A stretch of 64,000 bases of DNA. Origin: Thiorhodovibrio winogradskyi. GTDB taxonomy: Bacteria > Pseudomonadota > Gammaproteobacteria > Chromatiales > Chromatiaceae. The stretch covers positions 2,863,531 through 2,927,530 of the forward strand of contig NZ_CP121472.1 in assembly GCF_036208045.1 (NCBI RefSeq), given 5' to 3'. This document shows, piece by piece, positions 1 to 64,000 of this stretch. The position numbers and the translations under genes were made by a program. The number at the start of each line of letters is the position of its first letter. Position 1 is the stretch's first letter. The notes below the pieces were generated by a model that had not been told where the DNA came from, ran no database searches, and saw only the letters and a list, made by a program, of their open reading frames with translations.

Positions 1-69
1 AATCGAGACCACGGCTTCAAACAGCACGGCAAGCCGCCGCCCCCACTTTTTCTATATTGTCCGCTCCCC

Positions 70-504
70 TCAAAGCACTCCCCTGATCCAGCCTTCCAGC
101 CCGCTCGCATCCATCGCACCGGATGTCCGGCCCAGCTCCCGGCCTTGGCGGAACACAATCATGGTGGGAATGCTCCGAATGCCAAAACGCATGGCCAGGC
201 GCTGGTCTTTTTCTGTATTCACCTTGGCCAGACGCGCTTGGGGCTCGAGTTGCCGCGCCGCTTGAGCAAAGGCTGGCGCCATCATTTTGCAGGGGCCGCA
301 CCAGGGCGCCCAGAAATCGACCACTAGCGGGATGCCAGCGCGCGAGGCATGGCGATCGAAGGTTTTTTCCGTGAGTTCCAGGGGGCGGCCCGTGAAGAGC
401 TTGTCGTGACATTTGCCGCACTTGGCCTCCATTAGCGGTCGACTGGCCGGGACGCGGTTGACCGCATCGCAGTGGGGACAAACCAGATGGATTGCATCGG
501 ACAT
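70..504 (-). CDS. trxC: Thioredoxin TrxC (thioredoxin 2)
   Basis: Cytoplasmic thiol-disulfide oxidoreductase of 144 residues. The N-terminal zinc-binding element typical of thioredoxin 2 is present as two CxxC pairs (Cys9/Cys12 and Cys29/Cys32). The thioredoxin fold follows, with active site WCGPC (Cys69/Cys72) and a cis-proline context 'RSIPT'. Length and domain order match TrxC. It is divergent from the second thioredoxin-like gene at 614, with about 110 bp between them that must hold both promoters. In known relatives trxC responds to oxidative stress; no OxyR site was identified here. Confidence 0.93.
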   Translation of the reverse strand: MSDAIHLVCPHCDAVNRVPASRPLMEAKCGKCHDKLFTGRPLELTEKTFDRHASRAGIPLVVDFWAPWCGPCKMMAPAFAQAARQLEPQARLAKVNTEKDQRLAMRFGIRSIPTMIVFRQGRELGRTSGAMDASGLEGWIRGVL

Positions 505-613
505 CAGAAGACTCCTGTTAAACCTGACTTGATTCTCAGGTCAAGGATGACCAAACTTCAGGGTTGATGGCAATGTTGTTTGCAACTTTCGCACGTTTTT
601 GAGAAAGACTTCC

Positions 614-1477
614 ATGGCTGACTCACCTCATGTTATCGCGGTCACCACTGAGACCTTTCAGTCGGTGGTGCTTGATGGATCCCTCCAGCGTCCAGTGCTG
701 GTTGACTTCTGGGCGGACTGGTGCGCGCCCTGCCGGCAGCTGATGCCCTTGCTCGCCAAGTTAGCGCAAGAATATGGCGGCCAGTTCCTGCTTGCCAAGG
801 TCGATACCGAGGCCGAACAGGCACTGGCGATGCAATTTGGCATCCGCAGCCTACCAACGGTGCAATTGTTCAAGGACGGTCGGGTCATTGACCAGTTCAT
901 GGGCGCCTTGCCGGAAGGACAAGTGCGCGAATTCCTCGAACGTCATCTCCCCAACGAGGGCGACAAGCGCATCGCCACTGCTCGCGCGCTCATGGTCAAA
1001 GAGGAATTCGACGCCGCCGAGGCCAAGCTGGCCGAGGCCGAACAACTTGGCGCCGGCGAACAGCAGCTGTTTGTCCCGCGCGCCGAGCTGCTTGCGGCCC
1101 GTGGCGATCTGAGCGCGCTGGAGGCGGCGCTTGAGCACACCCCTATCGAGCTGGTCGACCATCCGGACGTCAAATCCCTACATGCGCGCTTACTGTTCGC
1201 CCGCGCACTGACCGGGGCGCCAGACCTCGGCAGGCTCGAGCAGGAGATCGCCGCCGACTCGGATAACAGCCAGGCCAGATATCAACTTGCCGCGCGGCTT
1301 TTCATGAGCGGCAAGCAGGAGGCCGCCTTCGAGCATCTGCTCACCCTGATGCAAAAGGACCGCGGCTATGGCGAGGATGCCGCGCGCAAGGCCATTCTGA
1401 TGGGCTTCGAGCTGCTCGGCCAGGATCACCCACTGGTCACCAAAACCCGCGGTCGGCTCTCGCGACTGCTTTACTGA
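614..1477 (+). CDS. cnoX: Thioredoxin-TPR co-chaperone CnoX (YbbN)
   Basis: Chaperedoxin of 287 residues: an N-terminal thioredoxin domain (about 1-110) with motif WCAPC (Cys37/Cys40), then TPR-like helices to the C terminus. In E. coli CnoX protects proteins from oxidation and hands them to GroEL or DnaK; here both cysteines are present, so redox activity is possible. An upstream TTG at 599 is in frame, but ATG 614 is preceded by a purine-rich GAGAAAG and was chosen. The 3' end overlaps the convergent tilS gene by 7 bp. Confidence 0.88.
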   Translation: MADSPHVIAVTTETFQSVVLDGSLQRPVLVDFWADWCAPCRQLMPLLAKLAQEYGGQFLLAKVDTEAEQALAMQFGIRSLPTVQLFKDGRVIDQFMGALPEGQVREFLERHLPNEGDKRIATARALMVKEEFDAAEAKLAEAEQLGAGEQQLFVPRAELLAARGDLSALEAALEHTPIELVDHPDVKSLHARLLFARALTGAPDLGRLEQEIAADSDNSQARYQLAARLFMSGKQEAAFEHLLTLMQKDRGYGEDAARKAILMGFELLGQDHPLVTKTRGRLSRLLY

Positions 1478-2940
1478 CCTGCGACACCAGTACCCGGCGG
1501 GGGCTTCTCGGCGTCTGCCGCGAAACGTCCGGCATCGCCGATGATGTCTGTTAGTCCGGCGCTCACTCCGAGCGCGTGCAGCCAACGCAAGGCTGGTAAG
1601 CGGGCATCACAGAGCGCCACTCCAGCCACGGCCACAAGCTGCTCGCCGGCAAAGACCAGAGGCACATAGGGCCGCAGCCAAGACGGAACGCCACACTGCT
1701 GAAACAGCGCCTTGAGCGATCTGCTGGGGCCATCCGGTCGGGGCCGACATCTGAGTCCATGAAGGCCAAAGTGCACATGGAGGGAGTCCTCATTCAGCCG
1801 GGTTGCCCCCCTGAGTGGCGGCAGGCTGAGCTCGCCAAAACGCCCGCCCAGATGCAAGCATTGTCCGGCAGGCCACTCGATGCCGATCGTCGGCGGTGCA
1901 GGCAGTGGTTCCAGCGCGAAGAGATCATCGCGATAACGGCGCAGCTCGCAACCTGACCAAGCCACCAGTGGACTGGCGTCGGCGCGCGCGGCAAGCAGGC
2001 TGTGGCTAATCTGCTCAAGCCGACGCTGATTGGGCATACGAAAGCCCCGCTGCGCCAGCCAGTGGCGCAAGACCGCGTGTCGGCGATCGCGAGGTATGGA
2101 CAGCAAAGCGTTGACAGAAAGCCTGCCTGGGTCACTGGACTCCACCTTGACCAGCCAGTCAGCACTGGCGGTCTCGATCAACTCGGCGGCTTCGGCACAA
2201 TGGCGAGCGGTCCGCGCCAGGGTTCCGGAAGCCGCTGGCCAACGCTCGCGCAGTAGCGGAAAAACCATCTGGCGCAAATAGTTACGATCAAATGCCGTGT
2301 TCCTGTTGCTGGGATCTTCAATCCACCCCAAGCCATGCGCGCTGGCGTAGGCGGCGATCTGCGCCCCGGTGCAATGCAGCCAGGGACGCACGGCCAACCC
2401 CGCACCCAAGACGCGAGCACGAGGCATGCCGGCCAGTCCCTTCACACCCGCTCCGCGCAACAAGGCCAGCAGCAGGGTCTCGGCCTGATCGTCCTGGTGC
2501 TGTGCAAGCCACAGTTGATCACCGGGTGCGAGCAGTTGCCGCCAGAGCGACCAGCGTGCCTCGCGTGCGGCTTCTTCTGGACTCTGACCAGGTTGCGGAG
2601 CGGCATCGACAGCCCGCACCCGAATCGGCACCGCCAACTCGGCACAGTAGGCGCGGCAGTGGGCCGCCCAGTGGGCAGAATCGGCATGCAGGCCATGATC
2701 GATATGCACGGCGCCGAGCACCGGGCGCTCGGCGGGCGGAAGTATATTGACTAGCTGGACGACGGCATGCAGCAGCGCCGTGGAATCGCGCCCACCGCTG
2801 AAGGCAATCCACAGCCGCGTCGCGCGTTGGCCCTCCAGGCTCAGCCGCAGCGCATCCCGCAGGGGGCCGGCCGCCTTGGAATCGGGATCGCGCCTGGACG
2901 TCTCAGGCCTTGAAACGCCCGAACCCGCGCAAGCGTTCAT
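1471..2940 (-). CDS. tilS: tRNA(Ile)-lysidine synthase TilS
   Basis: ATP-dependent enzyme that converts C34 of the CAU-anticodon tRNA-Ile to lysidine. The N-type PP-loop SGGRDS lies at about residues 48-53, followed by the catalytic domain and the C-terminal domain with '[16 protein letters not shown]'. ATG 2940 gives 489 residues and overlaps the upstream accA by 38 bp; the frame stays open to 2997, but the extra residues look like accA shadow. The order accA-tilS on one strand is common in gammaproteobacteria and suggests cotranscription. Confidence 0.9.
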
Positions 2941-3859
2941 AGCGCAGGGCCTGAAGTTGACCAGGGTCGAGTGCGTCGAGCTCCTCGAGCGCGGCAATCA
3001 GCGTGGCCTTGAGGGTGGCGGTCATGGTCTCGGTATCGCGATGGGCGCCGCCGAGCGGCTCGGGCACCACTTCGTCGATCAGCCCCAGCTCATTGAGCTT
3101 ATCGGAGGTAATGGCCATGGCCTCGGCCGCGAGCTGGGCTTTCTCGGCGCTTTTCCACAGGATGGACGCGCAGCCCTCGGGGGAGATGACCGAGTAGGTG
3201 CTAAATTGCAGCATCAGCAGGCGATCGGCCACGCCGATGGCCAAAGCCCCGCCCGAGCCTCCCTCGCCAGTCACGGTCGCGACAATGGGCACCGAAAGGG
3301 CGGCCATTTCCTGCAGATTACGCGCGATGGCCTCGCTCTGGCCGCGTTCCTCGGCGCCCACGCCAGGGTAGGCGCCCGGCGTGTCGATAAAGGTGAGAAT
3401 GGGCAGGCCAAAGCGCTGAGCCATGTGCATCAGTCGCAATGCCTTGCGGTAGCCCTCGGGCCGGGGCATGCCAAAGTTGCGGGCGATCTTTTCTTTGGTG
3501 TCGCGGCCTTTTTGATGGCCGATCAGCATCACCGGGCGCCCGTCGAGGCGCGCCAAACCGCCGACAATGGCTTTGTCGTCAGCAAAGGCGCGGTCGCCGT
3601 GCAGCTCCTCGAAGTCCTCGAAGATGCGAGTGGCGTAATCGAGTAGATAAGGCCGCAGTGGATGACGCGAGAGCTGGGAGATCTGCCAGGGCGTGAGCGA
3701 GGCAAAAATCTGCTCGGTCAGCTCGCGCTTTTTGGTCTCGAGATGCTCGATCTCCTCGGCGATGTTGATTTCATTATCATCACCGACGTGGCGCAGCTCT
3801 TCGATCTTGGCGGCAAGCTCGGCGACCGGTTGTTCGAATTCGAGGAAGTTAAGGTCCAT
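2903..3859 (-). CDS. accA: Acetyl-CoA carboxylase carboxyltransferase subunit alpha
   Basis: Carboxyltransferase alpha subunit of acetyl-CoA carboxylase, 318 residues, the usual length. It transfers CO2 from carboxybiotin to acetyl-CoA, making malonyl-CoA for fatty acid synthesis, with AccD as partner. The N-terminal helical region and the crotonase-fold core are recognisable, including '[10 protein letters not shown]' and '[11 protein letters not shown]'. It lies directly upstream of tilS. AccD is not in the window. Confidence 0.95.
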
Positions 3860-3969
3860 AGGCTGCCAATTCTACTCGAAATCGGGGCGCTTCCAACAGC
3901 CCCCAATGCGCATTTGTCTTCAGCTCAGCATGCGAAATCACTGACCAGCCAAGGCAGACGCGCAAGTTT

Positions 3970-3998
3970 TTGTCACTCCATCATGTCCGGGGTAGTAT
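3970..3998 (+). promoter_or_regulatory. Putative sigma70 promoter of ppc
   Basis: TTGTCA (3970-3975) and TAGTAT (3993-3998) are separated by exactly 17 bp. A start point near 4005 would give a leader of about 40 nt before the ppc start at 4043. Predicted only from spacing and hexamers. Confidence 0.4.
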
Positions 3999-4042
3999 GC
4001 GCCCACTCATTGACAAAAGTTCAGACCGAAAGGAGCATTGCC

Positions 4043-6886
4043 TTGACGCTGCCTGAACTCAGGACGCACCCCGAGCCTGCGCCCGAAATAACATCAACGA
4101 CGCCGACCGAGGCCGTCCTCGGCGTCGACCGCGACATTGAACTCTTCGCCAGCCTGCTCGGCGAGGTGCTGCGCGAGCACAGCCGCAAGCGGGTGCTGGT
4201 GATCGTCGAGCGCCTGCGCGAGGGTTTCCTGGCGTTGCGAGCCGAGGATGATCCCAAGCTGCGCGGCAAGCTGATGAAGCGCATCGACGGGCTCGACCCG
4301 CAGACGCTCTCCGAGGTCATCCGCGCCTATACCATTTATTTTAGCCTGCTCAACATCGCCGAGGAGGTCAATGGCTATCTGCAACGCCGCTCCCTGGTGA
4401 GTGCCGGCGGTCGGTTGTGGCCAGGGTCATTCGACCACAGCCTGCGCCAATTTGCCGAGGACGGCATCAGCGCCGGGCAGCTGCAAAGCCTGCTTGAGCA
4501 TCTGGCCTATAGTCCCGTCTTCACCGCACACCCGACCGAGGCCAAACGCCGCACCACGCTTGAGATCCAGCGACGGATTTTTCTGCTCGCGCTCGATTTG
4601 CATCGCCAGAGACTCAACCAGGAAGAGCAGCAGGATCTGTTGGGGCAGATTCTGAACGAAATTCAAATTCTGTGGAAAACAGACGAGGTGCGGGTACACA
4701 AGCCCAAGGTGACGGACGAAGTGCGGCAGGGATTGTATTTCTTCCGCGAATCGCTCTTTGGCACCGTGCCCCAAGTCTACCGCAATCTCGAGCGTGCTGC
4801 CCGCCGCGTCTACGGCGCCGACTCCGAGGTGCGGGTGCCAAGTTTCATGCGCTTCGGCTCCTGGATAGGCGGCGACCGTGATGGCAACCCTTTCGTGCGT
4901 CCGGAAACCACGGAACTTGCCGTGCGCATGCACTGCGAACTGGCACTGACCGAATACATTGCCCGCGTCACCGATCTAAGCCGGCGCCTGAGCCATTCCA
5001 GCGCCCTGAGCGAACCCTCGCCGCGTTTTCTTGACAGCCTGGACGATGACGAAGACTACTGGCTTGACACCATGAGCCAAAGTCAACGTCGCTATGTACA
5101 TGAGCCCTATCGACGCAAACTGGTGATCGTCGGCCATCGGTTGGAGGCGGATCTCAAGCGGGTACGCGCACGCATTCATGGCGAGGAGATAGACCTGCCC
5201 GAGGGCTACACCGATGCGCGCGCATTCCTAAGTGATCTTTACCTCATTCGCGATTCCCTGATCAGCCAGGGCGATGCCAATGCCGCCGAGGGGCGGCTGA
5301 AGGATCTGATCCGGCTGGTGGAGACCTTCGGCTTCCACCTGATGCAGCTCGACATCCGCCAGGAGTCCAACCGACATACCCAGGCGGTCATGGAACTGTT
5401 CGCCCGTCAGCCGGGCGCACCCCTGTATGAAGCCTTCAGCGAAGAACAGAAACTCATCGCACTCGGCGAGGCCATCGCCCATCCCCATCCTTTCGTCATT
5501 GACAAGGGCACCCTGACCGCCGAGACGCGCGAGACACTGGAGGTGTTTGAAGTGGTCGCGCGCATGCGCGCCGAGGTCGGCCGCGACACCTTCGGCGCCT
5601 ATGTGATTTCCATGACCCACAGCGCCAGCCATGTGATGGAGGTCATGCTGCTCGCACGCCTGGCCGGCCTGGCTGGCAAGACACCCAACGGCTGGTTCTG
5701 CGATCTCATCGTCGCCCCGCTGTTCGAGACCATCGACGATCTCCAGCGCATCGACCGCGTCATGGGCAGGCTCTTTGACGATCCGACCTACAGCGCCCTG
5801 CTCAAGGCCTCGGGCAATCTGCAGGAGGTCATGCTTGGCTACTCGGACTCCTGCAAGGACGGTGGCATTCTGTCCTCGGCCTGGCAGCTCTATGAGGCAC
5901 AGGAAAAAATCATTCACCTGGCCGATGAGCGCGGCATTATGTGCCGGCTGTTCCATGGCCGCGGTGGCACCATCGGTCGCGGCGGCGGCCCAACGCACGA
6001 GGCCATACTCTCCCAGCCATCCGATACCGTGCATGGACAGATCAAATTCACCGAGCAGGGCGAGGTGCTCTCCTACCGCTATGCCAATCCTGAAACGGCG
6101 CTTTATGAATTGACGGTCGGCATCAGCGGCCTGATCAAAGCCAGCCGCTGCCTGGTCGAGCCCATCCCCGAGGTACGCAAGGATTATCTTGGGATCATGG
6201 CCGAGATCGCCGATCATGGCGAGCAATTCTATCGCGATCTCGTAGCCGGCACGCCCGGGTTTCTGGACTACTTCTACGAGGCCACCCCGCTCGATGCCAT
6301 CGCGCTGCTCAATATCGGCTCGCGGCCATCGCATCGCAAGAAAGCCGACCGCTCGCTTGGCTCCATTCGCGCCATCCCCTGGGTGTTCGGCTGGGCCCAA
6401 TCACGCCACACCCTTCCGGCTTGGTATGGCATCGGCTCGGCCATCGAGCGCTGGCGTGGCGGCGACCTGGAACGCCTGGCCAAGTTGCAAAAAATGTATC
6501 AAGAATGGCCCTTCTTCCGCGCCATGCTGAGCAACACCCAGATGTCCCTGTTCAAGGCCGAGATGCACATTGCGCACGAATACCTGCGCCTGGCCCAGGA
6601 CCAGCCAGCCGCGGAGGGAATTTTCGCCCGCATTCAAGAAGAATATCAGCGTACCCTCACGCAGGTACTCAACATCGCCGGACTGCATGAACTGATGGAA
6701 GAAACGCCCGAACTTCAAACCTCGCTCTATCGCCGCAATGCCTACCTCGACCCGCTCAACCACGTGCAGATTGCGCTGCTTGAGCGCTATCGCGGCGAAG
6801 ACACCCAAGAAGAGCGCGAACAATGGCTCGACCCGTTGCTGCGTTCCATCAACGCGATTGCGGCAGGGATGCGCAATACCGGCTAG
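4043..6886 (+). CDS. ppc: Phosphoenolpyruvate carboxylase
   Basis: Anaplerotic enzyme converting PEP and bicarbonate to oxaloacetate. Catalytic landmarks include 'TAHPTEAKRRT' (catalytic His), the glycine loop 'GRGGTIGRGGGP' and a C terminus ending NTG, as expected for the family. The frame is open from 3662, but the start is most likely TTG 4043: AGGAG at 4031-4035 sits 7 nt upstream and the resulting 947 residues fit the family. The 3' end overlaps the convergent downstream gene by 4 bp. Confidence 0.95.
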   Translation: MTLPELRTHPEPAPEITSTTPTEAVLGVDRDIELFASLLGEVLREHSRKRVLVIVERLREGFLALRAEDDPKLRGKLMKRIDGLDPQTLSEVIRAYTIYFSLLNIAEEVNGYLQRRSLVSAGGRLWPGSFDHSLRQFAEDGISAGQLQSLLEHLAYSPVFTAHPTEAKRRTTLEIQRRIFLLALDLHRQRLNQEEQQDLLGQILNEIQILWKTDEVRVHKPKVTDEVRQGLYFFRESLFGTVPQVYRNLERAARRVYGADSEVRVPSFMRFGSWIGGDRDGNPFVRPETTELAVRMHCELALTEYIARVTDLSRRLSHSSALSEPSPRFLDSLDDDEDYWLDTMSQSQRRYVHEPYRRKLVIVGHRLEADLKRVRARIHGEEIDLPEGYTDARAFLSDLYLIRDSLISQGDANAAEGRLKDLIRLVETFGFHLMQLDIRQESNRHTQAVMELFARQPGAPLYEAFSEEQKLIALGEAIAHPHPFVIDKGTLTAETRETLEVFEVVARMRAEVGRDTFGAYVISMTHSASHVMEVMLLARLAGLAGKTPNGWFCDLIVAPLFETIDDLQRIDRVMGRLFDDPTYSALLKASGNLQEVMLGYSDSCKDGGILSSAWQLYEAQEKIIHLADERGIMCRLFHGRGGTIGRGGGPTHEAILSQPSDTVHGQIKFTEQGEVLSYRYANPETALYELTVGISGLIKASRCLVEPIPEVRKDYLGIMAEIADHGEQFYRDLVAGTPGFLDYFYEATPLDAIALLNIGSRPSHRKKADRSLGSIRAIPWVFGWAQSRHTLPAWYGIGSAIERWRGGDLERLAKLQKMYQEWPFFRAMLSNTQMSLFKAEMHIAHEYLRLAQDQPAAEGIFARIQEEYQRTLTQVLNIAGLHELMEETPELQTSLYRRNAYLDPLNHVQIALLERYRGEDTQEEREQWLDPLLRSINAIAAGMRNTG

Positions 6887-8004
6887 CGCCCATGCACGGC
6901 GGCACGGGCTACCGCCAGGCCGCCCGTGCGTCGCCAGCCAAGCCGCTTGCCAAACCAATCACCCAGACGCCCCATCCACCCGACCTTCCGTATCCACCTG
7001 GCGCCGCTGCCATCGTGCAAATGCACGGACCATTTCGGGCGCGTTCGCCCCCCTGGCTGGTCCAGCACCCAAGCCAGGACTGGCGCAAGCCGCCGGTCCA
7101 GTTGCTGCACAGCCGCCTCCCAGCCTGGCAGATCACCCCGCCGCAGCGCATCGACAAGTTCCAGGTTGATCAGTAATATCCGCCCCTCTGGAATCTTGGC
7201 CATCAACTCGGGGAGCGCTCGATCATCCATCGATGCTGTCGGAACCCCGCCAGCGCGCGCCAGCCCCAGCACCAGCGGATCATCGCCAATCACCAACCGG
7301 AGATCCGATGCCAACCCAAGCGGCGCATAAGTTCCAGGTCCCGACAGCCAGAGTCCATTGATCGCGGCCCGCCCGGCCTCGGCGCGTGCCTGATTGACCG
7401 GCGACTGATGCAGCAGCATCTGCGCCTCGTTCATCAGCGCATTCCAACACCGGGCGTCGCCGCCATCTGGCATCGCATCGGCCAAGGTCGCTCCCCCCAT
7501 CACCGTGCGCAGCGCTCGCGTGCGCAGCGCGACCGGTCCCGGAGCGCGCAAGTACCAGCGCTCGGGAACAGGCGCGTGCAGCAAAATACCATCGGCGTTG
7601 AAATGCACGTTCAACTCGGCAACCAATTGGCAAGCCTCGCCCGGTGAGATCCCCAGCACGCCGCTATCGAACAACCGGAGTTGATCTCGATCCGCACGCA
7701 AGTGCACCGGGTCGGCCTGCAGCCAAAAGCCCATGCCATCCCAGTTCGGGTCATCCACGCTCAAGCAATAAGGAGCGGTTGGCCAACTCTTGGCGAAGGC
7801 GACATCCAGCCCTAGCGCTGGGATGAGCCCCTTGAAGTCATTGGTCGCGGTTCGCGCGGAGTCTGAAGACTTGCCGACAAGTCGCGCAGTGCCAAGCAGG
7901 CGATCAAGCGCTGGCGTTTGCATCCTTGCCGCCAGGGGCAGCACCGGCAGTCCGAAGAGACCGGGGATGAAAAGCTCGATTGTCAGATCAACCACCCGCC
8001 CCAC
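6883..8004 (-). CDS. COG4255-like (RpfE-type / phosphoglycerate-mutase-related) protein
   Basis: Protein of 373 residues resembling a proteobacterial family annotated as 'cofactor-independent phosphoglycerate mutase' or 'regulatory protein RpfE type'. Visible features are 'HFNADGILLHAP' and 'GLWLSGPGTYAP' in the middle and a C-terminal segment rich in 'DLPGWEAAVQQLD'. The full alkaline-phosphatase-type metal-site set was not recognised, so enzymatic activity should not be assumed. It is convergent with ppc. Confidence 0.5.
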   Translation of the reverse strand: MGRVVDLTIELFIPGLFGLPVLPLAARMQTPALDRLLGTARLVGKSSDSARTATNDFKGLIPALGLDVAFAKSWPTAPYCLSVDDPNWDGMGFWLQADPVHLRADRDQLRLFDSGVLGISPGEACQLVAELNVHFNADGILLHAPVPERWYLRAPGPVALRTRALRTVMGGATLADAMPDGGDARCWNALMNEAQMLLHQSPVNQARAEAGRAAINGLWLSGPGTYAPLGLASDLRLVIGDDPLVLGLARAGGVPTASMDDRALPELMAKIPEGRILLINLELVDALRRGDLPGWEAAVQQLDRRLAPVLAWVLDQPGGRTRPKWSVHLHDGSGARWIRKVGWMGRLGDWFGKRLGWRRTGGLAVARAAVHGR

Positions 8005-8027
8005 CCGGCATGCTTTTTGATCCTCAT

Positions 8028-8405
8028 TCAGGGCCTTGGTTGTCCATGACGCTTGGCCGCACCAGTGGCAAATTCTTTCTCGTCCAACGTCCCATCGCCA
8101 TTGGTGTCCAGGTCGGCGAAGCTTGGAGCATCGGCCAGCCCCCGCATCTGGTAACCCTGGCTCGAGCGCTCGGCAATGCGCTCGGCGCGAGCCTGCTCGA
8201 ATTCCTCCTGAGTGATTTGGCCATCACCATCGGCATCGAAATCACTAAAGCTCGGCATCATGCGCCCGGCACCCCGGCCACCTTGCATTCCGCCACCCCC
8301 CTGCCCCATCTGGGCCAGCGCCAGGGCCGAGAAACCGAGTAAGAAGGTGATTAGTGTCACTCTCATCAAGGGTTTGGTGAAAGTTGGTCGATGCATGCGA
8401 AACAT
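8028..8405 (-). CDS. Secreted EF-hand calcium-binding protein
   Basis: Protein of 125 residues with an N-terminal signal peptide (basic start, hydrophobic stretch 'LITFLLGFSALALA'), a Gly/Met-rich linker and two EF-hand loops, DADGDGQITQEE and DTNGDGTLDEKE. The frame is open to 8600, but ATG 8405 is preceded by a good GGAGAG ribosome-binding site and places the signal peptide at the N terminus. Likely periplasmic; the partner is unknown. It is transcribed divergently from phoU. Confidence 0.8.
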   Translation of the reverse strand: MFRMHRPTFTKPLMRVTLITFLLGFSALALAQMGQGGGGMQGGRGAGRMMPSFSDFDADGDGQITQEEFEQARAERIAERSSQGYQMRGLADAPSFADLDTNGDGTLDEKEFATGAAKRHGQPRP

Positions 8406-8593
8406 GTTTCTCTCCAAGTTAGTTGTTAAAAAAAGTACAAGTGCTGGCCAGCAGCGCGCGCCGGCACGGACCAAAGGATGGCACGGGCAGGATTGCTTGC
8501 CCGGCTGTTGTCTGGGTCTGCCGTCCGTCCTTAAGGCACCCGGAATCCTGACCAGTTCAGTATCAGGTGAATCTCCGGGCAAACAACAGACGT

Positions 8594-8609
8594 CTGTCAA
8601 ACATGACAG
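8594..8609. promoter_or_regulatory. Palindrome CTGTCA-n4-TGACAG upstream of phoU
   Basis: A perfect 6-bp inverted repeat with a 4-nt spacer lies between the divergent EF-hand and phoU genes. CTGTCA resembles a PhoB half-site, but Pho boxes are direct repeats, so this may be an operator for another dimeric regulator. Confidence 0.3.
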
Positions 8610-8683
8610 GGGTCTCTGGGACGCGTTAAAGTGACCAAGTCCGGTCCCCGCAACCTTTTATTATTCCCATACAGCACGTCATT

Positions 8684-9355
8684 ATGACCGAGCCCCATAC
8701 CCTGAAATTATTCGATAAGGCACTGGATCGGGCAACCGATGATCTGCTCGAGATGGCCGAGTCCGTGAGCGCCATGCTTGAGCGTTGCCTAGACACCTTT
8801 CTCGACAAGGATTGCGAGGCTGCGCGGCAGGTCATTCATAGCGATCTGGAGATTGACCGACGGGAGGAAGCGATCCATGCCGAGGTGATGGATATTCTCG
8901 CACGCCTACAGCCGGTGGCGTCGGACCTGCGCCTCGTGCTCGCCATCGAGCGAGCCGCGAGCAACCTCGAGCGCGTTGGCGACAAGGCCAAGAATATCGC
9001 CAAGCGCTGTCTGGCAATGAAAGGCATATCGCCCACACTGGCGCCTGAGACCATCGATCTGCTGCGCGCGCTCGAGCGCTCCGTCGCCAAAATGCTACGC
9101 GATGCCATTGAAGCGCTATCCCGCCGAAGCCAACTCCTGGCCACCGAGGTCGAACAGCGCGACGACACCGCCGACGAACTCTACGACGATTTGTTCCACC
9201 ACGCCATTACCCAGCTACAACAACGCCCGGAAGATGCCGCGGCGAACATCCACGCGCTTTTCGTCGGTAAGAATCTCGAGCGCGTTGGCGATCACGCGAC
9301 CAACATCGCGGAAGAAGTGCACTTCATCCTGCGCGGGCGCAATGTCAGCGGCTAA
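8684..9355 (+). CDS. phoU: Phosphate transport system regulator PhoU
   Basis: Protein of 223 residues with the PhoU double three-helix-bundle signature. Each half ends in a metal-binding motif: 'ERVGDKAKNIAKR' near residue 97 and 'ERVGDHATNIAEE' near residue 200. PhoU restrains PhoR signalling and Pst transport when phosphate is sufficient. No pstSCAB genes are in the window, so this is a stand-alone copy. No strong Shine-Dalgarno is visible; the start agrees with the family N terminus. Confidence 0.93.
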   Translation: MTEPHTLKLFDKALDRATDDLLEMAESVSAMLERCLDTFLDKDCEAARQVIHSDLEIDRREEAIHAEVMDILARLQPVASDLRLVLAIERAASNLERVGDKAKNIAKRCLAMKGISPTLAPETIDLLRALERSVAKMLRDAIEALSRRSQLLATEVEQRDDTADELYDDLFHHAITQLQQRPEDAAANIHALFVGKNLERVGDHATNIAEEVHFILRGRNVSG

Positions 9356-9387
9356 AGCTGGGCGGCTAGCTAGCCGATGTCCACCTC

Positions 9388-9408
9388 ACCCCTCACCAAA
9401 CGAGGGGT
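9388..9408 (+). terminator. Possible hairpin terminator after phoU
   Basis: ACCCCTC / GAGGGGT forms a 7-bp stem with a 7-nt loop about 30 nt after the phoU stop. No U-run follows, so intrinsic termination is uncertain. Confidence 0.3.
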
Positions 9409-9548
9409 CACTCTCCACCCGCAAGGGAAACTCACTATCTCACCGCGAAGCAAAAGAATCGGACATTGATGATGGTGGAACCCTTCGCCGAAATGACGCT
9501 AATGCTGGTGATCGCAGCCGTTGCTGGCGCTGTTGTCGTGTCCGGCCC

Positions 9549-9584
9549 GGTTTTCCAATCGGTTTTCCAATCGGGTTTCCATTC
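9549..9584. repeat. Three short direct repeats (12-nt unit)
   Basis: GGTTTTCCAATC occurs twice head to tail and is followed by a diverged third copy (GGGTTTCCATTC). Non-coding spacer between phoU and the Rpn gene. Confidence 0.6.
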
Positions 9585-9622
9585 GTGGCCCGCCCCCCGT
9601 TTTCCAAACTGATGCTTGTCTC

Positions 9623-10582
9623 TCAGTGCTCGTCAAAGACGGCACCGAGCGTCGCGGCATCAAGGATGCGGTCACTCCAGTGCTCAAGTTGCTCTTGCGT
9701 GGCGCTTTCTAGACGCGCTTGGCTGGTTTCGTCAAGGGGACCGAAACGTTTGATGAGCTGGCGTTGCAGGATAGCGGCTTGACCTTCACGCCGACCTTCA
9801 CGCCGGCCTTCACGCCGGCCTTCACGCCGACCTTCGCGGAGTGCAAAGTTGCGCTCAGTCACCGCATCACTCAGTGCACGTTCACGGGCGAGGGCTTTGT
9901 AGCGTTCCTCCTCATCGGCACTGATCCGTCTGAGGTCATTCCAGGCTTGCTGAACGGGAGCAGACTCAACGGTATTCATGGTGGCGGTCTCCTTCCAGTG
10001 TTTGAAGAATTTAACCCAAGCTTGCAGGTCGTTTTCCTGGCGGTCGGTTAGACCCAGCCGGTCGGCCTTGGGCAGTTCAAGGATGTGCAGAATGAGTTGG
10101 TCGCTCAAGCGCACCGCGGGCAAGTCCCGGTCGCGGAACTCAAACCGCCAGTGGGCGCGTTGGCGTTGTGATTTCGTCTCGGTGAAGAGTTCAAAGTCAA
10201 CCAGGTGGATGCCAATAACAGCCCGCGCCTGGCTGTAATCTTCACCGGCCTTCAGTTGTTGCGCATAGACCTTGGCAAGGTAGAACAGGTTGCGCACGCT
10301 CAGGGCGGGATGCAAGCGGATTTGCATTTCAATGTCGTAGAACCGGCCGTGGTCGTCTTCGGCCAGGATATCGAGTGCGATGCTTTTGTCGCCGAGTTCC
10401 TCCCCGTCAATGGCGGCGTTGCGGATGATCACGCAGGCAATGGGCGGACCATCGCCAACGCGCACGGCGTTAATGAGCGCGACTAGCAGCTGCGGGGCAC
10501 GCGTGAACAACCGCTTGAAGACGTAGTCGTTCTTGGGGTCAAGCAGGTCGAGCGAAATCCGGGTGTCGGCCATGGGCGGCAT
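9623..10582 (-). CDS. Rpn-family PD-(D/E)XK nuclease/transposase-like protein
   Basis: Protein of up to 319 residues. The N terminus 'DLLDPKNDYVFKRLF' and the central 'YDIEMQIR' (nuclease core of the D...ExQ type) are hallmarks of the Rpn / 'PD-(D/E)XK nuclease family transposase' group. RpnA homologues are DNA endonucleases that promote RecA-independent recombination. A run of REGR units (about residues 245-265) is encoded by tandem 12-bp repeats near 9780-9836. Start may be ATG 10582 or ATG 10573. Three related copies or fragments lie elsewhere in the window (10.7, 33.0 and 38.0 kb). Confidence 0.85.
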   Translation of the reverse strand: MPPMADTRISLDLLDPKNDYVFKRLFTRAPQLLVALINAVRVGDGPPIACVIIRNAAIDGEELGDKSIALDILAEDDHGRFYDIEMQIRLHPALSVRNLFYLAKVYAQQLKAGEDYSQARAVIGIHLVDFELFTETKSQRQRAHWRFEFRDRDLPAVRLSDQLILHILELPKADRLGLTDRQENDLQAWVKFFKHWKETATMNTVESAPVQQAWNDLRRISADEEERYKALARERALSDAVTERNFALREGRREGRREGRREGRREGQAAILQRQLIKRFGPLDETSQARLESATQEQLEHWSDRILDAATLGAVFDEH

Positions 10583-10667
10583 TTCCAGCTAACAGCACTG
10601 GTGGTCATCATACCGGCGCGTAACATGCGCTGCATCCAGTGGACTGGTCAAAGCGGCCCGGGTTTGG

Positions 10668-11086
10668 TCAATTCGTCTGCCCAACCGCCAGTTCGCGTAC
10701 CTCGCCCTCGCTCAAACCCGTGCAGATGGCAATGGTGGGAATGTCGAACTGCGCTTTTTGCAGCAAGGCCAGCGCGGTTTGACGCCGGGCATGCTGATCG
10801 CCTTCTTTGTGCCCCTCCTTGTGCCCATCCTTGTGCGCCTCGTTGAGTAGCGTCACTTCGTCGCTGAGCGCTCGCGCGCGCGATTCGGCCCAGTGGCGCT
10901 CCTGTTCATCGGCGCTCATGGCGCGCAGCTTGGCTTGCGCTTTCTGGACCGGGGGATAGGCTAGGTTGTTCATCACGTCGTCCTCGTTCCAGTGCTCGAA
11001 GTAGGCAATCCAGGCCTATAGCCGCTCGGGAAGTTGGCCGAGGCGGTCGGCTTTGCGCAGTTCGACAATGGATTGCAGCTCCTGTC
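10668..11086 (-). pseudogene. Rpn-family gene, C-terminal remnant
   Basis: An open frame of 102 residues (10668-10976) matches the C-terminal part of the Rpn gene at 32952-33914 (MNNLA.PP.QKA...KLRAMSADE). Homology continues upstream in the same frame to about 11086 ('IVELRKADRLGQLPERL'), interrupted by an in-frame TAG near 11016 where the intact gene has Ser. The N-terminal nuclease core is missing. The remnant abuts the group II intron fragment. It contains a short Lys-Glu-Gly-His repeat tract. Confidence 0.75.
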
Positions 11087-11104
11087 ATACCACAGAGCAG
11101 GTAT

Positions 11105-11907
11105 ATATCCCCGATGTTGTCGAATCTCTACCTGCACTTGCTGGATCGTATTTGGGATCGACATCGGCTGAAACAGAAGCTGGGCGCGCACATTGTCCGC
11201 TATGCGGATGATTTTGTTGTGCTCTGCAAGCAGGGTGTGGAAGAACCGCTGAAGGTCGTCCGCCACGTCGTGGATCGACTGGGTTTGACGCTCAATGAGA
11301 CGCCCGATTGAGATCAGGCCCATGTGGTGGATGCCAAGGAATCGGGCTTCAACTTTCTGGGCTTTACGCTCCAGATGAGCCGAGGCGCCAAGACCGGCAA
11401 ATGGGACCCGAACGTGCGCCCGTCGGACAAAGCTGTGGGAAAAATCATGGCAAAAGTGACGGACTTAACACGACGAGAACTGACCTGTATCCCGCTGGAC
11501 GATGTGGTGGGGAGTGTCAACCGCAGCCTGAGAGGCTGGGCGGGCTACTTCCATTTCCGCAATTCCAGTCTGGCGATGAGTAAGGTCAGAAACCACGCCG
11601 AACAGCGGCTGCGAATCCACTTGCGAAAGCGACATAAGGTCAAGAACTGGAAGGCAGGCCATGCCAAATTCCCGTCTCGCGACCTCTATGACCGCCATGG
11701 ACTGCACAAGCTCCCTAAGGTGCCCGGCTGGAAGACGGTGCATGCCTTGGTGTGAAGAGCATCGGAAAGCCGTGTGCGGGAAAATCGCATGCACGGTTTG
11801 ATGAGGGAGGGCTGGGAGTCATCGCCATGCCTCGGCTATAAGGCACCGCCAAAGCTGCGGAAAACAGATGAGCTAAAGCGAGTGATGACAACCTGCCCTC
11901 TACTCTA
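11105..11907 (+). mobile_element. Group II intron 3' fragment (copy 1, truncated)
   Basis: About 803 bp aligning without gaps to 22328-23130 with roughly ten substitutions (about 99 % identity by eye). It contains the 3' part of the reverse transcriptase/maturase frame (YADD near 11201), the same in-frame TGA (11309-11311) as the longer copy, the maturase C terminus, domain V and the 3' end. Everything upstream of the 'GTPHGCVISPLLSNLYL' region is gone and replaced by the Rpn remnant, so this copy cannot splice or move on its own. Confidence 0.88.
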
Positions 11908-11932
11908 CCCATTAATTCTTAGGATGAGTTTG

Positions 11933-12214
11933 TTAAAAAACTTCATCATGTGAGCCTATTGCTTCCAACAAGATTGCTTCACCTTCATCATGCTTAACAA
12001 ACTCAAAACTGATTCTTAAATCATAAGCAACACTACAAGGCCATGAGGCTTCAAGATTTCCTTTCAGTTTGTGTGTTTTCAATGATGGATGAAAAGCATC
12101 TTCTGCAAGCAATTCCAGTGTTGTTTGAATATCCATTGCTAAATTTGGATTCTTTTTTAATACGCGCTTTGCAGTTCGTACAAATGCACTAGATTTTATC
12201 AACAGCCTATTCAT
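11933..12214 (-). CDS. RelE/YafQ-family type II toxin
   Basis: Toxin-like protein of 93 residues with the RelE-fold pattern 'SLKTHKLKGNLEASWPCSVAYDLRISF...LLEAIGSHDEVF', close to the YafQ/RelE-StbE mRNA interferase group. It follows the antitoxin with a 4-bp ATGA overlap (12211-12214), implying translational coupling. Lower GC than the core genes and a position within the cassette array point to horizontal acquisition. Confidence 0.85.
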   Translation of the reverse strand: MNRLLIKSSAFVRTAKRVLKKNPNLAMDIQTTLELLAEDAFHPSLKTHKLKGNLEASWPCSVAYDLRISFEFVKHDEGEAILLEAIGSHDEVF

Positions 12215-12426
12215 GACAAGATTGAGTCCATTATATCCTGTGGTGTTTCAGGAGATAATTTACCTTGTTGGTACTCTTTGCGAGCAGATGATATAAGCGA
12301 AGAAATTTCTTGACGGCGATACTCTGCTATCCGATGACGAACAATATCAATTAAAGATTCTTGTTCATCAAGTGATAGATGATCAACCGCTTCCAATAAT
12401 TCGCCAAATGAAGTTGCTTTAGCCAT
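12211..12426 (-). CDS. Antitoxin partner of the RelE-like toxin
   Basis: Small protein of 71 residues, predicted mainly helical ('LSLDEQESLIDIVRHRI...EISSLISSARKEYQQGKL'), placed immediately upstream of and overlapping a RelE-like toxin. A clear AAGGAG ribosome-binding site precedes ATG 12426. Function is inferred from size and gene order. It would bind and neutralise the toxin and autorepress the operon. Together the two genes form one integron-type cassette with the attC at 12530-12638 on its upstream side. Confidence 0.78.
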   Translation of the reverse strand: MAKATSFGELLEAVDHLSLDEQESLIDIVRHRIAEYRRQEISSLISSARKEYQQGKLSPETPQDIMDSILS

Positions 12427-12529
12427 TTTAAACTCCTTGATGCCTTTTTTTAATGCAGTAATGCAGTTCTTTCTAATACCGATTCACTTTGGACTTCGCC
12501 CGCAATGCAGTAATGCCGTTTTTTTCTTT

Positions 12530-12638
12530 GCCTAACGTCGCAAATCAGGCGACCTAAAAGTGCGCTCGCACCGAAACCTGAAACAAGATGAGAACTCGAC
12601 GCGCGCTTTTGGGGTCGGCTGCATTTGCCTTGTTAACT
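12530..12638 (-). repeat. attC-like recombination site 1
   Basis: GCCTAAC at 12530-12536 and TGTTAAC at 12631-12637 bound an imperfect inverted repeat whose arms pair over about 25 bp plus an inner stem (CCTAAAAGTGCGC / GCGCGCTTTTGG). The 'GTTAGGC' core reads on the minus strand, so the cassette oriented this way is the toxin-antitoxin pair at 12633-13148; the toxin stop codon lies inside the site. Confidence 0.7.
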
Positions 12639-12941
12639 TCTTTCTCCAAGTTTTCCTCTGATCCATTTCGGATCACGCCGCATTGGGAGAACCGCAACGA
12701 CATAAGCACTACGGGCCTTTACTTCATAGTAGATAGCATATGGAAAGCGTTTTGAAAGCATCCGATGAAAGCCCATTGCTTTCGCGTGGATTCCTCCATA
12801 AACAACCAAAGACTCCGCATCCGACAGCAAGGTGTCCCAGAAATAATCGCCCAGACCGGGTTGCCTTTCTTCATAGAATAGTCTGCCATTCTCGAGATCG
12901 ACTGCAGCCTCTTCTAGAATAAAGACATCTGCTATTTCCAT
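12633..12941 (-). CDS. ParE/RelE-superfamily type II toxin
   Basis: Toxin-like protein of 102 residues with ParE-type features: 'EAAVDLENGRLFYEERQPGLGDYF' at the N terminus, 'FPYAIYYEVKARSAYVVAVLPMRRDP' at the C terminus. It starts 3 bp after its antitoxin. Known members poison gyrase or cleave mRNA; which applies here cannot be read from sequence. The stop codon is embedded in attC site 1, typical of compact integron cassettes. Confidence 0.85.
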   Translation of the reverse strand: MEIADVFILEEAAVDLENGRLFYEERQPGLGDYFWDTLLSDAESLVVYGGIHAKAMGFHRMLSKRFPYAIYYEVKARSAYVVAVLPMRRDPKWIRGKLGERS

Positions 12942-12944
12942 CGT

Positions 12945-13148
12945 CTATTTTTGTCTTTCTTTAACTTCCTGAATCGACAAGAACCTTGCCGACCCTTCAT
13001 CCATTTTTCGTTTCCTTTCTTCGAGAATATTCCGGTGCCACTCCGGTGACGGCATTTCGGCGACGTCATACAAGAGCGAGTCCCATATCGCTTCCATTGT
13101 CCGGATACGCTCAGATACGCTCATTTTCCGTATTGCTGCTGATTTCAT
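12945..13148 (-). CDS. Addiction-module antitoxin (CHP02574-like)
   Basis: Small helical protein of 67 residues containing 'MSVSERIRTMEAIWDSL' and 'PSPEWHRNILEERKRKMDEG', the pattern of the 'putative addiction module component' family usually paired with ParE/RelE toxins. The frame is open to 13274, but the upstream part crosses attC site 2; ATG 13148 gives the family length. It is directly upstream of the toxin. Confidence 0.82.
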   Translation of the reverse strand: MKSAAIRKMSVSERIRTMEAIWDSLLYDVAEMPSPEWHRNILEERKRKMDEGSARFLSIQEVKERQK

Positions 13149-13170
13149 TTCTATGCGACCTCTGTGAGAA

Positions 13171-13233
13171 GCTAACGCCAGCCTAAGCCGCCGCGAGCGA
13201 AGCGAGCGGTCGGACTGAAGGCCATCGTTAGGC
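13171..13233 (-). repeat. attC-like recombination site 2
   Basis: GCTAAC at the left and CGTTAGGC at the right flank a palindromic interior (CCGCCGCGAGCG...CGCTCG-type stem). Nearly the same sequence as sites 4 and 5, the within-array homogeneity expected of a chromosomal integron. On the minus strand it follows the membrane protein cassette. Confidence 0.78.
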
Positions 13234-13288
13234 AATTGATTCCGCGTTGATTCCTTGCCTGGAAAACAATTCAACCCAGGCCCCTTTA
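13234..13288 (-). repeat. Cassette 3'-end module, copy 1
   Basis: About 50 bp just inside the attC (AATTGATTCCGCGTTGATTC, then CCTTGCCTGGAAAACAATTC, AACCCAGGCCCCTTTAAT). Related copies lie next to attC 4 (14344-14390) and, split by ISAzo13, at 19600-19614 plus 20967-21003. Function unknown. Confidence 0.6.
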
Positions 13289-13729
13289 ATTCCCGTTTAG
13301 GACGTCTACGCTGGCTTTTTCAGTTATTGTCGCACTCATAAACATTAGCGAAACACCAATGATTAGTAGCGACCATCCCCATTCTAACTGCACGGATTGC
13401 ATAGCCATGTCATCAAGCCCTCGAAACGGGTTGCCAGAAAGTTCGTACGACATCTGCTGCTTCGCTTGAGAAATTTTAGTTTGAAAATTTAAAAAGGAGA
13501 ACAGCATTACTACAACGCTGCCAAAACTAGTAAACCAAAGGCCTTTATACTTATCAATCAATACTAGGATCAAGGCAATGATGGCCAAAATGAGAACAAT
13601 TACTCCATCGCCGCTGCCATTACGGACATAGTTTATATTGTCCACCATTGGGATTGTTGCAATGGGCGCAAATACTCCTACACAAAGAAAAGTTGAGCCA
13701 ATTAAACCAGTTAATTTTTTTTGTTGCAT
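13286..13729 (-). CDS. Cassette-encoded small membrane protein
   Basis: Protein of 147 residues with about four hydrophobic segments ('LIGSTFLCVGVFAPIATI', 'GVIVLILAIIALILVLI', 'GLWFTSFGSVVVMLFSFL' and 'WSLLIIGVSLMFMSATI'). ATG 13729 is preceded by GGAGAT and is preferred over ATG 13750. No catalytic motif is recognised. It is the sole gene of a cassette bounded by attC sites 2 and 3. Its lower GC than the core genome fits foreign origin. Confidence 0.65.
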   Translation of the reverse strand: MQQKKLTGLIGSTFLCVGVFAPIATIPMVDNINYVRNGSGDGVIVLILAIIALILVLIDKYKGLWFTSFGSVVVMLFSFLNFQTKISQAKQQMSYELSGNPFRGLDDMAMQSVQLEWGWSLLIIGVSLMFMSATITEKASVDVLNGN

Positions 13730-13746
13730 GGTATCTCCAGTTTTTT

Positions 13747-13818
13747 GCATAACGCCACGCTCAGCCGAGCTAGCTGAGCGAGAGCGAAACCGGCTTCGGC
13801 TGGGGCAACTCGTTAGGC
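13747..13818 (-). repeat. attC-like recombination site 3
   Basis: GCATAAC at the left and CGTTAGGC at the right with a long internal inverted repeat (AGCCGAAGCCGG / GCTCGGCT region). The minus-strand cassette ending here is the DUF4258/DUF2283 pair; its last stop codon (13813-13815) overlaps the site. Confidence 0.72.
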
Positions 13819-14039
13819 AATTTTCTTTGTTAATAAATCATGATCTAATTCAAGCGTGTAAGACAAGATAGTGTTCATGTTGATTTTTTTCGATGCTTCT
13901 AATATTTCGATACCTGCAAGTTTACCCCAGCAGCTGTATCAATATTTACTCCCTCTGCAATTTCGATAACTCCATCTGACTCATCATCACCAAGCTTTAA
14001 ATATAGCGCATTAACTAATTCATCATAGTGAACGTTCAT
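13813..14039 (-). pseudogene. DUF2283 protein, frameshifted
   Basis: From ATG 14039 the frame reads 'MNVHYDELVNALYLKLGDDE' and on to 'EIAEGVNID', a DUF2283 N-terminal half. It stops after about 50 codons. The second half ('KLAGIEILEASKKIN...TLELDHDLLTKKIA') is present in another frame, joined at a GGGG run near 13930. A one-base change would restore a protein of about 75 residues, so this is either a pseudogene or a sequencing error in the homopolymer. DUF2283 proteins are often paired with DUF4258 proteins in TA-like modules. Confidence 0.7.
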
Positions 14040-14274
14040 CTGTTTTGCCTTTCTTCAGCGGATAATTTGTAATCACAGTGATCGTGACGCCTTGGACAGT
14101 CACAACTGTTTTTATTGGATACCTGAACCCAGTTACATTATTGATAATTTCATGTCCACCTTCAGATAAATCAATATCCGACAGAATCTCACGAATAACG
14201 TGTTCAGGGATTTTATAGAGCTTTGCTCTTCTCCTCGCATGTCGTGAAAATTCAATAACTATTTGCTTTATTAA
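14023..14274 (-). CDS. DUF4258-like protein (putative toxin partner)
   Basis: Open frame of about 83 codons reading 'IEFSRHARRRAKLYKIPEHV', with a C-terminal 'VVTVQGVTITVITNYPLKKG'. The 'SRHA.RR' start and beta-rich end fit DUF4258, whose members resemble RelE-fold nucleases and sit next to DUF2283. Its stop (14023) overlaps the DUF2283 start. No ATG, GTG or TTG precedes the conserved region before an in-frame TAA at 14275-14277, so the start is either unusual (ATA or ATT) or lost. Confidence 0.6.
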   Translation of the reverse strand, partial: LIKQIVIEFSRHARRRAKLYKIPEHVIREILSDIDLSEGGHEIINNVTGFRYPIKTVVTVQGVTITVITNYPLKKGKTDERSL

Positions 14275-14288
14275 TTAGTAAGCTTTTT

Positions 14289-14343
14289 GCCTAACTTCAG
14301 CCTCAGCCGCCGCGAGCGGTCGGACTGGAGGCCATCGTTAGGC
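14289..14343 (-). repeat. attC-like recombination site 4
   Basis: GCCTAAC (14289-14295) and GTTAGGC (14337-14343) as perfect inverted ends with interior CAGCCTCAGCCGCCGCGAG / CTCCAGTCCGACCGC. Nearly identical to sites 2 and 5. Confidence 0.8.
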
Positions 14344-14390
14344 GATTGATTTAGTGCGTGGAAAACAATTCCATCCGGACCCCTTTAATC
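14344..14390 (-). repeat. Cassette 3'-end module, copy 2
   Basis: GATTGATTTAGTGCGTGGAA then AACAATTCCATCCGGACCCC and TTTAAT: a shorter relative of the module at 13234-13288, again immediately beside an attC. Confidence 0.55.
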
Positions 14391-14431
14391 TTTAAAATCA
14401 GTATCGGTCATTACCACCGCCCGTGGAGCGC

Positions 14432-14538
14432 CACTGAAAAATGCCTTTCATCTCAAAAGCGACAGCGGTTTCTGGATCAACTTGTTATCCAGAAACCGCT
14501 GTCGCTTTTGATATCATATATTTTGGAATTTTTCAGTG
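14432..14538. repeat. 107-bp near-palindrome in an ORF-less cassette
   Basis: Inner arms CAAAAGCGACAGCGGTTTCT(GGAT) and their exact complement, 24 bp each, are separated by a 9-nt spacer (CAACTTGTT). Outer arms CACTGAAAAAT and ATTTTTCAGTG close the structure, with a partly unpaired stretch between. The surrounding cassette (14344-14595) has no convincing gene; a 63-codon frame runs through the palindrome and is rejected. It may be a MITE or a structured RNA/DNA element. Confidence 0.75.
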
Positions 14539-14595
14539 ACATTCATTAGGACGGTCATTATCATGTTACGTTTGATGTCGCATTACACTTTATGA

Positions 14596-14659
14596 ATCCA
14601 ACGCCAGCCTCAGCCGCCGCGAGCGTAGCGAGCAGTCGGACTGGAGGCCATCGTTAGCT
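14596..14659 (-). repeat. attC-like recombination site 5
   Basis: ATCCAAC at the left and GTTAGCT at the right, with the same interior as sites 2 and 4 (CAGCCTCAGCCGCCGCGAGC). The cassette upstream of it on the minus strand has been displaced by the nested insertion sequences that start at 14703. Confidence 0.75.
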
Positions 14660-15910
14660 CCCCAATGCGCGGGAGCAACCACACAAAAACAGTAACTTAA
14701 GTCAAGTTACTGTAACTTCTCAATCTCTCATGGCACCGCGCCGCCTGTCGCCGCGGCACGCTCGCGAATGATGTCAGGCAACGGCGGGATGTTGTGATGC
14801 CCTCCAATGCGATCACCGAGGTAGTCCCAGAAGGAAATGCCGAGCTTGCGGCAAGTCTGTTTCAAGCTGGCAAAGCCGTCGCGACAGCGTTTGCCGAGTT
14901 CGCTGCGCGTCCCGCCGCTGATCTTGCGCCACTTCACATAGCCACGGATGTCACCCTCGGAGCCGTTGGTATGCAGCACGATCTCCGGGCGTTTTAGAAC
15001 CAGCAGCAGTTTCTGCTTGTGACGGTGCAGGCGTTTGAGCGTCTGATTGAGGGTGGCAAAGGAGGTCTGCTCAGTGAAGATCGTCTCAAAGCGCGCCTCA
15101 AGGACCGGGATTAACGCGGGATCGGGATCACGCTGATAGGCCTTAAGGTCGGCATACAGATCCCAGATCTGCCCGCGCACCCGCGCTTGGTCCAGACGAT
15201 GTTGGTCATTGAGCGGGATGAGCTTATGCACCAGCCGCTCGGCATGCACCCAGCACAGCGCATGGAGCAGGATGGCGAATTGCCCGGCTCCGTCACTGAC
15301 GATCACCAAATCCAGGGAGAAGCCCTTGTCGATCAATCCGCCAAGCAAGGCGCCCTCGGTGGCGATGCGCCGATGGCGCTCGCGGGTGATCCCCAAGGCG
15401 TCGAGATGCGCTTCCCAGGCCGTGGTGCCGGTGATGGTCATCTGGGGATATGCTTGCAAGCGGCGCAATGGCTCTTTGGGCAGATGCTCCTCGCTCAAGT
15501 AGGTCAGGGCATGAGGGGTGAGCGCGTAGGTGATGCCCCCGGCATGCAGCAGCTGGAGGAAGTTAATGCGACTCTTGCTACCGGTGCTGGCAAACCACGC
15601 GAACCAGTCATTGCCGATCTGGGTGACATAGCCGTTGTGGCCTTGATGGCGCGCGCCGGAATCGTCCACCGTGATGTAGCGGCTAACTTCCAAGCCCGTG
15701 GTCAGCAGTTGGTCCTTCTCCGCGAAGAAGTCCTCATTGCCACCGCTGAGCAGGGCGTCGACCTGGCCCACGGAGATGTCGATGCCCCATTCCCGCAGCT
15801 GCTCGTGCAGCAGGGGCTGGGTGACATGGCAGTGGTGATATTGATAGAGCATGTAGCGACGCAGCTCGGCGCCGAAGTGCTTGCCGTTGAGACTGGTGGG
15901 CAATTCCCCA

Positions 15911-16966
15911 CCTGATTAGTGAGCTTCCTCAGCACCCCGAAGCCACAGCTCAGATCGTGCTCCGATTGTGGCCGCTGCGACGAGCAAGCGGTTGTGAATG
16001 GTATCGAGATGGAACCGGCGATTAAACCGGTAAGCGAAGGTGGCCAAGTAACGGCTGGCGTATTTGCTGAAATCAAAGGCATGATAGGCCCCACCAAAGC
16101 TGGTCTTGAGATTGCCCAGAATGGTATTGATCCAATTGAATTCCGGAAGATCCTTGGGTTTGAGACCGCCAACCACGATAGCATTGTGCAGACAGCCGGC
16201 GTCGGTGACACCGTTAAAGCACGCCAACCCATCGGAGGTGACCAGACAGCCAGGGCTCAGGTTGCTCGCCGCCCACTCGCTAATGGCCTTGCGGGTAAAC
16301 CCCGGTACCGGCGTCATTTTCGCGTACTGCGGATGCCCCTCTGGCGTCAGCGACACCGCCGCGACGAAGGGCACCTTGTTCTCCGAGCCGCGCCCGGCCT
16401 TACCGCCCGTCAACTCCCCGCCAAGGTAGACATCATCGACTTGAACATCCCCCGCAAGGGTATAGGCGCTGTCGCGTTCGCTCCGTGCCTGCATGAGCTT
16501 GTGCTGGATCAGCCAGGCGGTACGATAACTGACACCGACTTGGCGCTTCAGGGCCAAGGCGGACAGTCCGGTCTTGGCCTGGCTGATCAAATAGATCGCC
16601 AGAAACCAAACCGTCAGCGCCAGATGGGTGCTTTGAAACAGGGTGCCGGCGATCAGCGAGGTTTGCTTGCGACAGGCCTGGCATTGAAAGAGTTTGTGGG
16701 TGCCGCCTCGGAGAATATAGGCGTTCGCATGGCCGCACTCAGGGCAGCGGAACCCCTCGGGCCAGCGCGCCTGCTCCAGCGCACGCTGGCACTGCGCTTC
16801 GGTGCCGAATTGCGCGAGAAAGCTCGGCAGTGACAGCCCGGGTTGGAATTGAACGCGATTGATCGGCATGCGCTTGGTCCTGCAATGAGAGAAGGTAACT
16901 CAGTGTGCGCCTTTTTTCAGACTGGCGTCGAGAAACTGGTTTAGCTGAGGAAGCTCACTAATCAGG
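15911..16966 (-). mobile_element. IS1595-family insertion sequence
   Basis: 1,056 bp with terminal inverted repeats CCTGATTAGTGAGCTTCCTC at both ends and a perfect 8-bp target duplication, ATTCCCCA, at 15903-15910 and 16967-16974. It contains one transposase gene and interrupts the IS66-like transposase. Confidence 0.93.
15916..16869 (-). CDS. IS1595-family transposase (ISXO2-like)
   Basis: Transposase of 317 residues. An N-terminal zinc ribbon (CPECGHANAY...FQCQACRKQTS) is followed by the ISXO2-like DDE core with 'DVQVDDVYLGGEL', 'VTSDGLACFNGV' and a C-terminal 'NTILGNLKTSFGGAYHAFDF'. Complete and without visible lesions, so the element may still be active. It fills nearly the whole IS. Confidence 0.92.
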   Translation of the reverse strand: MPINRVQFQPGLSLPSFLAQFGTEAQCQRALEQARWPEGFRCPECGHANAYILRGGTHKLFQCQACRKQTSLIAGTLFQSTHLALTVWFLAIYLISQAKTGLSALALKRQVGVSYRTAWLIQHKLMQARSERDSAYTLAGDVQVDDVYLGGELTGGKAGRGSENKVPFVAAVSLTPEGHPQYAKMTPVPGFTRKAISEWAASNLSPGCLVTSDGLACFNGVTDAGCLHNAIVVGGLKPKDLPEFNWINTILGNLKTSFGGAYHAFDFSKYASRYLATFAYRFNRRFHLDTIHNRLLVAAATIGARSELWLRGAEEAH

Positions 16967-17610
16967 ATTCCCCAAGCAGATATTCACCCTCAGGGGTCTG
17001 CCACACTTCCAAGCGATAGCAGGTGTTGTGCGCTTGGATGCGCAGGTCTTGGACGACGAAGTCGCGATAGCCCTTGAAGCGTGAGTCTTCGGGAACCGCA
17101 ACCGATGGCGCGACGGCGAGTGTCTCGTGAATCGGCAGTTGCTCGGTTTTGTTGCGCTTGGAGGAGCCGGGACGCTTGGGCGGTGGGCGCTCATCGCCGC
17201 CTTCTTCACCATCGCCGCTTGCTTGGGTATCGCTGCTTGCTTGCGTATCGCTGCTTGCTTGGGTATCGCCGCTGGCTTGACCATCGCTGTTCGCTCCACC
17301 GTCTCGGTCTCCGTCTTCAGCGTCAGTATCGGTATCATCGCCGGTCTTGGTCCCTTGTTCCATTCCGCTGGGCTTGAACTTGGGCTTGGTCTTTTGTCCT
17401 TTCAGCACCGCGATTTCATCGCGCAATTGCTGAATTTTCTCCGCTTGTCGATGCGTCTGCTCAAGCAGTCGTTCGATCTGTGCCAACAACTGTTCCACCA
17501 GCGGCGTGCGCTCGGATGCAGCAACCCTCGGAAGTGGATCGTTACCAGGCATGGGACGGAATGAATGGCTCGTTGTGGCGGTTTCTTGTCAAGGATTCAA
17601 CCTTATCTTG

Positions 17611-19530
17611 CAGGGCGAAACCGTGCTAGCCCTAATTGACAAGCCGTAGAAGTATTTACCCTCGATTCTGGACATTTCCGTCCGACTCGTTCAAACTGCC
17701 TGCCTATGTTGATTGACGAGGCAGCCCCCTGAACTTGCACGACATCACCCTGCGTGCGGTCGCCCCAGATGAAGAGGCGCGCTTCAAAGCATTGCTCGAG
17801 GCGTATCACTACCTGGGCGCGGCGGCAAAAATCGGTCACACCCTCTGGTATGTCGCCATCTGGCGGGATCAGTGGTTGGCGTTGCTGGTGCTGAGCGCCG
17901 CGGCCTGGAAGTGCGCGGCGCGCGATCAGTGGATCGGCTGGGATCGCCGCTACCAGTTCGACCGCCTGCATCTGATCGCCAACAACGCCCGCTTTCTCAT
18001 TCTGCCCCAGTGGCATGTGCCCAATCTCGCCTCCAAGGTGCTGTCGCTGTGCGAGCGCCAGGTCAGCACTGATTGGCAGACCCGCTTCGGTTATCCGCTG
18101 TGGTTGCTGGAAACCTTCGTCGATCCGCGCCGCTTTACCGGCACCTGCTATCGCGCGGCCAACTGGCTGGAGGTCGGGCAGACGCGCGGGTACCGACGCA
18201 CGCGCGCCGGCTACAGCCAGCAGCCCGATGGCGCCAAGCGGGTGTTTGTCCGCCCCTTGATCGGGCAGGTCCAAGCACGCTTGTCCGACCCAAGACTCGA
18301 TTCCCAGTATCGCTATGGAGCCCCAAAACTCATGATCTCCGCACAACAGATGCGTTCGCTTCCTGCGTTCTTTGCCGATGTCCCTGATCCGCGTCGCGGC
18401 CAAGGCCGGCGTCATCCCTTGCCGGTGGTTCTTGCGATCTCCGCTGCGGCGGTGCTGTGCGGGGCGCGTGGTTATAAGGCCATCGCCGCTTGGGCGAAGG
18501 ATCTCAGCCAGGCGGCCCGGGCGCGCTTTGGTTGCCGTTATCGCAACGGTCGCTATGAGGTGCCCAGCCGCACGCGCATCCGCGATGTCCTCACCCGGGT
18601 CGATCCCGACGCCCTTGATGGGGCGCTGCAGGGCTGGAATGCGCAGATGGGCGCCGAGGACGAGGGCCTGGCCATTGATGGCAAGACGATGTGCAATGCC
18701 ATCGATGCCGAGGGTCGCCAAACCCACATCCTCGGTGTCGTTGGACATGACTCCAAGGTCTGTCACACCCAAAAAAAGTCGGTGCTTTGCCTGTCAATGG
18801 CAGTGATGAACTGAAGCAAACCAACGAGATCGGGATGGCCATCCCGGTGCTCGACTCCCTCGACCTCACTGACAAGACCCTCACCACCGACGCCCTGCTC
18901 ACCCAGCGCACGCTCGCTGAGTATCTCATCGAACGGGGCGCGCATTACGTCTTTATCGCCAAAGAGAATCAGCCCACGCTGGTTGCCGACATCCGCCTGC
19001 TTTTCCAGGCGCGGGGCGAGCCGGATTTTCGCGAGTCATCGGACCTTGCGCATGGGCGTATCGAAAGCCGCGCGATTTGGACCTCCACGGCGCTGAACAA
19101 CTATCTCGATTTCCCCCATGTCGGGCAGGTCTTCGCCATTGAGCGCACCACCACTGAGAAAAAAACCGACAAGACCTCCGTCGAGACAGTCTTCGGCGTC
19201 ACGGATCATACCCCTGAGAGTGCAAGCCCTAAGCGCCTGCTCGCCTTCAACCGTGGGCACTGGGGCGTTGAAGCCCATCACTGGATCCTCGACTGGAACT
19301 GGGATGAGGATCGCTGCACCATCCGCACCGGCCATGGACCAGAAAACATGACCCGACTGCGCCGGTTTGCCGCCGGTCTGATCAAAACGAAATCCAAGGA
19401 TTCCGTGGCAGCCACCATCGAGAAGCTCGCGCGCAAAGTCCGCCGTGTCTTCGATTATCTGGGCATGACGGCAAACTCAATGCCCCGCGCTGCCCGTGTC
19501 GCGCCTGTTGGTTAGAACGGATTTGCCGTG
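17611..19530 (+). mobile_element. ISAs1-family element with DUF4338 domain
   Basis: 1,920 bp bounded by a 10-bp direct repeat CCTTATCTTG (17601-17610 and 19531-19540). Imperfect inverted ends CAGGGCGAAACCGTGCTAG / CACGGCAAATCCGTTCTAA match at 14 of 19 positions. It lies in the upstream part of the IS66-like element. Confidence 0.85.
17735..19515 (+). CDS. DUF4338 (DruA-like)-ISAs1 transposase fusion, -1 frameshift
   Basis: Two overlapping frames: 17735-18814 and 18787-19515. Residues 1-200 resemble DUF4338 (DruA-like), e.g. 'FKALLEAYHYLGAAAKIG', 'HLIANNARFLILPQW' and 'LLETFVDPRRFTGTCYRAAN'. From about residue 205 ('MISAQQMRSLPAFFADVPDP') the protein is an ISAs1 transposase N terminus; the second frame carries the rest ('TADALLTQRTLA'-like, 'NRGHWGVEAHHWILDW'). 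The join is at CCAAAAAAAG (18769-18777): the heptamer A AAA AAG in frame 0 allows a -1 slip giving '...QKKVGALPVNG...', the expected continuation. This may be programmed frameshifting or a decay mutation. The start is unsettled: a start of the transposase alone near 18332 is possible. Confidence 0.78.
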
Positions 19531-19614
19531 CCTTATCTTGCTAGCCAGCTGTTATCTTTGCCATTGCTTTTTGAGAAGTTACAAGTTACTTGGAAGACGA
19601 TTGATTCTGCGTTA

Positions 19615-20966
19615 AGGTGATTTCAACTAATAAAGCTACCATAATTTAGCCTCTTGAAGGCTTTTTCTGACTCAGAACATGGGTAATAATGGAAGCCTTT
19701 CTGATTGTTGGAGAGTTTTTAAGAAATGGCGCTACCATCAAACTCGTTGCCCACCTGCGAACATGTTGCGGACATCCGATTCGCGGCCTCGAAAATGCAC
19801 GGTTGCGAGCGTCGTGCCTTTGTCGCTGAGATGACCCTGAAATACTGCGCAGGCAGCGCGCGAAAAGCCGAGTCGCTGTTTGGCTGGGGGCGCGAGATGG
19901 TGGAAACGGGTCTCGGCGAGGCGCGCACTGGAGTCGTGTGTCTGAGTGCCAAGCCCTTGACGACTGGAAGGAAGCGCTGGGAAGAGAACTATCCCGAAGC
20001 GGCAGCGGATTTGCGTCGACTCGCCGAGGAGCACGCCCAGCAGGAGCCAAGCTTCACCAGCACCGTGGCCTTTACCCGGCTGACGGCGGCACAAGCGCGC
20101 CAGCGGCTGCGTGAACTCGGTTATCCGCAGGAGGCTCTGCCCGCACGCGGCACGCTGGCTAGAATCCTCAATCGACTGGGGTATCGTTTGCGTCGCGTTG
20201 TCAAAGCCAAGCCAAAAAAAAAGATTCCGCAGACCAACGATATCTTCATCAACATCAAGAAGAAAGACGCCGCCAACCAAGTGCTGGGCGCCAAACGCAT
20301 CAGCGTTGACTGCAAGGCGACCGTGAAACTTGGGCCGTTCTCGCGCGGTGGGTTAACGCGCGGCAACCAGCGCGCCTGTGATCACGACATGGGCGATAAC
20401 GGAAAGCATCCCCCTTGCGGCATCCTTGATGAAGACACCGGGCAACTCACCATCCACTTCGGAAGTTCAGCAAAAACCAGCGACTTCATTGTCGATGCCT
20501 TGCAGGCGTGGTGGGAGCGGCTCCCTCTTGCCGAACGGCAGGCCACCACGCTGATTCAGATCAAGATCGATAACGGGCCTGAAAGCAGTGGCGTACGCTC
20601 TCAGTTTCTTCATCGCATCGTGGCATGGGCTGATCAAATCAACAAACCCATCCACTTGCTTTACTTTCCACCCTATCACAGCAAATACAATCCCATTGAG
20701 CGGTGCTGGGGCATTCTCGAACTGCACTGGAACGGCGCCCTACTCGTCGATACCGAGACCATGCTCGCCTGGGCGCGCACCATGACCTGGAAAGGCATCC
20801 AACCGATTGTGAATCTGTGCACCACCGTCTATGAAAAAGGAATCTCTCTGACAAAAAAAGCCATGCGAGCCGTCGAAGCTCGGCTGGATCGCAATCCTGA
20901 TCTGCCTAAGTACGATATTCTGATTCAGCCCCTCGGGGCTGGTAGCTTTGTTTCCTGAAATCACCT
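19615..20966 (+). mobile_element. ISAzo13-family insertion sequence
   Basis: Inverted ends AGGTGATTTCA (19615-19625) and TGAAATCACCT (20956-20966) enclose one transposase gene. It is inserted inside the cassette 3'-end module: the flanks GATTGATTCTGCGTT and CCTGCCTGGAAAATAATTCC together resemble the module at 13234-13288. No target duplication was resolved. Confidence 0.8.
19726..20958 (+). CDS. ISAzo13-family transposase
   Basis: Transposase of 410 residues with an N-terminal helix-turn-helix region and a DDE core: 'RISVDCKATVKLGPFSRGG', 'IKIDNGPESSG' and 'FPPYHSKYNPIERCWG'. The last motif with its Glu is characteristic of the ISAzo13 / Rhodopirellula-type group. Full length and uninterrupted. 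Confidence 0.92.
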   Translation: MALPSNSLPTCEHVADIRFAASKMHGCERRAFVAEMTLKYCAGSARKAESLFGWGREMVETGLGEARTGVVCLSAKPLTTGRKRWEENYPEAAADLRRLAEEHAQQEPSFTSTVAFTRLTAAQARQRLRELGYPQEALPARGTLARILNRLGYRLRRVVKAKPKKKIPQTNDIFINIKKKDAANQVLGAKRISVDCKATVKLGPFSRGGLTRGNQRACDHDMGDNGKHPPCGILDEDTGQLTIHFGSSAKTSDFIVDALQAWWERLPLAERQATTLIQIKIDNGPESSGVRSQFLHRIVAWADQINKPIHLLYFPPYHSKYNPIERCWGILELHWNGALLVDTETMLAWARTMTWKGIQPIVNLCTTVYEKGISLTKKAMRAVEARLDRNPDLPKYDILIQPLGAGSFVS

Positions 20967-21003
20967 AACTACCTGCCTGGAAAATAATTCCACCCTGGCC
21001 CCG
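20967..21003 (-). repeat. Cassette 3'-end module, copy 3 (split by ISAzo13)
   Basis: CCTGCCTGGAAAATAATTCC followed by ACCCTGGCCCC corresponds to the second half of the module at 13234-13288; the first half is on the other side of ISAzo13 at about 19600-19614. Confidence 0.55.
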
Positions 21004-21021
21004 TTCTGGCCCTCCGCCGGG

Positions 21022-21070
21022 CCGGTTAAGCGAGAGCGAAACCTGCGACGGCTGGAGTAATTCGTTAGGC
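21022..21070 (-). repeat. attC-like recombination site 6 (truncated)
   Basis: The right half (GCGAGAGCGAAACC...GGCTGGAGTAATTCGTTAGG) closely matches site 3, but the left arm is lost or replaced by a GGCCCTCCGCCGGGCC hairpin. It marks the far end of the cassette region, next to the group II intron. Confidence 0.6.
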
Positions 21071-21627
21071 GATTACGTCAGTTTGATTCAATTCCTGAGA
21101 ATTAAACCGAACCTGACCGTTCGCAGTAACAACAGTAAGTCTAGCGGGTTAAAGTCCCGTCCGGGGAGTTGTCCGTACACCTCGGTAGCATGAGGAAGCG
21201 GCGTCTTGGTAACAAGGGGTCGTAAGTTTCCCCCCAGCAAGAGAGCAGGCCGTCAGCTAAGTGAACCTAGATGTAGCCTCGTGAACATAGGTTGGAGACG
21301 CCGACCCTGTGGTCAGAAGGGGAAGGCCGTTGGATGGCCGCTGGAAGAACGGAAGTGGTGGTCATCGTCTCTCGGGGTAGCAGGGGCGGCATGTTCTTGA
21401 AGATTTACTTGTCCAGTGCTGGAGATCCGTGGCGGGGGGTGGAGAGAGGCCACCACCGACGGCGTATAAGGTAACGAAATCGTCGTCGCCCGTCACGGAA
21501 GTCGGAGGGGTTCCCACTTGATCCGATAGGGTACCGCTTGAGACCGAGGGACAACACAACCCTTGGTCGAGGGAAGGGACCCTACTTTGTTCACGCAACC
21601 AACGAGTGGAGGATCAGGGGATTGCCA

Positions 21628-22978
21628 TGTCGCTAACAACCCCGGAGAAGATCAGGACACTACAGAGGAAGCTATCCGCCTTGTGCCAAGCAAGAACCTG
21701 GCTACCGCTTCCATGCGCTCTATTGCCTTGATGTACCGGGAGGACATCCTCCGTCACGCCTGGAATCTTGTCCGGTCAAATGGAGGCAGCCCTGGCATTG
21801 ACGGGGTGAGCTTCGAGATGATCGAGCAAGGCGAAGGGGTAGAAGGGTTCCTAAAGGGCATCGCAGAGGAACTGCAAGAGAAACGCTACTGTGCCCAACC
21901 GGTACGGCGGGTGATGATTCCCAAAGGAGATGGGCGCGAGCGGCCGCTGGGGATACCCACCATCCGTGATCGTGTTGTGCAAATGGCGGTTAAGCTGGTC
22001 ATCGAGCCGATCTTCGAGGCGGACTTTACGCCGCACTCCTACGGGTTTCGGCCCAAACGCTCGGCCCACGATGCCATCGACGACATTGCCAACGCACTCT
22101 GGGCCGGTCACACCCAAGTGATTGACGCTGATCTGTCGAGCTACTTCGACACCATTCCCCACGCCAACCTCATGGCGGTGGTCGCTGAACGCATTGTCGA
22201 TGGAGCCATCCTGGCGCTCCTGAAACAGTGGCTGAAGGCCCCCGTCATTGGCGTGAATGATCAAGGAAAACGCATGACCGTCGGTGGAGGGAAAGGCAAC
22301 CGGGTTGGAACACCGCATGGTTGTGTAATATCCCCTCTGTTGTCGAATCTCTACCTGCACTTGCTGGATCGTATTTGGGATCGACATCGGCTGAAACAGA
22401 AGCTGGGCGCGCACATTGTCCGCTATGCGGATGATTTTGTTGTGCTCTGCAAGCAGGGTGTGGAAGAACCGCTGAAGGTCGTCCGCCACGTCGTGGATCG
22501 ACTGGGTTTGACGCTCAATGAGACGCCCGATTGAGATCAGGCCCATGTGGTGGATGCCAAGGAATCGGGCTTCAACTTTCTGGGCTTTACGCTCCAGATG
22601 AGCCGAGGCGCCAAGACCGGAAAATGGTACCCGAACGTGCGCCCGTCGGACAAAGCTGTGGGAAAAATCATGGCAAAAGTGACGGACTTAACACGACGAG
22701 AACTGACCTGTATCCCGCTGGACGATGTGGTGGGGAGTGTCAACCGCAGCCTGAGAGGCTGGGCGGGCTACTTCCATTTCCGCAATTCCAGTCTGGCGAT
22801 GAGTAAGGTCAGAAACCACGCCGAACAGCGGCTGCGAATCCACTTGCGAAAGCGACATAAGGTCAAGAACTGGAAGGCAGGCCATGCCAAATTTCCGTCT
22901 CGCGACCTCTATGACCGCCATGGACTGCACAAGCTCCCAAAGGTACCCGGCTGGAAGACGGTGCATGCCTTGGTGTGA
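21628..22978 (+). pseudogene. Group II intron reverse transcriptase/maturase, multiply disrupted
   Basis: The usual start 'MSLTTPEKIRTLQRKL' is at 21628, but the frame then shifts twice: 'AKQEPGYRFHALY' is in a second frame and 'MYREDILRHAWNL' onward in a third. The RT domain contains 'IPKGDGRERPLGIP', 'FGYRP'-like 'YGFRPKRSAHDA' and YADD (22424-22435). An in-frame TGA at 22532-22534 separates it from the maturase and C-terminal part (22535-22978, 'VVDAKESGFNFLGF...LRGWAGYFHF'). Around the TGA, 12 nt (22529-22540) look like an insertion relative to typical members. The same TGA is in copy 1. Confidence 0.82.
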
Positions 22979-22990
22979 AGAGCATCGGAA

Positions 22991-23022
22991 AGCCGTGTGC
23001 GGGAAAATCGCATGCACGGTTT
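22991..23022 (+). ncRNA. Group II intron domain V
   Basis: AGCCGTGTGCGGGAAAATCG then CATGCACGGTTT folds into the small hairpin with the AGC catalytic triad, GNRA-like GAAA loop and bulge typical of domain V. An almost identical hairpin occurs in copy 1 (about 11768-11799). Confidence 0.85.
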
Positions 23023-23360
23023 GATGAGGGAGGGCTGGGAGTCATCGCTACGCCTCGGCTATAAGGCACCGCCAACGCTGCGGAAAACAGATGAGCTAAA
23101 GCGAGTGATGACAACCTGCCCTCTACTCTATCCTTTTCTACCTTTTCTACTGAACCTTATTCGTTGTGCCGATCACAGAATGGTGAATTGTTGCGGTATG
23201 TTCAATTTCCCAGTATCTTTTCAATCGCTTATGCTCTTTCTCCAAGGCTCTGCCAGCTTGGATCCCCGACCCGGCTGGCCAGCAATTGAAAAAACTTCTG
23301 CAATTCATCAATATTCTAACGCATTGTCCTTGCGGAGGAAAATGACATCTCGGTGAGGCA

Positions 23361-24584
23361 TTATACAGCCTTGTCAATCCCCAACAACTCGCGCAAAGGT
23401 TTCAGCTGTCCCGCCCAAGAGTAATTCCGGTTAATGGTTATAAGCGCCTCTTGGCGCACTTGATTATAATGAGAAGGATCATTGGTTAAATATTCAATCC
23501 GTTGAAAAAAACTGCTCGCCGTATCAGCAATAAACAAGTTTCGCCCATCATCATAAGCAATCCCATCCGCACCCATTGAGGTCGTAACCACCGGCAAACC
23601 ACAGGCCATGGCTTGCAGTATCTTATTCTGTATTCCTCGCGCCATGCGAAAAGGGGCCACAAACAGCGATGAACGGTGGAAATAGGGCAAGATTTCGGTA
23701 ACATAGCCAGTTACCTCGATACCATCATTTTCACCCAACGCCTGGATAGCCGGCGTTGGATTCATGCCAGCAATAGTGAACTTAGACTCTGGCCAGCGTG
23801 CTATGACCAATCGCCAAACATGCTCGAAAAACCACATAACAGCATCAACATTGGGTGCGTAGTCCATAACCCCGGCAAACAACAAGTGCGGTGGCGATAT
23901 CTTCGGCGGCTTTAAAGGCGGGTGAAACTCACTCGGGTCAATTCCGTTGCCAACAGTCAAAACCCGACAGCTTGCATTTGGCTGGGAAGTCAGGAACAGG
24001 CGCGTCTCAGGTTCTGCCACCAAGAATGCCGTATCAAAAGAAACCGCCACCAGTTTCTCAAGTTCAGCCACTTTCCGAGCTTCACGCACATACACCATGC
24101 GCATCCAAAACGAAGATTTTGCAGCATACTGCGTCCATTTATTAGAATCCAAGTCCATAAAATCCATTATTATTTTTGTCTTTCCAGACAAAGTCCGGCG
24201 GCTTTTCTTAACATAAGGCGCCATACTCGAGGCAGTACAGATCACCGCATCAAATGGAGTCTTTAAAGGTATCGCACGCAAATTCTGCAATAACGCGTTG
24301 GAATAAAAAAAAGCCTCACTGATAGAAGAATTAAGCAGCAGAGCACGAAGATATCGACAAAGTTTCGGTACGACTTTAAAATAGTACACATTACATTCGG
24401 CGTGCTCTTGCTGAAGTTGCTCACAGTACGCAACCTCAATGTCCTTCTCAATTGGACAAAGGAGTGTCACCTCAGCCCCATTCTCAATCAAATTTCGGAT
24501 CTGATGATAGGTACGCAGCTTTTCCCCTTTATTCGGCGGATAGGGCACTCTATGCGCCAGATAAAGTATTTTCACTCCATCCAC
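23361..24584 (-). CDS. Glycosyltransferase, exosortase A-associated (TIGR03087, Stp1-like)
   Basis: GT-B fold glycosyltransferase of 407 residues starting 'ILYLAHRVPYPPNKGEKLR', the signature of the PEP-CTERM/XrtA-associated sugar transferase Stp1. C-terminal GT1-type nucleotide-sugar region: 'LLFAGVMDYAPNVDAV', 'PFRMARGIQNKILQAMACGLP'. AGGAG lies a few bases before ATG 24584. It probably acts in assembly of the extracellular polysaccharide made by this locus. It is separated by 112 bp from the next glycosyltransferase on the same strand. Confidence 0.88.
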   Translation of the reverse strand: MDGVKILYLAHRVPYPPNKGEKLRTYHQIRNLIENGAEVTLLCPIEKDIEVAYCEQLQQEHAECNVYYFKVVPKLCRYLRALLLNSSISEAFFYSNALLQNLRAIPLKTPFDAVICTASSMAPYVKKSRRTLSGKTKIIMDFMDLDSNKWTQYAAKSSFWMRMVYVREARKVAELEKLVAVSFDTAFLVAEPETRLFLTSQPNASCRVLTVGNGIDPSEFHPPLKPPKISPPHLLFAGVMDYAPNVDAVMWFFEHVWRLVIARWPESKFTIAGMNPTPAIQALGENDGIEVTGYVTEILPYFHRSSLFVAPFRMARGIQNKILQAMACGLPVVTTSMGADGIAYDDGRNLFIADTASSFFQRIEYLTNDPSHYNQVRQEALITINRNYSWAGQLKPLRELLGIDKAV

Positions 24585-24696
24585 TCCTAGACAACGCCAT
24601 CGCTAAATAGTGTTAACGGACTATCGGCCCACGCACATTATCATGATCTGGGACAGCTAATATGTAGGCAAGCCAATAAATAGCCACAGACCAGCT

Positions 24697-25887
24697 TCAT
24701 GGAAACAGGCCTTGATAAAGTGTAAAATATTGCTTCACCATATTTTCAACTACGAAATTTTTAGTAAAACGCTCTTTTGCTTGCCGTGAATAGAAGGCAC
24801 TTTTAGCCGGATCAGCCAACAAAGCCTCCATCGCCACTGCAAAGGCCGCCTCATCGTTATTTGAAGTGACTAAACCATTGTCTTCATGAACTATAATTTC
24901 CGGATTCCCGCCTGAATCAGTCACAATACATGGCTTACCAAGGCTCATTGCTTCCAACAGCGTCATGGATGTCCCCTCACTCAAGGATGACAGCAAGAAT
25001 ACATCCATTGCGCCGAGGTGATTGACAGGATTGCTTATATAACCACTAAAAAATACGCGTTCCCCTATCTCCAACTGCTGGCAAAGTGCTTGCAAGCGCA
25101 CGCGCTCTACCCCATCCCCTACCATAAGCAACCAGGCGCCAGGGTGTCGCGCGGCCACTCTGGCAAAGGCTCTTAGCATCATGACCTGATTCTTGATGGG
25201 ATCAAACCGCGCTACGGTCCCAAACAACACATGGTTATCAGCAACACCGATATCCGAGCGTATTTTGGCAACCTTAGCCAAATCAGGCCTTAACGGGACA
25301 ATACCGTTGTAAATGATAGAGATCGCCGAGGGTTTGATCGCTTCGTAATCAACCAATGCTTGCTTGGTCGCACGGGAGATCGCCGTGGTCGCATCAGTCA
25401 ACCTGGAAAACCAAGGATTAAGCATGCGTCTCTTCCAACTGCTCGCGTCAGGGTAAAATCGACCATGCTCGGTAAAAATCACCTTTGCTCGAGTCCAGAA
25501 AGATGCCAGCAATCCATATACCCATGGTGTATATTGATGACAATGCAGGATATCGATTTTTTGTTCTCTAACTACTCTCCGGATCGCCCAGATTAATGAC
25601 CAGTCGAAGCCTTGCCGGCGGGAATAGCTATGGATTGGAATCCCTTTATTCTCAAGTTCTTGCCCCCAAGGCCCCAAGGGTTTTTCGATACAAAACAATG
25701 AAAAATCGACATCAGGATAGCTGCCCGCGAAGCCCTCGATAATATTCTTTATCACCATCTCGGTTCCGCCGATACCCATATCGTAGGTAACATGCAAGAC
25801 TTTTACACTCACCAACAGCTCACCCCCCTTAAAGTGCCGAACGTTATAGCCCCGCAACGCATCATCCGTAAAAAACGGTAAGATCAT
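24697..25887 (-). CDS. Glycosyltransferase, exosortase A-associated (TIGR03088, Stp2-like)
   Basis: GT4-type glycosyltransferase. 'VLHVTYDMGIGGTEMVIKNI' at the N terminus and 'SLSEGTSMTLLEAMSLGKP' with the catalytic/donor-binding ExxxxxE pattern at the C terminus. ATG 25887 overlaps the upstream stop (ATGA). An alternative GTG at 25812, preceded by AAGGGGGG, gives 371 residues and a more usual N terminus. The family sits beside exosortase A genes and builds EPS repeat units. Confidence 0.85.
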   Translation of the reverse strand: MILPFFTDDALRGYNVRHFKGGELLVSVKVLHVTYDMGIGGTEMVIKNIIEGFAGSYPDVDFSLFCIEKPLGPWGQELENKGIPIHSYSRRQGFDWSLIWAIRRVVREQKIDILHCHQYTPWVYGLLASFWTRAKVIFTEHGRFYPDASSWKRRMLNPWFSRLTDATTAISRATKQALVDYEAIKPSAISIIYNGIVPLRPDLAKVAKIRSDIGVADNHVLFGTVARFDPIKNQVMMLRAFARVAARHPGAWLLMVGDGVERVRLQALCQQLEIGERVFFSGYISNPVNHLGAMDVFLLSSLSEGTSMTLLEAMSLGKPCIVTDSGGNPEIIVHEDNGLVTSNNDEAAFAVAMEALLADPAKSAFYSRQAKERFTKNFVVENMVKQYFTLYQGLFP

Positions 25888-26654
25888 TTCTGGCTTGAAC
25901 TTAGCTTGCGCATAGTCATAAAATAATCCTTGGTAAAGGCCATATATTCATAGAACGCCCGTCGAGAAGCCTCGAGAGCGAAAATTGATGGTAGTTCGAT
26001 CCTGGGTGTAAGATCGCCGAGAGTTAAATAATCCACTGGATAAAATGAGATCGTCTCGCGTTCGCCCGTCAACAGCGCAAGTCGCCGAATATGTGTCGCT
26101 GACGATATAATCAGTACTGGTTGGCTTTCCAAATGCTCAGCTGCACTTGCGATCTCAACAGCAGTCGTCCCTCCATGCTCAATCACAAAAATATCTTGTT
26201 CATTTACGCCTAGTGAACATAACAACTCTCTCGCTTTCTTCGCATAACTCACAGTCTCGTGAAATCTGTTCTTCCCGCCAGTGACCAGAATCTGACCGCC
26301 GTACTCATGGTAAAGCCGAGCTGCGGCAGTGAGTCGCTGCAAGGAACACTCCGCCCAGCGACTAATCTCGGGTACCTTGCCTTTCCCGTTATAGAAGCAG
26401 GCCAATGGATAAATCAATGAGGTTGCATTTTCAAGTTTCGGTTGGTCCCGATTCAGATGCTCCAAGGGATACAACAGCAACTCGGCAAAATACGGCTGAG
26501 AGCAGACAAGCAGCACAGTGACACTGAATCCATAGCTAAATGCTTTTACTCGTATTAGTTTTCTAAGGCTGGCAAGAAATCCTATCAATAAAAAAAAACT
26601 TGCAAGCACCAGCGGCGAGCACAGAGTCACGGCAATCGCCTTAATAATTTCCAC
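25884..26654 (-). CDS. YdcF/ElyC-like DUF218 membrane protein
   Basis: Two N-terminal membrane helices ('AVTLCSPLVLASFFLLIGFL', 'FSYGFSVTVLLVCSQPYF') precede a DUF218 domain with 'GQILVTGGKNRF', 'GTTAVEIASAAEHL' and 'VLIISSATHIRRL'. Relatives (ElyC, SanA, YdcF) affect envelope polymers and undecaprenyl-phosphate use; many EPS loci carry one. The frame is open to 26813, but the extra part overlaps the divergent gene at 26735; GTG 26654 just before the first helix is the likely start. Confidence 0.75.
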   Translation of the reverse strand: MEIIKAIAVTLCSPLVLASFFLLIGFLASLRKLIRVKAFSYGFSVTVLLVCSQPYFAELLLYPLEHLNRDQPKLENATSLIYPLACFYNGKGKVPEISRWAECSLQRLTAAARLYHEYGGQILVTGGKNRFHETVSYAKKARELLCSLGVNEQDIFVIEHGGTTAVEIASAAEHLESQPVLIISSATHIRRLALLTGERETISFYPVDYLTLGDLTPRIELPSIFALEASRRAFYEYMAFTKDYFMTMRKLSSSQK

Positions 26655-26734
26655 TTGACAATCTGCCCCTATTTCGTACACTGAACCGAACAGATGTTTC
26701 CGAGCAAGCCCAAACTCGAGGCAAACTTGCGATA

Positions 26735-27856
26735 ATGGAACAGCCCAGCTTGTATCGCGTACACCTATCAGAACCTGACGAACTTGATCAACTTGAGCAT
26801 ACCTGGTTATCAATTCAGAAAACCGTTGAAGATATTCCCTTTTTTCTAACTTGGACCTGGATTTCCTGCTGGCTTGACACCTATAAACCCCATTTTCTGC
26901 AGGTTACGGCCTATTTTCAAGAGACCCCGGTCTGTATTGGCCTGCTCACATTGTCTCATATCACACGTCGCAACCTCATCCGCTCCAGGCAACTCAGACT
27001 CCACCAAACTGGAATCCCCAGCCAGGACCAGATATGGATTGAGTACAACGACTTTCTGGCCGCCCGCACACACCGCCATGCCGCCGTAACTGCCTGCTTG
27101 CTAAAGCTTGAGACCCTGCCAGATTGGGACGAAATGATTATTTCAATGATGCCGCGTGCACGCTCCATCCAACTTGATCCATATTATCCTCATATCCGCA
27201 GACCTCTCAACTCACCAGCCTATGGCATAAGCTTACATCAATTCGAGCGCGATCCTGCCCGATTCCTACCCACTCTGTCAACGAATACTCGCTACCAAAT
27301 TAATAAATCCGCACGTATTTACGAACAAGCGCACGGAAGTCTTTCTCTTGAAATTGCTGACACTCAAACCATGGCCATAGACTTTTTTCATTTAGCTGGG
27401 CAACACCACAAAACACGCTGGCCCGATAGCGGCTTTAAAAATACGGAATTCGTACAATTTCACGAACGCCTCATTCGCGCAACACATGCATCCAAGCAAA
27501 CACGATTGATGCGCATCAGTGCTGGCGATCAGTTAATTGGCGTCCTATACTTTTTGCTCGACTCAAAGATAGCTTATTTCTACCTTCAAGGCCTCAATTA
27601 CGGGAAGGATCCAAAGCTAAAACCAGGTTTATTGTCACATTCCTTGGCCATACAACATTTTATTGCGCAGGGAATACGTGTTTACGATTTCATGGGTGGC
27701 CATAGCCAGTATAAGTTACAACTCGGCAGCTTTACCCAACAACTCGACATGGTGCTCATTCAACGGCCAAGAGTGGTTTTTTGGCTTGAAAATCTAGCGC
27801 GCAATTTGAAAGCCACCATCATTACTGCCTTAAAAAATTCCCATGAACAAATTTAA
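26735..27856 (+). CDS. GNAT/FemAB-like acyltransferase (BioF2/CelD type)
   Basis: Protein of 373 residues resembling the CelD/BcsL-type GNAT acyltransferases of polysaccharide loci: 'FLTWTWISCWLDTY' near the N terminus and 'LMRISAGDQLIGVLYFL', 'LLSHSLAIQHFIAQGIRVYDFMGG' in the acetyltransferase-6 region. Probable role: acylation of a glycan or its lipid precursor. It overlaps the start of the exosortase gene by 14 bp, so the two are cotranscribed. Confidence 0.78.
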   Translation: MEQPSLYRVHLSEPDELDQLEHTWLSIQKTVEDIPFFLTWTWISCWLDTYKPHFLQVTAYFQETPVCIGLLTLSHITRRNLIRSRQLRLHQTGIPSQDQIWIEYNDFLAARTHRHAAVTACLLKLETLPDWDEMIISMMPRARSIQLDPYYPHIRRPLNSPAYGISLHQFERDPARFLPTLSTNTRYQINKSARIYEQAHGSLSLEIADTQTMAIDFFHLAGQHHKTRWPDSGFKNTEFVQFHERLIRATHASKQTRLMRISAGDQLIGVLYFLLDSKIAYFYLQGLNYGKDPKLKPGLLSHSLAIQHFIAQGIRVYDFMGGHSQYKLQLGSFTQQLDMVLIQRPRVVFWLENLARNLKATIITALKNSHEQI

Positions 27857-29339
27857 TAATACATGGCTCTTAATGGGGCTGATACTCCTAATACCCGCGG
27901 TTTTCCCCGACACCACATGGTCCATGGTCAAAGTTTGGGCCGTCAACGAAACCTTTACTCATGGGTTTCTCGTTTTCCCGATTTCTTTATGGTTGATCTG
28001 GCAAGATCGGACACAGATAAATCAAATAACGCTGACTTCAAATCCATTGGCACTGGTATTGGCGATTCCTGTGCTAGCAATATGGACACTCGGCGCACTT
28101 GTGGACATCAAAGTCGTCCAACAACTAGCCCTGATCACCCTGATTCCGCTCACTGTCTGGACCTTGCTGGGATGGAATATTCTGCGTGCGGTCTTGTTTC
28201 CTCTCTGCTATTTACTGTTCGCTGTCCCACTGGGGCAGGAACTCATTCCCCCATTAATGGACTTTACCGCCGATTTTACAGTTGCCTTGATCAGGCTATC
28301 TGGTGTTCCTGTCTATCAAGATGGGCTTTATTTCACTTTACCTTCCGGTAACTGGTCGGTGGTTGAAGAGTGTAGTGGCGTACGCTATCTCATTGCCTCT
28401 CTCGCTCTGGGTACCATTTACGCCTACATGGTTTATCAAAAACTCTATAAAAGGATTATCTTTTTTCTCTTTGCCTGCGCGATCCCTATTCTTGCCAACG
28501 GCTTGCGTGCCTACATGATCGTAATGATTGGACACTTTAGCGGCATGAAATATGCCGTCGGCGCGGATCATCTGCTCTATGGATGGGTCTTTTTCGGTAT
28601 CGTGATTTTTCTGATGTTCTATATCGGTGGAATTTGGCGAGACCCGCAACCAGAACTCCCAGTGTCTAACGGCAAGCCTCTTTCCAACTCCCCCACTAGC
28701 CTGCCAAAAAATGCCTTGGTTCCAGTGATCATGCTAGCCACGCTGCTCACTGTAACCAAGTTGTTTACCGCGTACCTCATGGACCCCCCTGCTGACGAGT
28801 TCAAGCCCGCTTATGTCGAAGTCGTGGACCAATTCGGGGACTGGCACAAGCGAGATAGCCTTGGGTTTGACTGGGCGCCTATTTTTAACAATCCAGACAG
28901 ACATTTGAACCAAGGCTACGAACATGACAACGGCAAGGAGACATTGCGGCTTGATATTGGTTACTTCCGCTATCAGCGCGATGGTGCCGAAGCCGTTTCC
29001 TCTCTTAACCGACTGTCAGATCCTTATGGAGGCGATTGGAAAATTATCGCGAGCAGAACAAGCCATGATGGAAACCATCAAGTTCAGGAAACTGAAATTC
29101 AAAAAGGGGGCCAAAAGATATTGGTCTGGAGTTGGTACCGAGTAGGTGATCAAGCAGTCGCCAATTCCACTGAGGCAAAACTTCGGCAATTAGCTAACAA
29201 ATTTCTCAGCCAGCGAGATGACGCATCCATGATAACCCTTGCTACAGAAATTAGAGACGAGGTTGCTACCGCAAGAGCCAGACTTAATCAATTCAAGCTC
29301 CTTCTGGACCAAGACGTATTCTTGGCTCCAACTCATTAA
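27843..29339 (+). CDS. xrtA: Exosortase A fused to EpsI domain
   Basis: Polytopic membrane cysteine protease/transpeptidase, 498 residues. The exosortase catalytic triad is visible: Cys177 (EECSGVRY), Arg222 (ANGLRAY) and His243 (GADHLLYGW). After about residue 300 comes an EpsI-type soluble domain ('FGDWHKRDSL', 'IGYFRYQRDGAEAVSSLNR', 'VWSWYRVGDQAV'). Exosortase A processes PEP-CTERM proteins for anchoring in the EPS matrix; none of the substrates is recognisable in this window. Fusion of XrtA and EpsI is common in this family. Confidence 0.92.
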   Translation: MNKFNNTWLLMGLILLIPAVFPDTTWSMVKVWAVNETFTHGFLVFPISLWLIWQDRTQINQITLTSNPLALVLAIPVLAIWTLGALVDIKVVQQLALITLIPLTVWTLLGWNILRAVLFPLCYLLFAVPLGQELIPPLMDFTADFTVALIRLSGVPVYQDGLYFTLPSGNWSVVEECSGVRYLIASLALGTIYAYMVYQKLYKRIIFFLFACAIPILANGLRAYMIVMIGHFSGMKYAVGADHLLYGWVFFGIVIFLMFYIGGIWRDPQPELPVSNGKPLSNSPTSLPKNALVPVIMLATLLTVTKLFTAYLMDPPADEFKPAYVEVVDQFGDWHKRDSLGFDWAPIFNNPDRHLNQGYEHDNGKETLRLDIGYFRYQRDGAEAVSSLNRLSDPYGGDWKIIASRTSHDGNHQVQETEIQKGGQKILVWSWYRVGDQAVANSTEAKLRQLANKFLSQRDDASMITLATEIRDEVATARARLNQFKLLLDQDVFLAPTH

Positions 29340-29389
29340 TCGTCCCATCGCCTTTAACTCGCAGAACACTTAACGCGGAAAATTTTAGC

Positions 29390-31273
29390 ATGTGCGGAAT
29401 CGCAGGCTTCACCCGATTTCATTGTGACCTTGGCGACGAAACTACCTTGGAACGCATGGGAGAAGCGATCAGGCACCGTGGACCCGATGCTCAGGGAAGT
29501 TACCTTCAGGGGCCCATTGCATTACATCACCGCAGGCTGTCAATCATTGACCTCTCCGCGGCAGGCAACCAGCCGATGCATTCCCACTGTAGTCGTTACA
29601 CTATTGTCTTTAATGGCGAGATCTACAACTTTCTTGAGTTACGAGAAGCTCTAGCCAACACAGGCTACCCATTTCGCACCCATACGGATACGGAAGTGAT
29701 CCTCGCACTCTACGCCCGCAAGGGGCGCGATTGTCTTGCTGATCTCAACGGCATGTTCGCGTTCGCACTCTGGGACCAGGAGGCGGAGACCTTATTCCTG
29801 GCGCGCGACCGCATCGGCAAGAAACCACTCTACTACAGTAGCATCAACGGCGACATCGCCTTTGCCTCCGAACTCAAGGCCTTGCTCGCCGCAGGCTTGG
29901 TTCAACGCGAGATCCGAATCGACGCGCTGCGTGATTATTTTTCCTACCAATATATTCCAGACCCAAAAACTATCTTCGAAGGAGTCTTCAAGCTCGAGCC
30001 CGGTCACTGGCTGGAAATCACTGCCGGTGGCCAACGCAAAGCACAGTACTGGGATCTTTCCTTCCTGGCCAACGCCACTGAAGAAGACCAGGCAACCAAG
30101 CTGTTGGGCAAGCATATCCAAAAAGCCACGCGCCGACGCATGGTCGCTGACGTACCCCTCGGCGCGTTCCTATCCGGCGGTGTTGACTCCAGTGGCATCG
30201 TCGCCACCATGTCCCAGCTCAGCGAGCATCCCGTCACGACCTGCTCCATCGGCTTCGATGAAAAACGCTTTAATGAGACAGAATTTGCGCGTATTGTCGC
30301 CGAAAAATACGCGACCAATCACCACGAGTACGTGGTAAAGGAGCGTGTCGCTGAGAACCTGCTCGAGATCGCACGCTATTTCGATGAACCCTTTGCTGAT
30401 CCTTCCCTGGTACCCACCTACTTTGTCTCAAAGCTCGCCAGGCAGCAGGTGACTGTCGCCCTAGCCGGCGACGGCGGCGATGAAGTCTTCGCCGGCTATG
30501 AAAAATACGCCATCGATGCGATCGAAAACCGCTGGCGCGAGCGCGTACCGGCATTCATCCGCCACAATCTACTGCACCCAATCGCCACACTACTGCACCG
30601 CTCACCCTTCGGACTCCTGCGGCGCGCAGGCACGCTTCTGTCGGCTTTAGCCACGGAAGCAGCCATGGGGTTTTACCTCTCCAACGCGCAAATCACCGAT
30701 GCGCAGTGGCAGCGCATCGCAAGCGAGGACACTCAAGAACGCCTTTCCGACTACCACCCGAGTGCCATCGTCCTCGACACCTACCGGCGCTGCGATGGCA
30801 CAGACCACCTCTCACGCATTCTCTACACCGACATCAAAACCTTCCTGCCGGGCGACATTCTAGTCAAGGTCGATCGCATGAGCATGGCACACGCTTTGGA
30901 AGTGCGCGCGCCACTGCTGGACTATGAGCTGGTGGAATTTGCCGCGCATCTGCCGTCAGCCCTGAAGTTTCGCGACGGTGAGAAAAAGCGCATTCTCAAA
31001 GCCGTCTTTAAGCCATCCCTACCCAACGCCATTCTAGACCGACGCAAGATGGGCTTCTCCCCGCCACTGGCAGACTGGTTTCGCGACGAATTGCGCAACC
31101 TCGCGGAGGAAAAGCTCCTCAAGGCCAAGGACGGTCTCCCAGGCTACTTCAAGGTTGAGCGTATCAGGGAGCTATGGACCCAGCACCAGGCCCGCACCCA
31201 TGACCACGGTGCTGTCCTTTGGAGTCTGCTCATGTTCCAGCTATGGTGGCAGGAGTACATGAGCGACGCCTGA
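29390..31273 (+). CDS. XrtA/PEP-CTERM-associated amidotransferase (asparagine synthetase-like)
   Basis: Protein of 627 residues with a class-II glutamine amidotransferase domain (nucleophile Cys2 in MCGIAGF, 'AIRHRGPDAQG') and an asparagine-synthase domain with PP-loop SGGVDSS starting near residue 262. Matches the 'exosortase A system-associated amidotransferase 1' type. It presumably amidates a sugar acid or another EPS precursor using glutamine and ATP. It lies 50 bp after xrtA and in the same direction. Confidence 0.9.
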   Translation: MCGIAGFTRFHCDLGDETTLERMGEAIRHRGPDAQGSYLQGPIALHHRRLSIIDLSAAGNQPMHSHCSRYTIVFNGEIYNFLELREALANTGYPFRTHTDTEVILALYARKGRDCLADLNGMFAFALWDQEAETLFLARDRIGKKPLYYSSINGDIAFASELKALLAAGLVQREIRIDALRDYFSYQYIPDPKTIFEGVFKLEPGHWLEITAGGQRKAQYWDLSFLANATEEDQATKLLGKHIQKATRRRMVADVPLGAFLSGGVDSSGIVATMSQLSEHPVTTCSIGFDEKRFNETEFARIVAEKYATNHHEYVVKERVAENLLEIARYFDEPFADPSLVPTYFVSKLARQQVTVALAGDGGDEVFAGYEKYAIDAIENRWRERVPAFIRHNLLHPIATLLHRSPFGLLRRAGTLLSALATEAAMGFYLSNAQITDAQWQRIASEDTQERLSDYHPSAIVLDTYRRCDGTDHLSRILYTDIKTFLPGDILVKVDRMSMAHALEVRAPLLDYELVEFAAHLPSALKFRDGEKKRILKAVFKPSLPNAILDRRKMGFSPPLADWFRDELRNLAEEKLLKAKDGLPGYFKVERIRELWTQHQARTHDHGAVLWSLLMFQLWWQEYMSDA

Positions 31274-31350
31274 TGACCAAACCACGCCACGTTTCTCGCC
31301 TCAATCCAATTCCAAAATCATCGACTTATCCTCCCACATTACGAATCGGC

Positions 31351-31413
31351 TTAATATTCATTGACAGCCTCCACATCGATCATGTCGTAACGCGCATGCG
31401 TCCCGACAAACTT
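31351..31413 (-). pseudogene. HigB-like toxin C-terminal remnant
   Basis: On the minus strand the 63 nt read 'KFVGTHARYDMIDVEAVNEY' then stop, close to the 'FVGTHAEYDKID' end of HigB/RelE-type toxins. No upstream part of the toxin remains. It lies in the gap between the amidotransferase and the FemAB gene and argues that the early part of the latter's open frame is not coding. Confidence 0.5.
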
Positions 31414-31491
31414 TGCTCCAGCATTGACCGCACATCAAGTATCGTCATAAGCTCACCCTTAAGATATTTCCTCCAGGATTTTTTCAAACCC

Positions 31492-32622
31492 ATGTCCGCG
31501 CCGGTCACCGCCACCCTCCTCGCAACCGGATCCGACGGGATGTCTACCCTGCGACCCGCAACGGCTGCAGATGCCGAGCGCTGGGATGTCTATGTCATCG
31601 ACCACCCACTTGGCACGCCCTACCATCGCTGGGCCTGGAAGTTGGCGCTTGAAGACGGGTACGGCCTTACCACAGCGTACTCTCTTGCGGAACACCCCCA
31701 GCACGGCATCATCGGCATTCACCCAGCCGCACGATTGCCGCATCCATTGGGTCGTGGCCAATTATGTGCCTTGCCCTACTGTGATCGCGGCGAACCCTTG
31801 GCTAATGACACTGACATCGCCATCGCGCTCACCACCCGATTGCTGGAGGACGAATCTGGCCCACTCGAAGTGCGCGCGACGCAAGGCAATGACACAGCAC
31901 TTGACGACCACGCGATTGAGAACCTAAGCCCGGGGCAAAAAGTCCGTCTACTACTGGACTTGCCGCATCGTGCGGAAGACCTCTTTGCCGGCTTCAAAAG
32001 CAAACACCGTAGCCAGATCAATAAGGCCCGCAAAAACGGCCTCACCGCAAGCGTGGGTAGCTCGATTGAGCGCATTCAAGCCTTCTACCCGGTATTTGCG
32101 CGCAATATGCGCGATCTTGGCTCCCCCACCCATAGCCGACGCTGGTTCGCTGCCATCGCCCGCCACTATGGCAACGACTGTCTGATTGGGCTTGTGCAGC
32201 ATAATGACATCATCATCGGTGGTGGCATAGTGCTCCTCGCTGGCCAGCGTGCGGCCATCCCCTGGGCATCAACACTGAGAGACTACAACCACCTGGCACC
32301 CAACATGCTGCTTTACTGGGCACTCCTAGAGGCGGTGATTGAACGCGGCGTCCAGCATTTCGATTTTGGTCGCTCCGGGTTCGGCGAGGGTACTTATCGC
32401 TTCAAAACCCAATGGGGCGCGCGTCCCGTCCCCCTCGCATGGAGCAAGGTCGTCCGATCCGCGCAAGGCATCGAAAGGCTAAGTGCGCTTGATCCGCAGC
32501 CAGTGCAAACCCGCACGGCGGGAGCTTTGCTGCGACGAAGCGCCGAGACGGTCTGGCGCTCTCTGCCCGTTCCGCTTACCATCGCCCTTGGGGCGCGTAT
32601 TCGGCCTTGGATTAGTCTTTAG
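31492..32622 (+). CDS. FemAB family XrtA/PEP-CTERM-associated protein
   Basis: Protein of 376 residues from ATG 31492. GNAT-fold FemAB-like features: 'HPLGTPYHRWAWKLALEDGYG', 'FKSKHRSQINKARKNGL', 'LLYWALLEAVIERGVQHFDFGRS', 'FKTQWGARPVPL'. It fits the FemAB-related exosortase-associated family (TIGR03019). Probable role: transfer of an amino acid or acyl group onto the EPS or a matrix protein. The frame is open to 31219 and an ATG at 31273 overlaps the previous stop, but that stretch contains the HigB remnant; ATG 31540 is another option. Confidence 0.85.
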   Translation: MSAPVTATLLATGSDGMSTLRPATAADAERWDVYVIDHPLGTPYHRWAWKLALEDGYGLTTAYSLAEHPQHGIIGIHPAARLPHPLGRGQLCALPYCDRGEPLANDTDIAIALTTRLLEDESGPLEVRATQGNDTALDDHAIENLSPGQKVRLLLDLPHRAEDLFAGFKSKHRSQINKARKNGLTASVGSSIERIQAFYPVFARNMRDLGSPTHSRRWFAAIARHYGNDCLIGLVQHNDIIIGGGIVLLAGQRAAIPWASTLRDYNHLAPNMLLYWALLEAVIERGVQHFDFGRSGFGEGTYRFKTQWGARPVPLAWSKVVRSAQGIERLSALDPQPVQTRTAGALLRRSAETVWRSLPVPLTIALGARIRPWISL

Positions 32623-32951
32623 TTTCAAAGAAATCAAGACGACGAGAGAAACCCATGACGAGCATCGCGGAACTCATTCACGAAGAGGAAAAAACTGGGT
32701 TTTGAGACTTCAGCCATAAAGAATGTCCTGCTTCTGCCCCTGAGGTATATTGATCAGCCCTTTTAAGGTGCAAAAAACATTTAAGATCAAATATTTGCAA
32801 GATCAGGTGATCCTGGCAATCCTCGAACCCAGCGATTTCGCGAAACCACTTTGAAGCAAAATCAAGGGATTGCAAGCGGACATATTTTGCCGCCTTAAAA
32901 GGACTGCCCCATCAATACTGACCGCCGAACCCAAGCTGACCGACCCTCGCC
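32623..32951. other. Intergenic region with remnant sequence
   Basis: No gene is supported. A 16-codon frame at 32655-32705 with a plausible AGAGAAA upstream could be the truncated start of a lost gene. TTGATCAGCCCTTTTAAGGT and the following GCAAAAAAC (32750-32778) recur as an inverted copy at 50571-50602, suggesting the end of a lost insertion sequence. Confidence 0.4.
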
Positions 32952-33914
32952 GTGACCAAGACCAACGATCTGCTTGATCCGAAAAACGACTATGTCTTCT
33001 TCCGCATCTTCTCCGAAGACCCGGAACTGCTGATCGATCTGATCAACGCCGTGCGCGCAGACCAGCCACCAATCACCGAGATCACCCTCCTTGATGCCCG
33101 CCTGACGCCAGAGCGCATCCAGGGCAAGCGCCTGGTTCTCGACCTCAGAGGCATCGACGAACAGGGGCGACGCTATAATATCGAGATCCAGGTGCGCCGC
33201 TTCCCGTTCTGGGCCAGTCGCGCCATGATGTATCTCGCGCGCCTCTACAGCGAGCAACTAGACGCCGGCAACGACTATCAGGAAGCCCAGCCGGTCATCG
33301 GCATTCACCTGCTCGACTTCGACCTCTTCCAAGAGGAGCCCGGCGACCAAGACAATGCCCTCTGGCGCTTCGACACCTACGACCACCAGAATGCCCGCAG
33401 TCTCGGGCACATCATGGAGCTGAACATTGTCGAACTACGCAAAGCCGACCGGCTCGGCCAACTGCCAGAGCGTCTCTCCGCCTGGATCGCCTATTTCGAA
33501 CATTGGAACGAGGACGATGTGATGAACAACCTAGCCCATCCCCCCATCCAGAAAGCCCGAGCCAAGCTGCGCGCCATGAGCGCCGATGAAGAAGAACGCT
33601 ATTGGGCGGAATCGCGCGCCAGGGCATTGAGCGATGAGGTCACGATGCTAAATGCGGCGCGCAGGGAAGGACGCGAGGAAGGTCGAGAGCAAGGACGCGA
33701 GGAAGGTCGAGAGCAAGGCGCTATCGCAAGCACCCGCCGCACGCTGCTGCGCCTGACTCACCGTCGCTTCGGCGAGGCAGCGGCGGAACACGCCAGAGCG
33801 CTATTGGAAACCATCACTGCTGCGGATCGGCTTGAGGAGTTGGCAGACGAATTCATCCTCTGCGCCGACACGGACGCTTGGTTAGCCGCCTTACGCACCG
33901 CCGCCAAGCAGTGA
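32952..33914 (+). CDS. Rpn-family PD-(D/E)XK nuclease/transposase-like protein
   Basis: Protein of 320 residues: 'NDLLDPKNDYVFFRIFSEDP' at the N terminus, 'YNIEIQVRRFPFWASRAMMYLARLY' carrying the nuclease core, 'ELRKADRLGQLPERL' in the middle. The charged repeat REGREEGREQGREEGREQG (about residues 236-256) comes from a 24-bp tandem duplication near 33668-33716. The C terminus differs from the copy at 9623-10582. Full length, so probably functional. Confidence 0.87.
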   Translation: MTKTNDLLDPKNDYVFFRIFSEDPELLIDLINAVRADQPPITEITLLDARLTPERIQGKRLVLDLRGIDEQGRRYNIEIQVRRFPFWASRAMMYLARLYSEQLDAGNDYQEAQPVIGIHLLDFDLFQEEPGDQDNALWRFDTYDHQNARSLGHIMELNIVELRKADRLGQLPERLSAWIAYFEHWNEDDVMNNLAHPPIQKARAKLRAMSADEEERYWAESRARALSDEVTMLNAARREGREEGREQGREEGREQGAIASTRRTLLRLTHRRFGEAAAEHARALLETITAADRLEELADEFILCADTDAWLAALRTAAKQ

Positions 33915-33997
33915 TCCATCTGCCTTTCACGCCCAATGCCCGCCCCATGGCGAAGTTTTTTGAAATACCCCCACGAATACCGGCCACATGAATCACA

Positions 33998-34291
33998 ATG
34001 CAAACAACAAAAATACAGCAAATCGTCTTCAACGCCATCGAGATGGTCAACAATCTGAGACAGGATAACGAGCAGATTCCAGTGGCCGCCTCCACCGAGC
34101 TTTTTGGCCCCGGCGGTTACCTCGATTCCATGGGGCTGGTGGGACTGCTGCTCGACATCGAGGAATCCCTGGAGAATGAAGGCCACCAAGTCTCCCTCAG
34201 CGATGACCGCGCCATGTCGCAGCGCAACAGCCCATTCCAGAACGTGCAAAGCCTGGTGAGCTACATCGAAGGTCTGCTGCCCAAGGACTAA
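33998..34291 (+). CDS. Acyl carrier protein-like
   Basis: Protein of 97 residues with ACP helical spacing and a DSMG motif carrying the probable phosphopantetheine-attachment serine ('GGYLDSMGLVGLLLDIEESL'). It begins a three-gene set with an SDR reductase and an AMP-forming ligase. AAGGA within its last codons serves the next gene. The likely role is to carry an acyl group activated by the ligase. A copy of its 3' end recurs in the chimeric fragment at 37918-38036. Confidence 0.82.
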   Translation: MQTTKIQQIVFNAIEMVNNLRQDNEQIPVAASTELFGPGGYLDSMGLVGLLLDIEESLENEGHQVSLSDDRAMSQRNSPFQNVQSLVSYIEGLLPKD

Positions 34292-34294
34292 GGC

Positions 34295-34999
34295 ATGGGC
34301 GCGAGAACCATTCTCATCACCGGCACCAGCCGGGGCCTCGGCCAAGCGTTGAGCGAGCATTTCCTCGCCCAGGGCGACACTGTCATTGGCTGCGCGCGCA
34401 GCGAAGGCGCCATTGAGCACCCCCAGTACCAGCACCACCGGGTCGACATCACCTCAGAAGCGGAGGTTACCCGCCTGTTTTCCGGTCTCAAGCGCCAGCA
34501 CAGCCACCTCGATGCCCTGATCAACAACGCCGGCATCGCCAGCATGAACGCATTCGCGCTAACCCCCGCGAGCACTGCGGCACGGATTCTCAACACCAAT
34601 ATCCTGGGCACCTTTTTGTTCTGCCAAAAAGCGCTGCGCCTGCTGAAGAAATCCCAGAACCCTAGAATCGTCAACTTCTCTACCATCGCCGTCCCGCTCA
34701 AGCTTGAGGGCGAATCCATCTACGCCGCAAGCAAAAGCGCCATCGAGACCCTAACCCAGGTTCTCAGCAAGGAATACGCGCCCTTCGGCATCACCTGCAA
34801 TGCCATCGGGCCATCACCCATCGACACGGCACTGATTCGCAATGTACCCAAGGCAAAAATCGATGCACTGCTCCAGCAGCAAAGCGTCAAACAAATGGCC
34901 ACAGCCGCTGATGTCATCCATGTGATTGAATTTTTCCTCAGCCCCAACAGCCGCCAGATCACTGGGCAAAAGCTCTACCTGGGAGGGTTCTGCGCATGA
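34295..34999 (+). CDS. SDR-family NAD(P)-dependent oxidoreductase (FabG-like)
   Basis: Protein of 234 residues with the classical SDR pattern: 'ILITGTSRGLGQAL' (TGxxxGxG), 'ALINNAGIAS' (NNAG), catalytic 'YAASKSA' (Tyr and Lys). Likely reduces a 3-ketoacyl or keto group on the ACP-bound substrate. It starts 3 bp after the ACP stop and overlaps the ligase start (ATGA, 34996-34999). Confidence 0.88.
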   Translation: MGARTILITGTSRGLGQALSEHFLAQGDTVIGCARSEGAIEHPQYQHHRVDITSEAEVTRLFSGLKRQHSHLDALINNAGIASMNAFALTPASTAARILNTNILGTFLFCQKALRLLKKSQNPRIVNFSTIAVPLKLEGESIYAASKSAIETLTQVLSKEYAPFGITCNAIGPSPIDTALIRNVPKAKIDALLQQQSVKQMATAADVIHVIEFFLSPNSRQITGQKLYLGGFCA

Positions 35000-36309
35000 T
35001 CGGATTCTTTCTCGACACCATGCGGCAGGCGGGCGAGCGGGAGGCGATTGTCTTCCGCGGTCAGTCGACAAGCTATCGGGACCTGAGCCAGAAGACCGAC
35101 GAGGCCCTCGCCTGGCTGCGCCAGCAGGAGATCCCGGCCGGCGCCGTCGTATCCTTTGATGGGGATTATTCACCTGCGGCCATTGCGTTATTTTTCGCCC
35201 TGGCCGCCAATCGCGCCATCGCCGTTCCCCTGTCATCGGACTCCCATCAGCACTTTCAAGAATTTCGCGACATTGCGATGTCCGAATACGATGTTTCGAT
35301 CGTCAATGAGGGCTATGTCCTGACCCGCACCGGCCGCCATGCCGATCACCCACTCTACGATCAGCTCCGTCAGCACCAGTCCCCCGGGCTGGTGCTGTTC
35401 TCCTCCGGCTTAACAGGCAGAAGCAAGGCCATTGTCCAGAATCTCGACAAGCTGATGGCGAAATTCCACACGCCACGCAAAGCCCTGCGCATGCTCATTT
35501 TCCTGCAACTGGACCACATCGGCGGCGTCAACTCCCTGCTTTACACCTGCGCCAACCAGGGCACCCTGATCGTCGCCGATGGCCGAACGCCAGAACAGGT
35601 CTGCGCAGCAATCGAGCGCTTTCAGGTCGAACTCCTGCCGACCTCACCGACCTTTCTCAACCTGCTCATCTTGTCGCGCGCTGACGAAAGGTTCGCTCTC
35701 TCCTCCCTCAAGCTGATGACCTACGGCACTGAGCCCATGCAGGCCAGCACGCTCAAAAAGCTCAACGCGATCTTCCCGCACTGCCAGTTGCAACAAACCT
35801 ACGGCTTGTCTGAGCTCGGCATCCTCCGTTCCAAGTGGATGAAGGTTGGCGGGAAGGAATTTCACACCAAGATCGTCAACGGAACACTCTGGATCAAATC
35901 CGACTCGGCCATGCTGGGTTACATCAACGCCCCCTCCCCCTTCGATGCCGAAGGCTATCTCGACACTGGCGATCTGGTCGAGCAAGATGGCGATTGGATT
36001 CGCATTCTCGGGCGCCAGAGCGAAATCATCAATGTCGGCGGCGCCAAGGTCTACCCCGCCGAGGTGGAAAGCCACCTGCTAGAAATGGACAATATCGAGG
36101 ACGTAGTTATTTTCGGCGAGACTCACCCGATTACCGGCAAAATCGTGATCGCGAAAGTCAAGCTCTCCCAACCCGAACCCCTCAAGGAGTTCAAAAAACG
36201 CATGCTCGCCTTTTGTCGCGACCGCATGCCAAGTTACAAGGTACCCGGCAAGGTTCTACTGACCGATCAGGCCACGCACAATGAAAGGTTCAAACGCTTG
36301 CGGCGTTAG
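34996..36309 (+). CDS. AMP-binding acyl-CoA/acyl-ACP ligase
   Basis: ANL-superfamily adenylate-forming enzyme of 437 residues, slightly short for the family. 'GLVLFSSGLTGRSKAIVQN' (P-loop), 'QQTYGLSELG' (A5-like), 'YLDTGDLVEQDGDWIRILGRQSEIINVGGAKVYPAEVE' divided over A7-A8, and a C-terminal Lys-containing 'NERFKRLRR'. It would activate a carboxylic acid as an adenylate and load it on the neighbouring ACP. The substrate is unknown. Confidence 0.87.
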   Translation: MIGFFLDTMRQAGEREAIVFRGQSTSYRDLSQKTDEALAWLRQQEIPAGAVVSFDGDYSPAAIALFFALAANRAIAVPLSSDSHQHFQEFRDIAMSEYDVSIVNEGYVLTRTGRHADHPLYDQLRQHQSPGLVLFSSGLTGRSKAIVQNLDKLMAKFHTPRKALRMLIFLQLDHIGGVNSLLYTCANQGTLIVADGRTPEQVCAAIERFQVELLPTSPTFLNLLILSRADERFALSSLKLMTYGTEPMQASTLKKLNAIFPHCQLQQTYGLSELGILRSKWMKVGGKEFHTKIVNGTLWIKSDSAMLGYINAPSPFDAEGYLDTGDLVEQDGDWIRILGRQSEIINVGGAKVYPAEVESHLLEMDNIEDVVIFGETHPITGKIVIAKVKLSQPEPLKEFKKRMLAFCRDRMPSYKVPGKVLLTDQATHNERFKRLRR

Positions 36310-36448
36310 CCTACTTGGGCAAGTTAGATAACGAATAAGGTTTCAGAAAAACCGAAATGCTAATGCAACCCGCTTACGTAACACCTCAAAAACCGGCGTT
36401 GCGATAGCATCGGTAAAATCCTTCGGCAGCAGCTTTTGCAACGCAACA

Positions 36449-36727
36449 ATGCCGAGGGCAAACGCCACCCGGTCAGCGCCTTCGGTTTTCTACGAAGCAT
36501 TGCGCCAACCCGGCCAGGATGCCCGTGCGTGCCTCGACCTCACGCAACAGCAAGACGCCACCGTCGCTACTGATGGGGCCACCGGCGCGTTTCGGGTAAT
36601 CTACGTCGCCAAGCACGCCGACGCCATCTATGTGCTGCACGCCTTCCAGAAAAAGACCCAACAGACCCGCAAAACGGATATCGACCTCGCCGCCAAACGC
36701 TACAAGCTAATTGAAGAAGCACCATGA
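36449..36727 (+). pseudogene. HigB/Gp49-like toxin, N-terminally degraded
   Basis: The last 45 residues ('GAFRVIYVAKHADAIYVLHAFQKKTQQT', in two recognisable blocks) are those of phage-derived Gp49-like HigB toxins. The preceding half is shorter than in relatives and lacks 'DWKPM' and the usual first strand, so the toxin appears internally deleted. It overlaps the antitoxin start by 4 bp. Confidence 0.7.
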
Positions 36728-37017
36728 AAGACGACGATACACGCATTATCGAAAGCAGTGGCAACGTCTTTGCTGATCTCGGCTTCGACCCAGCCGAGGC
36801 GGAGGTGATGAAAATGCGCACCGAACTCATGATTCGCACGGCACAGCAATTAAAGGCCAAGGGTTGGACACAAGCGGAGGCCGCGCGTCACCTGGGGATA
36901 ACCCAGCCTAGGGTGTCCCGTCTGGTCAAAGGCAAATTGGAAGATTTTAGCCTGGATATGCTCCTAACCTTGGCAACGCGCGCCGGACTTCATCCGGAGC
37001 TGCAGTTGAACCCGTGA
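36724..37017 (+). CDS. XRE-family antitoxin (HigA-like)
   Basis: Protein of 97 residues with a helix-turn-helix 'GWTQAEAARHLGITQPRVSRLVKGK' around residues 50-74 and 'SSGNVFADLGF' at the N terminus, as in HigA2-type antitoxins. It should repress its own operon and neutralise the upstream toxin. Intact while the toxin looks damaged, a common end state of TA decay. Confidence 0.86.
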   Translation: MKDDDTRIIESSGNVFADLGFDPAEAEVMKMRTELMIRTAQQLKAKGWTQAEAARHLGITQPRVSRLVKGKLEDFSLDMLLTLATRAGLHPELQLNP

Positions 37018-37101
37018 GGGATCTTTCTACGCCATAGATGTCACCAGAAGATATCACCGCAACCCACTCGAACTCTAATTCTTCAGTTTAAGACAAAATT
37101 T

Positions 37102-37365
37102 ATGGACAAAAAGACGAATCAAGTTGCCCCGCTTGAATACCTTGATGGTCGAATCACCATCCATCCTGACATCTGTAATGGCCACCCGACGATCCGCGGG
37201 CTGCGCATCACGGCCGAGACCATTCTCGATTACCTCAGCGCCGGAGAAGCCCGAGAAGAGATCCTTTCTCAATATCCATCGCTCGAACCAGCGGATATCG
37301 ATGCTTGCTTGCGCTTTGCCACCAATTTGATGACACATCGCTACCAGCTGCAAAATGTCGCCTGA
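37102..37365 (+). CDS. DUF433 antitoxin-like protein
   Basis: Protein of 87 residues with the DUF433 core 'ITIHPDICNGHPTIRGLRITAETILDYL', a winged-helix-like DNA-binding family that is usually the upstream partner of a DUF5615 PIN-like protein. Its stop overlaps the ATG of the next gene by one base. Confidence 0.88.
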   Translation: MDKKTNQVAPLEYLDGRITIHPDICNGHPTIRGLRITAETILDYLSAGEAREEILSQYPSLEPADIDACLRFATNLMTHRYQLQNVA

Positions 37366-37706
37366 TGCAACGCTTCCTGATTGACGTCAATCTTCCGTAT
37401 CGCTTTTCCATCTGGTCGGGGGATAATTGCTTGCACATGCGCGACATTGGTGAGAACTGGACCGATACCCAAATTTGGGATTACGCCCAACAGCACAATT
37501 TGACTATTGTATCGAAGGATGCTGACCTCTCCGACCGGATCATGATCAGCTTGCCTCCACCGCGGGTCATTCATATTCGGCTAGGGAATATGCGGATGCA
37601 TGATTTTCATTCATTAATGACAAAACTCTGGCCGCAAGCTGTTGCACTCATCGAAAACAATCGACTGGTGCGAATCTACCCTGACAGAATCGAGGCGATT
37701 GGATAA
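37365..37706 (+). CDS. DUF5615 PIN-like (VapC-related) toxin
   Basis: Protein of 113 residues from ATG 37365. PIN-like acidic residues occur in 'FLIDVNLPYR' and 'TIVSKDADLSDR', typical of the DUF5615 / Mut7-C group proposed to act as nucleases. It is translationally coupled to the DUF433 gene, forming a type II TA-like pair. Confidence 0.83.
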   Translation: MQRFLIDVNLPYRFSIWSGDNCLHMRDIGENWTDTQIWDYAQQHNLTIVSKDADLSDRIMISLPPPRVIHIRLGNMRMHDFHSLMTKLWPQAVALIENNRLVRIYPDRIEAIG

Positions 37707-37917
37707 GGCTGATCAAGATAGTAACGAGACTCGCATCTGCCGACGACAGAGCAAGATGATCGATGCCGGCGACGCCAATAACGAAATGGGTACCACCAAC
37801 ATGGTGGCTTTTAGAAAGCTAGGCGCTTGATCCTTAGATAATGGCGTTTTGGTAAGTGCGGCCATACGCCCGAGTTCCGTGCCCGCGCGATCCTTCGAGA
37901 ATCTTCAGGGACTCGAA

Positions 37918-38036
37918 ACATCGAGGAATCCCTGCAGAATGAAGGCCACCAAGTCTCCCTCAGCAATGACCGCGCCACGTCGCAGCGCAATAGCCCGTTC
38001 CAGAACGTGCAAAGCCTCGTGAGCTACATCGAAGGT
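37918..38036 (+). pseudogene. Duplicated 3' fragment of the ACP gene
   Basis: About 119 nt nearly identical to 34154-34272 of the ACP gene (codes for 'IEESL.NEGHQVSLS.DRA'). The 5' half with the phosphopantetheine serine is missing. At 38036 it runs into an Rpn fragment, leaving a chimeric open frame from 38007. Confidence 0.8.
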
Positions 38037-38330
38037 CTACATCTGACGATGAACAATCTTTCCCATTCCCCAGTTCAGAAAGCCCATGCGAAGCTGCGTG
38101 CCATGAGCGCCGTTGAGGAGGACCGCTATTGGGCCGAGGCGCGCGACAGGGCGCTGAGTGACGAGGTGACGATGCTGAATGCCGCGCGGAGGGAGGGCGA
38201 GAAGATTGCTCGCCAACAAACCGCACTAGCCCTTCTGCAAAAGGCCCAGCTCGACATTGCCACCATTGCACTTTGCACCGGCTTGAGCGAGGACGAAGTT
38301 CGCCAACTCGTCGCCGATCAAGCGAACTGA
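38007..38330 (+). pseudogene. Chimeric ACP-Rpn fragment
   Basis: The open frame starts in ACP-derived sequence ('MQSLVSYIEGL') and continues from 38049 as the C-terminal part of an Rpn-family protein ('KAHAKLRAMSAVEEDRYW', then 'ALALLQKAQLDIATIALCTGLS'). The nuclease core is absent. A free-standing product from ATG 38049 (93 residues) is possible but would lack catalytic residues. Confidence 0.72.
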
Positions 38331-38476
38331 TGCAAGATATACCCCTCACATCACTGGCGAAAACTGATCTACACGAGACCCATCAGATGGTAATCGACAA
38401 AGTCATCCGCAGTGATCCCAAAGCGATTCTGACTCGCTTTGTGGCAGGAAGGTCAAAAACCATAATCTTCGCTTAA
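38330..38476 (+). pseudogene. Short fragment related to the 38.5-39.2 kb pseudogene
   Basis: 48 codons. 'ETHQMVIDKVIRSDPKAIL' matches 'ETHEMVIDEAIRGNPKAIL' at 39018-39074; the rest has no match. ATG 38330 overlaps the previous stop. Probably debris of the same protein family. Confidence 0.5.
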
Positions 38477-38547
38477 GGCAAGGCGCCGTGGCTGTGCGCA
38501 TCCACGCGCCCCCCCCCAGCGGTCGCCTGATCGGCTAAACTTGCCGC

Positions 38548-39230
38548 ATGGTCACCAACACCCGCGATACATCCAACCCGGATACTTCTAACAAAGCCCC
38601 GCTGCGCCAGTGGCACCGGGCCTTTGGTATCGCACTGGTCAATGTCTTCGCCGATGCGCCTTGGGTGGTCGAGCTCGAGCAGGAACTCGCCCTGAAAAGC
38701 CAGTTGCTTGATGTCGCCATCATTGAAGCCGCGGATCAACGCAGCCCAGAGCAGCCAGCGACCGAGTTGCCCGATGGACTGGGCAATCTACGCACGCATA
38801 ACCTGCTAACCTACAAATCACACCACGAAGCCCTCACCGCCTGGGTACTCTTTGCCAGCGAACAGGATCGGATGCGCCTGGGGCTCGCGCACTACCGCGC
38901 GCGCCACACCAACCCGAGCCAACACGGCCACTGGGAACTGCTCGAACACCTGTACCGACTCTACCGACGCGAGGTGCCTGAAATGGCCTAAACCATGGAA
39001 CAATTTCTGCGCTCAGCGAGACCCATGAGATGGTGATTGATGAGGCCATCCGCGGCAATCCCAAAGCGATTCTGAAACGCTTTAATCCCGAGGATCATCT
39101 CAATGGGCTTGCTCCCGAGGAGCGGCTTAAGGGGCTCGCTCCCGAGGATCGACTCAAGGGGCTTGATCCAGCCACCATCGAAGCCTGGCTGACCAAAGAA
39201 CGCAGCGGTCACTATCCGAAAAAGACCTGA
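38548..39230 (+). pseudogene. Rpn-associated hypothetical protein, multiply disrupted
   Basis: 38548-38991 reads as 147 residues ('LLDVAIIEAADQRSP', 'LRTHNLLTYKSHHEALTAWVL', then 'LEHLYRLYRREVPEMA'). The family normally has a longer middle after 'EALTAWVL', so an internal deletion is likely. A TAA follows where relatives continue with 'YTME', then a frameshift, and the C-terminal part with its typical 'APEERLKGLAPEDRLKGL' repeat lies at 39010-39230. I recognise the family from this repeat-rich C terminus but know no function. Confidence 0.65.
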
Positions 39231-39842
39231 ATTTTCTCGCCCAGGAGGGAATACGACGCCTTGCACGCGGAACAGCGCGGATAGACTTGAAACCCGGCGG
39301 AATACTCATTTGGGCGACCTTCCAATGGCCATTCGGTTGGCCCGAGGGCTACCTCAACCTGCAACTGCAGCTGGAGCAAACCACCGGAGCACTACGCGTT
39401 CACCAACTCCAGATTGGTCCCTGGTCGCTCCCACAGTTGCAACGCATCGCTAACTCTTGGGCGAAAGCCTACGAGTCTTTTCGTGCCGAAGAAATTGCTA
39501 CCGCCACTGGCCGCACGACCAACGAACTGCAAGCGGAACAAGACCGCCTAATCGCCCGCATCGAATCGGCCAGAGCCGATCTCGCCGAGTTTGCTGAACG
39601 AAACGACATCGTCAGTCTCGAACGGGATGAAAACCGCGCTCTCGCGGCTCTGACGGGGCTCCACAACTCCCTCGCGAAAGCGCGCGAACGGGTCGTCGAC
39701 GCCCAAGCGAATCTTGAAGCGGTGGATGCTGCCATCGCCCTCGGCGCGAACGTGGTGCCTGATTGAGCCTGAGCAAGCTATCTGAGGGAACTGGCCGCGC
39801 TTCTGAGCAAATTGCGTGAGGGAAAACGAAAAACCCCCTCAA

Positions 39843-39904
39843 ACAACTTGACGAAAGTTGTCCGAGAGGGCTGTCTCCGAATTTCGCCAAAAACCAGGAG
39901 ACAG
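39843..39904 (+). promoter_or_regulatory. Two hairpins sequestering the first RBS of the transposon
   Basis: Hairpin 1: ACAACTT (39843-39849) with AAGTTGT (39855-39861), extended by CCCTC/GAGGG. Hairpin 2: CTGTCTCC (39871-39878) with GGAGACAG (39897-39904). The AGGAG serving GTG 39910 lies in the second stem. Readthrough RNA from outside would mask the ribosome-binding site. Confidence 0.6.
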
Positions 39905-39909
39905 CACCA

Positions 39910-40503
39910 GTGTGTCACGCCTTTCTACACGACGCCAATTTCTACCAACTGCTCACTCGGATCGACGAGTCGATTGCTGAGGAGGCGCGCGCGCGCGGCT
40001 GTGACTGCGGTGGGGTCTTGCATCGCGCCTGCTATCCGCGCAAGCCCCGCGGTGAGCGTGGCGTCTTGGATGAGAGCTACCAGCGCCGTCTGAGCTTCTG
40101 CTGCGCCGAGGATGGCTGTCGGCGGCGCTGCACCCCGGCGTCCGTGCGTTTTCTCGGCCGCAAGGTCTACCTTGGGGTCATTGTCGTCCTGATCACTGCG
40201 CTCAATCACGGTCTCAGCGCGTCGCGTCGTCAGCGCTTGATTGAGACACTCGGTGTCTGCGTCCAAACCCTGCGCCGTTGGCAACAGTGGTGGCGGGAGC
40301 AGTTTGTCCAAACCCGCTGTTGGAGGGGATTGGCCGGACAGTTCCTTCCGCCGATCCTCACCGCCCATCTACCCAGTGCATTGCTCGAACGCCTAAGCGG
40401 CCGCGCGTTGTCCGAACGTGTCGTGCAATTGCTGGTATTGATCGCCCCGACCACGACAACGACAGGCTCGCCGCAGGCCATGGCCGACCCGCGGAAGATG
40501 TAA
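39910..40503 (+). CDS. Transposon zinc-ribbon accessory protein
   Basis: Protein of 197 residues from GTG 39910. Clustered cysteines (CDCGGVLHRAC near residue 32, then 'FCCAEDGCRRRC' near residue 72) form one or two zinc ribbons, followed by a hydrophobic helix-rich segment and 'LGVCVQTLRRWQQWW', a possible HTH. First gene of the transposon. Likely DNA binding or target selection, by analogy with other multi-gene DDE transposons; no specific homologue recalled. Confidence 0.7.
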   Translation: MCHAFLHDANFYQLLTRIDESIAEEARARGCDCGGVLHRACYPRKPRGERGVLDESYQRRLSFCCAEDGCRRRCTPASVRFLGRKVYLGVIVVLITALNHGLSASRRQRLIETLGVCVQTLRRWQQWWREQFVQTRCWRGLAGQFLPPILTAHLPSALLERLSGRALSERVVQLLVLIAPTTTTTGSPQAMADPRKM

Positions 40504-40569
40504 TCGCCCCGGTACGCAACGCCTTCTAGACTCCCAGTTCTGTGCAAAACACCTGAGAGGAGAAGGCCG

Positions 40570-41935
40570 ATGTCGGATGAACAAGCCCACGGCGACCCTG
40601 ATGGGTGGGCGCGGTTGCGCTTCGCCATTATTGGTCCCTTGTTGGCCGATCCCGCGCCGGGGGCTGGCATTGGGGCGCGCCTGCAAGCGCTGGCCGCCAA
40701 ATCCTGGCGCCATCCGCTGACCGGCCTGCCGGTGCGCTTTAGCTTCGCGACCTTGGAACGTTGGTACTACCGCGCGCGCGATGTGCAAGACCCGGTCGGG
40801 GCACTGCGTGCGCGCCGGCGCCGCGATGCGGGAGCGCCGCGCGTCTTGAGTGCGCGCCTGATGGAAACCATCCAGGCGCAATACCGTGACTACCCCGGTT
40901 GGACGGTGCAGCTGCACTACGACAATCTGGTCTCCTTGGTGGAGGCCGATGACACACTCGGACCACTGCCGTCCTACGCCACCGTGCGCCGCTTCATGAA
41001 GCGCGAAGGGTTGCACCGCCGCCGGGTCGTGGCACGCCAGACCCCCGGTGCCGAACAGGCCGCCCGGCGTCTGGAGGCCTGCGAGGTGCGCAGCTATGAA
41101 GCCCAGTATGTCCATGCCTTGTGGCATCTGGACTTCCACCATGGCTCGCGCCACGTCCTGACCCGCGGTGGTGTCTGGGTCAAGCCCCTGCTATTGGCGA
41201 TCATCGACGATCATTCCCGCTTGATCTGCCATTTGCAGTGGTATCTGGATGAGACGGCCGAGACGCTGGTGCATGGTCTGGGCCAGGCGTTGCAGAAACG
41301 CGGCCTGCCGCGGGCGTTGATGAGCGACAACGGCGCCGCGATGCAGGCCGAGGAGTTCACCGCTGGACTGCTTGCGCTGGGCATCCTGCACGAACCAACG
41401 CTGCCTTATAGCCCCTATCAGAACGCCAAGCAGGAACGGTTTTGGGCGACGCTCGAAGGCCGCCTGATGGCGATGCTCCAAGACATCGAGGAGCTCGACC
41501 TGCAGCGGCTGAACATCCTCACCCAAGCCTGGGTCGAGCAGGAGTACCACCGCAAGGTTCACAGCGAGACGGCCGCCACGCCGCTGGCGCGGTCGTTGGA
41601 TGCGCCCAGCGTGGGGCGCCCCTGTCCGGATAGCGAGGCCATCCGTGCGGCCTTTCGCTGCCGCGTCCAGCGTCGCCTACGCCCGCTGGGATTTAAGCGC
41701 GGTGGATCTGATCGACCCGCACAGTGGCGCACCGCTGTGTCGGCTCCATCCCTTGAATAAAGCCGCCAATGCCTCGGGCGAGCGACGGCGCCTGGACGGC
41801 GCGAGCACACCACCACCGTCCAAACGCACCACGACCCTGCCACCGCTGCTGCGCGAGTTGCTCGCCGAGTATGCCGCCACCGGCTTGCCGCCGGCCTATC
41901 TGCCAACCCATGACGATCCGGAGTTTGATGCATGA
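40570..41935 (+). CDS. rve/DDE transposase (IS481/Mu-like), C-terminal frameshift
   Basis: The main frame 40570-41760 (396 residues) has an HTH-rich N terminus and an rve core with Asp188 (LWHLDFHHG), Asp253 (MSDNGAAM) and Glu289 (AKQERFWA), spacing D-35-E. The expected C-terminal domain ('YARWDLSAVDLIDPHSGAPL') is in another frame up to 41935. The junction near 41677 lacks about 25-30 residues seen in relatives, so a deletion with frameshift probably inactivates or alters this copy. The last codons overlap the ATPase start. Confidence 0.8.
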
Positions 41936-42789
41936 ACAAAACCCTGTTGGCCATCTATGGACTGAAGTTCAATCCGTTTTCTCCGGAGCTGCCAACGGCG
42001 GCATTGCATCTGACCCCAGCGGTGGAGCAGTTCTGCTGGCGCATTGAGCAAAGTCTGATTCGCGAAGGCGGCTTTGCGTTGATTCAGGGCGATCCCGGCA
42101 CCGGCAAAAGCGCGGTGTTGCGCGTGCTCGATGAGCGCCTGCATCAGTTGCCCGACCTCAGCGTCGGGGCCATTACCCATCCGAGTTCCAAATTGGCGGA
42201 TTTCTACCGCGAGATGGGCGAGCTGTTCGCCGTTGACCTCAAACCGCATAACCGCTGGGGTGGCTTTAAGTTGCTGCGTGAGCGTTGGTTGGCGCATCTG
42301 CAAACGACGCTGTTGCGCCCGGTGTTGCTGATTGATGAGGCGCAAGAGATGCATCCGACGGTACTCAATGAGTTGCGTCTGCTGACCTCGATGCAGTTTG
42401 ACTCGCGCACCTTGTTGAGCGTGATTCTCGCCGGCGATGGGCGCCTGGCGGCGATGCTCCGGCGCGAGGAGTTGCTGCCGCTGGGCAGCCGTATCCGCAC
42501 GCGCCTGAATCTGGAGTCTGCCAGCCGCGAAGCACTCGTGGCTTGTCTGGAGCATGTGCAGCAGTGCGCGGGTAACGCGAGCCTGATGAGTCCGGAGTTG
42601 ATGAAGACGCTCGCTGAACATGCGTTGGGTAATTATCGGGTGTTGACGACCATGGCCGCGGAGTTGCTGGCGCAGGCCGCACGCCTTGAGCGCCCGCAAC
42701 TCGATGAGTCGCTGTACCTTGAGGTGTTTGGCGCGTTACCGGGTAACGCCCGCCAACGCCCGGGGGCCAAGGCGGCGCACGCCCGATGA
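41932..42789 (+). CDS. AAA ATPase, ExeA/TniB-like transposition protein
   Basis: Protein of 285 residues with Walker A GDPGTGKS (53-60) and Walker B LLIDEAQE (132-139), the ExeA/TniB/IstB-like pattern. Such ATPases choose targets and activate the partner rve transposase. Its start overlaps the transposase tail by 4 bp (ATGA) and its end overlaps the primase gene by 4 bp, so translation is coupled. Confidence 0.88.
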   Translation: MNKTLLAIYGLKFNPFSPELPTAALHLTPAVEQFCWRIEQSLIREGGFALIQGDPGTGKSAVLRVLDERLHQLPDLSVGAITHPSSKLADFYREMGELFAVDLKPHNRWGGFKLLRERWLAHLQTTLLRPVLLIDEAQEMHPTVLNELRLLTSMQFDSRTLLSVILAGDGRLAAMLRREELLPLGSRIRTRLNLESASREALVACLEHVQQCAGNASLMSPELMKTLAEHALGNYRVLTTMAAELLAQAARLERPQLDESLYLEVFGALPGNARQRPGAKAAHAR

Positions 42790-43565
42790 CGGCGGCCTCT
42801 CACACCGCGATGATGCTCGCCGCTTGGCACCATGCCGGTATCACGCGCGCGGATCTGGCGGTGCGCACGCCGAGCGCGATGATGCTGTGGTTCCAGGATC
42901 GCGCTTTGGATCAGCTGCCGCTCGGATTGGCCAGGGCGCGCAATGCCCATGGGGCGGATGTCTATATCCGTCCGGCTCGCGGCTATCCTTGGCCAATGGT
43001 GTTTCTCGATGATGTCGCCCCGGCAATGGCGCACCGCGTCGCCAAGCACTATGCCGTCCTGGTGGTGCGGACTTCGACCCTCGGGGGCTGTCATCTGTGG
43101 CTACAACTGACCCGCGCGCTTGATGAGAGACAGCGCGCCCAGGTGCAGCGTTGGCTGATTCCGCGTGTGGGCGCTGATCCGGGCTCAGTCTCTGGTGAGC
43201 ATCTCGGTCGGCTGGCGGGGATAAAGAATGCCAAACGCGGCGGGGAGTGGGTCAATGTTCTTCACCGCCCAGGCCCTCGGGAGCGGGTCTGGGATCCGAC
43301 GCCAGCTTTGCCAACGACCGCTGCGCCTCGGGCGAAACCGCCCGCTCGCAAACAGGACTCACGCGCGCCTTCCTCCGCCGGCGACAGCTCGGAGTCAGCC
43401 CGCGAATGGGGCTGGGTCCGCGGCGCACTCGAGGCCGGTCTGTCACCAACCACGCTCTACCAGCGCTTGCTCGAGCGCGCTTCCCCGCGTCGCGGTGCCG
43501 ATGCCGAGCGCTACGCCCGCTATACCCTCTCGCGCGCACTCCGCTCTACCGCGCACCGCCACTGA
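42786..43565 (+). CDS. RepB-like / archaeo-eukaryotic-type primase domain protein
   Basis: Protein of 259 residues. The N-terminal 180 residues resemble RepB-type primases: 'WPMVFLDDV' as the metal-binding hhhDD motif and 'TLGGCHLWLQL' as the sxH-like motif, with 'HLGRLAGIKNAKR' later. A Pro/Ala/Arg-rich linker leads to a C-terminal 'SPTTLYQRLLERASPRRGADAERYARYTL' region, probably DNA binding. A primase as the last gene of a DDE/AAA transposon is unusual. Confidence 0.72.
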   Translation: MTAASHTAMMLAAWHHAGITRADLAVRTPSAMMLWFQDRALDQLPLGLARARNAHGADVYIRPARGYPWPMVFLDDVAPAMAHRVAKHYAVLVVRTSTLGGCHLWLQLTRALDERQRAQVQRWLIPRVGADPGSVSGEHLGRLAGIKNAKRGGEWVNVLHRPGPRERVWDPTPALPTTAAPRAKPPARKQDSRAPSSAGDSSESAREWGWVRGALEAGLSPTTLYQRLLERASPRRGADAERYARYTLSRALRSTAHRH

Positions 43566-44401
43566 ACCCTGTCCGTCTCTCCCCCTTGGGGGGCGCGTGG
43601 TTCATGATTCCCGCTCTCCTTAGTCCGCCAAGGATGGCGTCCCGCATTCCACTGGCAGTCAGCGTCCTTTAAATAGCTTGAAAATAGTTCCGGCGAATAG
43701 CGTTTTTACGCTCACCTGATGAACAACAAGCAGACCTCGCCCGCCTGCGCCGCGATTACGAGCGCGAACGTGATCGCCTAGATGGGCTACTCGGGCGGTT
43801 CACCCTCCAATACCTTCAGCGCGATCCGTCCCTGCGCCATCTTCCAGAGGAAGTGCGCCTGCTTGAGCGGGAATTACAGCGCGCAACCGAGCGGGCACGC
43901 CAAACTGTGCGCCAACAAGCCGTGCAGCAAGTCGATGCCGCCAAGCAGGCTGTTTCGGCGCTGGAACGCGACCTAGACCAGCAACAAGAGCAGGTTCAAG
44001 CCTTCTCACGACAATTCAAGCAATACCAATCCCTTGAAGCCGAGCTCGCCCGCCTCGACACGCTCCTGGCAGACACTCGCGACCGCCTCGCCCGGATTGA
44101 AATGCGCAATTTCGAGGATTACCCTCCGATCCAGATCGTTGAAAGTGCCGCCTTGCCGACGCGCCCCATCTATCCGCGCTACCAACGGGATCTTTTCATC
44201 GCACTTGGCGCATCCCTGCTCGCCGCCCTATTTATCACCTGGCTGACGGATAATCTTTCCGGTCGCGGACGGCCACCAAGCCTTTCCTACGTTGGGGTCC
44301 GGGTCGATCCCGGCGTGAGTCTGATCAGCCAAGCGAGAGTTGACCACAGTTCCCGAACCTTAACCAATGACCAAAATCCGAAGCAAATCTCTGATTTTTA
44401 A

Positions 44402-45476
44402 AATCATCTCTAGCCGGACCTCCAGGATTGACCGCACATCCAGCAACGCCATAAGCTAATCCGCCGGATCGGAGTAGGTCACCCAGCGCTAGCGCGCTAA
44501 ATATACTGGCGTCGAGTGGGTCAATGCGCGTGACAATTTGGCGGTGAACCGTGGCGGCTCGGCTCACTGGTGACGCACGGACAACAACAACGCGCCGGTT
44601 CCTTGATGAGATTACGCCGAAATACGCAGGCCTTCGCGAGGCTTCGGCAGGGCAAGTATAACTCGATGGAACGGGTCCTCGCCGACTCCGGTCGCGCGAC
44701 GGCCATTTGTGATATCCCGGTGCTTCAATCTCCGCGTCAACACGACTCCCAGGAGTCTCGGCAGAAATCACACGACACGCAAGTAAATCGGCCTCATATG
44801 AAACAAAAATCTCATTTCCAGCCCAAAATTAAATACGCCAATCGGACACTCTTTGGATATATAAAACGCAATAATGAACCGTAAAGCGAACGTTGATCGA
44901 AACGGCGCGTGCCCGACATCCGCAAGCCAAGTGGTACCACTGATATTAGTAAGCTTCCTAAGCACTGCGGCCCCTTCCGTGCCAGCCATTGCCCTTTTTT
45001 GCCAATGGTCGTAGCATGCGGCCTTGATCATAACTCGGACCATCCCGAGAGCATGCGCGGGCCATCGTGGCGGTAGGGTGGACAAGAGAAGGGCAGTCCA
45101 GCAACGCCGGCGCGACCATCGGTGGATTTTCCTCTCGCTTATCCACCCTAGTCCACCGCCAAATGATCAAGGGCTAGCATGCCAACACCCTGACCAAAAA
45201 ACCAACAGTTCTTGCCCGCTTGAATCACGACTGGAAACCAGAAAACAGTCACCAGATCGATCGAGCGCCATGGACGGCCCTTCGTAACATCTTCGTTCTA
45301 CGCGCATGATAATCCGGATGAGTCGGGCGATGAGGATCCAAACATCGGTCTTTTACCTGCTTTACTTTATCAGAAAGCGGATTTGGTGCATCGTGCGACA
45401 GTTGAGCAATGTCAAATTCCGTCGGGTGGGCTTGCATTTTCTATTCGTCGCCGTGTTATACGGAGGATGAAGTCAA
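44402..45476. other. Gene-poor region with transposon debris
   Basis: No supported gene. It contains CTCCAGGATTGACCGCACAT (44420-44439, continuing to 44456) that recurs at 31417-31453, a solo IS1595-type end at about 44943-44965 (ATTAGTAAGCTTCCTAAGCA), and a solo DUF6399-type IS end at 45020-45041. GGAGG at 45462-45466 belongs to the following gene. Confidence 0.5.
45020..45041. repeat. Solo terminal repeat of the DUF6399-type IS
   Basis: GGCCTTGATCATAACTCGGA followed by CC matches the left end of the elements at 51324 and 53209. No transposase sequence follows. Confidence 0.65.
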
Positions 45477-46187
45477 GTGGCCGTCTATAGCCGCACATAT
45501 AAATTCGTCTATTTTCAAAACCCGCGCACCGGATCGACGATGCTCGAGACCGTTCTCATCAAGGAGCTTGGGGGCGAGTTAATACCGATTCCCAAGAATC
45601 ACGCAGAGAAGATGCGTTACAAACATTTAACGTATTTCGAGTTATTGGGAACGGGGGTTATAAGCCGACGCGAACTAGACTCCATGTTTCTATTCACTTC
45701 AGTTAGAAATCCCTACGACAAGGCCGTTTCTGATTGGCAAGGCGAGAAAAAATTCTACCAAAAGAGTAGGACGCCGGAGAAACGGCCTGAGAACGTTCTA
45801 GCGCACCGTACAACCAACCTGGAGGACTACCTTAAACTTGTCCTATTACTTCGGCTACCCTTACGGCTACGTTTTGCCATCTACAGATATCTTCCGGTGA
45901 TCGCTTTTAACTTTCTTGCGGCGCTATACGGGTTTGGCCGCCGGATGAACCGAAACTCATTTACCATCGACAAAATGAATCTTTATATTCGTAACAAAAA
46001 TATTGAATCTGACTTCCAGGAATTTTTATCAAAAATTGGGGTTAATCGGGTGGTGAAGTTACCAATAATTAACCGAACAGAAAATAGAACCCAAGACTAC
46101 GAGAGCTATCAGACAGTGAATACAAGGCGGTGGCTGCGAAAGATGTACAGCGACATCTTTGATAGATTCTATCCCGATTTGGAGTAA
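45477..46187 (+). CDS. Sulfotransferase family protein
   Basis: Protein of 236 residues starting at GTG 45477 (GGAGG 10 nt upstream). The PAPS 5'-phosphosulfate loop is 'NPRTGSTMLE' near residue 15 and the 3'-phosphate region 'FTSVRNPYDKAVSDW' near residue 80. It likely transfers sulfate from PAPS to a carbohydrate of the cell surface. First gene of a four-gene glycan modification cluster. Confidence 0.85.
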   Translation: MAVYSRTYKFVYFQNPRTGSTMLETVLIKELGGELIPIPKNHAEKMRYKHLTYFELLGTGVISRRELDSMFLFTSVRNPYDKAVSDWQGEKKFYQKSRTPEKRPENVLAHRTTNLEDYLKLVLLLRLPLRLRFAIYRYLPVIAFNFLAALYGFGRRMNRNSFTIDKMNLYIRNKNIESDFQEFLSKIGVNRVVKLPIINRTENRTQDYESYQTVNTRRWLRKMYSDIFDRFYPDLE

Positions 46188-46316
46188 CGTCAGTTTAATA
46201 GGATCGATCTTTTCTCAATTCTATCGGTCACCGTCAGAGGCGCAGGCGCTATGTTAGATTCACCAACATGGCGTCGCGCATCCAAACAAAGCCTAACGAC
46301 TTTTTGATCTCTAACA

Positions 46317-48137
46317 ATGTCAAATATAATTTCTTTGAACGGGTACTTTCACAGAAAATGCCCAGTAGAGTTAAAAAAAATGCTGCACAGGATGCTGCCC
46401 GAAACAGACCAAAATTTCGGCAAAGTCGCCCGCCTTCAATCCCTAGAAGAAAGCGGAGGAATCCTTGCCAGCACTTTCGCCTGGCGAAATCCGGAAACCT
46501 ACCATGCGGCTTCAGAACAGGCGAAGTGCAGCATTTTTATCCATGGCGAATTGTACGATCTAAAGCCGAAACTGATTCTTGAGGATTATATTAACCAGCG
46601 TCCTGCATTCTTGAATCATCTAGAAGCAGAAGGCGCTTTTGCCGGGCTGATTCATGACAGATTGAACAGCAAAGTGCATATCTTTGCGGATTTTTTTGGT
46701 TTAGAGAATATTTTCTATTACTACGATAATGACAAGTTCGCGCTATCCACAAACATTAAGAATATCAGCGCAATTCCAGGGATCGACCGAACCGTCGACA
46801 TGGAGACATTGGCCAGCTTTTGGAACTTCGGCTTCGCCATTAACCAGCAAACGCCATTCAAAGAAATTAAATTGCTACCACCAGGGACGCTTCTCAGCCT
46901 TGATCTGAAAAACTGGAAACTCGCTCACCACACGTATGCAAATTTGCTGGATCTCTTTCATTTTGGCGGAGATGATTCCCAAGACTTAGCAGAACCTGTA
47001 CGCCTTTTCCAACATGCGGTCAATATCAGAACTTCCGATTACGCCAGTACGCGCTTGGGTTTATCCTTGTCCGGCGGACTAGACTCACGGGCGATTCTAT
47101 CGGCTATCGGAGAGAAATCAGCCAAACTAACAACCTACACGCTGGGTCTCAAAAAATGCGCGGATGAGATACTGGCAGAAAAAATGGCTGCTATCTGCAA
47201 CACCAAGCATACTTTTGTACCCATCGACCAAACCGCGCTAGAGGATTTCGAATCCTTAGCCCAAACGCTGGTTTATCACTCGGACGGATTTTACCACCCC
47301 CATGAGTCAACCGAGCAAGTAGCCTTGAACTATTTGGCCTCGGACCCTTTCGATATCATGCTGAGAGGGCATGGCGGAGAAATCGCAAAATACAGTCTCG
47401 CTTATCCATTTCAATCGTTCCGCGGCATGGACGACCACTCTTCATCTGACATCTTTGACCATTTTTTTGAAAGAGCATCCTTGGCCCGACAGGATATTGA
47501 TTTCAAGAAGCTTTTTATTCACCCAGTCGCACAAGAGAGCCAGTTCCTCAGTTATAACGCCATGAGACACTCAATTGATCCCGTCATGAAAAGCGGCATC
47601 AGAAATTGCGATCTAGGCATCTACCTCTACATCGACCAATGGATACGCAGACAGGTCGTATCATCCCTCAGCCTCTTTCGAGACAAAGTCGGCATTCGGA
47701 TGCCTTATATGGATCGGAGATTCATCCGTTCTCTTTTGTCCCTTGATCCCAAACGACGCTATTCTGGTGAGTTTCAACGCCGCCTAGTTCATGATTTGTC
47801 GCCAGACCTGGAAAAGGTGCCGGATTCAAACACTGGCGCGCCCTTAAACGCGGGTAAAGTGGAGGTGTTCATGAAAGACAAGCTCCACTCGGTCCTGCGC
47901 AAAATGGGCATCAAAGGCCACCGTCATTACACCGAGTTTCAGGAGTGGCAAAGAAAACACTTCCGCGATGCGATACAGCAGATCCTTTTCAGCGAACGGT
48001 GTCTGGATCGAAACTATTATGACAAGAAGGCACTTGAAGGGATTTTTCAGCAGCATATTTCTGGAAAGAACAACTATTCGCACTTTTTCGGAACAGCGGT
48101 AGGAATAGAACTTTGGCATCGCCTGTTTGTGGATTAG
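46317..48137 (+). CDS. Asparagine synthetase-like protein without glutaminase Cys
   Basis: Protein of 606 residues. The N-terminal half keeps the Ntn/GATase-2 layout ('SIFIHGELYDLK', 'EGAFAGLIHDR', 'FFGLENIFYYYDNDKFALSTN') but begins MSNIISLNGYF, with no Cys at position 2. The synthetase half has PP-loop SLSGGLDS (250-257) and later 'RMPYMDRRFIRSLLSL'. ATP-dependent amide or amine ligation is expected; glutamine hydrolysis is not. It lies in a glycan cluster, so the substrate is probably a sugar acid or a small carrier-bound acid. Confidence 0.82.
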   Translation: MSNIISLNGYFHRKCPVELKKMLHRMLPETDQNFGKVARLQSLEESGGILASTFAWRNPETYHAASEQAKCSIFIHGELYDLKPKLILEDYINQRPAFLNHLEAEGAFAGLIHDRLNSKVHIFADFFGLENIFYYYDNDKFALSTNIKNISAIPGIDRTVDMETLASFWNFGFAINQQTPFKEIKLLPPGTLLSLDLKNWKLAHHTYANLLDLFHFGGDDSQDLAEPVRLFQHAVNIRTSDYASTRLGLSLSGGLDSRAILSAIGEKSAKLTTYTLGLKKCADEILAEKMAAICNTKHTFVPIDQTALEDFESLAQTLVYHSDGFYHPHESTEQVALNYLASDPFDIMLRGHGGEIAKYSLAYPFQSFRGMDDHSSSDIFDHFFERASLARQDIDFKKLFIHPVAQESQFLSYNAMRHSIDPVMKSGIRNCDLGIYLYIDQWIRRQVVSSLSLFRDKVGIRMPYMDRRFIRSLLSLDPKRRYSGEFQRRLVHDLSPDLEKVPDSNTGAPLNAGKVEVFMKDKLHSVLRKMGIKGHRHYTEFQEWQRKHFRDAIQQILFSERCLDRNYYDKKALEGIFQQHISGKNNYSHFFGTAVGIELWHRLFVD

Positions 48138-48159
48138 CGCCTAAAGGACTGAGAAACTA

Positions 48160-49414
48160 TTGACTTCTGCAAGTAAGAAAGCGAGCAGATCCCCTCTGCA
48201 GCAATCTCATCGCCCCCAATTATGGAGTGATAAAGGGGGTATATTACGCACCTCGCACTTGGAGTTCGGAAACATGATCGCTAAACTGCGAGAACTCTGG
48301 CAAGAGCGCAGACTGCCCTGGAGACTGACCCACCGAGGTGGGGTGATCAATACTTGCCTACTTGCTCCTTTACGGCAAACCTGGTTTCACCTCCGCCTGC
48401 TTATGGTCCCCAATCAGCCGGATGTCACCGTGGTCATTCCCGTGCGGAACCGAATCGACATCCGCATCCGCAATTGCCTACAGAGCCTGCGCGGGCAAGA
48501 CTACCCGGCCGAGAAGATCCATATCCTCATTGTCGAGTATGGCTCGGACGAGGGCGCCGATATCCCTTATCTTCTCTCCCTTTGTAAACAGTACGGTGCC
48601 AAATGCCATCGTACAGGTCCTCAGCAAAAGTGGTGTAAAAGCCACGCGATCAATATCGGACTTCGGCAGATTGAATCAAATATTGTGATGCTGAGCGACA
48701 ATGACTATGTTTACAGTTCTGACTACATCAGGCAGGCTATCGACATTCTTGTCAATAACCGCCTTTCTGTGGTCTATGGCCCCACTCTGGATATGCCCGA
48801 AAACTGCAAAGAACAACTCCAAACCGAGCAGATAGACCTGAACCAGAAAATGCCGGAATGGAAAGCGGCCAGCACCCCGCGCACCAATGGACTGTATCAT
48901 CCGGGGAACCTAACAACATTCTCGCTGTACCTAAGCTACATTCGGGGAATGGATGAAAACCTATTCGGATGGGGGGGGGGAAGACAATGATATTCAGGAG
49001 AGACTGTACAGGCTAGGAACCAAAATGCAGACTCTGAGTGGCCTGTCTTACTATCTTCATCAATGGCACCCAAGGGGCGAGTCATTGAGTCGAGAAGAAG
49101 TAACGCGGTATTTTCAGGAGAATTGGAACTATATCAAGCGCACTCGGTCTATTCGCCGCAATCCGCTTGGCTGGGGCATGCAAAAGCCTTTGCCCACGCG
49201 CAATCTGTACGCCAAATGCATTACTTGGCCCGATGACGCGTCTTGCGAATCTGGTTTCGCTTTGCGCTTACCCCCCACTAGCGATTGCCCGGCGACATCG
49301 GAAATTCATGACGCTGGCGATTCTTATGGAGAAGGAGCCGCATCAATCCTAACGAAAAGGCTGCGTATCAGATCAACAAGCGGAGGATTTCCGCCTGATC
49401 GATATTCACAGTAA
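48160..49414 (+). CDS. GT2/GT7C-type glycosyltransferase, split at a G10 tract
   Basis: 'DVTVVIPVRNRIDIRIRNCL' and 'IVMLSDNDYVYSSDYI' mark a GT-A domain; the C-terminal galactosyltransferase-like motif would be 'FGWGGEDNDIQERL'. At 48971-48980 there are ten G; nine would keep the frame (FGWGGEDND), ten give an early stop at 48990. The rest continues in frame to 49414 ('LYRLGTKMQTLSGLSYYLHQW'). Either a phase-variable gene in the OFF state or a homopolymer error. It starts with ATG or a nearby codon after the AsnB-like gene, same direction. Confidence 0.78.
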
Positions 49415-49475
49415 TTAAGGTTGGCAAATTTATACACCCTGAGCAGTGCCAGTCAGCCGACAACGAGGTTGCGAC

Positions 49476-50243
49476 ATGATCTTTCTTTCGATCACAGTTA
49501 CTCTAGGTTGTCTTTTGATAACCTCCATCACGATTTTAACCCTGCACAAAGTCAGAAAAGTCCATCTTGCCTTGTTCTCTCTGAGCGAAAAAATGATCGC
49601 AGTTGAACGAGAGACGAAATGGCTATATCAACAACTCCAGTCGATCTATTCGCTTGAAAAGCTTTTGAATTGCGCAAAGCCACTTCCCACTCTTAGGGGT
49701 TGGGCTGCTTCTCCAGATTTTTTGCTCGGTATTGCACAGCACGTTTTAAGAGAGAAGCCGCAAATTGTGCTGGAATGCAGCTCCGGAAGCTCGACAATAG
49801 TTTTAGCTAGATCAATGCAACTAAATGGTAGAGGCCATGTATATAGCCTAGAACATGACTCTCGCTATAGTGAACGTACGCGAGTAGAACTGGCGGACCA
49901 AGGTTTGAGCGATTGGGGGACAGTCATTGATGCGCCTCTTCAGAAGCTGCACGACTTGGAAGGGCACATCTGGTACGCGCTAGACCAGTTGCCAAAAGAT
50001 ATTAAGTTTGACATGCTTGTCATAGACGGTCCGCCGAAAGACACTTGTCCCCTTGCTCGCTATCCAGCCTTGCCGGCTTTACTTAGTCGTCTATCAGCCG
50101 GCGCAAGTATTTTTCTCGACGATGCATCACGTGAAGACGAAAAAAAGATCGCTCAGCGTTGGGCGATCGAGTTTCCCTCGCTAAGGCAGGAACAACTTCA
50201 TTACGAGAAAGGTTGTTTAAAACTAACCCTCCCGGAGAATTAG
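49476..50243 (+). CDS. Membrane-anchored class I methyltransferase (Methyltransf_24-like)
   Basis: From ATG 49476 the product has 255 residues: an N-terminal membrane helix ('MIFLSITVTLGCLLITSITI'), a coiled-coil stalk, then a SAM-binding motif 'VLECSSGSSTIVLARSM' and 'GHVYSLEHDSRYSERTR', ending 'DMLVIDGPPKDTCPLARYP', the 'IDGPP' pattern of TylF/Methyltransf_24. The substrate is probably a surface glycan. An earlier ATG at 49446 is less likely. Confidence 0.78.
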   Translation: MIFLSITVTLGCLLITSITILTLHKVRKVHLALFSLSEKMIAVERETKWLYQQLQSIYSLEKLLNCAKPLPTLRGWAASPDFLLGIAQHVLREKPQIVLECSSGSSTIVLARSMQLNGRGHVYSLEHDSRYSERTRVELADQGLSDWGTVIDAPLQKLHDLEGHIWYALDQLPKDIKFDMLVIDGPPKDTCPLARYPALPALLSRLSAGASIFLDDASREDEKKIAQRWAIEFPSLRQEQLHYEKGCLKLTLPEN

Positions 50244-50968
50244 CTATACCCGGCTGGGTATCGGGAACGGCGGCATCCTAGGTTAATTCATTTTAGCGTT
50301 GATGCACTGCTACGGATGTATCCTGCCGATCGCCCACACCGACGCTGGACTAGGGGCTCCCACCCGCCGCCCGCAGGCAGGTAGGCATGTACCAACTTCC
50401 GTAGGCAAGGCAGAAATCACAGGCGTAGAATGATCCGGGCAGCCATTTTAAGGTGACGAAATTCGTCTGACTGCAAGCCCCTGATTTTTCGTCAAGGTGC
50501 TTGCGTTGGATCGTATGGTTCTGTGACCGCCTGATTCACCTGTAATGGTAACTAGCTGATCTTGAGTATTGTTTTTATGCACCTTAAAGGGGCTGGTTGA
50601 TCCAAGCAACCATTCCGTTGAACCGCTAACGCCTGAAAGGGCCGACGATGTTGCGACCGCAGCCGGTCGAGAGTTAAGAAGTGACACCTTTTGAAACGTT
50701 GCTTGGGGTATCCTGACACTGAGGGTTGGGCATGCTGACACTCAATATCCAAACGCTCATCGACGATGCTAAGTGCGTCGCGAAAGTGCGCGGTTACGCT
50801 ATCAGGATATTGATAATCATCAGTTAAACAGGTAAGCAAATCGCCTCATGTCTCGATGCCTGAGATGCCGATGTCGCCGACATTGTTAATAACCGCCTTT
50901 GTCGTCCTGGTGACAGGGCTTCTACACACTAGACCAATTTTAAGCTACTTGTTAAGTTATATGAGTTA
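50244..50968. other. Non-coding region with an IS-end-like repeat
   Basis: Short frames only, none with recognisable motifs. GTTTTTATGCACCTTAAAGG at 50571-50590, continuing GGCTGGTTGATC, is the inverted counterpart of 32750-32778. Probably the remnant of a lost element. Confidence 0.4.
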
Positions 50969-51323
50969 TTAGCCGCTCGACTTATTATAAGAAACATTAA
51001 ACTCTTTGACTGCCGCACTAATATCACCTTCTGCATTAATTAAAGCCCAAAACTCCTTGAAATGCTCTTTTGCTTCTTCAATCTTAAAATTCATTTTTTT
51101 TGATTTATCTTTTAGGAATAGAGCTATGTTACTGTTTACAGTATCACAGTAATCTAAAGACACTGAAAGCGGATCTGACTTTTCCGAGAGACCGATTATA
51201 ATGCCTGACCCTCTATAAGCTTTAATTATTCCGCCCGAGTATCTTTTTGTAAAGCTGACCGCAGTATCTCGAGTATTTCTCGTTAGATGGACATAAATTG
51301 CATTATCTCCATACTCAGAATCT
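50969..51323 (-). pseudogene. Sulfotransferase-like C-terminal fragment
   Basis: An open minus-strand frame runs from the IS end at 51324 down to the stop at 50969 (about 117 codons): 'NAIYVHLTRNTRDTAVSF', 'KAYRGSGIIIGLSEKSD', 'DYCDTVNSNIALFLKDK'. 'HLTRN..DTA.SF' fits the 3'-phosphate-binding region of sulfotransferases. No N-terminal half precedes it. GC is low. The only partner on the same strand is the N-terminal fragment beyond the two IS elements (55105-55458). Confidence 0.55.
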
Positions 51324-53200
51324 GGCCTTGATCATCGCTCGGTCCAAAACTGAGTATTCCGGTAGGCGATCAACCACGCTGAAGTCGTGGCAGGAGCGCC
51401 GGGTGGGCGTACCCTTGGAAGTGCAAACTGACCGAGGGAAAAGCCGATGCCCGATGCCCCTACCACTGTTGACTCTAGTGCAGAACGACGCCCCACGCCA
51501 ATCCATGATCGCCTGGATCGCGCCAACCGTCGTCAGGCGGTGGCGCAAGCGCAGCAGGCTTGGCAGAGCCAACGCGCAGCAGCGGCCAGCGCCGGCGTCG
51601 CGCGCGGTACGCTGCGGCACTGGAACACGCCTGCCGAGACATCGCTCGCCGCACCGGCGGGACTGGCGGTCTTCTGTGAGACACCCGAGGGCGTCGAGTG
51701 GCTGCGCCGGGTGCAGATGGCCGCACACTGGAGCATCAGCGAACAGGGCGGCGCGGGCGTGCGCGTGGTCTGCCAGTTTCTCGAGCGCAGTGGACTGTCG
51801 GCGTTCATCGCTGCCTCCTACGGCACGCAGCAGGCGTTCCAGGCCGAGCTGGAGCGGCAGATCGTCAGCGAAGCCAGCGACCTGAGCGAGACGCTGGCCA
51901 AGACCATGCCGCATCGCACCCTCAGCGTCGCCGAAGACGAGACCTGGCAGGACGGCATGCGCTTGGTGGCGATTGAACCGGTCTCGAACTTCATCCTCCT
52001 TGAGCAGGCGAGCGCGGCGCGCTCGGCGGCGGCCTGGAGCCAGGCGCTGAAGTGTGGGCTGGCGGGGTTCAAGGTCACCGTGGTGCAAGGCATCAGCGAT
52101 GAGGCCAAGGGACTGTTGGCCCATGTTGAGCGCGACCAGGGTGCCCATCATTCGACCGACCTGTTCCATCTCCAGCATGAGGTGAGCAAGGCGATGAGCC
52201 TGGCGTTGGGGCGCGCTGAACAGCGAGCCGAGACCGACGAGACGATGGCCAAGGCGCATTGGCAGGCGCACTGCGCGGCCGAGCAGACTTATCATCGCCA
52301 GCACCATGGCCCAGGGCGCCCGCCCGCGTTGGCTGTGCGCATCGATCGCGCGCTTGAGGCCTACGTTCAAGCCAGCCTCGCGCGCGAGCGCGCTCAGGCG
52401 CAGCGCGCGGAGTCCAAAGCCCTGATCGGCGCTTTTAGCGCGGTGGATCATCCCTATGAACTCGAGCAGGGACAGGCGCAAACGCCCGCGCAGCTGCAGA
52501 CGAATTTGGCGGGGCTGTTTGCACGCTTGGAGGCGCTCGCCGAGGAGGTGGACCTCTCCGAGCGCCTGTGTGCGCATCTGGCCAAGGCGAAGCGCTTGAC
52601 GAACAGCCTGGTCGCCACCCTGGCGTTCTTCTTCATGACGGTCAACACGCGGGTTCAGGCGCTGGACCTCGCGCCGGCGATTGAGCAGGCGATGCTCAAC
52701 GATTTGATCCCGGCGCTCTATCTAGAGCGCGCAGCCGCGCGTAGTTCCCGCGCTGAGCAGCGCCATCGGCTGCTGGCACTAAGTGCCGAGCGCCTCGCCC
52801 CACTGCAGCAGCCTGCGCACCCGATCCAGTCGCTGGATGAGGAGACCCGTCGGTACCTGGAGCAGGTCGCTGGGGACTGTGCCGATCTGTTTCAGCGCAG
52901 CAGCTCCTGTGTCGAGGGCCGCAACGGCGTTCTCGCGCTCTATCAGCATGGCCATCATCGTCTGAGCCCGCGGAAGCAGCAAGTGCTCACGGCTCTGCAC
53001 AACTTCTCGATCAGGCGTCCCGATGGCACGACCGCCGCCGAGCGCTTCTTCGCTCAACCCCATCCCTCGCTGTTCGAGCAGGTGCTCGAGCGCATGCCTT
53101 GGCCGGCTCGACCGGCGCGACGACGACCGCGGCCAGCGAAGCCGCCCCACCTCACACTTGTCGCGGCTTAACAACAGTGGACCAGGCGATGATCAAGGCC
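51324..53200 (+). mobile_element. DUF6399-type insertion sequence A
   Basis: 1,877 bp with inverted ends GGCCTTGATCATCGCTCGGT(CCA) and TGGACCAGGCGATGATCAAG(GCC). One transposase-like gene inside. It is separated from element B by only 8 bp (CCCAAAGG). Confidence 0.8.
51447..53171 (+). CDS. DUF6399-like putative DDE transposase A
   Basis: Protein of 574 residues with an N-terminal HTH ('SAGVARGTLRHWN'), an acidic 'SVAEDETWQDGMRLVAIEP', a second block 'VVQGISDEAKGLL...HHSTDLFHLQHEVSKA', long coiled coils, and a final 'SSSCVEGRNGVLALYQHGHHRLS'. Acidic residues in the three blocks are placed like a DDE set. The element's inverted ends support transposase function. It shares order and motifs with protein B but is clearly diverged. 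Confidence 0.75.
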   Translation: MPDAPTTVDSSAERRPTPIHDRLDRANRRQAVAQAQQAWQSQRAAAASAGVARGTLRHWNTPAETSLAAPAGLAVFCETPEGVEWLRRVQMAAHWSISEQGGAGVRVVCQFLERSGLSAFIAASYGTQQAFQAELERQIVSEASDLSETLAKTMPHRTLSVAEDETWQDGMRLVAIEPVSNFILLEQASAARSAAAWSQALKCGLAGFKVTVVQGISDEAKGLLAHVERDQGAHHSTDLFHLQHEVSKAMSLALGRAEQRAETDETMAKAHWQAHCAAEQTYHRQHHGPGRPPALAVRIDRALEAYVQASLARERAQAQRAESKALIGAFSAVDHPYELEQGQAQTPAQLQTNLAGLFARLEALAEEVDLSERLCAHLAKAKRLTNSLVATLAFFFMTVNTRVQALDLAPAIEQAMLNDLIPALYLERAAARSSRAEQRHRLLALSAERLAPLQQPAHPIQSLDEETRRYLEQVAGDCADLFQRSSSCVEGRNGVLALYQHGHHRLSPRKQQVLTALHNFSIRRPDGTTAAERFFAQPHPSLFEQVLERMPWPARPARRRPRPAKPPHLTLVAA

Positions 53201-53208
53201 CCCAAAGG

Positions 53209-55104
53209 GGCCTTGATCATAACTCCGTCCAAAACCCAGCACAGCGCTGCGAGATGGCCCAGAAGGGGGATGGCAGAACCCCCGAAATCTCTTACCCTTG
53301 GAAGTGCAAGCTCACCGAGGGTCGAGAGAGATGGTCGAAGGCTCTGCCACTGATGACTTTAGCCCAGTCCCGACGGCTTCGCCAGAGGCGCCGCGATGAA
53401 GCCCGCGACGCGTCTGGAGCGGGCGCAAACGCTCGCGGCTCTGGCCAGCGCGCGTGCCGCCGGTCAGAGCGAACGCCAAGCAGCGGCCGCGATCGGCTGC
53501 CCACGCAGTACCTTGCGCGACTGGTCACAGTCGGCACTGGCGCTCGGCGATGCGCCGGCGGCGTTGGCCGCGTTCATCGCCACCGAAGCCGGTGTGCACT
53601 GGCTGCACCGGTTGGTCCTGGCGATCCAGTTTGTCATCACCCTGCGTGCCGGTGGTGGCGTGCGCTTGGTCAGTGAGGTCTTGGAGCTGAGCGGCTTATC
53701 GGCCTTCGTGGGCAGTTCCTACGGCAGTCAGCAGGCGTTGAATGCCGCGCTGGAGCAGGCGCTGGTCGACATCGCCGCCGAGCAGCGCCAAGCGCTGGCC
53801 ACCGGCATGCTTCCACGGCAGATCAGCGTCTGCGAAGACGAGACCTTCCATCCGGCGATCTGCTTGGTGGCGCTCGAGCCGGTGTCGAACTTTATCCTGC
53901 TCGAGCAGTATGCTGAGGATCGCACCGCCGCGACCTGGACCCAGGCGTTGGCCGCGGCCTGCGCGGGCTTGCCGGTCACCGTCGTGCAGGGCACCTCGGA
54001 TGAGGCCACGGCGCTGCGCCGGCACATCGAGCGCGATCATCAGGCGCATCATTCCCCGGACCTGTTCCATCTGCAGCACGAGGTGGCCAAGGCCACCGGG
54101 CTGTCACTGGCGCGGGCAGTGCGCGAGGCCGACGCCGAGGTGGCAGGCTCTGAGGCAGCGCTGCAAGCCGAGCGTGAGGCCGAACAGGCGTACCACCAGC
54201 AGCGCCATGGCCCGGGGCGTCCGCCGGCCTTTGCTCAGCGCATCCAGGCCGCCCTGCAGCGTTGGGCGCGCGCGTCATGCGAGCGCGATCAGGCACAGGC
54301 GCGTCAGCAGGAGGCCAAGACGTTGATCCGCGCCCTCGGTGAGGCCTATCACCCGTTTGATCTGGAGCACGCTGAGGCGCAACTGCCTGAGCGCTTGGCA
54401 GAACGCCTCAGCGCGATCTGGCAACGCTTGGAGGCCCTCGCCGACGCGGCCGACCTGCCGGCGCGCGCTCGCGCCCACCTCGCGAAGGCCCAGCGTTTGA
54501 ACACCGCCCTGCTGGCAACGATCGCCTTCTTCTTCGCCAGCGTGCAGCAGCGTGTCGAGACACTCAACCTGGCACCTGGCATTGAGGCCGCCGTGCTCGA
54601 GCAACTCATCCCGGCGATCTATCTTGAGCGGGTCGCTACGCGCTGCTCGGGAGCTGAGCAACGGCAACACCTTAAGGAACTGAGCGCGCAGAGGCTCGCA
54701 CCGCTGCGCGCGTCGGATCACCCGATCCAAGCCCTGGAGGCGAGCCAGCGCATGGAGATTGAGCAGGTCGCCAGCGACTGCGCCGACCTGTTCCAGCGCT
54801 CGAGTTCCACTGTGGAGGGGCGCAACGGTCAGCTCTCACTCTTCCACCATGGTTGCCATCGGCTGAGCTCACGCAAGCTCGCTGCGCTGCTGACCGCCGT
54901 ACACAACTTTTACATCCGCCGTGCGGATCAGACCACCGCCGCTGAGCGCTTCTTTGGCCAAGCGCCGCCGTCGTTGTTCGAGCAGCTGCTTGAGCGGGTG
55001 CCTCTGCCGCCACGACCACGCAGACGACGACCACGCGCGCCGAAGGTCTCCTACCTCGCGCCGATGGCCGCCTGAGCGGGGTGGACGAGGTTATGATCAA
55101 GGCC
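53209..55104 (+). mobile_element. DUF6399-type insertion sequence B
   Basis: 1,896 bp with inverted ends GGCCTTGATCATAACTCCGT(CC) and GGACGAGGTTATGATCAAGG(CC). It lies directly after element A, same orientation. The right end abuts a truncated sulfotransferase gene. Confidence 0.82.
53396..55075 (+). CDS. DUF6399-like putative DDE transposase B
   Basis: Protein of 559 residues, same layout as protein A: 'SVCEDETFHPAICLVALEP', 'VVQGTSDEATALRRHIERD', 'HHSPDLFHLQHEVAKATGL', coiled coils, 'SSSTVEGRNGQLSLFHHGCHRLS', and a Pro/Arg-rich tail. The two proteins are similar mainly at these blocks. Complete frame, possibly active. Confidence 0.77.
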   Translation: MKPATRLERAQTLAALASARAAGQSERQAAAAIGCPRSTLRDWSQSALALGDAPAALAAFIATEAGVHWLHRLVLAIQFVITLRAGGGVRLVSEVLELSGLSAFVGSSYGSQQALNAALEQALVDIAAEQRQALATGMLPRQISVCEDETFHPAICLVALEPVSNFILLEQYAEDRTAATWTQALAAACAGLPVTVVQGTSDEATALRRHIERDHQAHHSPDLFHLQHEVAKATGLSLARAVREADAEVAGSEAALQAEREAEQAYHQQRHGPGRPPAFAQRIQAALQRWARASCERDQAQARQQEAKTLIRALGEAYHPFDLEHAEAQLPERLAERLSAIWQRLEALADAADLPARARAHLAKAQRLNTALLATIAFFFASVQQRVETLNLAPGIEAAVLEQLIPAIYLERVATRCSGAEQRQHLKELSAQRLAPLRASDHPIQALEASQRMEIEQVASDCADLFQRSSSTVEGRNGQLSLFHHGCHRLSSRKLAALLTAVHNFYIRRADQTTAAERFFGQAPPSLFEQLLERVPLPPRPRRRRPRAPKVSYLAPMAA

Positions 55105-55458
55105 CTCCCAAATGTTGCTGATCCCCCAAGGGCGAGGCGTCGTCAGTAATAGATACCGCGTCGAAGACGCTCCTTGAGCAAAAAAATCGATCAAGCACTC
55201 CCCCAGCATCTTCAGCAAGCGCTGTTGCTGTGGTTTCTGGTCTTCTGGACCTCGTCCCCAGTGTTTGCAGGCGGACTTGGAGTATTCGATCAGGTGGTCG
55301 GAATAGGCGGCCCCATAGTCCTCGAGCGAAAACCCCTGTGAAACCGTTTCGTGCCCGAGTAACAGCGACTTGAAGAACTTCGTCCCCGACCGGTTCATCG
55401 GAGCGACAAGGAAACATGGATTGCTTTTCATTTGGCGCATTCCAATTTTTTTTGCCAC
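55105..55458 (-). pseudogene. Sulfotransferase N-terminal fragment
   Basis: 115 codons from ATG 55458 (or ATG 55431): 'CFLVAPMNRSGTKFFKSLLL' contains the PAPS-binding loop RSGTKFF, then 'RYLLLTTPRPWGISNIWEG'. The coding region ends at the end of IS element B; the open frame runs a few codons into the IS. It is the candidate 5' part of the fragment at 50969-51323. Confidence 0.7.
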
Positions 55459-55894
55459 GAGTCAATGTGAGCCGAGGCATGTGCGGGGGACTGTTGAACT
55501 AGACCTGAATCAAGTGACCGTCGGTTGATCGATCGGTGATTTTTTGAGGCTGAGCGACGCGCACCGGGCATCTTACCAGTGTGCCGGTTTGGCGAACCGA
55601 ATTGTAAGTTGCGTCATCGCTTGGGTTCCTTGATGGATAGGAATTCCAAGCTACCCTTAGAATGCAGTGCGGGTGTCAGCGCTTATAAGCTGTTTGGAAA
55701 TTCCTAAATCAGAGGGTTACACGCCTTCGCCGGCTTTCCGAATGCCAACTCCCGCCCAAAACGCCGATTTTCGCTTGCTGAGGACGACGCTAACGGACTC
55801 TTAGACTATCGGTCATTGGGAACGAGGTCAACGGGGGAAATGCGCCTGATCGCACGTCGTTAGGGGCGCGGGACGGACTCAATTACGCGTTCTG
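55459..55894. other. Non-coding stretch before IS3 copy 1
   Basis: No frame with recognisable motifs. The last bases CTG (55892-55894) are the target duplication of the IS3 element. Confidence 0.4.
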
Positions 55895-55977
55895 TATAGT
55901 GGACCCCAATTTTAGGACACTAAATTAAGTTAGTTTTGCCTCATCTGAAGAGACTTGTAAAGACTTGGAGAGAGCAG

Positions 55978-56271
55978 ATGAGTGAGAGACAACGCAAGAC
56001 CTTCAGTGCCGCTTTCAAGGCCAAAGTAGGCTTGGAAGCGGTACGCGGAGTGAAGACGACTAACGAGATTGCGCAGGATCACGGGGTTCATCCGGTCCAA
56101 GTAGGCCAGTGGAAGAAAGCCATCGTGGCGGACGCCGGCAAGCTGTTCGAAGGCCGGCGCGGGCGCAAGAAAGTGGACGACAGTGGCGACGAAGAGCGAC
56201 TCTACAGCGAGATCGGGCGGTTGAAAATGGAGCTGGACTGGCTGAAAAAAAAGTCCGGGGTGAGCCTGTGA
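55978..56271 (+). CDS. IS3 transposase OrfA (copy 1)
   Basis: Protein of 97 residues starting MSERQRKTFS, HTH 'TNEIAQDHGVHPVQVGQWKK', leucine-zipper-like C terminus 'IGRLKMELDWLKKKSG'. An A8 run (56244-56251) containing A AAA AAG near the end permits -1 frameshifting into OrfB to make the OrfAB transposase. Confidence 0.92.
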   Translation: MSERQRKTFSAAFKAKVGLEAVRGVKTTNEIAQDHGVHPVQVGQWKKAIVADAGKLFEGRRGRKKVDDSGDEERLYSEIGRLKMELDWLKKKSGVSL

Positions 56272-57260
56272 GCGTGCGTCGCGGGTGGATCGACATGGGC
56301 GGCCTTGATGATGGCGGGTTAGCGGTCAGTCGCCAATGTGCGCTGCTTGGCGTACATCGCTCTGGAGTGTATGCACACCGCCATGATCGTATTGCCGAGC
56401 CGAGCGAACTGGATCAAAAGTTGTTGCGGCTGATTGATGCGGAATACACCAAGAGACCATTTTATGGGAGTCGACGCATGGTTGTGATGCTGCGCGCACA
56501 AGGCTATGCGGTCAGTCGCAAACGCGTTCAGCGTCTCATGGGCGTTTTAGGTTTAGCCGGCATGTTGCCTGGGCCTCATACAAGCAAGCCGCATCCTGAG
56601 CACAAAATCTACCCCTACTTGTTGCGTGGGCTGGCCATTGTACGGCCCAACCACGTCTGGAGCAGTGACATCACCTATGTGCGACTCGCGCATGGATTTG
56701 CCTACCTGGTGGCCATCATCGACTGGTACTCACGACGAGTCCTTTCTTGGAGATTGTCGAACACAATGGACACGGGCTTTTGCATCGATTGCTTGGAGGA
56801 TGCGCTGCGCCACTATGGGCGCCCGGAGATCTTCAACACCGACCAGGGCGCGCAGTTTACCAGCCTCGCCTTCACCCAGGTGTTGCGTGACGCCGAGGTG
56901 GCCATCAGCATGGATGGGCGCGGCAGAGCCCTGGACAACGTCTTCGTCGAGCGTCTGTGGCGCAGCGTCAAATGGGAGGACATTTACCCCAAGGGCTATG
57001 AGACGCTCACAGAGCTGTTCATGGGCCTCTCGGCGTATTTCCCCTTCTACAACGGTGAACGCCCTCACCAGGGGCTTGGCTACCGAACGCCGGACGATGT
57101 GCATGTGAGCGGCAAAGGAGGTGGTGTCGTGGTTGCTGATCACTTTGGCGATCGCCCGCCAGCGGAGTCGTCGGCTCCGCTACGCTCCGCCGACGACTCC
57201 GCTGGCGAAGAACTGGGGCAGCGCCAATCCGCTGCGACTGAACTGGGCGCGCTAACTTAA
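56268..57260 (+). CDS. IS3 transposase OrfB (copy 1)
   Basis: 330 residues from GTG 56268, overlapping the OrfA stop. rve-type DDE core: 'VWSSDITYVRLAHG' (Asp), 'IFNTDQGAQFTS' (Asp), 'GRALDNVFVERLWRS' (Glu), then 'YNGERPHQGLGYRTPDDVH'. The frame extends upstream in phase for the fusion with OrfA. The tail after residue 290 contains a palindromic GAGTCGTCGGC/GCCGACGACTC repeat. Confidence 0.92.
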   Translation: MSVRRGWIDMGGLDDGGLAVSRQCALLGVHRSGVYAHRHDRIAEPSELDQKLLRLIDAEYTKRPFYGSRRMVVMLRAQGYAVSRKRVQRLMGVLGLAGMLPGPHTSKPHPEHKIYPYLLRGLAIVRPNHVWSSDITYVRLAHGFAYLVAIIDWYSRRVLSWRLSNTMDTGFCIDCLEDALRHYGRPEIFNTDQGAQFTSLAFTQVLRDAEVAISMDGRGRALDNVFVERLWRSVKWEDIYPKGYETLTELFMGLSAYFPFYNGERPHQGLGYRTPDDVHVSGKGGGVVVADHFGDRPPAESSAPLRSADDSAGEELGQRQSAATELGALT

Positions 57261-57299
57261 ATTCGGGGGAAAACTGTCCTTGACATGGGGTCCACCTCA

Positions 57300-58095
57300 C
57301 TGAGAGAATTTGGGCGCGGGCGGGCGAACTGAAGACGAACGCCCTTGGCGCCTTGTCTGACAGGGAAAAGGCGCGGCTACCAAACGACGCGTTGATCGAA
57401 CTCCGGCTCGGGCTCATCATCCCAGGCGGGCGGAACGCGCGCAGGTGAGATCGGCAGCGTTAGTGATCATCAAGACGACTCTCGCAACGTCAGCTCTGGG
57501 TTGCATTGCCGCCGTCGTTGCTTGGAGACCCGATGGCCGTTGTGGGTCGCAAGCTGCCATCTCAGCTGTCTTATGCCCCAAGCGCACGATCAGACTCGAC
57601 CCTCTGAAAGCAATGTCGTGCCCCCTTGGTCCTTTGGCGTCTCAGCAACGGTGTTACTTGTGTTCGGACAATAGGCAATCTGGCGCCCAACGCTCGGGCC
57701 ACCCATGACCTAGCCACGTAGGACCTTTTCGGGTTCATCGGGTGGTTGGACCACCCGGTTGGTTGTGCGTGCCATGGCCGATATTCGGCGATCCGGCGCG
57801 ATGGCATGGGGTTGACGGGTATTGCCCATCAACGCCGTGGCGACCCATTTGGGACCGGTTGCGCACGCCATGGGGCCGGCTCTTATGAACGTAAAGAGCC
57901 GCCTATGGCAAGCGGACTAAAGACAATTAAGGAATCGCTACGCGATGCCGAATTTTTGATCCGAAAGCTTCCCAAAGGAAGACATTACTAAAAGTCTTAC
58001 ACTGAAAGTGCATAGTTTGGACTTGCGATTGGGACAATCAAAAGGCAAAAGCAAAAAATATGCAAAAGGTAAACACAAAGCCATGATAAAAAATA
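57300..58095. other. Non-coding region between IS3 copy 1 and the acyltransferase remnant
   Basis: An unassigned frame ending near 57447 ('LKTNALGALSDREKARLPND') may be the tail of a gene cut by IS3 copy 1. A 28-codon frame at 57905-57991 has no clear ribosome-binding site. Nothing else supported. Confidence 0.35.
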
Positions 58096-58113
58096 GGCCT
58101 TGATCATAACTCC
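58096..58113. repeat. Solo terminal repeat of the DUF6399-type IS
   Basis: GGCCTTGATCATAACTCC, identical to the left end of element B, abuts a truncated acyltransferase gene. No other part of the element remains. Confidence 0.65.
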
Positions 58114-58353
58114 ACCAAATACCTAGTAGAACAGGAAGAATTCTTCTTGCCCTGCGTTCATAAAAATTAATTATTGAAAATTTATGCCGCTCATTTTCAG
58201 AAAGAATAATAGTCGTAATCAAGTAACCGCTAATAATAAAAAAACATCGACTCCAATAAAGCCTCCACTAAACAACTCAAATCCTGCATGAAATAAAATT
58301 ATAGGGGTAACTGCAATAGCTGTTAATCCATCAATTTCCGGGCGATACTTCAT
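58110..58353 (-). pseudogene. Acyltransferase-3 (OafA-like) N-terminal remnant
   Basis: From ATG 58353: 'MKYRPEIDGLTAIAVTPII', 'GFELFSGGFIGVDVF', then a frame change at a T7 run (58238-58244) and 'IISGYLITTIILSENERHKF', 'FYERRARRILPVLL'. This is the start of an OafA/YrhL-type membrane O-acyltransferase. The rest is missing beyond the IS end at 58113. Confidence 0.75.
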
Positions 58354-60365
58354 TTAACTTCCATTAATTTCTTTTTCGTTATTGTGGTACATCGCAGCCG
58401 GATATTTCGCACATAAAAGTGAAATAGACCACGAGTTCTACTTCGCTAGTGCCCCAAACCGCAAAATGAGGTCAGTGCGTCATTAAGATTACGGCATTGC
58501 AGCCTCGCGGGGTTTGGCCACGATAAACTCTTCGTTACGATAGACCTCTTGCACACAGCCCGCCGCTTCCTCAAACCGATGGCGTGAGACGAATACAACA
58601 ACACCCGCTTGGAGTTGTACGAGTTGACCGCAATCGCTGGAGAAGAAGAAGGATCTGCGAGCCAGCAGACGGCGGTGCCAGGTTATAAGATCCGCCTTAT
58701 CGGTTGGCACGAACTTGTAGTTCACGATGAAGGGACGTCCGCTCAAGCGTTCGAGTCCAGCAAAAGATGGCCGAGCTTCCCAGTCTGGCGGATTAAGTTC
58801 CGCCGGTTCTAGCAAAATCGCTGTGTCCGCTTGAGTGTGTGTTGTCAACCAGTCGACGAGATCGCTTTGGGCCGTTGTTAGGGTGGCCTCCAGGCGCCGA
58901 TCTGGGGCGCTCAATACGAACTCGCCCATCCGAATTGCACCCTTCGGTAGCACAATCGCTGCAGCAACGAGCATGGCCGCTGCGGCAGCGCGGCCTGCTT
59001 CGGTGGGGCAGATACCCCGTGCGATATTGTGCGTGATCAGCACGCATGAAAGAAGGAAAATCAAGGCCGAGGGCCGGAAAAGATAGAATGCCGCTAGGAA
59101 GTGCGTATCCCGGTCCAAAAAGGCGAGCAAAGTTGCCCCGAGGACGTACAGATTCAGCAAAGCCAGCCAGATGTTTGCCTCACGTCCGAGTCCATGCTCG
59201 ACTGGGCGCATCCACCAAAGCACCAAAGCCAGGCTCGCATGAGCAACCAATCCGGGGAACCAGTTACGCAAAAAAGCTTTGAGCCCATGCTCGAAAGGCG
59301 CAATGTGCCCGGGGACAGCCATAGCATAGATTTCGTTGACGCTCTGCCCCACTCCGGTCAGATCAATATTGGTTTCGAGTCGTTCGAGGAGGAGAACTAA
59401 GAAGATTGGCAGAACCAATATAGAAAACACCCCAGTTAGACGAACGGTAGCCATTCCTCTTGCTGGTGATAGTGCGTGCAGCAACAGTAGCGCCAAGGCC
59501 CAGAACCCGCCGACAAGAAAGTGGAAATAGGTGCCGAGCGCGGCGCAGAAGATCGCCGCATACCACCGAGCCGAGAAGGCGAATCCTAGACTGAAAAGCA
59601 CTGCCGCATAGGCGAAGAGTTTTGCCTCCACCGTGCCAAAGAGCCATTCGCCTCCAAGCAATGATTGTCCGTTGAGAACAAAGATGGAAAGCCCAGCGAC
59701 AGTCTCGGCGAGCCTTAGCTGAAGGCTCTGCACGACGCGCGCAAGCCCGAAAGCTAGGAGCACCCAAAGTAAGGCAGCGAATACTGTCTTAGCGGTTTCG
59801 AATCCAAGTAAATCAATGCCGCTTCCAATTAGAAAAAAGCTTGCGAAACGACCGTTGGACGAATCGAAGACTGAGTGGTTTGGGCCAAAGCCATCTGGCT
59901 GGACAAAGCGGAACGCCAGGTCAAAATAGTTGATCTCGTTGCCGGACCAATAAACCGGCATCATCCATATTCCAATCACCGCAGCGCACGCGAGGAACAA
60001 AAGTGCGAGATTTGAACTCAAACCGACTCTCTGGACAATGAAATAGATGGATGTCATGGAACCCGCTTGCGATAGAGCTTCCAAAGGTGAAAAGACATAA
60101 TAGCGGCAGAGAAAAAAGAACAGTATCGAGTAACTGACCATGGCCACGAACTGAATAAAGTAGACTGCATTTGGGGCAATTGTGATGCCTAATGCCAAAA
60201 TGGCGAGATTTGCTGCGTAAGCCGCAGCAAATGCGAGCAAGTACCTAAAGACAGGCCAGCGAGCAGAATTTCCAGGAAAGGTCCAGGATCGATTCAGAAA
60301 AAATGAGAGGGTCAAACCAGCTGCATTGAGGTGGACCCCATGTCAAGGACAGTTTTCCCCCGAAT

Positions 60366-61358
60366 TTAAGTTAGCGCGCCCAGTTCAGTCGCAGCGGATT
60401 GGCGCTGCCCCAGTTCTTCGCCAGCGGAGTCGTCGGCGGAGCGTAGCGGAGCCGACGACTCCGCTGGCGGGCGATCGCCAAAGTGATCAGCAACCACGAC
60501 ACCACCTCCTTTGCCGCTCACATGCACATCGTCCGGCGTTCGGTAGCCAAGCCCCTGGTGAGGGCGTTCACCGTTGTAGAAGGGGAAATACGCCGAGAGG
60601 CCCATGAACAGCTCTGTGAGCGTCTCATAGCCCTTGGGGTAAATGTCCTCCCATTTGACGCTGCGCCACAGACGCTCGACGAAGACGTTGTCCAGGGCTC
60701 TGCCGCGCCCATCCATGCTGATGGCCACCTCGGCGTCACGCAACACCTGGGTGAAGGCGAGGCTGGTAAACTGCGCGCCCTGGTCGGTGTTGAAGATCTC
60801 CGGGCGCCCATAGTGGCGCAGCGCATCCTCCAAGCAATCGATGCAAAAGCCCGTGTCCATTGTGTTCGACAATCTCCAAGAAAGGACTCGTCGTGAGTAC
60901 CAGTCGATGATGGCCACCAGGTAGGCAAATCCATGCGCGAGTCGCACATAGGTGATGTCACTGCTCCAGACGTGGTTGGGCCGTACAATGGCCAGCCCAC
61001 GCAACAAGTAGGGGTAGATTTTGTGCTCAGGATGCGGCTTGCTTGTATGAGGCCCAGGCAACATGCCGGCTAAACCTAAAACGCCCATGAGACGCTGAAC
61101 GCGTTTGCGACTGACCGCATAGCCTTGTGCGCGCAGCATCACAACCATGCGTCGACTCCCATAAAATGGTCTCTTGGTGTATTCCGCATCAATCAGCCGC
61201 AACAACTTTTGATCCAGTTCGCTCGGCTCGGCAATACGATCATGGCGGTGTGCATACACTCCAGAGCGATGTACGCCAAGCAGCGCACATTGGCGACTGA
61301 CCGCTAACCCGCCATCATCAAGGCCGCCCATGTCGATCCACCCGCGACGCACGCTCAC
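60366..61358 (-). CDS. IS3 transposase OrfB (copy 2)
   Basis: Translates to the same protein as the OrfB at 56268-57260, with the DDE residues in 'SSDITYV', 'NTDQGAQF' and 'VFVERLWRS'. Intact. Confidence 0.92.
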   Translation of the reverse strand: MSVRRGWIDMGGLDDGGLAVSRQCALLGVHRSGVYAHRHDRIAEPSELDQKLLRLIDAEYTKRPFYGSRRMVVMLRAQGYAVSRKRVQRLMGVLGLAGMLPGPHTSKPHPEHKIYPYLLRGLAIVRPNHVWSSDITYVRLAHGFAYLVAIIDWYSRRVLSWRLSNTMDTGFCIDCLEDALRHYGRPEIFNTDQGAQFTSLAFTQVLRDAEVAISMDGRGRALDNVFVERLWRSVKWEDIYPKGYETLTELFMGLSAYFPFYNGERPHQGLGYRTPDDVHVSGKGGGVVVADHFGDRPPAESSAPLRSADDSAGEELGQRQSAATELGALT

Positions 61359-61648
61359 AGGCTCACCCCGGACTTTTTTTTCAGCCAGTCCAGCTCCATT
61401 TTCAACCGCCCGATCTCGCTGTAGAGTCGCTCTTCGTCGCCACTGTCGTCCACTTTCTTGCGCCCGCGCCGGCCTTCGAACAGCTTGCCGGCGTCCGCCA
61501 CGATGGCTTTCTTCCACTGGCCTACTTGGACCGGATGAACCCCGTGATCCTGCGCAATCTCGTTAGTCGTCTTCACTCCGCGTACCGCTTCCAAGCCTAC
61601 TTTGGCCTTGAAAGCGGCACTGAAGGTCTTGCGTTGTCTCTCACTCAT
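61355..61648 (-). CDS. IS3 transposase OrfA (copy 2)
   Basis: Same 97-residue protein as copy 1 with the A8 frameshift run near its end. Because both IS copies agree throughout their coding regions, they transposed recently or are kept alike by gene conversion. Confidence 0.92.
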   Translation of the reverse strand: MSERQRKTFSAAFKAKVGLEAVRGVKTTNEIAQDHGVHPVQVGQWKKAIVADAGKLFEGRRGRKKVDDSGDEERLYSEIGRLKMELDWLKKKSGVSL

Positions 61649-61860
61649 CTGCTCTCTCCAAGTCTTTACAAGTCTCTTCAGATGAGGCAAAACTAACTTA
61701 ATTTAGTGTCCTAAAATTGGGGTCCACTATACATATCCAGCGACATTCGCGAGGAATGGGCCGATGCCAACCAGCATCACCCCCCAGATTACAAGAAGCC
61801 CAAGAGCGGTATTAAAAATACCAACCCAGGAATAACGGAACATTTGCATGATCAAGGATG

Positions 61861-62592
61861 TCATGCAGCGCCTACGCTCCGATATTGCGCCCCTACCGCA
61901 AGCCGTCCTAGCCACGGTTCCAATCCACGGAGACGGCGCAAGGGACCAGGAAAGAAGAGACGGTAGGTCACTGCAACATTGCTGAATCCGGCAGCTTGCA
62001 TGCGCTCTCGCATCTTTGGGGCAGCAATTAGGATGGCATTCTTATCGAACGGGCATGTGTTGACGGCATGCACGGTGAACGGGTTCCACGGGTTATGCTC
62101 GAAGACAAAAAGCTGCCCGCCGGGTTTGAGCACGCGCCGGATTTCCGACAGCAGGTGGATATGGCATTCTTCCGGGATATGGTGAAATACGCACGCCGCC
62201 AGACCGATGTCGAAGCTATCATCCTTCAGCGGCAGAATCTTACCATCGAAGCACAATGCGTTAAGCCTCTTTATCCCACAGCTTCTTGCGATTTCAAGGC
62301 TACGCCGTGAAACATCAGCCAGTGTGATGTTGGAATCAGGAAAAAGCCTGCGCATATGCGGTGCGGAACCACCCGTGCCACCACCGAAATCGAGTATATG
62401 AGCGGGTGAACGGTCGGGATTGGTCCGCGCCCAGCCATCGACCAGATCTTTAACCTTATAGTACGAGAAAAAGTCTGGTTCTTCTCCTGACAGCCGGATG
62501 TTTTTCCGGTGCATATCCAGGTATTCGTCTGCAAACTTGTCGAATTCTTGCTCGTTCATACCCTTCACTCGTCTCAGCAGTCTCAGCATCAA
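61861..62592 (-). CDS. Class I SAM-dependent methyltransferase
   Basis: Protein of 243 residues with motif I 'ILDFGGGTGGSAPHMRRLFP', 'DDSFDIGLAACVFHHIP' and 'RRVLKPGGQLFVFEHNPWNP', a typical Methyltransf_11/25 enzyme. It overlaps the GT2 gene upstream and the GtrA gene downstream by 4 bp each, so three envelope-glycan genes are translationally coupled. The substrate is unknown, probably a lipid-linked sugar. Confidence 0.88.
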   Translation of the reverse strand: MMLRLLRRVKGMNEQEFDKFADEYLDMHRKNIRLSGEEPDFFSYYKVKDLVDGWARTNPDRSPAHILDFGGGTGGSAPHMRRLFPDSNITLADVSRRSLEIARSCGIKRLNALCFDGKILPLKDDSFDIGLAACVFHHIPEECHIHLLSEIRRVLKPGGQLFVFEHNPWNPFTVHAVNTCPFDKNAILIAAPKMRERMQAAGFSNVAVTYRLFFPGPLRRLRGLEPWLGRLAVGAQYRSVGAA

Positions 62593-63560
62593 TCGTCGGC
62601 TGGCGTTTCAGTGCGCAGCACTTGTTCGACAACAAACAGTGGCCTCCTCTTGGCTTCAATGTAGGTCCGCCCCACATACTCACCCAGAATTCCCATGACG
62701 ATCAGCTGTGTTCCACCCAACAGGAGCATCAAGAGTGCAATGGACGTCCAGCCGGCAATCGTAGCGCCTAATAGCCAGGCTCCAAGAACCCAGAAGCTGA
62801 AGAGAAAGCCGAAAGCCGCACTAAAAAAGCCAAGTGCTGTGGCAAGCCGCAGTGGCAAAATAGAAAAGCTCGTTACCGCGTCAACCGCAAATAGCACCAT
62901 CCGGCGAAAGGGATATTTCGTCTCTCCCGCGAAACGGGCATCGCGGTCATAAAAAAAGGGGGTTTGAGGGAAGCCTGCCCAGCTGACCATGCCGCGGACA
63001 AAACGATAGCGTTCCGGCATGGCCAGCAGCACATCGGCCACACGACGAGACATCAGCCTAAAATCACCAGTGTCGGAGGGAATCTCAATATCTACCATCC
63101 GGTTAAGCAGACGGTAGAAGAGATGCGCCGTGCGAATCTTAAAGGCACTTTCACCCGTTCGGCTGCGGCGGGTGCCGTAGACAACATCATACCCCTCGTC
63201 CATCCGCGCCATCATCTCAGTTAGAAGCTCCGGGGGATCCTGGAGGTCGGCGTCGAGCACGAAGAGTCGCTCGCCGCGAGCGACGCTCAGCCCCGCACTG
63301 AGGGCTAACTGATGTCCGTGATTGCGGGAAAGCAGAACGACCGTAATCCGCGGATCCTCAGTCTGAAACTGGCGCAGGATTTCTCGCGTCCGATCACTCG
63401 AACCATCATCAATCAGCACAAGCTCGTAGTCATTCCCGACCGCTTCCTGACAAGCAGTTATTAGCCGGTTTCGAAGCTCATTCAGAACCGATTCCTCGTT
63501 ATAGCATGGAACGATTGCAGAAAGGCTTGGCATTGTTCTCGTCGCGGGGGGGCGTGACAT
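62589..63560 (-). CDS. GT2 polyprenyl-phosphate glycosyltransferase (GtrB/DPM1-like)
   Basis: Protein of 323 residues. 'LSAIVPCYNEESVLNELRNR', 'LVLIDDGSSDRTREI', 'LFVLDADLQDPPELL' (DxD-like) and 'DTGDFRLMSRRV' form the GT2 core; two C-terminal membrane helices follow ('ATALGFFSAAFGFLFSFWV', 'LMLLLGGTQLIVMGILGEYVG'). It attaches a sugar to undecaprenyl phosphate at the cytoplasmic face; the GtrA-type protein two genes later would flip it. The start may be the later ATG at 63533. Confidence 0.92.
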   Translation of the reverse strand: MSRPPATRTMPSLSAIVPCYNEESVLNELRNRLITACQEAVGNDYELVLIDDGSSDRTREILRQFQTEDPRITVVLLSRNHGHQLALSAGLSVARGERLFVLDADLQDPPELLTEMMARMDEGYDVVYGTRRSRTGESAFKIRTAHLFYRLLNRMVDIEIPSDTGDFRLMSRRVADVLLAMPERYRFVRGMVSWAGFPQTPFFYDRDARFAGETKYPFRRMVLFAVDAVTSFSILPLRLATALGFFSAAFGFLFSFWVLGAWLLGATIAGWTSIALLMLLLGGTQLIVMGILGEYVGRTYIEAKRRPLFVVEQVLRTETPADD

Positions 63561-63679
63561 CTTTGCATCCTTCAGTAATGGCAGGATTTCTGATTACGCT
63601 CACATGTATTTTATTTATCCATGAAAACACTCACTCTCCCAGGAAATCGACCACCGCCCAGGTAGGTAACAACCGCATA

Positions 63680-64000
63680 TCACCGATTGACCTTCTCCCG
63701 AGGCACGACACCGGCGTAATAGGCCCACTGCAATGTCACCGCCATTGCCTGCTCGGGATCAACCAGTGAATGGTAGCCAAGCGCCTGTTTCGCATTCTCC
63801 AAGCTAATTGCCCCTTTCCGTGACGTAAAAACCATGTCTCTACTCGCGCGGCTTGGCGGACGGCGGTAGATCTCCGGCGCATCCATCTTCAACAGCTTGC
63901 GTAACCACCGTTCCGATGCGGGAAAACGTTCCATGGTCAAGCGGGGCAAGGTTCCAAGCGGATCCGTACGCAACAACCGCTTGGCGAACTGTTTGGCTTC
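63680..64000 (-). CDS. NAD-dependent epimerase/dehydratase-like protein, C-terminal part
   Basis: The open frame enters from beyond the right edge and ends at 63680. 'RLLRTDPLGTLPRLT', 'ISLENAKQALGYHSLVDPEQAMAVTLQWAYYAGVV' (in two blocks) is the C-terminal, substrate-domain part of an extended SDR acting on nucleotide sugars or similar. The Rossmann half is outside the window. Confidence 0.65.
   Translation of the reverse strand, partial: EAKQFAKRLLRTDPLGTLPRLTMERFPASERWLRKLLKMDAPEIYRRPPSRASRDMVFTSRKGAISLENAKQALGYHSLVDPEQAMAVTLQWAYYAGVVPREKVNR

Follow-up and report, generated by a model that had tools for sequence, protein, structure and literature searches.

The window, that is, the entire 64,000-nt stretch of Thiorhodovibrio winogradskyi DNA analyzed here (genome G000), contains a 3,951-bp transposon with ends TGAGC...GCTCA (39764–43714). 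The element belongs to the Tn6049 type of DDE transposons, and the last of its four genes encodes a RepB'-type primase. The four-gene frame of such transposons is already known; what is new is the primase in the place of the fourth gene. This primase is under purifying selection and moves with the element. We consider it about evenly balanced whether this fourth gene, found in a lineage of a single bacterial family, primes transposition intermediates. The preliminary description of this DNA had proposed a transposon bounded by inverted ends and a CCTGAT duplication and enclosing four genes; all these features were recovered (Table 1), and the element is present in multiple copies in a congeneric genome (G002).

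Table 1. Features of the transposon and its flanks, in window coordinates
Feature	Position	Strand	Remarks
Left target duplication copy CCTGAT, 6 bp	39758–39763	.	
Left inverted end, TGAGCCTGAGCAAGCTATCTGAGGGAACT	39764–39792	+	
Leader stem-loop	39832–39872	-	resembles an intrinsic terminator on the minus strand, with 18 pairs and a following T run
Second leader stem-loop, CTGTCTCC/GGAGACAG	39871–39904	+	probable gene 1 ribosome-binding site lies inside it
Gene 1, cysteine-rich zinc-ribbon-like protein, 197 aa, GTG start	39910–40503	+	
Gene 2, 5' part, DDE transposase with its catalytic triad	40570–41760	+	out of frame past the deletion
89-bp deletion junction in transposase gene	41672–41673	.	
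Gene 2, 3' part, another frame	41673–41935	+	
Gene 3, AAA+ ATPase (AAA_22), 285 aa	41932–42789	+	start overlaps the stop of the gene 2 3' part
Gene 4, RepB'-type primase, 259 aa	42786–43565	+	D75, D76, D131 catalytic by alignment
Conserved hairpin then GTG, candidate priming site	43574–43604	+	
Right inverted end	43686–43714	-	
Right target duplication copy CCTGAT	43715–43720	.	

Boundaries, copies and decay of the element

The 29-bp ends, previously described as matching, are indeed inverted repeats (39764–39792 versus 43686–43714), but imperfect ones, identical at 20 of 29 positions. When a single CCTGAT is joined to both flanks of the window copy, one uninterrupted open frame results. The congener G002 contains 27 copies that share the ends and the gene order (21 whole, 5 further and 1 interrupted by another copy). 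These copies start and stop at bases homologous to those that bound the window copy, 6 of the 29 positions of the left end differing between G002 and the window, and they recur amid flanks that vary from copy to copy, which excludes a chance origin of the ends. Duplications of 4–7 bp flank 24 of the 27 copies (6 bp in 16, 7 bp in 3, 5 bp in 2 and 4 bp in 3), and the other three have none of at least 4 bp. Comparing the flanks of these three by eye for footprints of inversion yielded no partner; their lack of duplications may have causes other than replicative transposition.

All four frames are open in each of the 26 uninterrupted G002 copies, including 485-aa transposase frames that unite the two halves seen in the window, where the gene lacks 89 bp relative to G002. 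A second copy in the window genome (L017, G000:C1, about 3951.6–3955.5 kb) shows the same transposase split and lacks its first 56 bp, so that G000 yielded no intact copy. The earlier suggestion of decay is supported: the window copy is a degraded representative of a family that was mobile until recently. Broken as they both are, the two G000 copies might be taken for an ordinary insertion sequence next to an unrelated plasmid remnant, but this reading, to which we attach practically no credence, is refuted by the 27 copies in G002, where the same ends enclose all four genes.

The label "zinc ribbon" for gene 1, whose homologues are present in relatives, held only as far as the cysteine pattern from which it was derived: Pfam gave no zinc-ribbon match and only a sub-threshold helix-turn-helix (E 0.043). 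The transposase scored 131 bits against the NCBIfam IS481 family equivalog (cut-off 224), a value obtained with the broken window protein, and the ATPase had a DNA transposition protein of a phage as a match (E 5e-17) and TnsC as a weak one (E 2.5e-4). The leader as a whole folds more stably than shuffled sequence (z -3.9 to -5.3), and its minus-strand stem-loop is conserved in G002; terminator-like sites number 4, against 3.5 expected from shuffling. A promoter scan of the whole element, with none found and 0.6 expected by chance, was uninformative.

The primase and its downstream hairpin

The primase is homologous to the catalytic domain of RSF1010 RepB' (3h25, E 4e-12), with a Pfam RepB_primase score of 19.7 bits, under the cut-off of 24.3. 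D77, D78 and D134 of RepB', the catalytic residues according to a figure legend in a review, align with D75, D76 and D131 of the transposon protein, so that the three aspartates are conserved; the protein differs from RepB' in having His103 for Gln in motif II, a shorter C-terminal part and a location in a transposon. As regards a C-terminal helix bundle like that of RepB', an alignment-free structure model was poor (pLDDT 48.6), its confident part consisting of helices 201–216 and 221–256.

Several observations tie the primase to the element, as the preliminary description had held. The gene lies inside the ends in 27/27 G002 copies and also in a third genome (G1178), its start overlaps the ATPase stop (42786–42789), consistent with the coupling proposed for the two genes, and its dN/dS of 0.23 (0.23–0.24 against G1178) compares with 0.09–0.19 for the other genes of the element. 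Carriers thus comprise three genomes from two genera of one bacterial family; the G1178 primase contains a stop and no longer has the third aspartate.

Other candidate carriers were not counted. The matches in G222 and G213 are RepB-like genes, and that in G196 is weak and contains stops; the stretches examined around all three contained no such transposon. G000:3573303 matched only primase residues 173–233, among unrelated frames, and a G060 match (E 5e-4) was likewise set aside. In G601 (L039), 20 residues after the ATPase slightly resemble the primase start before the contig ends; a search of that genome gave no primase, and its transposase clusters with other types.

Behind the primase, the three carriers share a hairpin followed by GTG, in which 26/31 alignment columns are invariant, compared with 8/29 before and 3/21 after, for a block that was picked once the alignment of just these three sequences had been seen. 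Its layout is that published for the RSF1010 priming site ssiA, which makes it a candidate priming site. In the window the hairpin is no more stable than shuffled sequence (z -0.3), and its fold in G002 is moderate (z -2.1). The arrangement was absent from 64/64 tails of relatives with a small fourth gene; an exact 15-base tail motif, missing from 86 loci, was discarded because the carrier G1178 lacks it too.

The fourth gene among relatives

We examined the fourth slot in 83 relatives, in a scan covering the best 80 of 194, many of them on short contigs. Gene 1, the transposase and the ATPase follow each other in this order in 79 of the 83, and a protein of about 70 aa is encoded by the fourth gene in 65, the slot being unread or unclear in 12. 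The profile for the small gene gave 66 matches, from which L088 was dropped (2.3 kb beyond the ATPase); the resulting 65 include L069, despite its broken ATPase frame, and the 9 sequences from which the profile was built. Applied to the window, the profile found no match, and the primase occupies the place of the small gene. None of the 83 relatives has a primase in the slot, with the proviso that a scan of this scope may miss rare carriers. In the transposase tree, the primase carriers form a clade (99) together with three small-gene carriers, suggesting that the primase replaced the small gene. A replication-type fourth gene is dispensable for the family, because 65 of the 83 relatives have no recognizable one. 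Relatives without the primase, which the preliminary description had regarded as speaking against a transposon, are the rule among the 83, and the transposon reading stands through the whole, multi-copy carriers. Ends with duplications of at least 5 bp and at least 20/32 matches were found in 7 of 30 relatives scanned (L111, L114, L115, L117, L118, L122 and L124).

The closest known counterpart is Tn6049, a 3.5-kb transposon present in 12 copies in Cupriavidus metallidurans CH34 (PMC2864759). On pMOL28, it has a like gene order, with a "transposase" in the place of gene 1, an IS481 family transposase, an AAA ATPase and a small fourth gene, and its transposase (pMOL28/G717) is 60% identical to the intact G002 protein, with homology along most of the sequence. 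Both elements have TG...CA inverted ends and short direct repeats, reported as 4 bp for Tn6049 (PMC4739549), but the Tn6049 ends start with TGTGC rather than TGAGC, and its fourth gene encodes a 71-aa product, a primase being absent. Hence the four-gene set is in itself a known one, and the primase stands in place of the usual ~70-aa gene. A literature search, with most subscription journals outside its coverage, turned up no description of such a DDE transposon with a primase or a RepA-like helicase; in the part consulted of a paper on Tn7-like cargo (PMC8649781), "primase" occurs only within "topoisomerase-primase" and in one reference.

In six relatives, a helicase similar to RSF1010 RepA (query P0008 versus 1g8y, E 5.6e-7) directly follows the ATPase. 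Two of the six helicases are fused to a DnaA N-terminal domain (L138 and L158), and one relative encodes a helicase plus a CHC2 zinc-finger protein in the slot. Within the phylum to which L138 belongs, 4 of 247 genomes had a P0008 match, one being that of L138 itself, and in 4/4 the helicase follows the family's ATPase. Read by eye, the family's right-end sequence lies behind the helicase in 4/6 relatives; automated end scans gave nothing convincing, and a left end, lacking a duplication, is proposed for L138 only. That some relatives carry other DNA-copying proteins in the primase's place suggests that these transposons supply some of the DNA-copying machinery themselves.

The origin of the primase allows for a rather unlikely alternative, namely, that it is a passenger captured from a mobilizable plasmid, without a role in transposition and retained as helpful to element-bearing plasmids or transferred single strands. 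The matches found outside the element belong to RepB of plasmids (161 plasmid records, the best with 35% identity across half of the query), fusions of a relaxase to a RepB'-family primase have been linked to plasmid mobilization (PMC5862659), and the primase is missing from all relatives in the scan. Against this, the primase sits where the missing small gene would be, its start overlaps the end of the ATPase gene, and it has replication proteins as counterparts in other lineages. As for particular sources, the plasmid collection gave no DNA-level match indicative of recent capture, and for a phage origin we found no phage record at E 0.01 and no viral contig.

Proposed role in transposition

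The fourth slot most likely serves replication during transposition. By analogy with Tn7, Mu and IS21, the AAA+ ATPase would choose a target, to which it and the transposase would join the element ends. Where the transposition intermediate exposes single-stranded DNA, the primase would then make primers, perhaps at the hairpin-GTG site close to the right end. Copying the element or repairing the product might thereby become less dependent on the host's restart helicase and primase, and in several lineages a RepA-like helicase, a DnaA-domain–helicase fusion or a helicase with a CHC2 protein may make the same position a replication slot. The helicase-carrying relatives and the hairpin-GTG block indirectly support the earlier proposal of replication-linked transposition or second-strand priming; copy orientation gives no such support, because, with five assumed terminus positions, 13–14 of the 27 G002 copies run in the same direction as replication. 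Among signs of replicative transposition, neither a resolvase gene nor a cointegrate was seen. A bolder version, possible rather than probable in our judgment, is a class of DDE transposons with an interchangeable slot for fork proteins and an internal priming site, replicating themselves in transposition without the host restart system.

We think it unlikely that the fourth protein is instead an adaptor steering insertion to single-stranded or replicating DNA, with primase, helicase, DnaA domain and small protein as alternative ways of finding the fork. The slot follows an AAA+ ATPase, with which target selectors usually pair in Tn7-like systems, DnaA_N domains occur in two relatives, and 21 of the 27 G002 copies sit in the chromosome half away from dnaA (p = 0.006), all of which would suit such an adaptor; yet that enrichment may reflect selection, and the orientation bias produced by the fork-directed TnsE pathway of Tn7 has no parallel among the G002 copies, so that fork-directed insertion gains nothing from their orientation.

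Compared with known systems, priming by the element itself would be of interest for the handover from transposition to DNA replication, which is well understood in phage Mu and uses the host's restart proteins. A transposon with a primase, and slot relatives with a replicative-type helicase or DnaA domain, would make this handover testable with element-encoded parts, in a compact four-gene system that possibly pairs an AAA+ transposase with a primase naturally. Tn7, Tn5053, Mu and IS21 likewise combine a DDE transposase with an AAA+ partner; in contrast to them, the window element has a different fourth gene, and a Pfam scan of the window proteins gave no TniQ/TnsD, TnsA or resolvase match. 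SCCmec, mobilized by serine recombinases, offers another comparison. Its replication module comprises the CCPol-MP primase, which is polymerase-based and unrelated to known primase families, and the Cch2 helicase (PMC7581432); with the transposons described here it shares priming and helicase functions of its own on a mobile element, and its preferred priming site nearby may be paralleled by the hairpin-GTG block.

The transposon in the window and its copies in a congener

The window, C1:2863531-2927530 of its genome, contains a transposon with four forward-strand genes, encoding a cysteine-rich protein (gene 1), a DDE transposase, an AAA+ ATPase and a RepB'-type primase. The preliminary description credited this element with matching 29-bp inverted ends and a 6-bp target duplication. 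The ends are present at the claimed place but are imperfect, agreeing at 20 of 29 positions, and the duplication, CCTGAT, flanks the element on both sides; with only one CCTGAT retained, the host sequences left and right of the element read through as an uninterrupted open frame. This host frame has a coiled coil and, at its C terminus, a membrane segment, and presumably resembles a polysaccharide chain-length (GumC/Wzz-like) protein. Separately, a small ORF in the window contains three direct repeats with 27-bp spacing that encode a repeated peptide.

Coordinates of features in and around the transposon (positions within the window)
Feature	Position	Remark
Small ORF	39030-39230	
Direct repeats	39086-39169	within the small ORF
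Interrupted host frame	39287-39763 + 43721-44401	
Transposon	39764-43714	
Leader	39764-39915	
Missing part of transposase gene	between 41672 and 41673	89 bp, relative to G002
Conserved block, candidate priming site	43574-43604	

The element is 81.8% identical to its counterpart in a congener (G002), compared with which 89 bp of the transposase gene are absent, so that the last part of this gene is out of frame. The catalytic triad, assigned from the known motif and invariant alignment columns (D188, D253 and E289 in the intact G002 protein), lies upstream of the break. A second copy in the same genome has the same transposase split and has lost its first 56 bp; thus, judging from the sequence, this genome seems to be without any intact copy.

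G002, by contrast, encodes 27 full-length, near-identical transposases and one distant one. Twenty-six of the 27 elements compared are uninterrupted, while the remaining one has another copy, with its own CCAGGG duplication, inserted in it. Each uninterrupted element measures 4,073 or 4,076 bp, terminates at bases homologous to the ends of the window element, and without exception (26 of 26, comprising 21 different sequences) retains four open frames, that of the primase included. Duplications of 4–7 bp accompany 24 of the 27 copies (6 bp in 16), the usual duplication being missing from L018, L030 and L057. Given these shared ends, frequent duplications and open frames, the element is mobile and carries the primase along with it. 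Further copies with the same ends, duplications and gene order, for which the preliminary description proposed to look, therefore exist, and its readings that the window copy may be a decayed member of a mobile family and that the primase belongs to the transposon were borne out.

With dnaA in G002 placed by a DnaA_N match at the contig junction, 21 of the 27 copies lie in the chromosome half away from this gene (p 0.006). No orientation bias was found under five assumed terminus positions (13–14 of 27 copies co-directional with replication), and the orientations of the copies do not favour insertion directed by the fork.

A Tn6049-type frame with a variable fourth gene

The transposase matches rve (E 1.9e-10), but scores below the IS481 model cut-off (131 bits vs 224, for the broken window protein); for the ATPase, the matches are AAA_22 (E 9.6e-21), a DNA transposition protein of a phage (E 5e-17) and, weakly, TnsC, and gene 1 yields only a sub-threshold Pfam match. 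The same gene order is found in Tn6049 on pMOL28 ('transposase', IS481 family transposase, AAA ATPase), except that the fourth gene there encodes a 71-aa hypothetical protein instead of a primase. Published descriptions give Tn6049 as a 3.5-kb element present in 12 copies, with the ATPase gene named gspA (PMC2864759), and its ends as TGTGCATAAGCA with 4-bp repeats (PMC4739549). The transposase of locus L036 (G717) is identical to that of pMOL28 in the tree columns. Among 30 relatives scanned, seven have clear ends: four Paraburkholderia copies (L111, L114, L115, L118) with TGAGCGTGAGCACGTAAATCGATGG-form ends and 5–7 bp duplications, and L117, L122 and L124.

Relatives were collected with a three-sequence transposase alignment from 84,980 species, each represented by one genome. 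Among the 83 relatives analyzed (the best 80 of 194, plus L036, L039 and L040), 79 have gene 1, transposase and ATPase; the fourth slot, directly behind the ATPase, is occupied by a small protein of ~70 aa in 65, another protein of ~110 aa in three (L135, L137, L148), a RepA-like helicase in three (L074, L138, L146) and a recognizable primase in none; the remaining 12 give no clear reading of the slot, in several because the contig ends. The small-gene profile gave 66 matches, from which L088 was dropped, its match lying 2.3 kb from the ATPase; the ~110-aa protein of L148, the one scanned, has no Pfam match. These 83 relatives show no recognizable primase, but the transposon reading holds, given the multi-copy elements of G002. 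The view that the four-gene set falls outside standard sets requires qualification: the frame is already known, as the Tn6049 type, and what seems new is the primase within it, together with the helicases in relatives, neither of which we found reported in the open-licence literature.

A transposase tree made by a quick method, and midpoint-rooted for drawing only, puts both primase carriers together (support 100) within a larger group (99) that also includes the small-gene carriers L069, L070 and L106; the simplest history suggested by this nesting is that the primase replaced the small gene. A distant relative (33–34% transposase identity) is present in five copies (L040, L041, L066–L068) in the third species of the genus; the fourth gene of L040 is the small gene, and a search found no primase in this genome.

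The primase and a candidate priming site

When a profile built from the primases of the window and G002 was compared with solved structures, RepB' of RSF1010 was the only match up to E 1 (3h25, E 4e-12; 3h20, E 9e-12). D75, D76 and D131 align with D77, D78 and D134, given as the catalytic aspartates of RepB' in PMC4434180, whereas motif II has His103 in place of the Gln that PMC5862659 reports for RepB' relatives. RepB proteins in 161 plasmid records match with up to 35% identity across half of the query; at the DNA level there is no plasmid match, and phage records gave no match. A single-sequence structure model was poor (pLDDT 48.6).

Primase matches were found in 2 of 190 genomes of near relatives (the window's own and G002), 4 of 210 across the family (these two, G1178 and a weak match in G060) and 4 of 369 across the class (the window's own, G222, G213 and G196), the transposon being absent from the stretches examined around the last three matches. 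In G1178, from another genus of the family, the element spans 2,182 bp between both ends, without duplication or ATPase, and its primase, 65–71% identical, has one stop and has lost the third aspartate. Between the window and G002, the primase has a dN/dS of 0.23, compared with 0.19 in gene 1, 0.12 in the intact transposase part and 0.09 in the ATPase; against G1178, the primase gives 0.23–0.24.

Eight bases after the primase stop starts a block, CGTCTCTCCCCC-loop-GGGG...GCGTGGxTCA, in which 26 of 31 columns are invariant among the three carriers, compared with 8 of the 29 preceding and 3 of the 21 following columns, the block having been chosen after these three aligned sequences were seen. 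The ssiA site of RSF1010 likewise consists of a hairpin followed by GTG (nt 7–27 and 31–33; PMC4434180); in the block, GTG starts 3–5 bases after the stem. A GC-rich hairpin followed by GTG at this spacing occurs in none of the 64 small-gene tails scanned. The hairpin folds like shuffled DNA in the window (z -0.3), with z -2.1 in G002. The block is a possible priming site; it could also be a plain transcript-end structure, but a terminator scan does not list it.

Helicase-bearing relatives and the possible role of the fourth gene

The helicase of L146 (P0008) has matches to Pfam AAA_25 (E 3.9e-30) and to 1g8y, the RepA helicase of RSF1010 (E 5.6e-7), and is followed by a gene with a DnaG-type CHC2 zinc finger (E 1.4e-10); that of L138 (P0007) has an added DnaA N-terminal domain (E 9.7e-12). 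L146 comes from a Candidatus Uhrbacteria MAG, where a transposon of this family may reflect a binning error. Among 247 genomes from the phylum to which L138 belongs, four match P0008 at E 1e-15, the genome of L138 included, and in all four the helicase stands directly after the family's ATPase; plasmids gave no match to P0008 at E 1e-8. Of the three loci added by this search, the distant relative L158 (26% transposase identity) also has the DnaA domain (E 1.2e-10), and L157 and L159 have AAA_25 proteins without it. Read by eye, the family's right-end sequence lies behind the helicase in L074, L138, L146 and L157; in L074, the helicase start overlaps the ATPase stop, as the primase start does in the window. 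The helicase label changes three times on the transposase tree, at least twice on well-supported branches, which implies that the helicase either occupied this slot early and was frequently lost, or was acquired repeatedly.

In the families of Tn7, Mu and IS21, joining the ends and choosing the target are tasks of the transposase and AAA+ ATPase, and by family membership they would fall to the same two proteins here. The primase would then act on a transposition intermediate, a role to which we give an even chance. Pointing to it are the slot that the primase occupies, the overlap of its gene with that of the ATPase, its conservation, the relatives that carry a helicase and the candidate priming site. 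Two other readings, each less likely, are that the primase is a passenger without part in transposition and that the fourth protein steers insertion.

The leader differs from that of G002 at 13 of 152 positions, while synonymous sites agree at only 53–59%. Of its two stem-loops, one resembles a terminator on the minus strand and the other encloses the probable ribosome-binding site of gene 1. L036, L039 and L146 also show hairpin leaders of this kind, so that the hairpin leader may be a family feature guarding against read-in expression.
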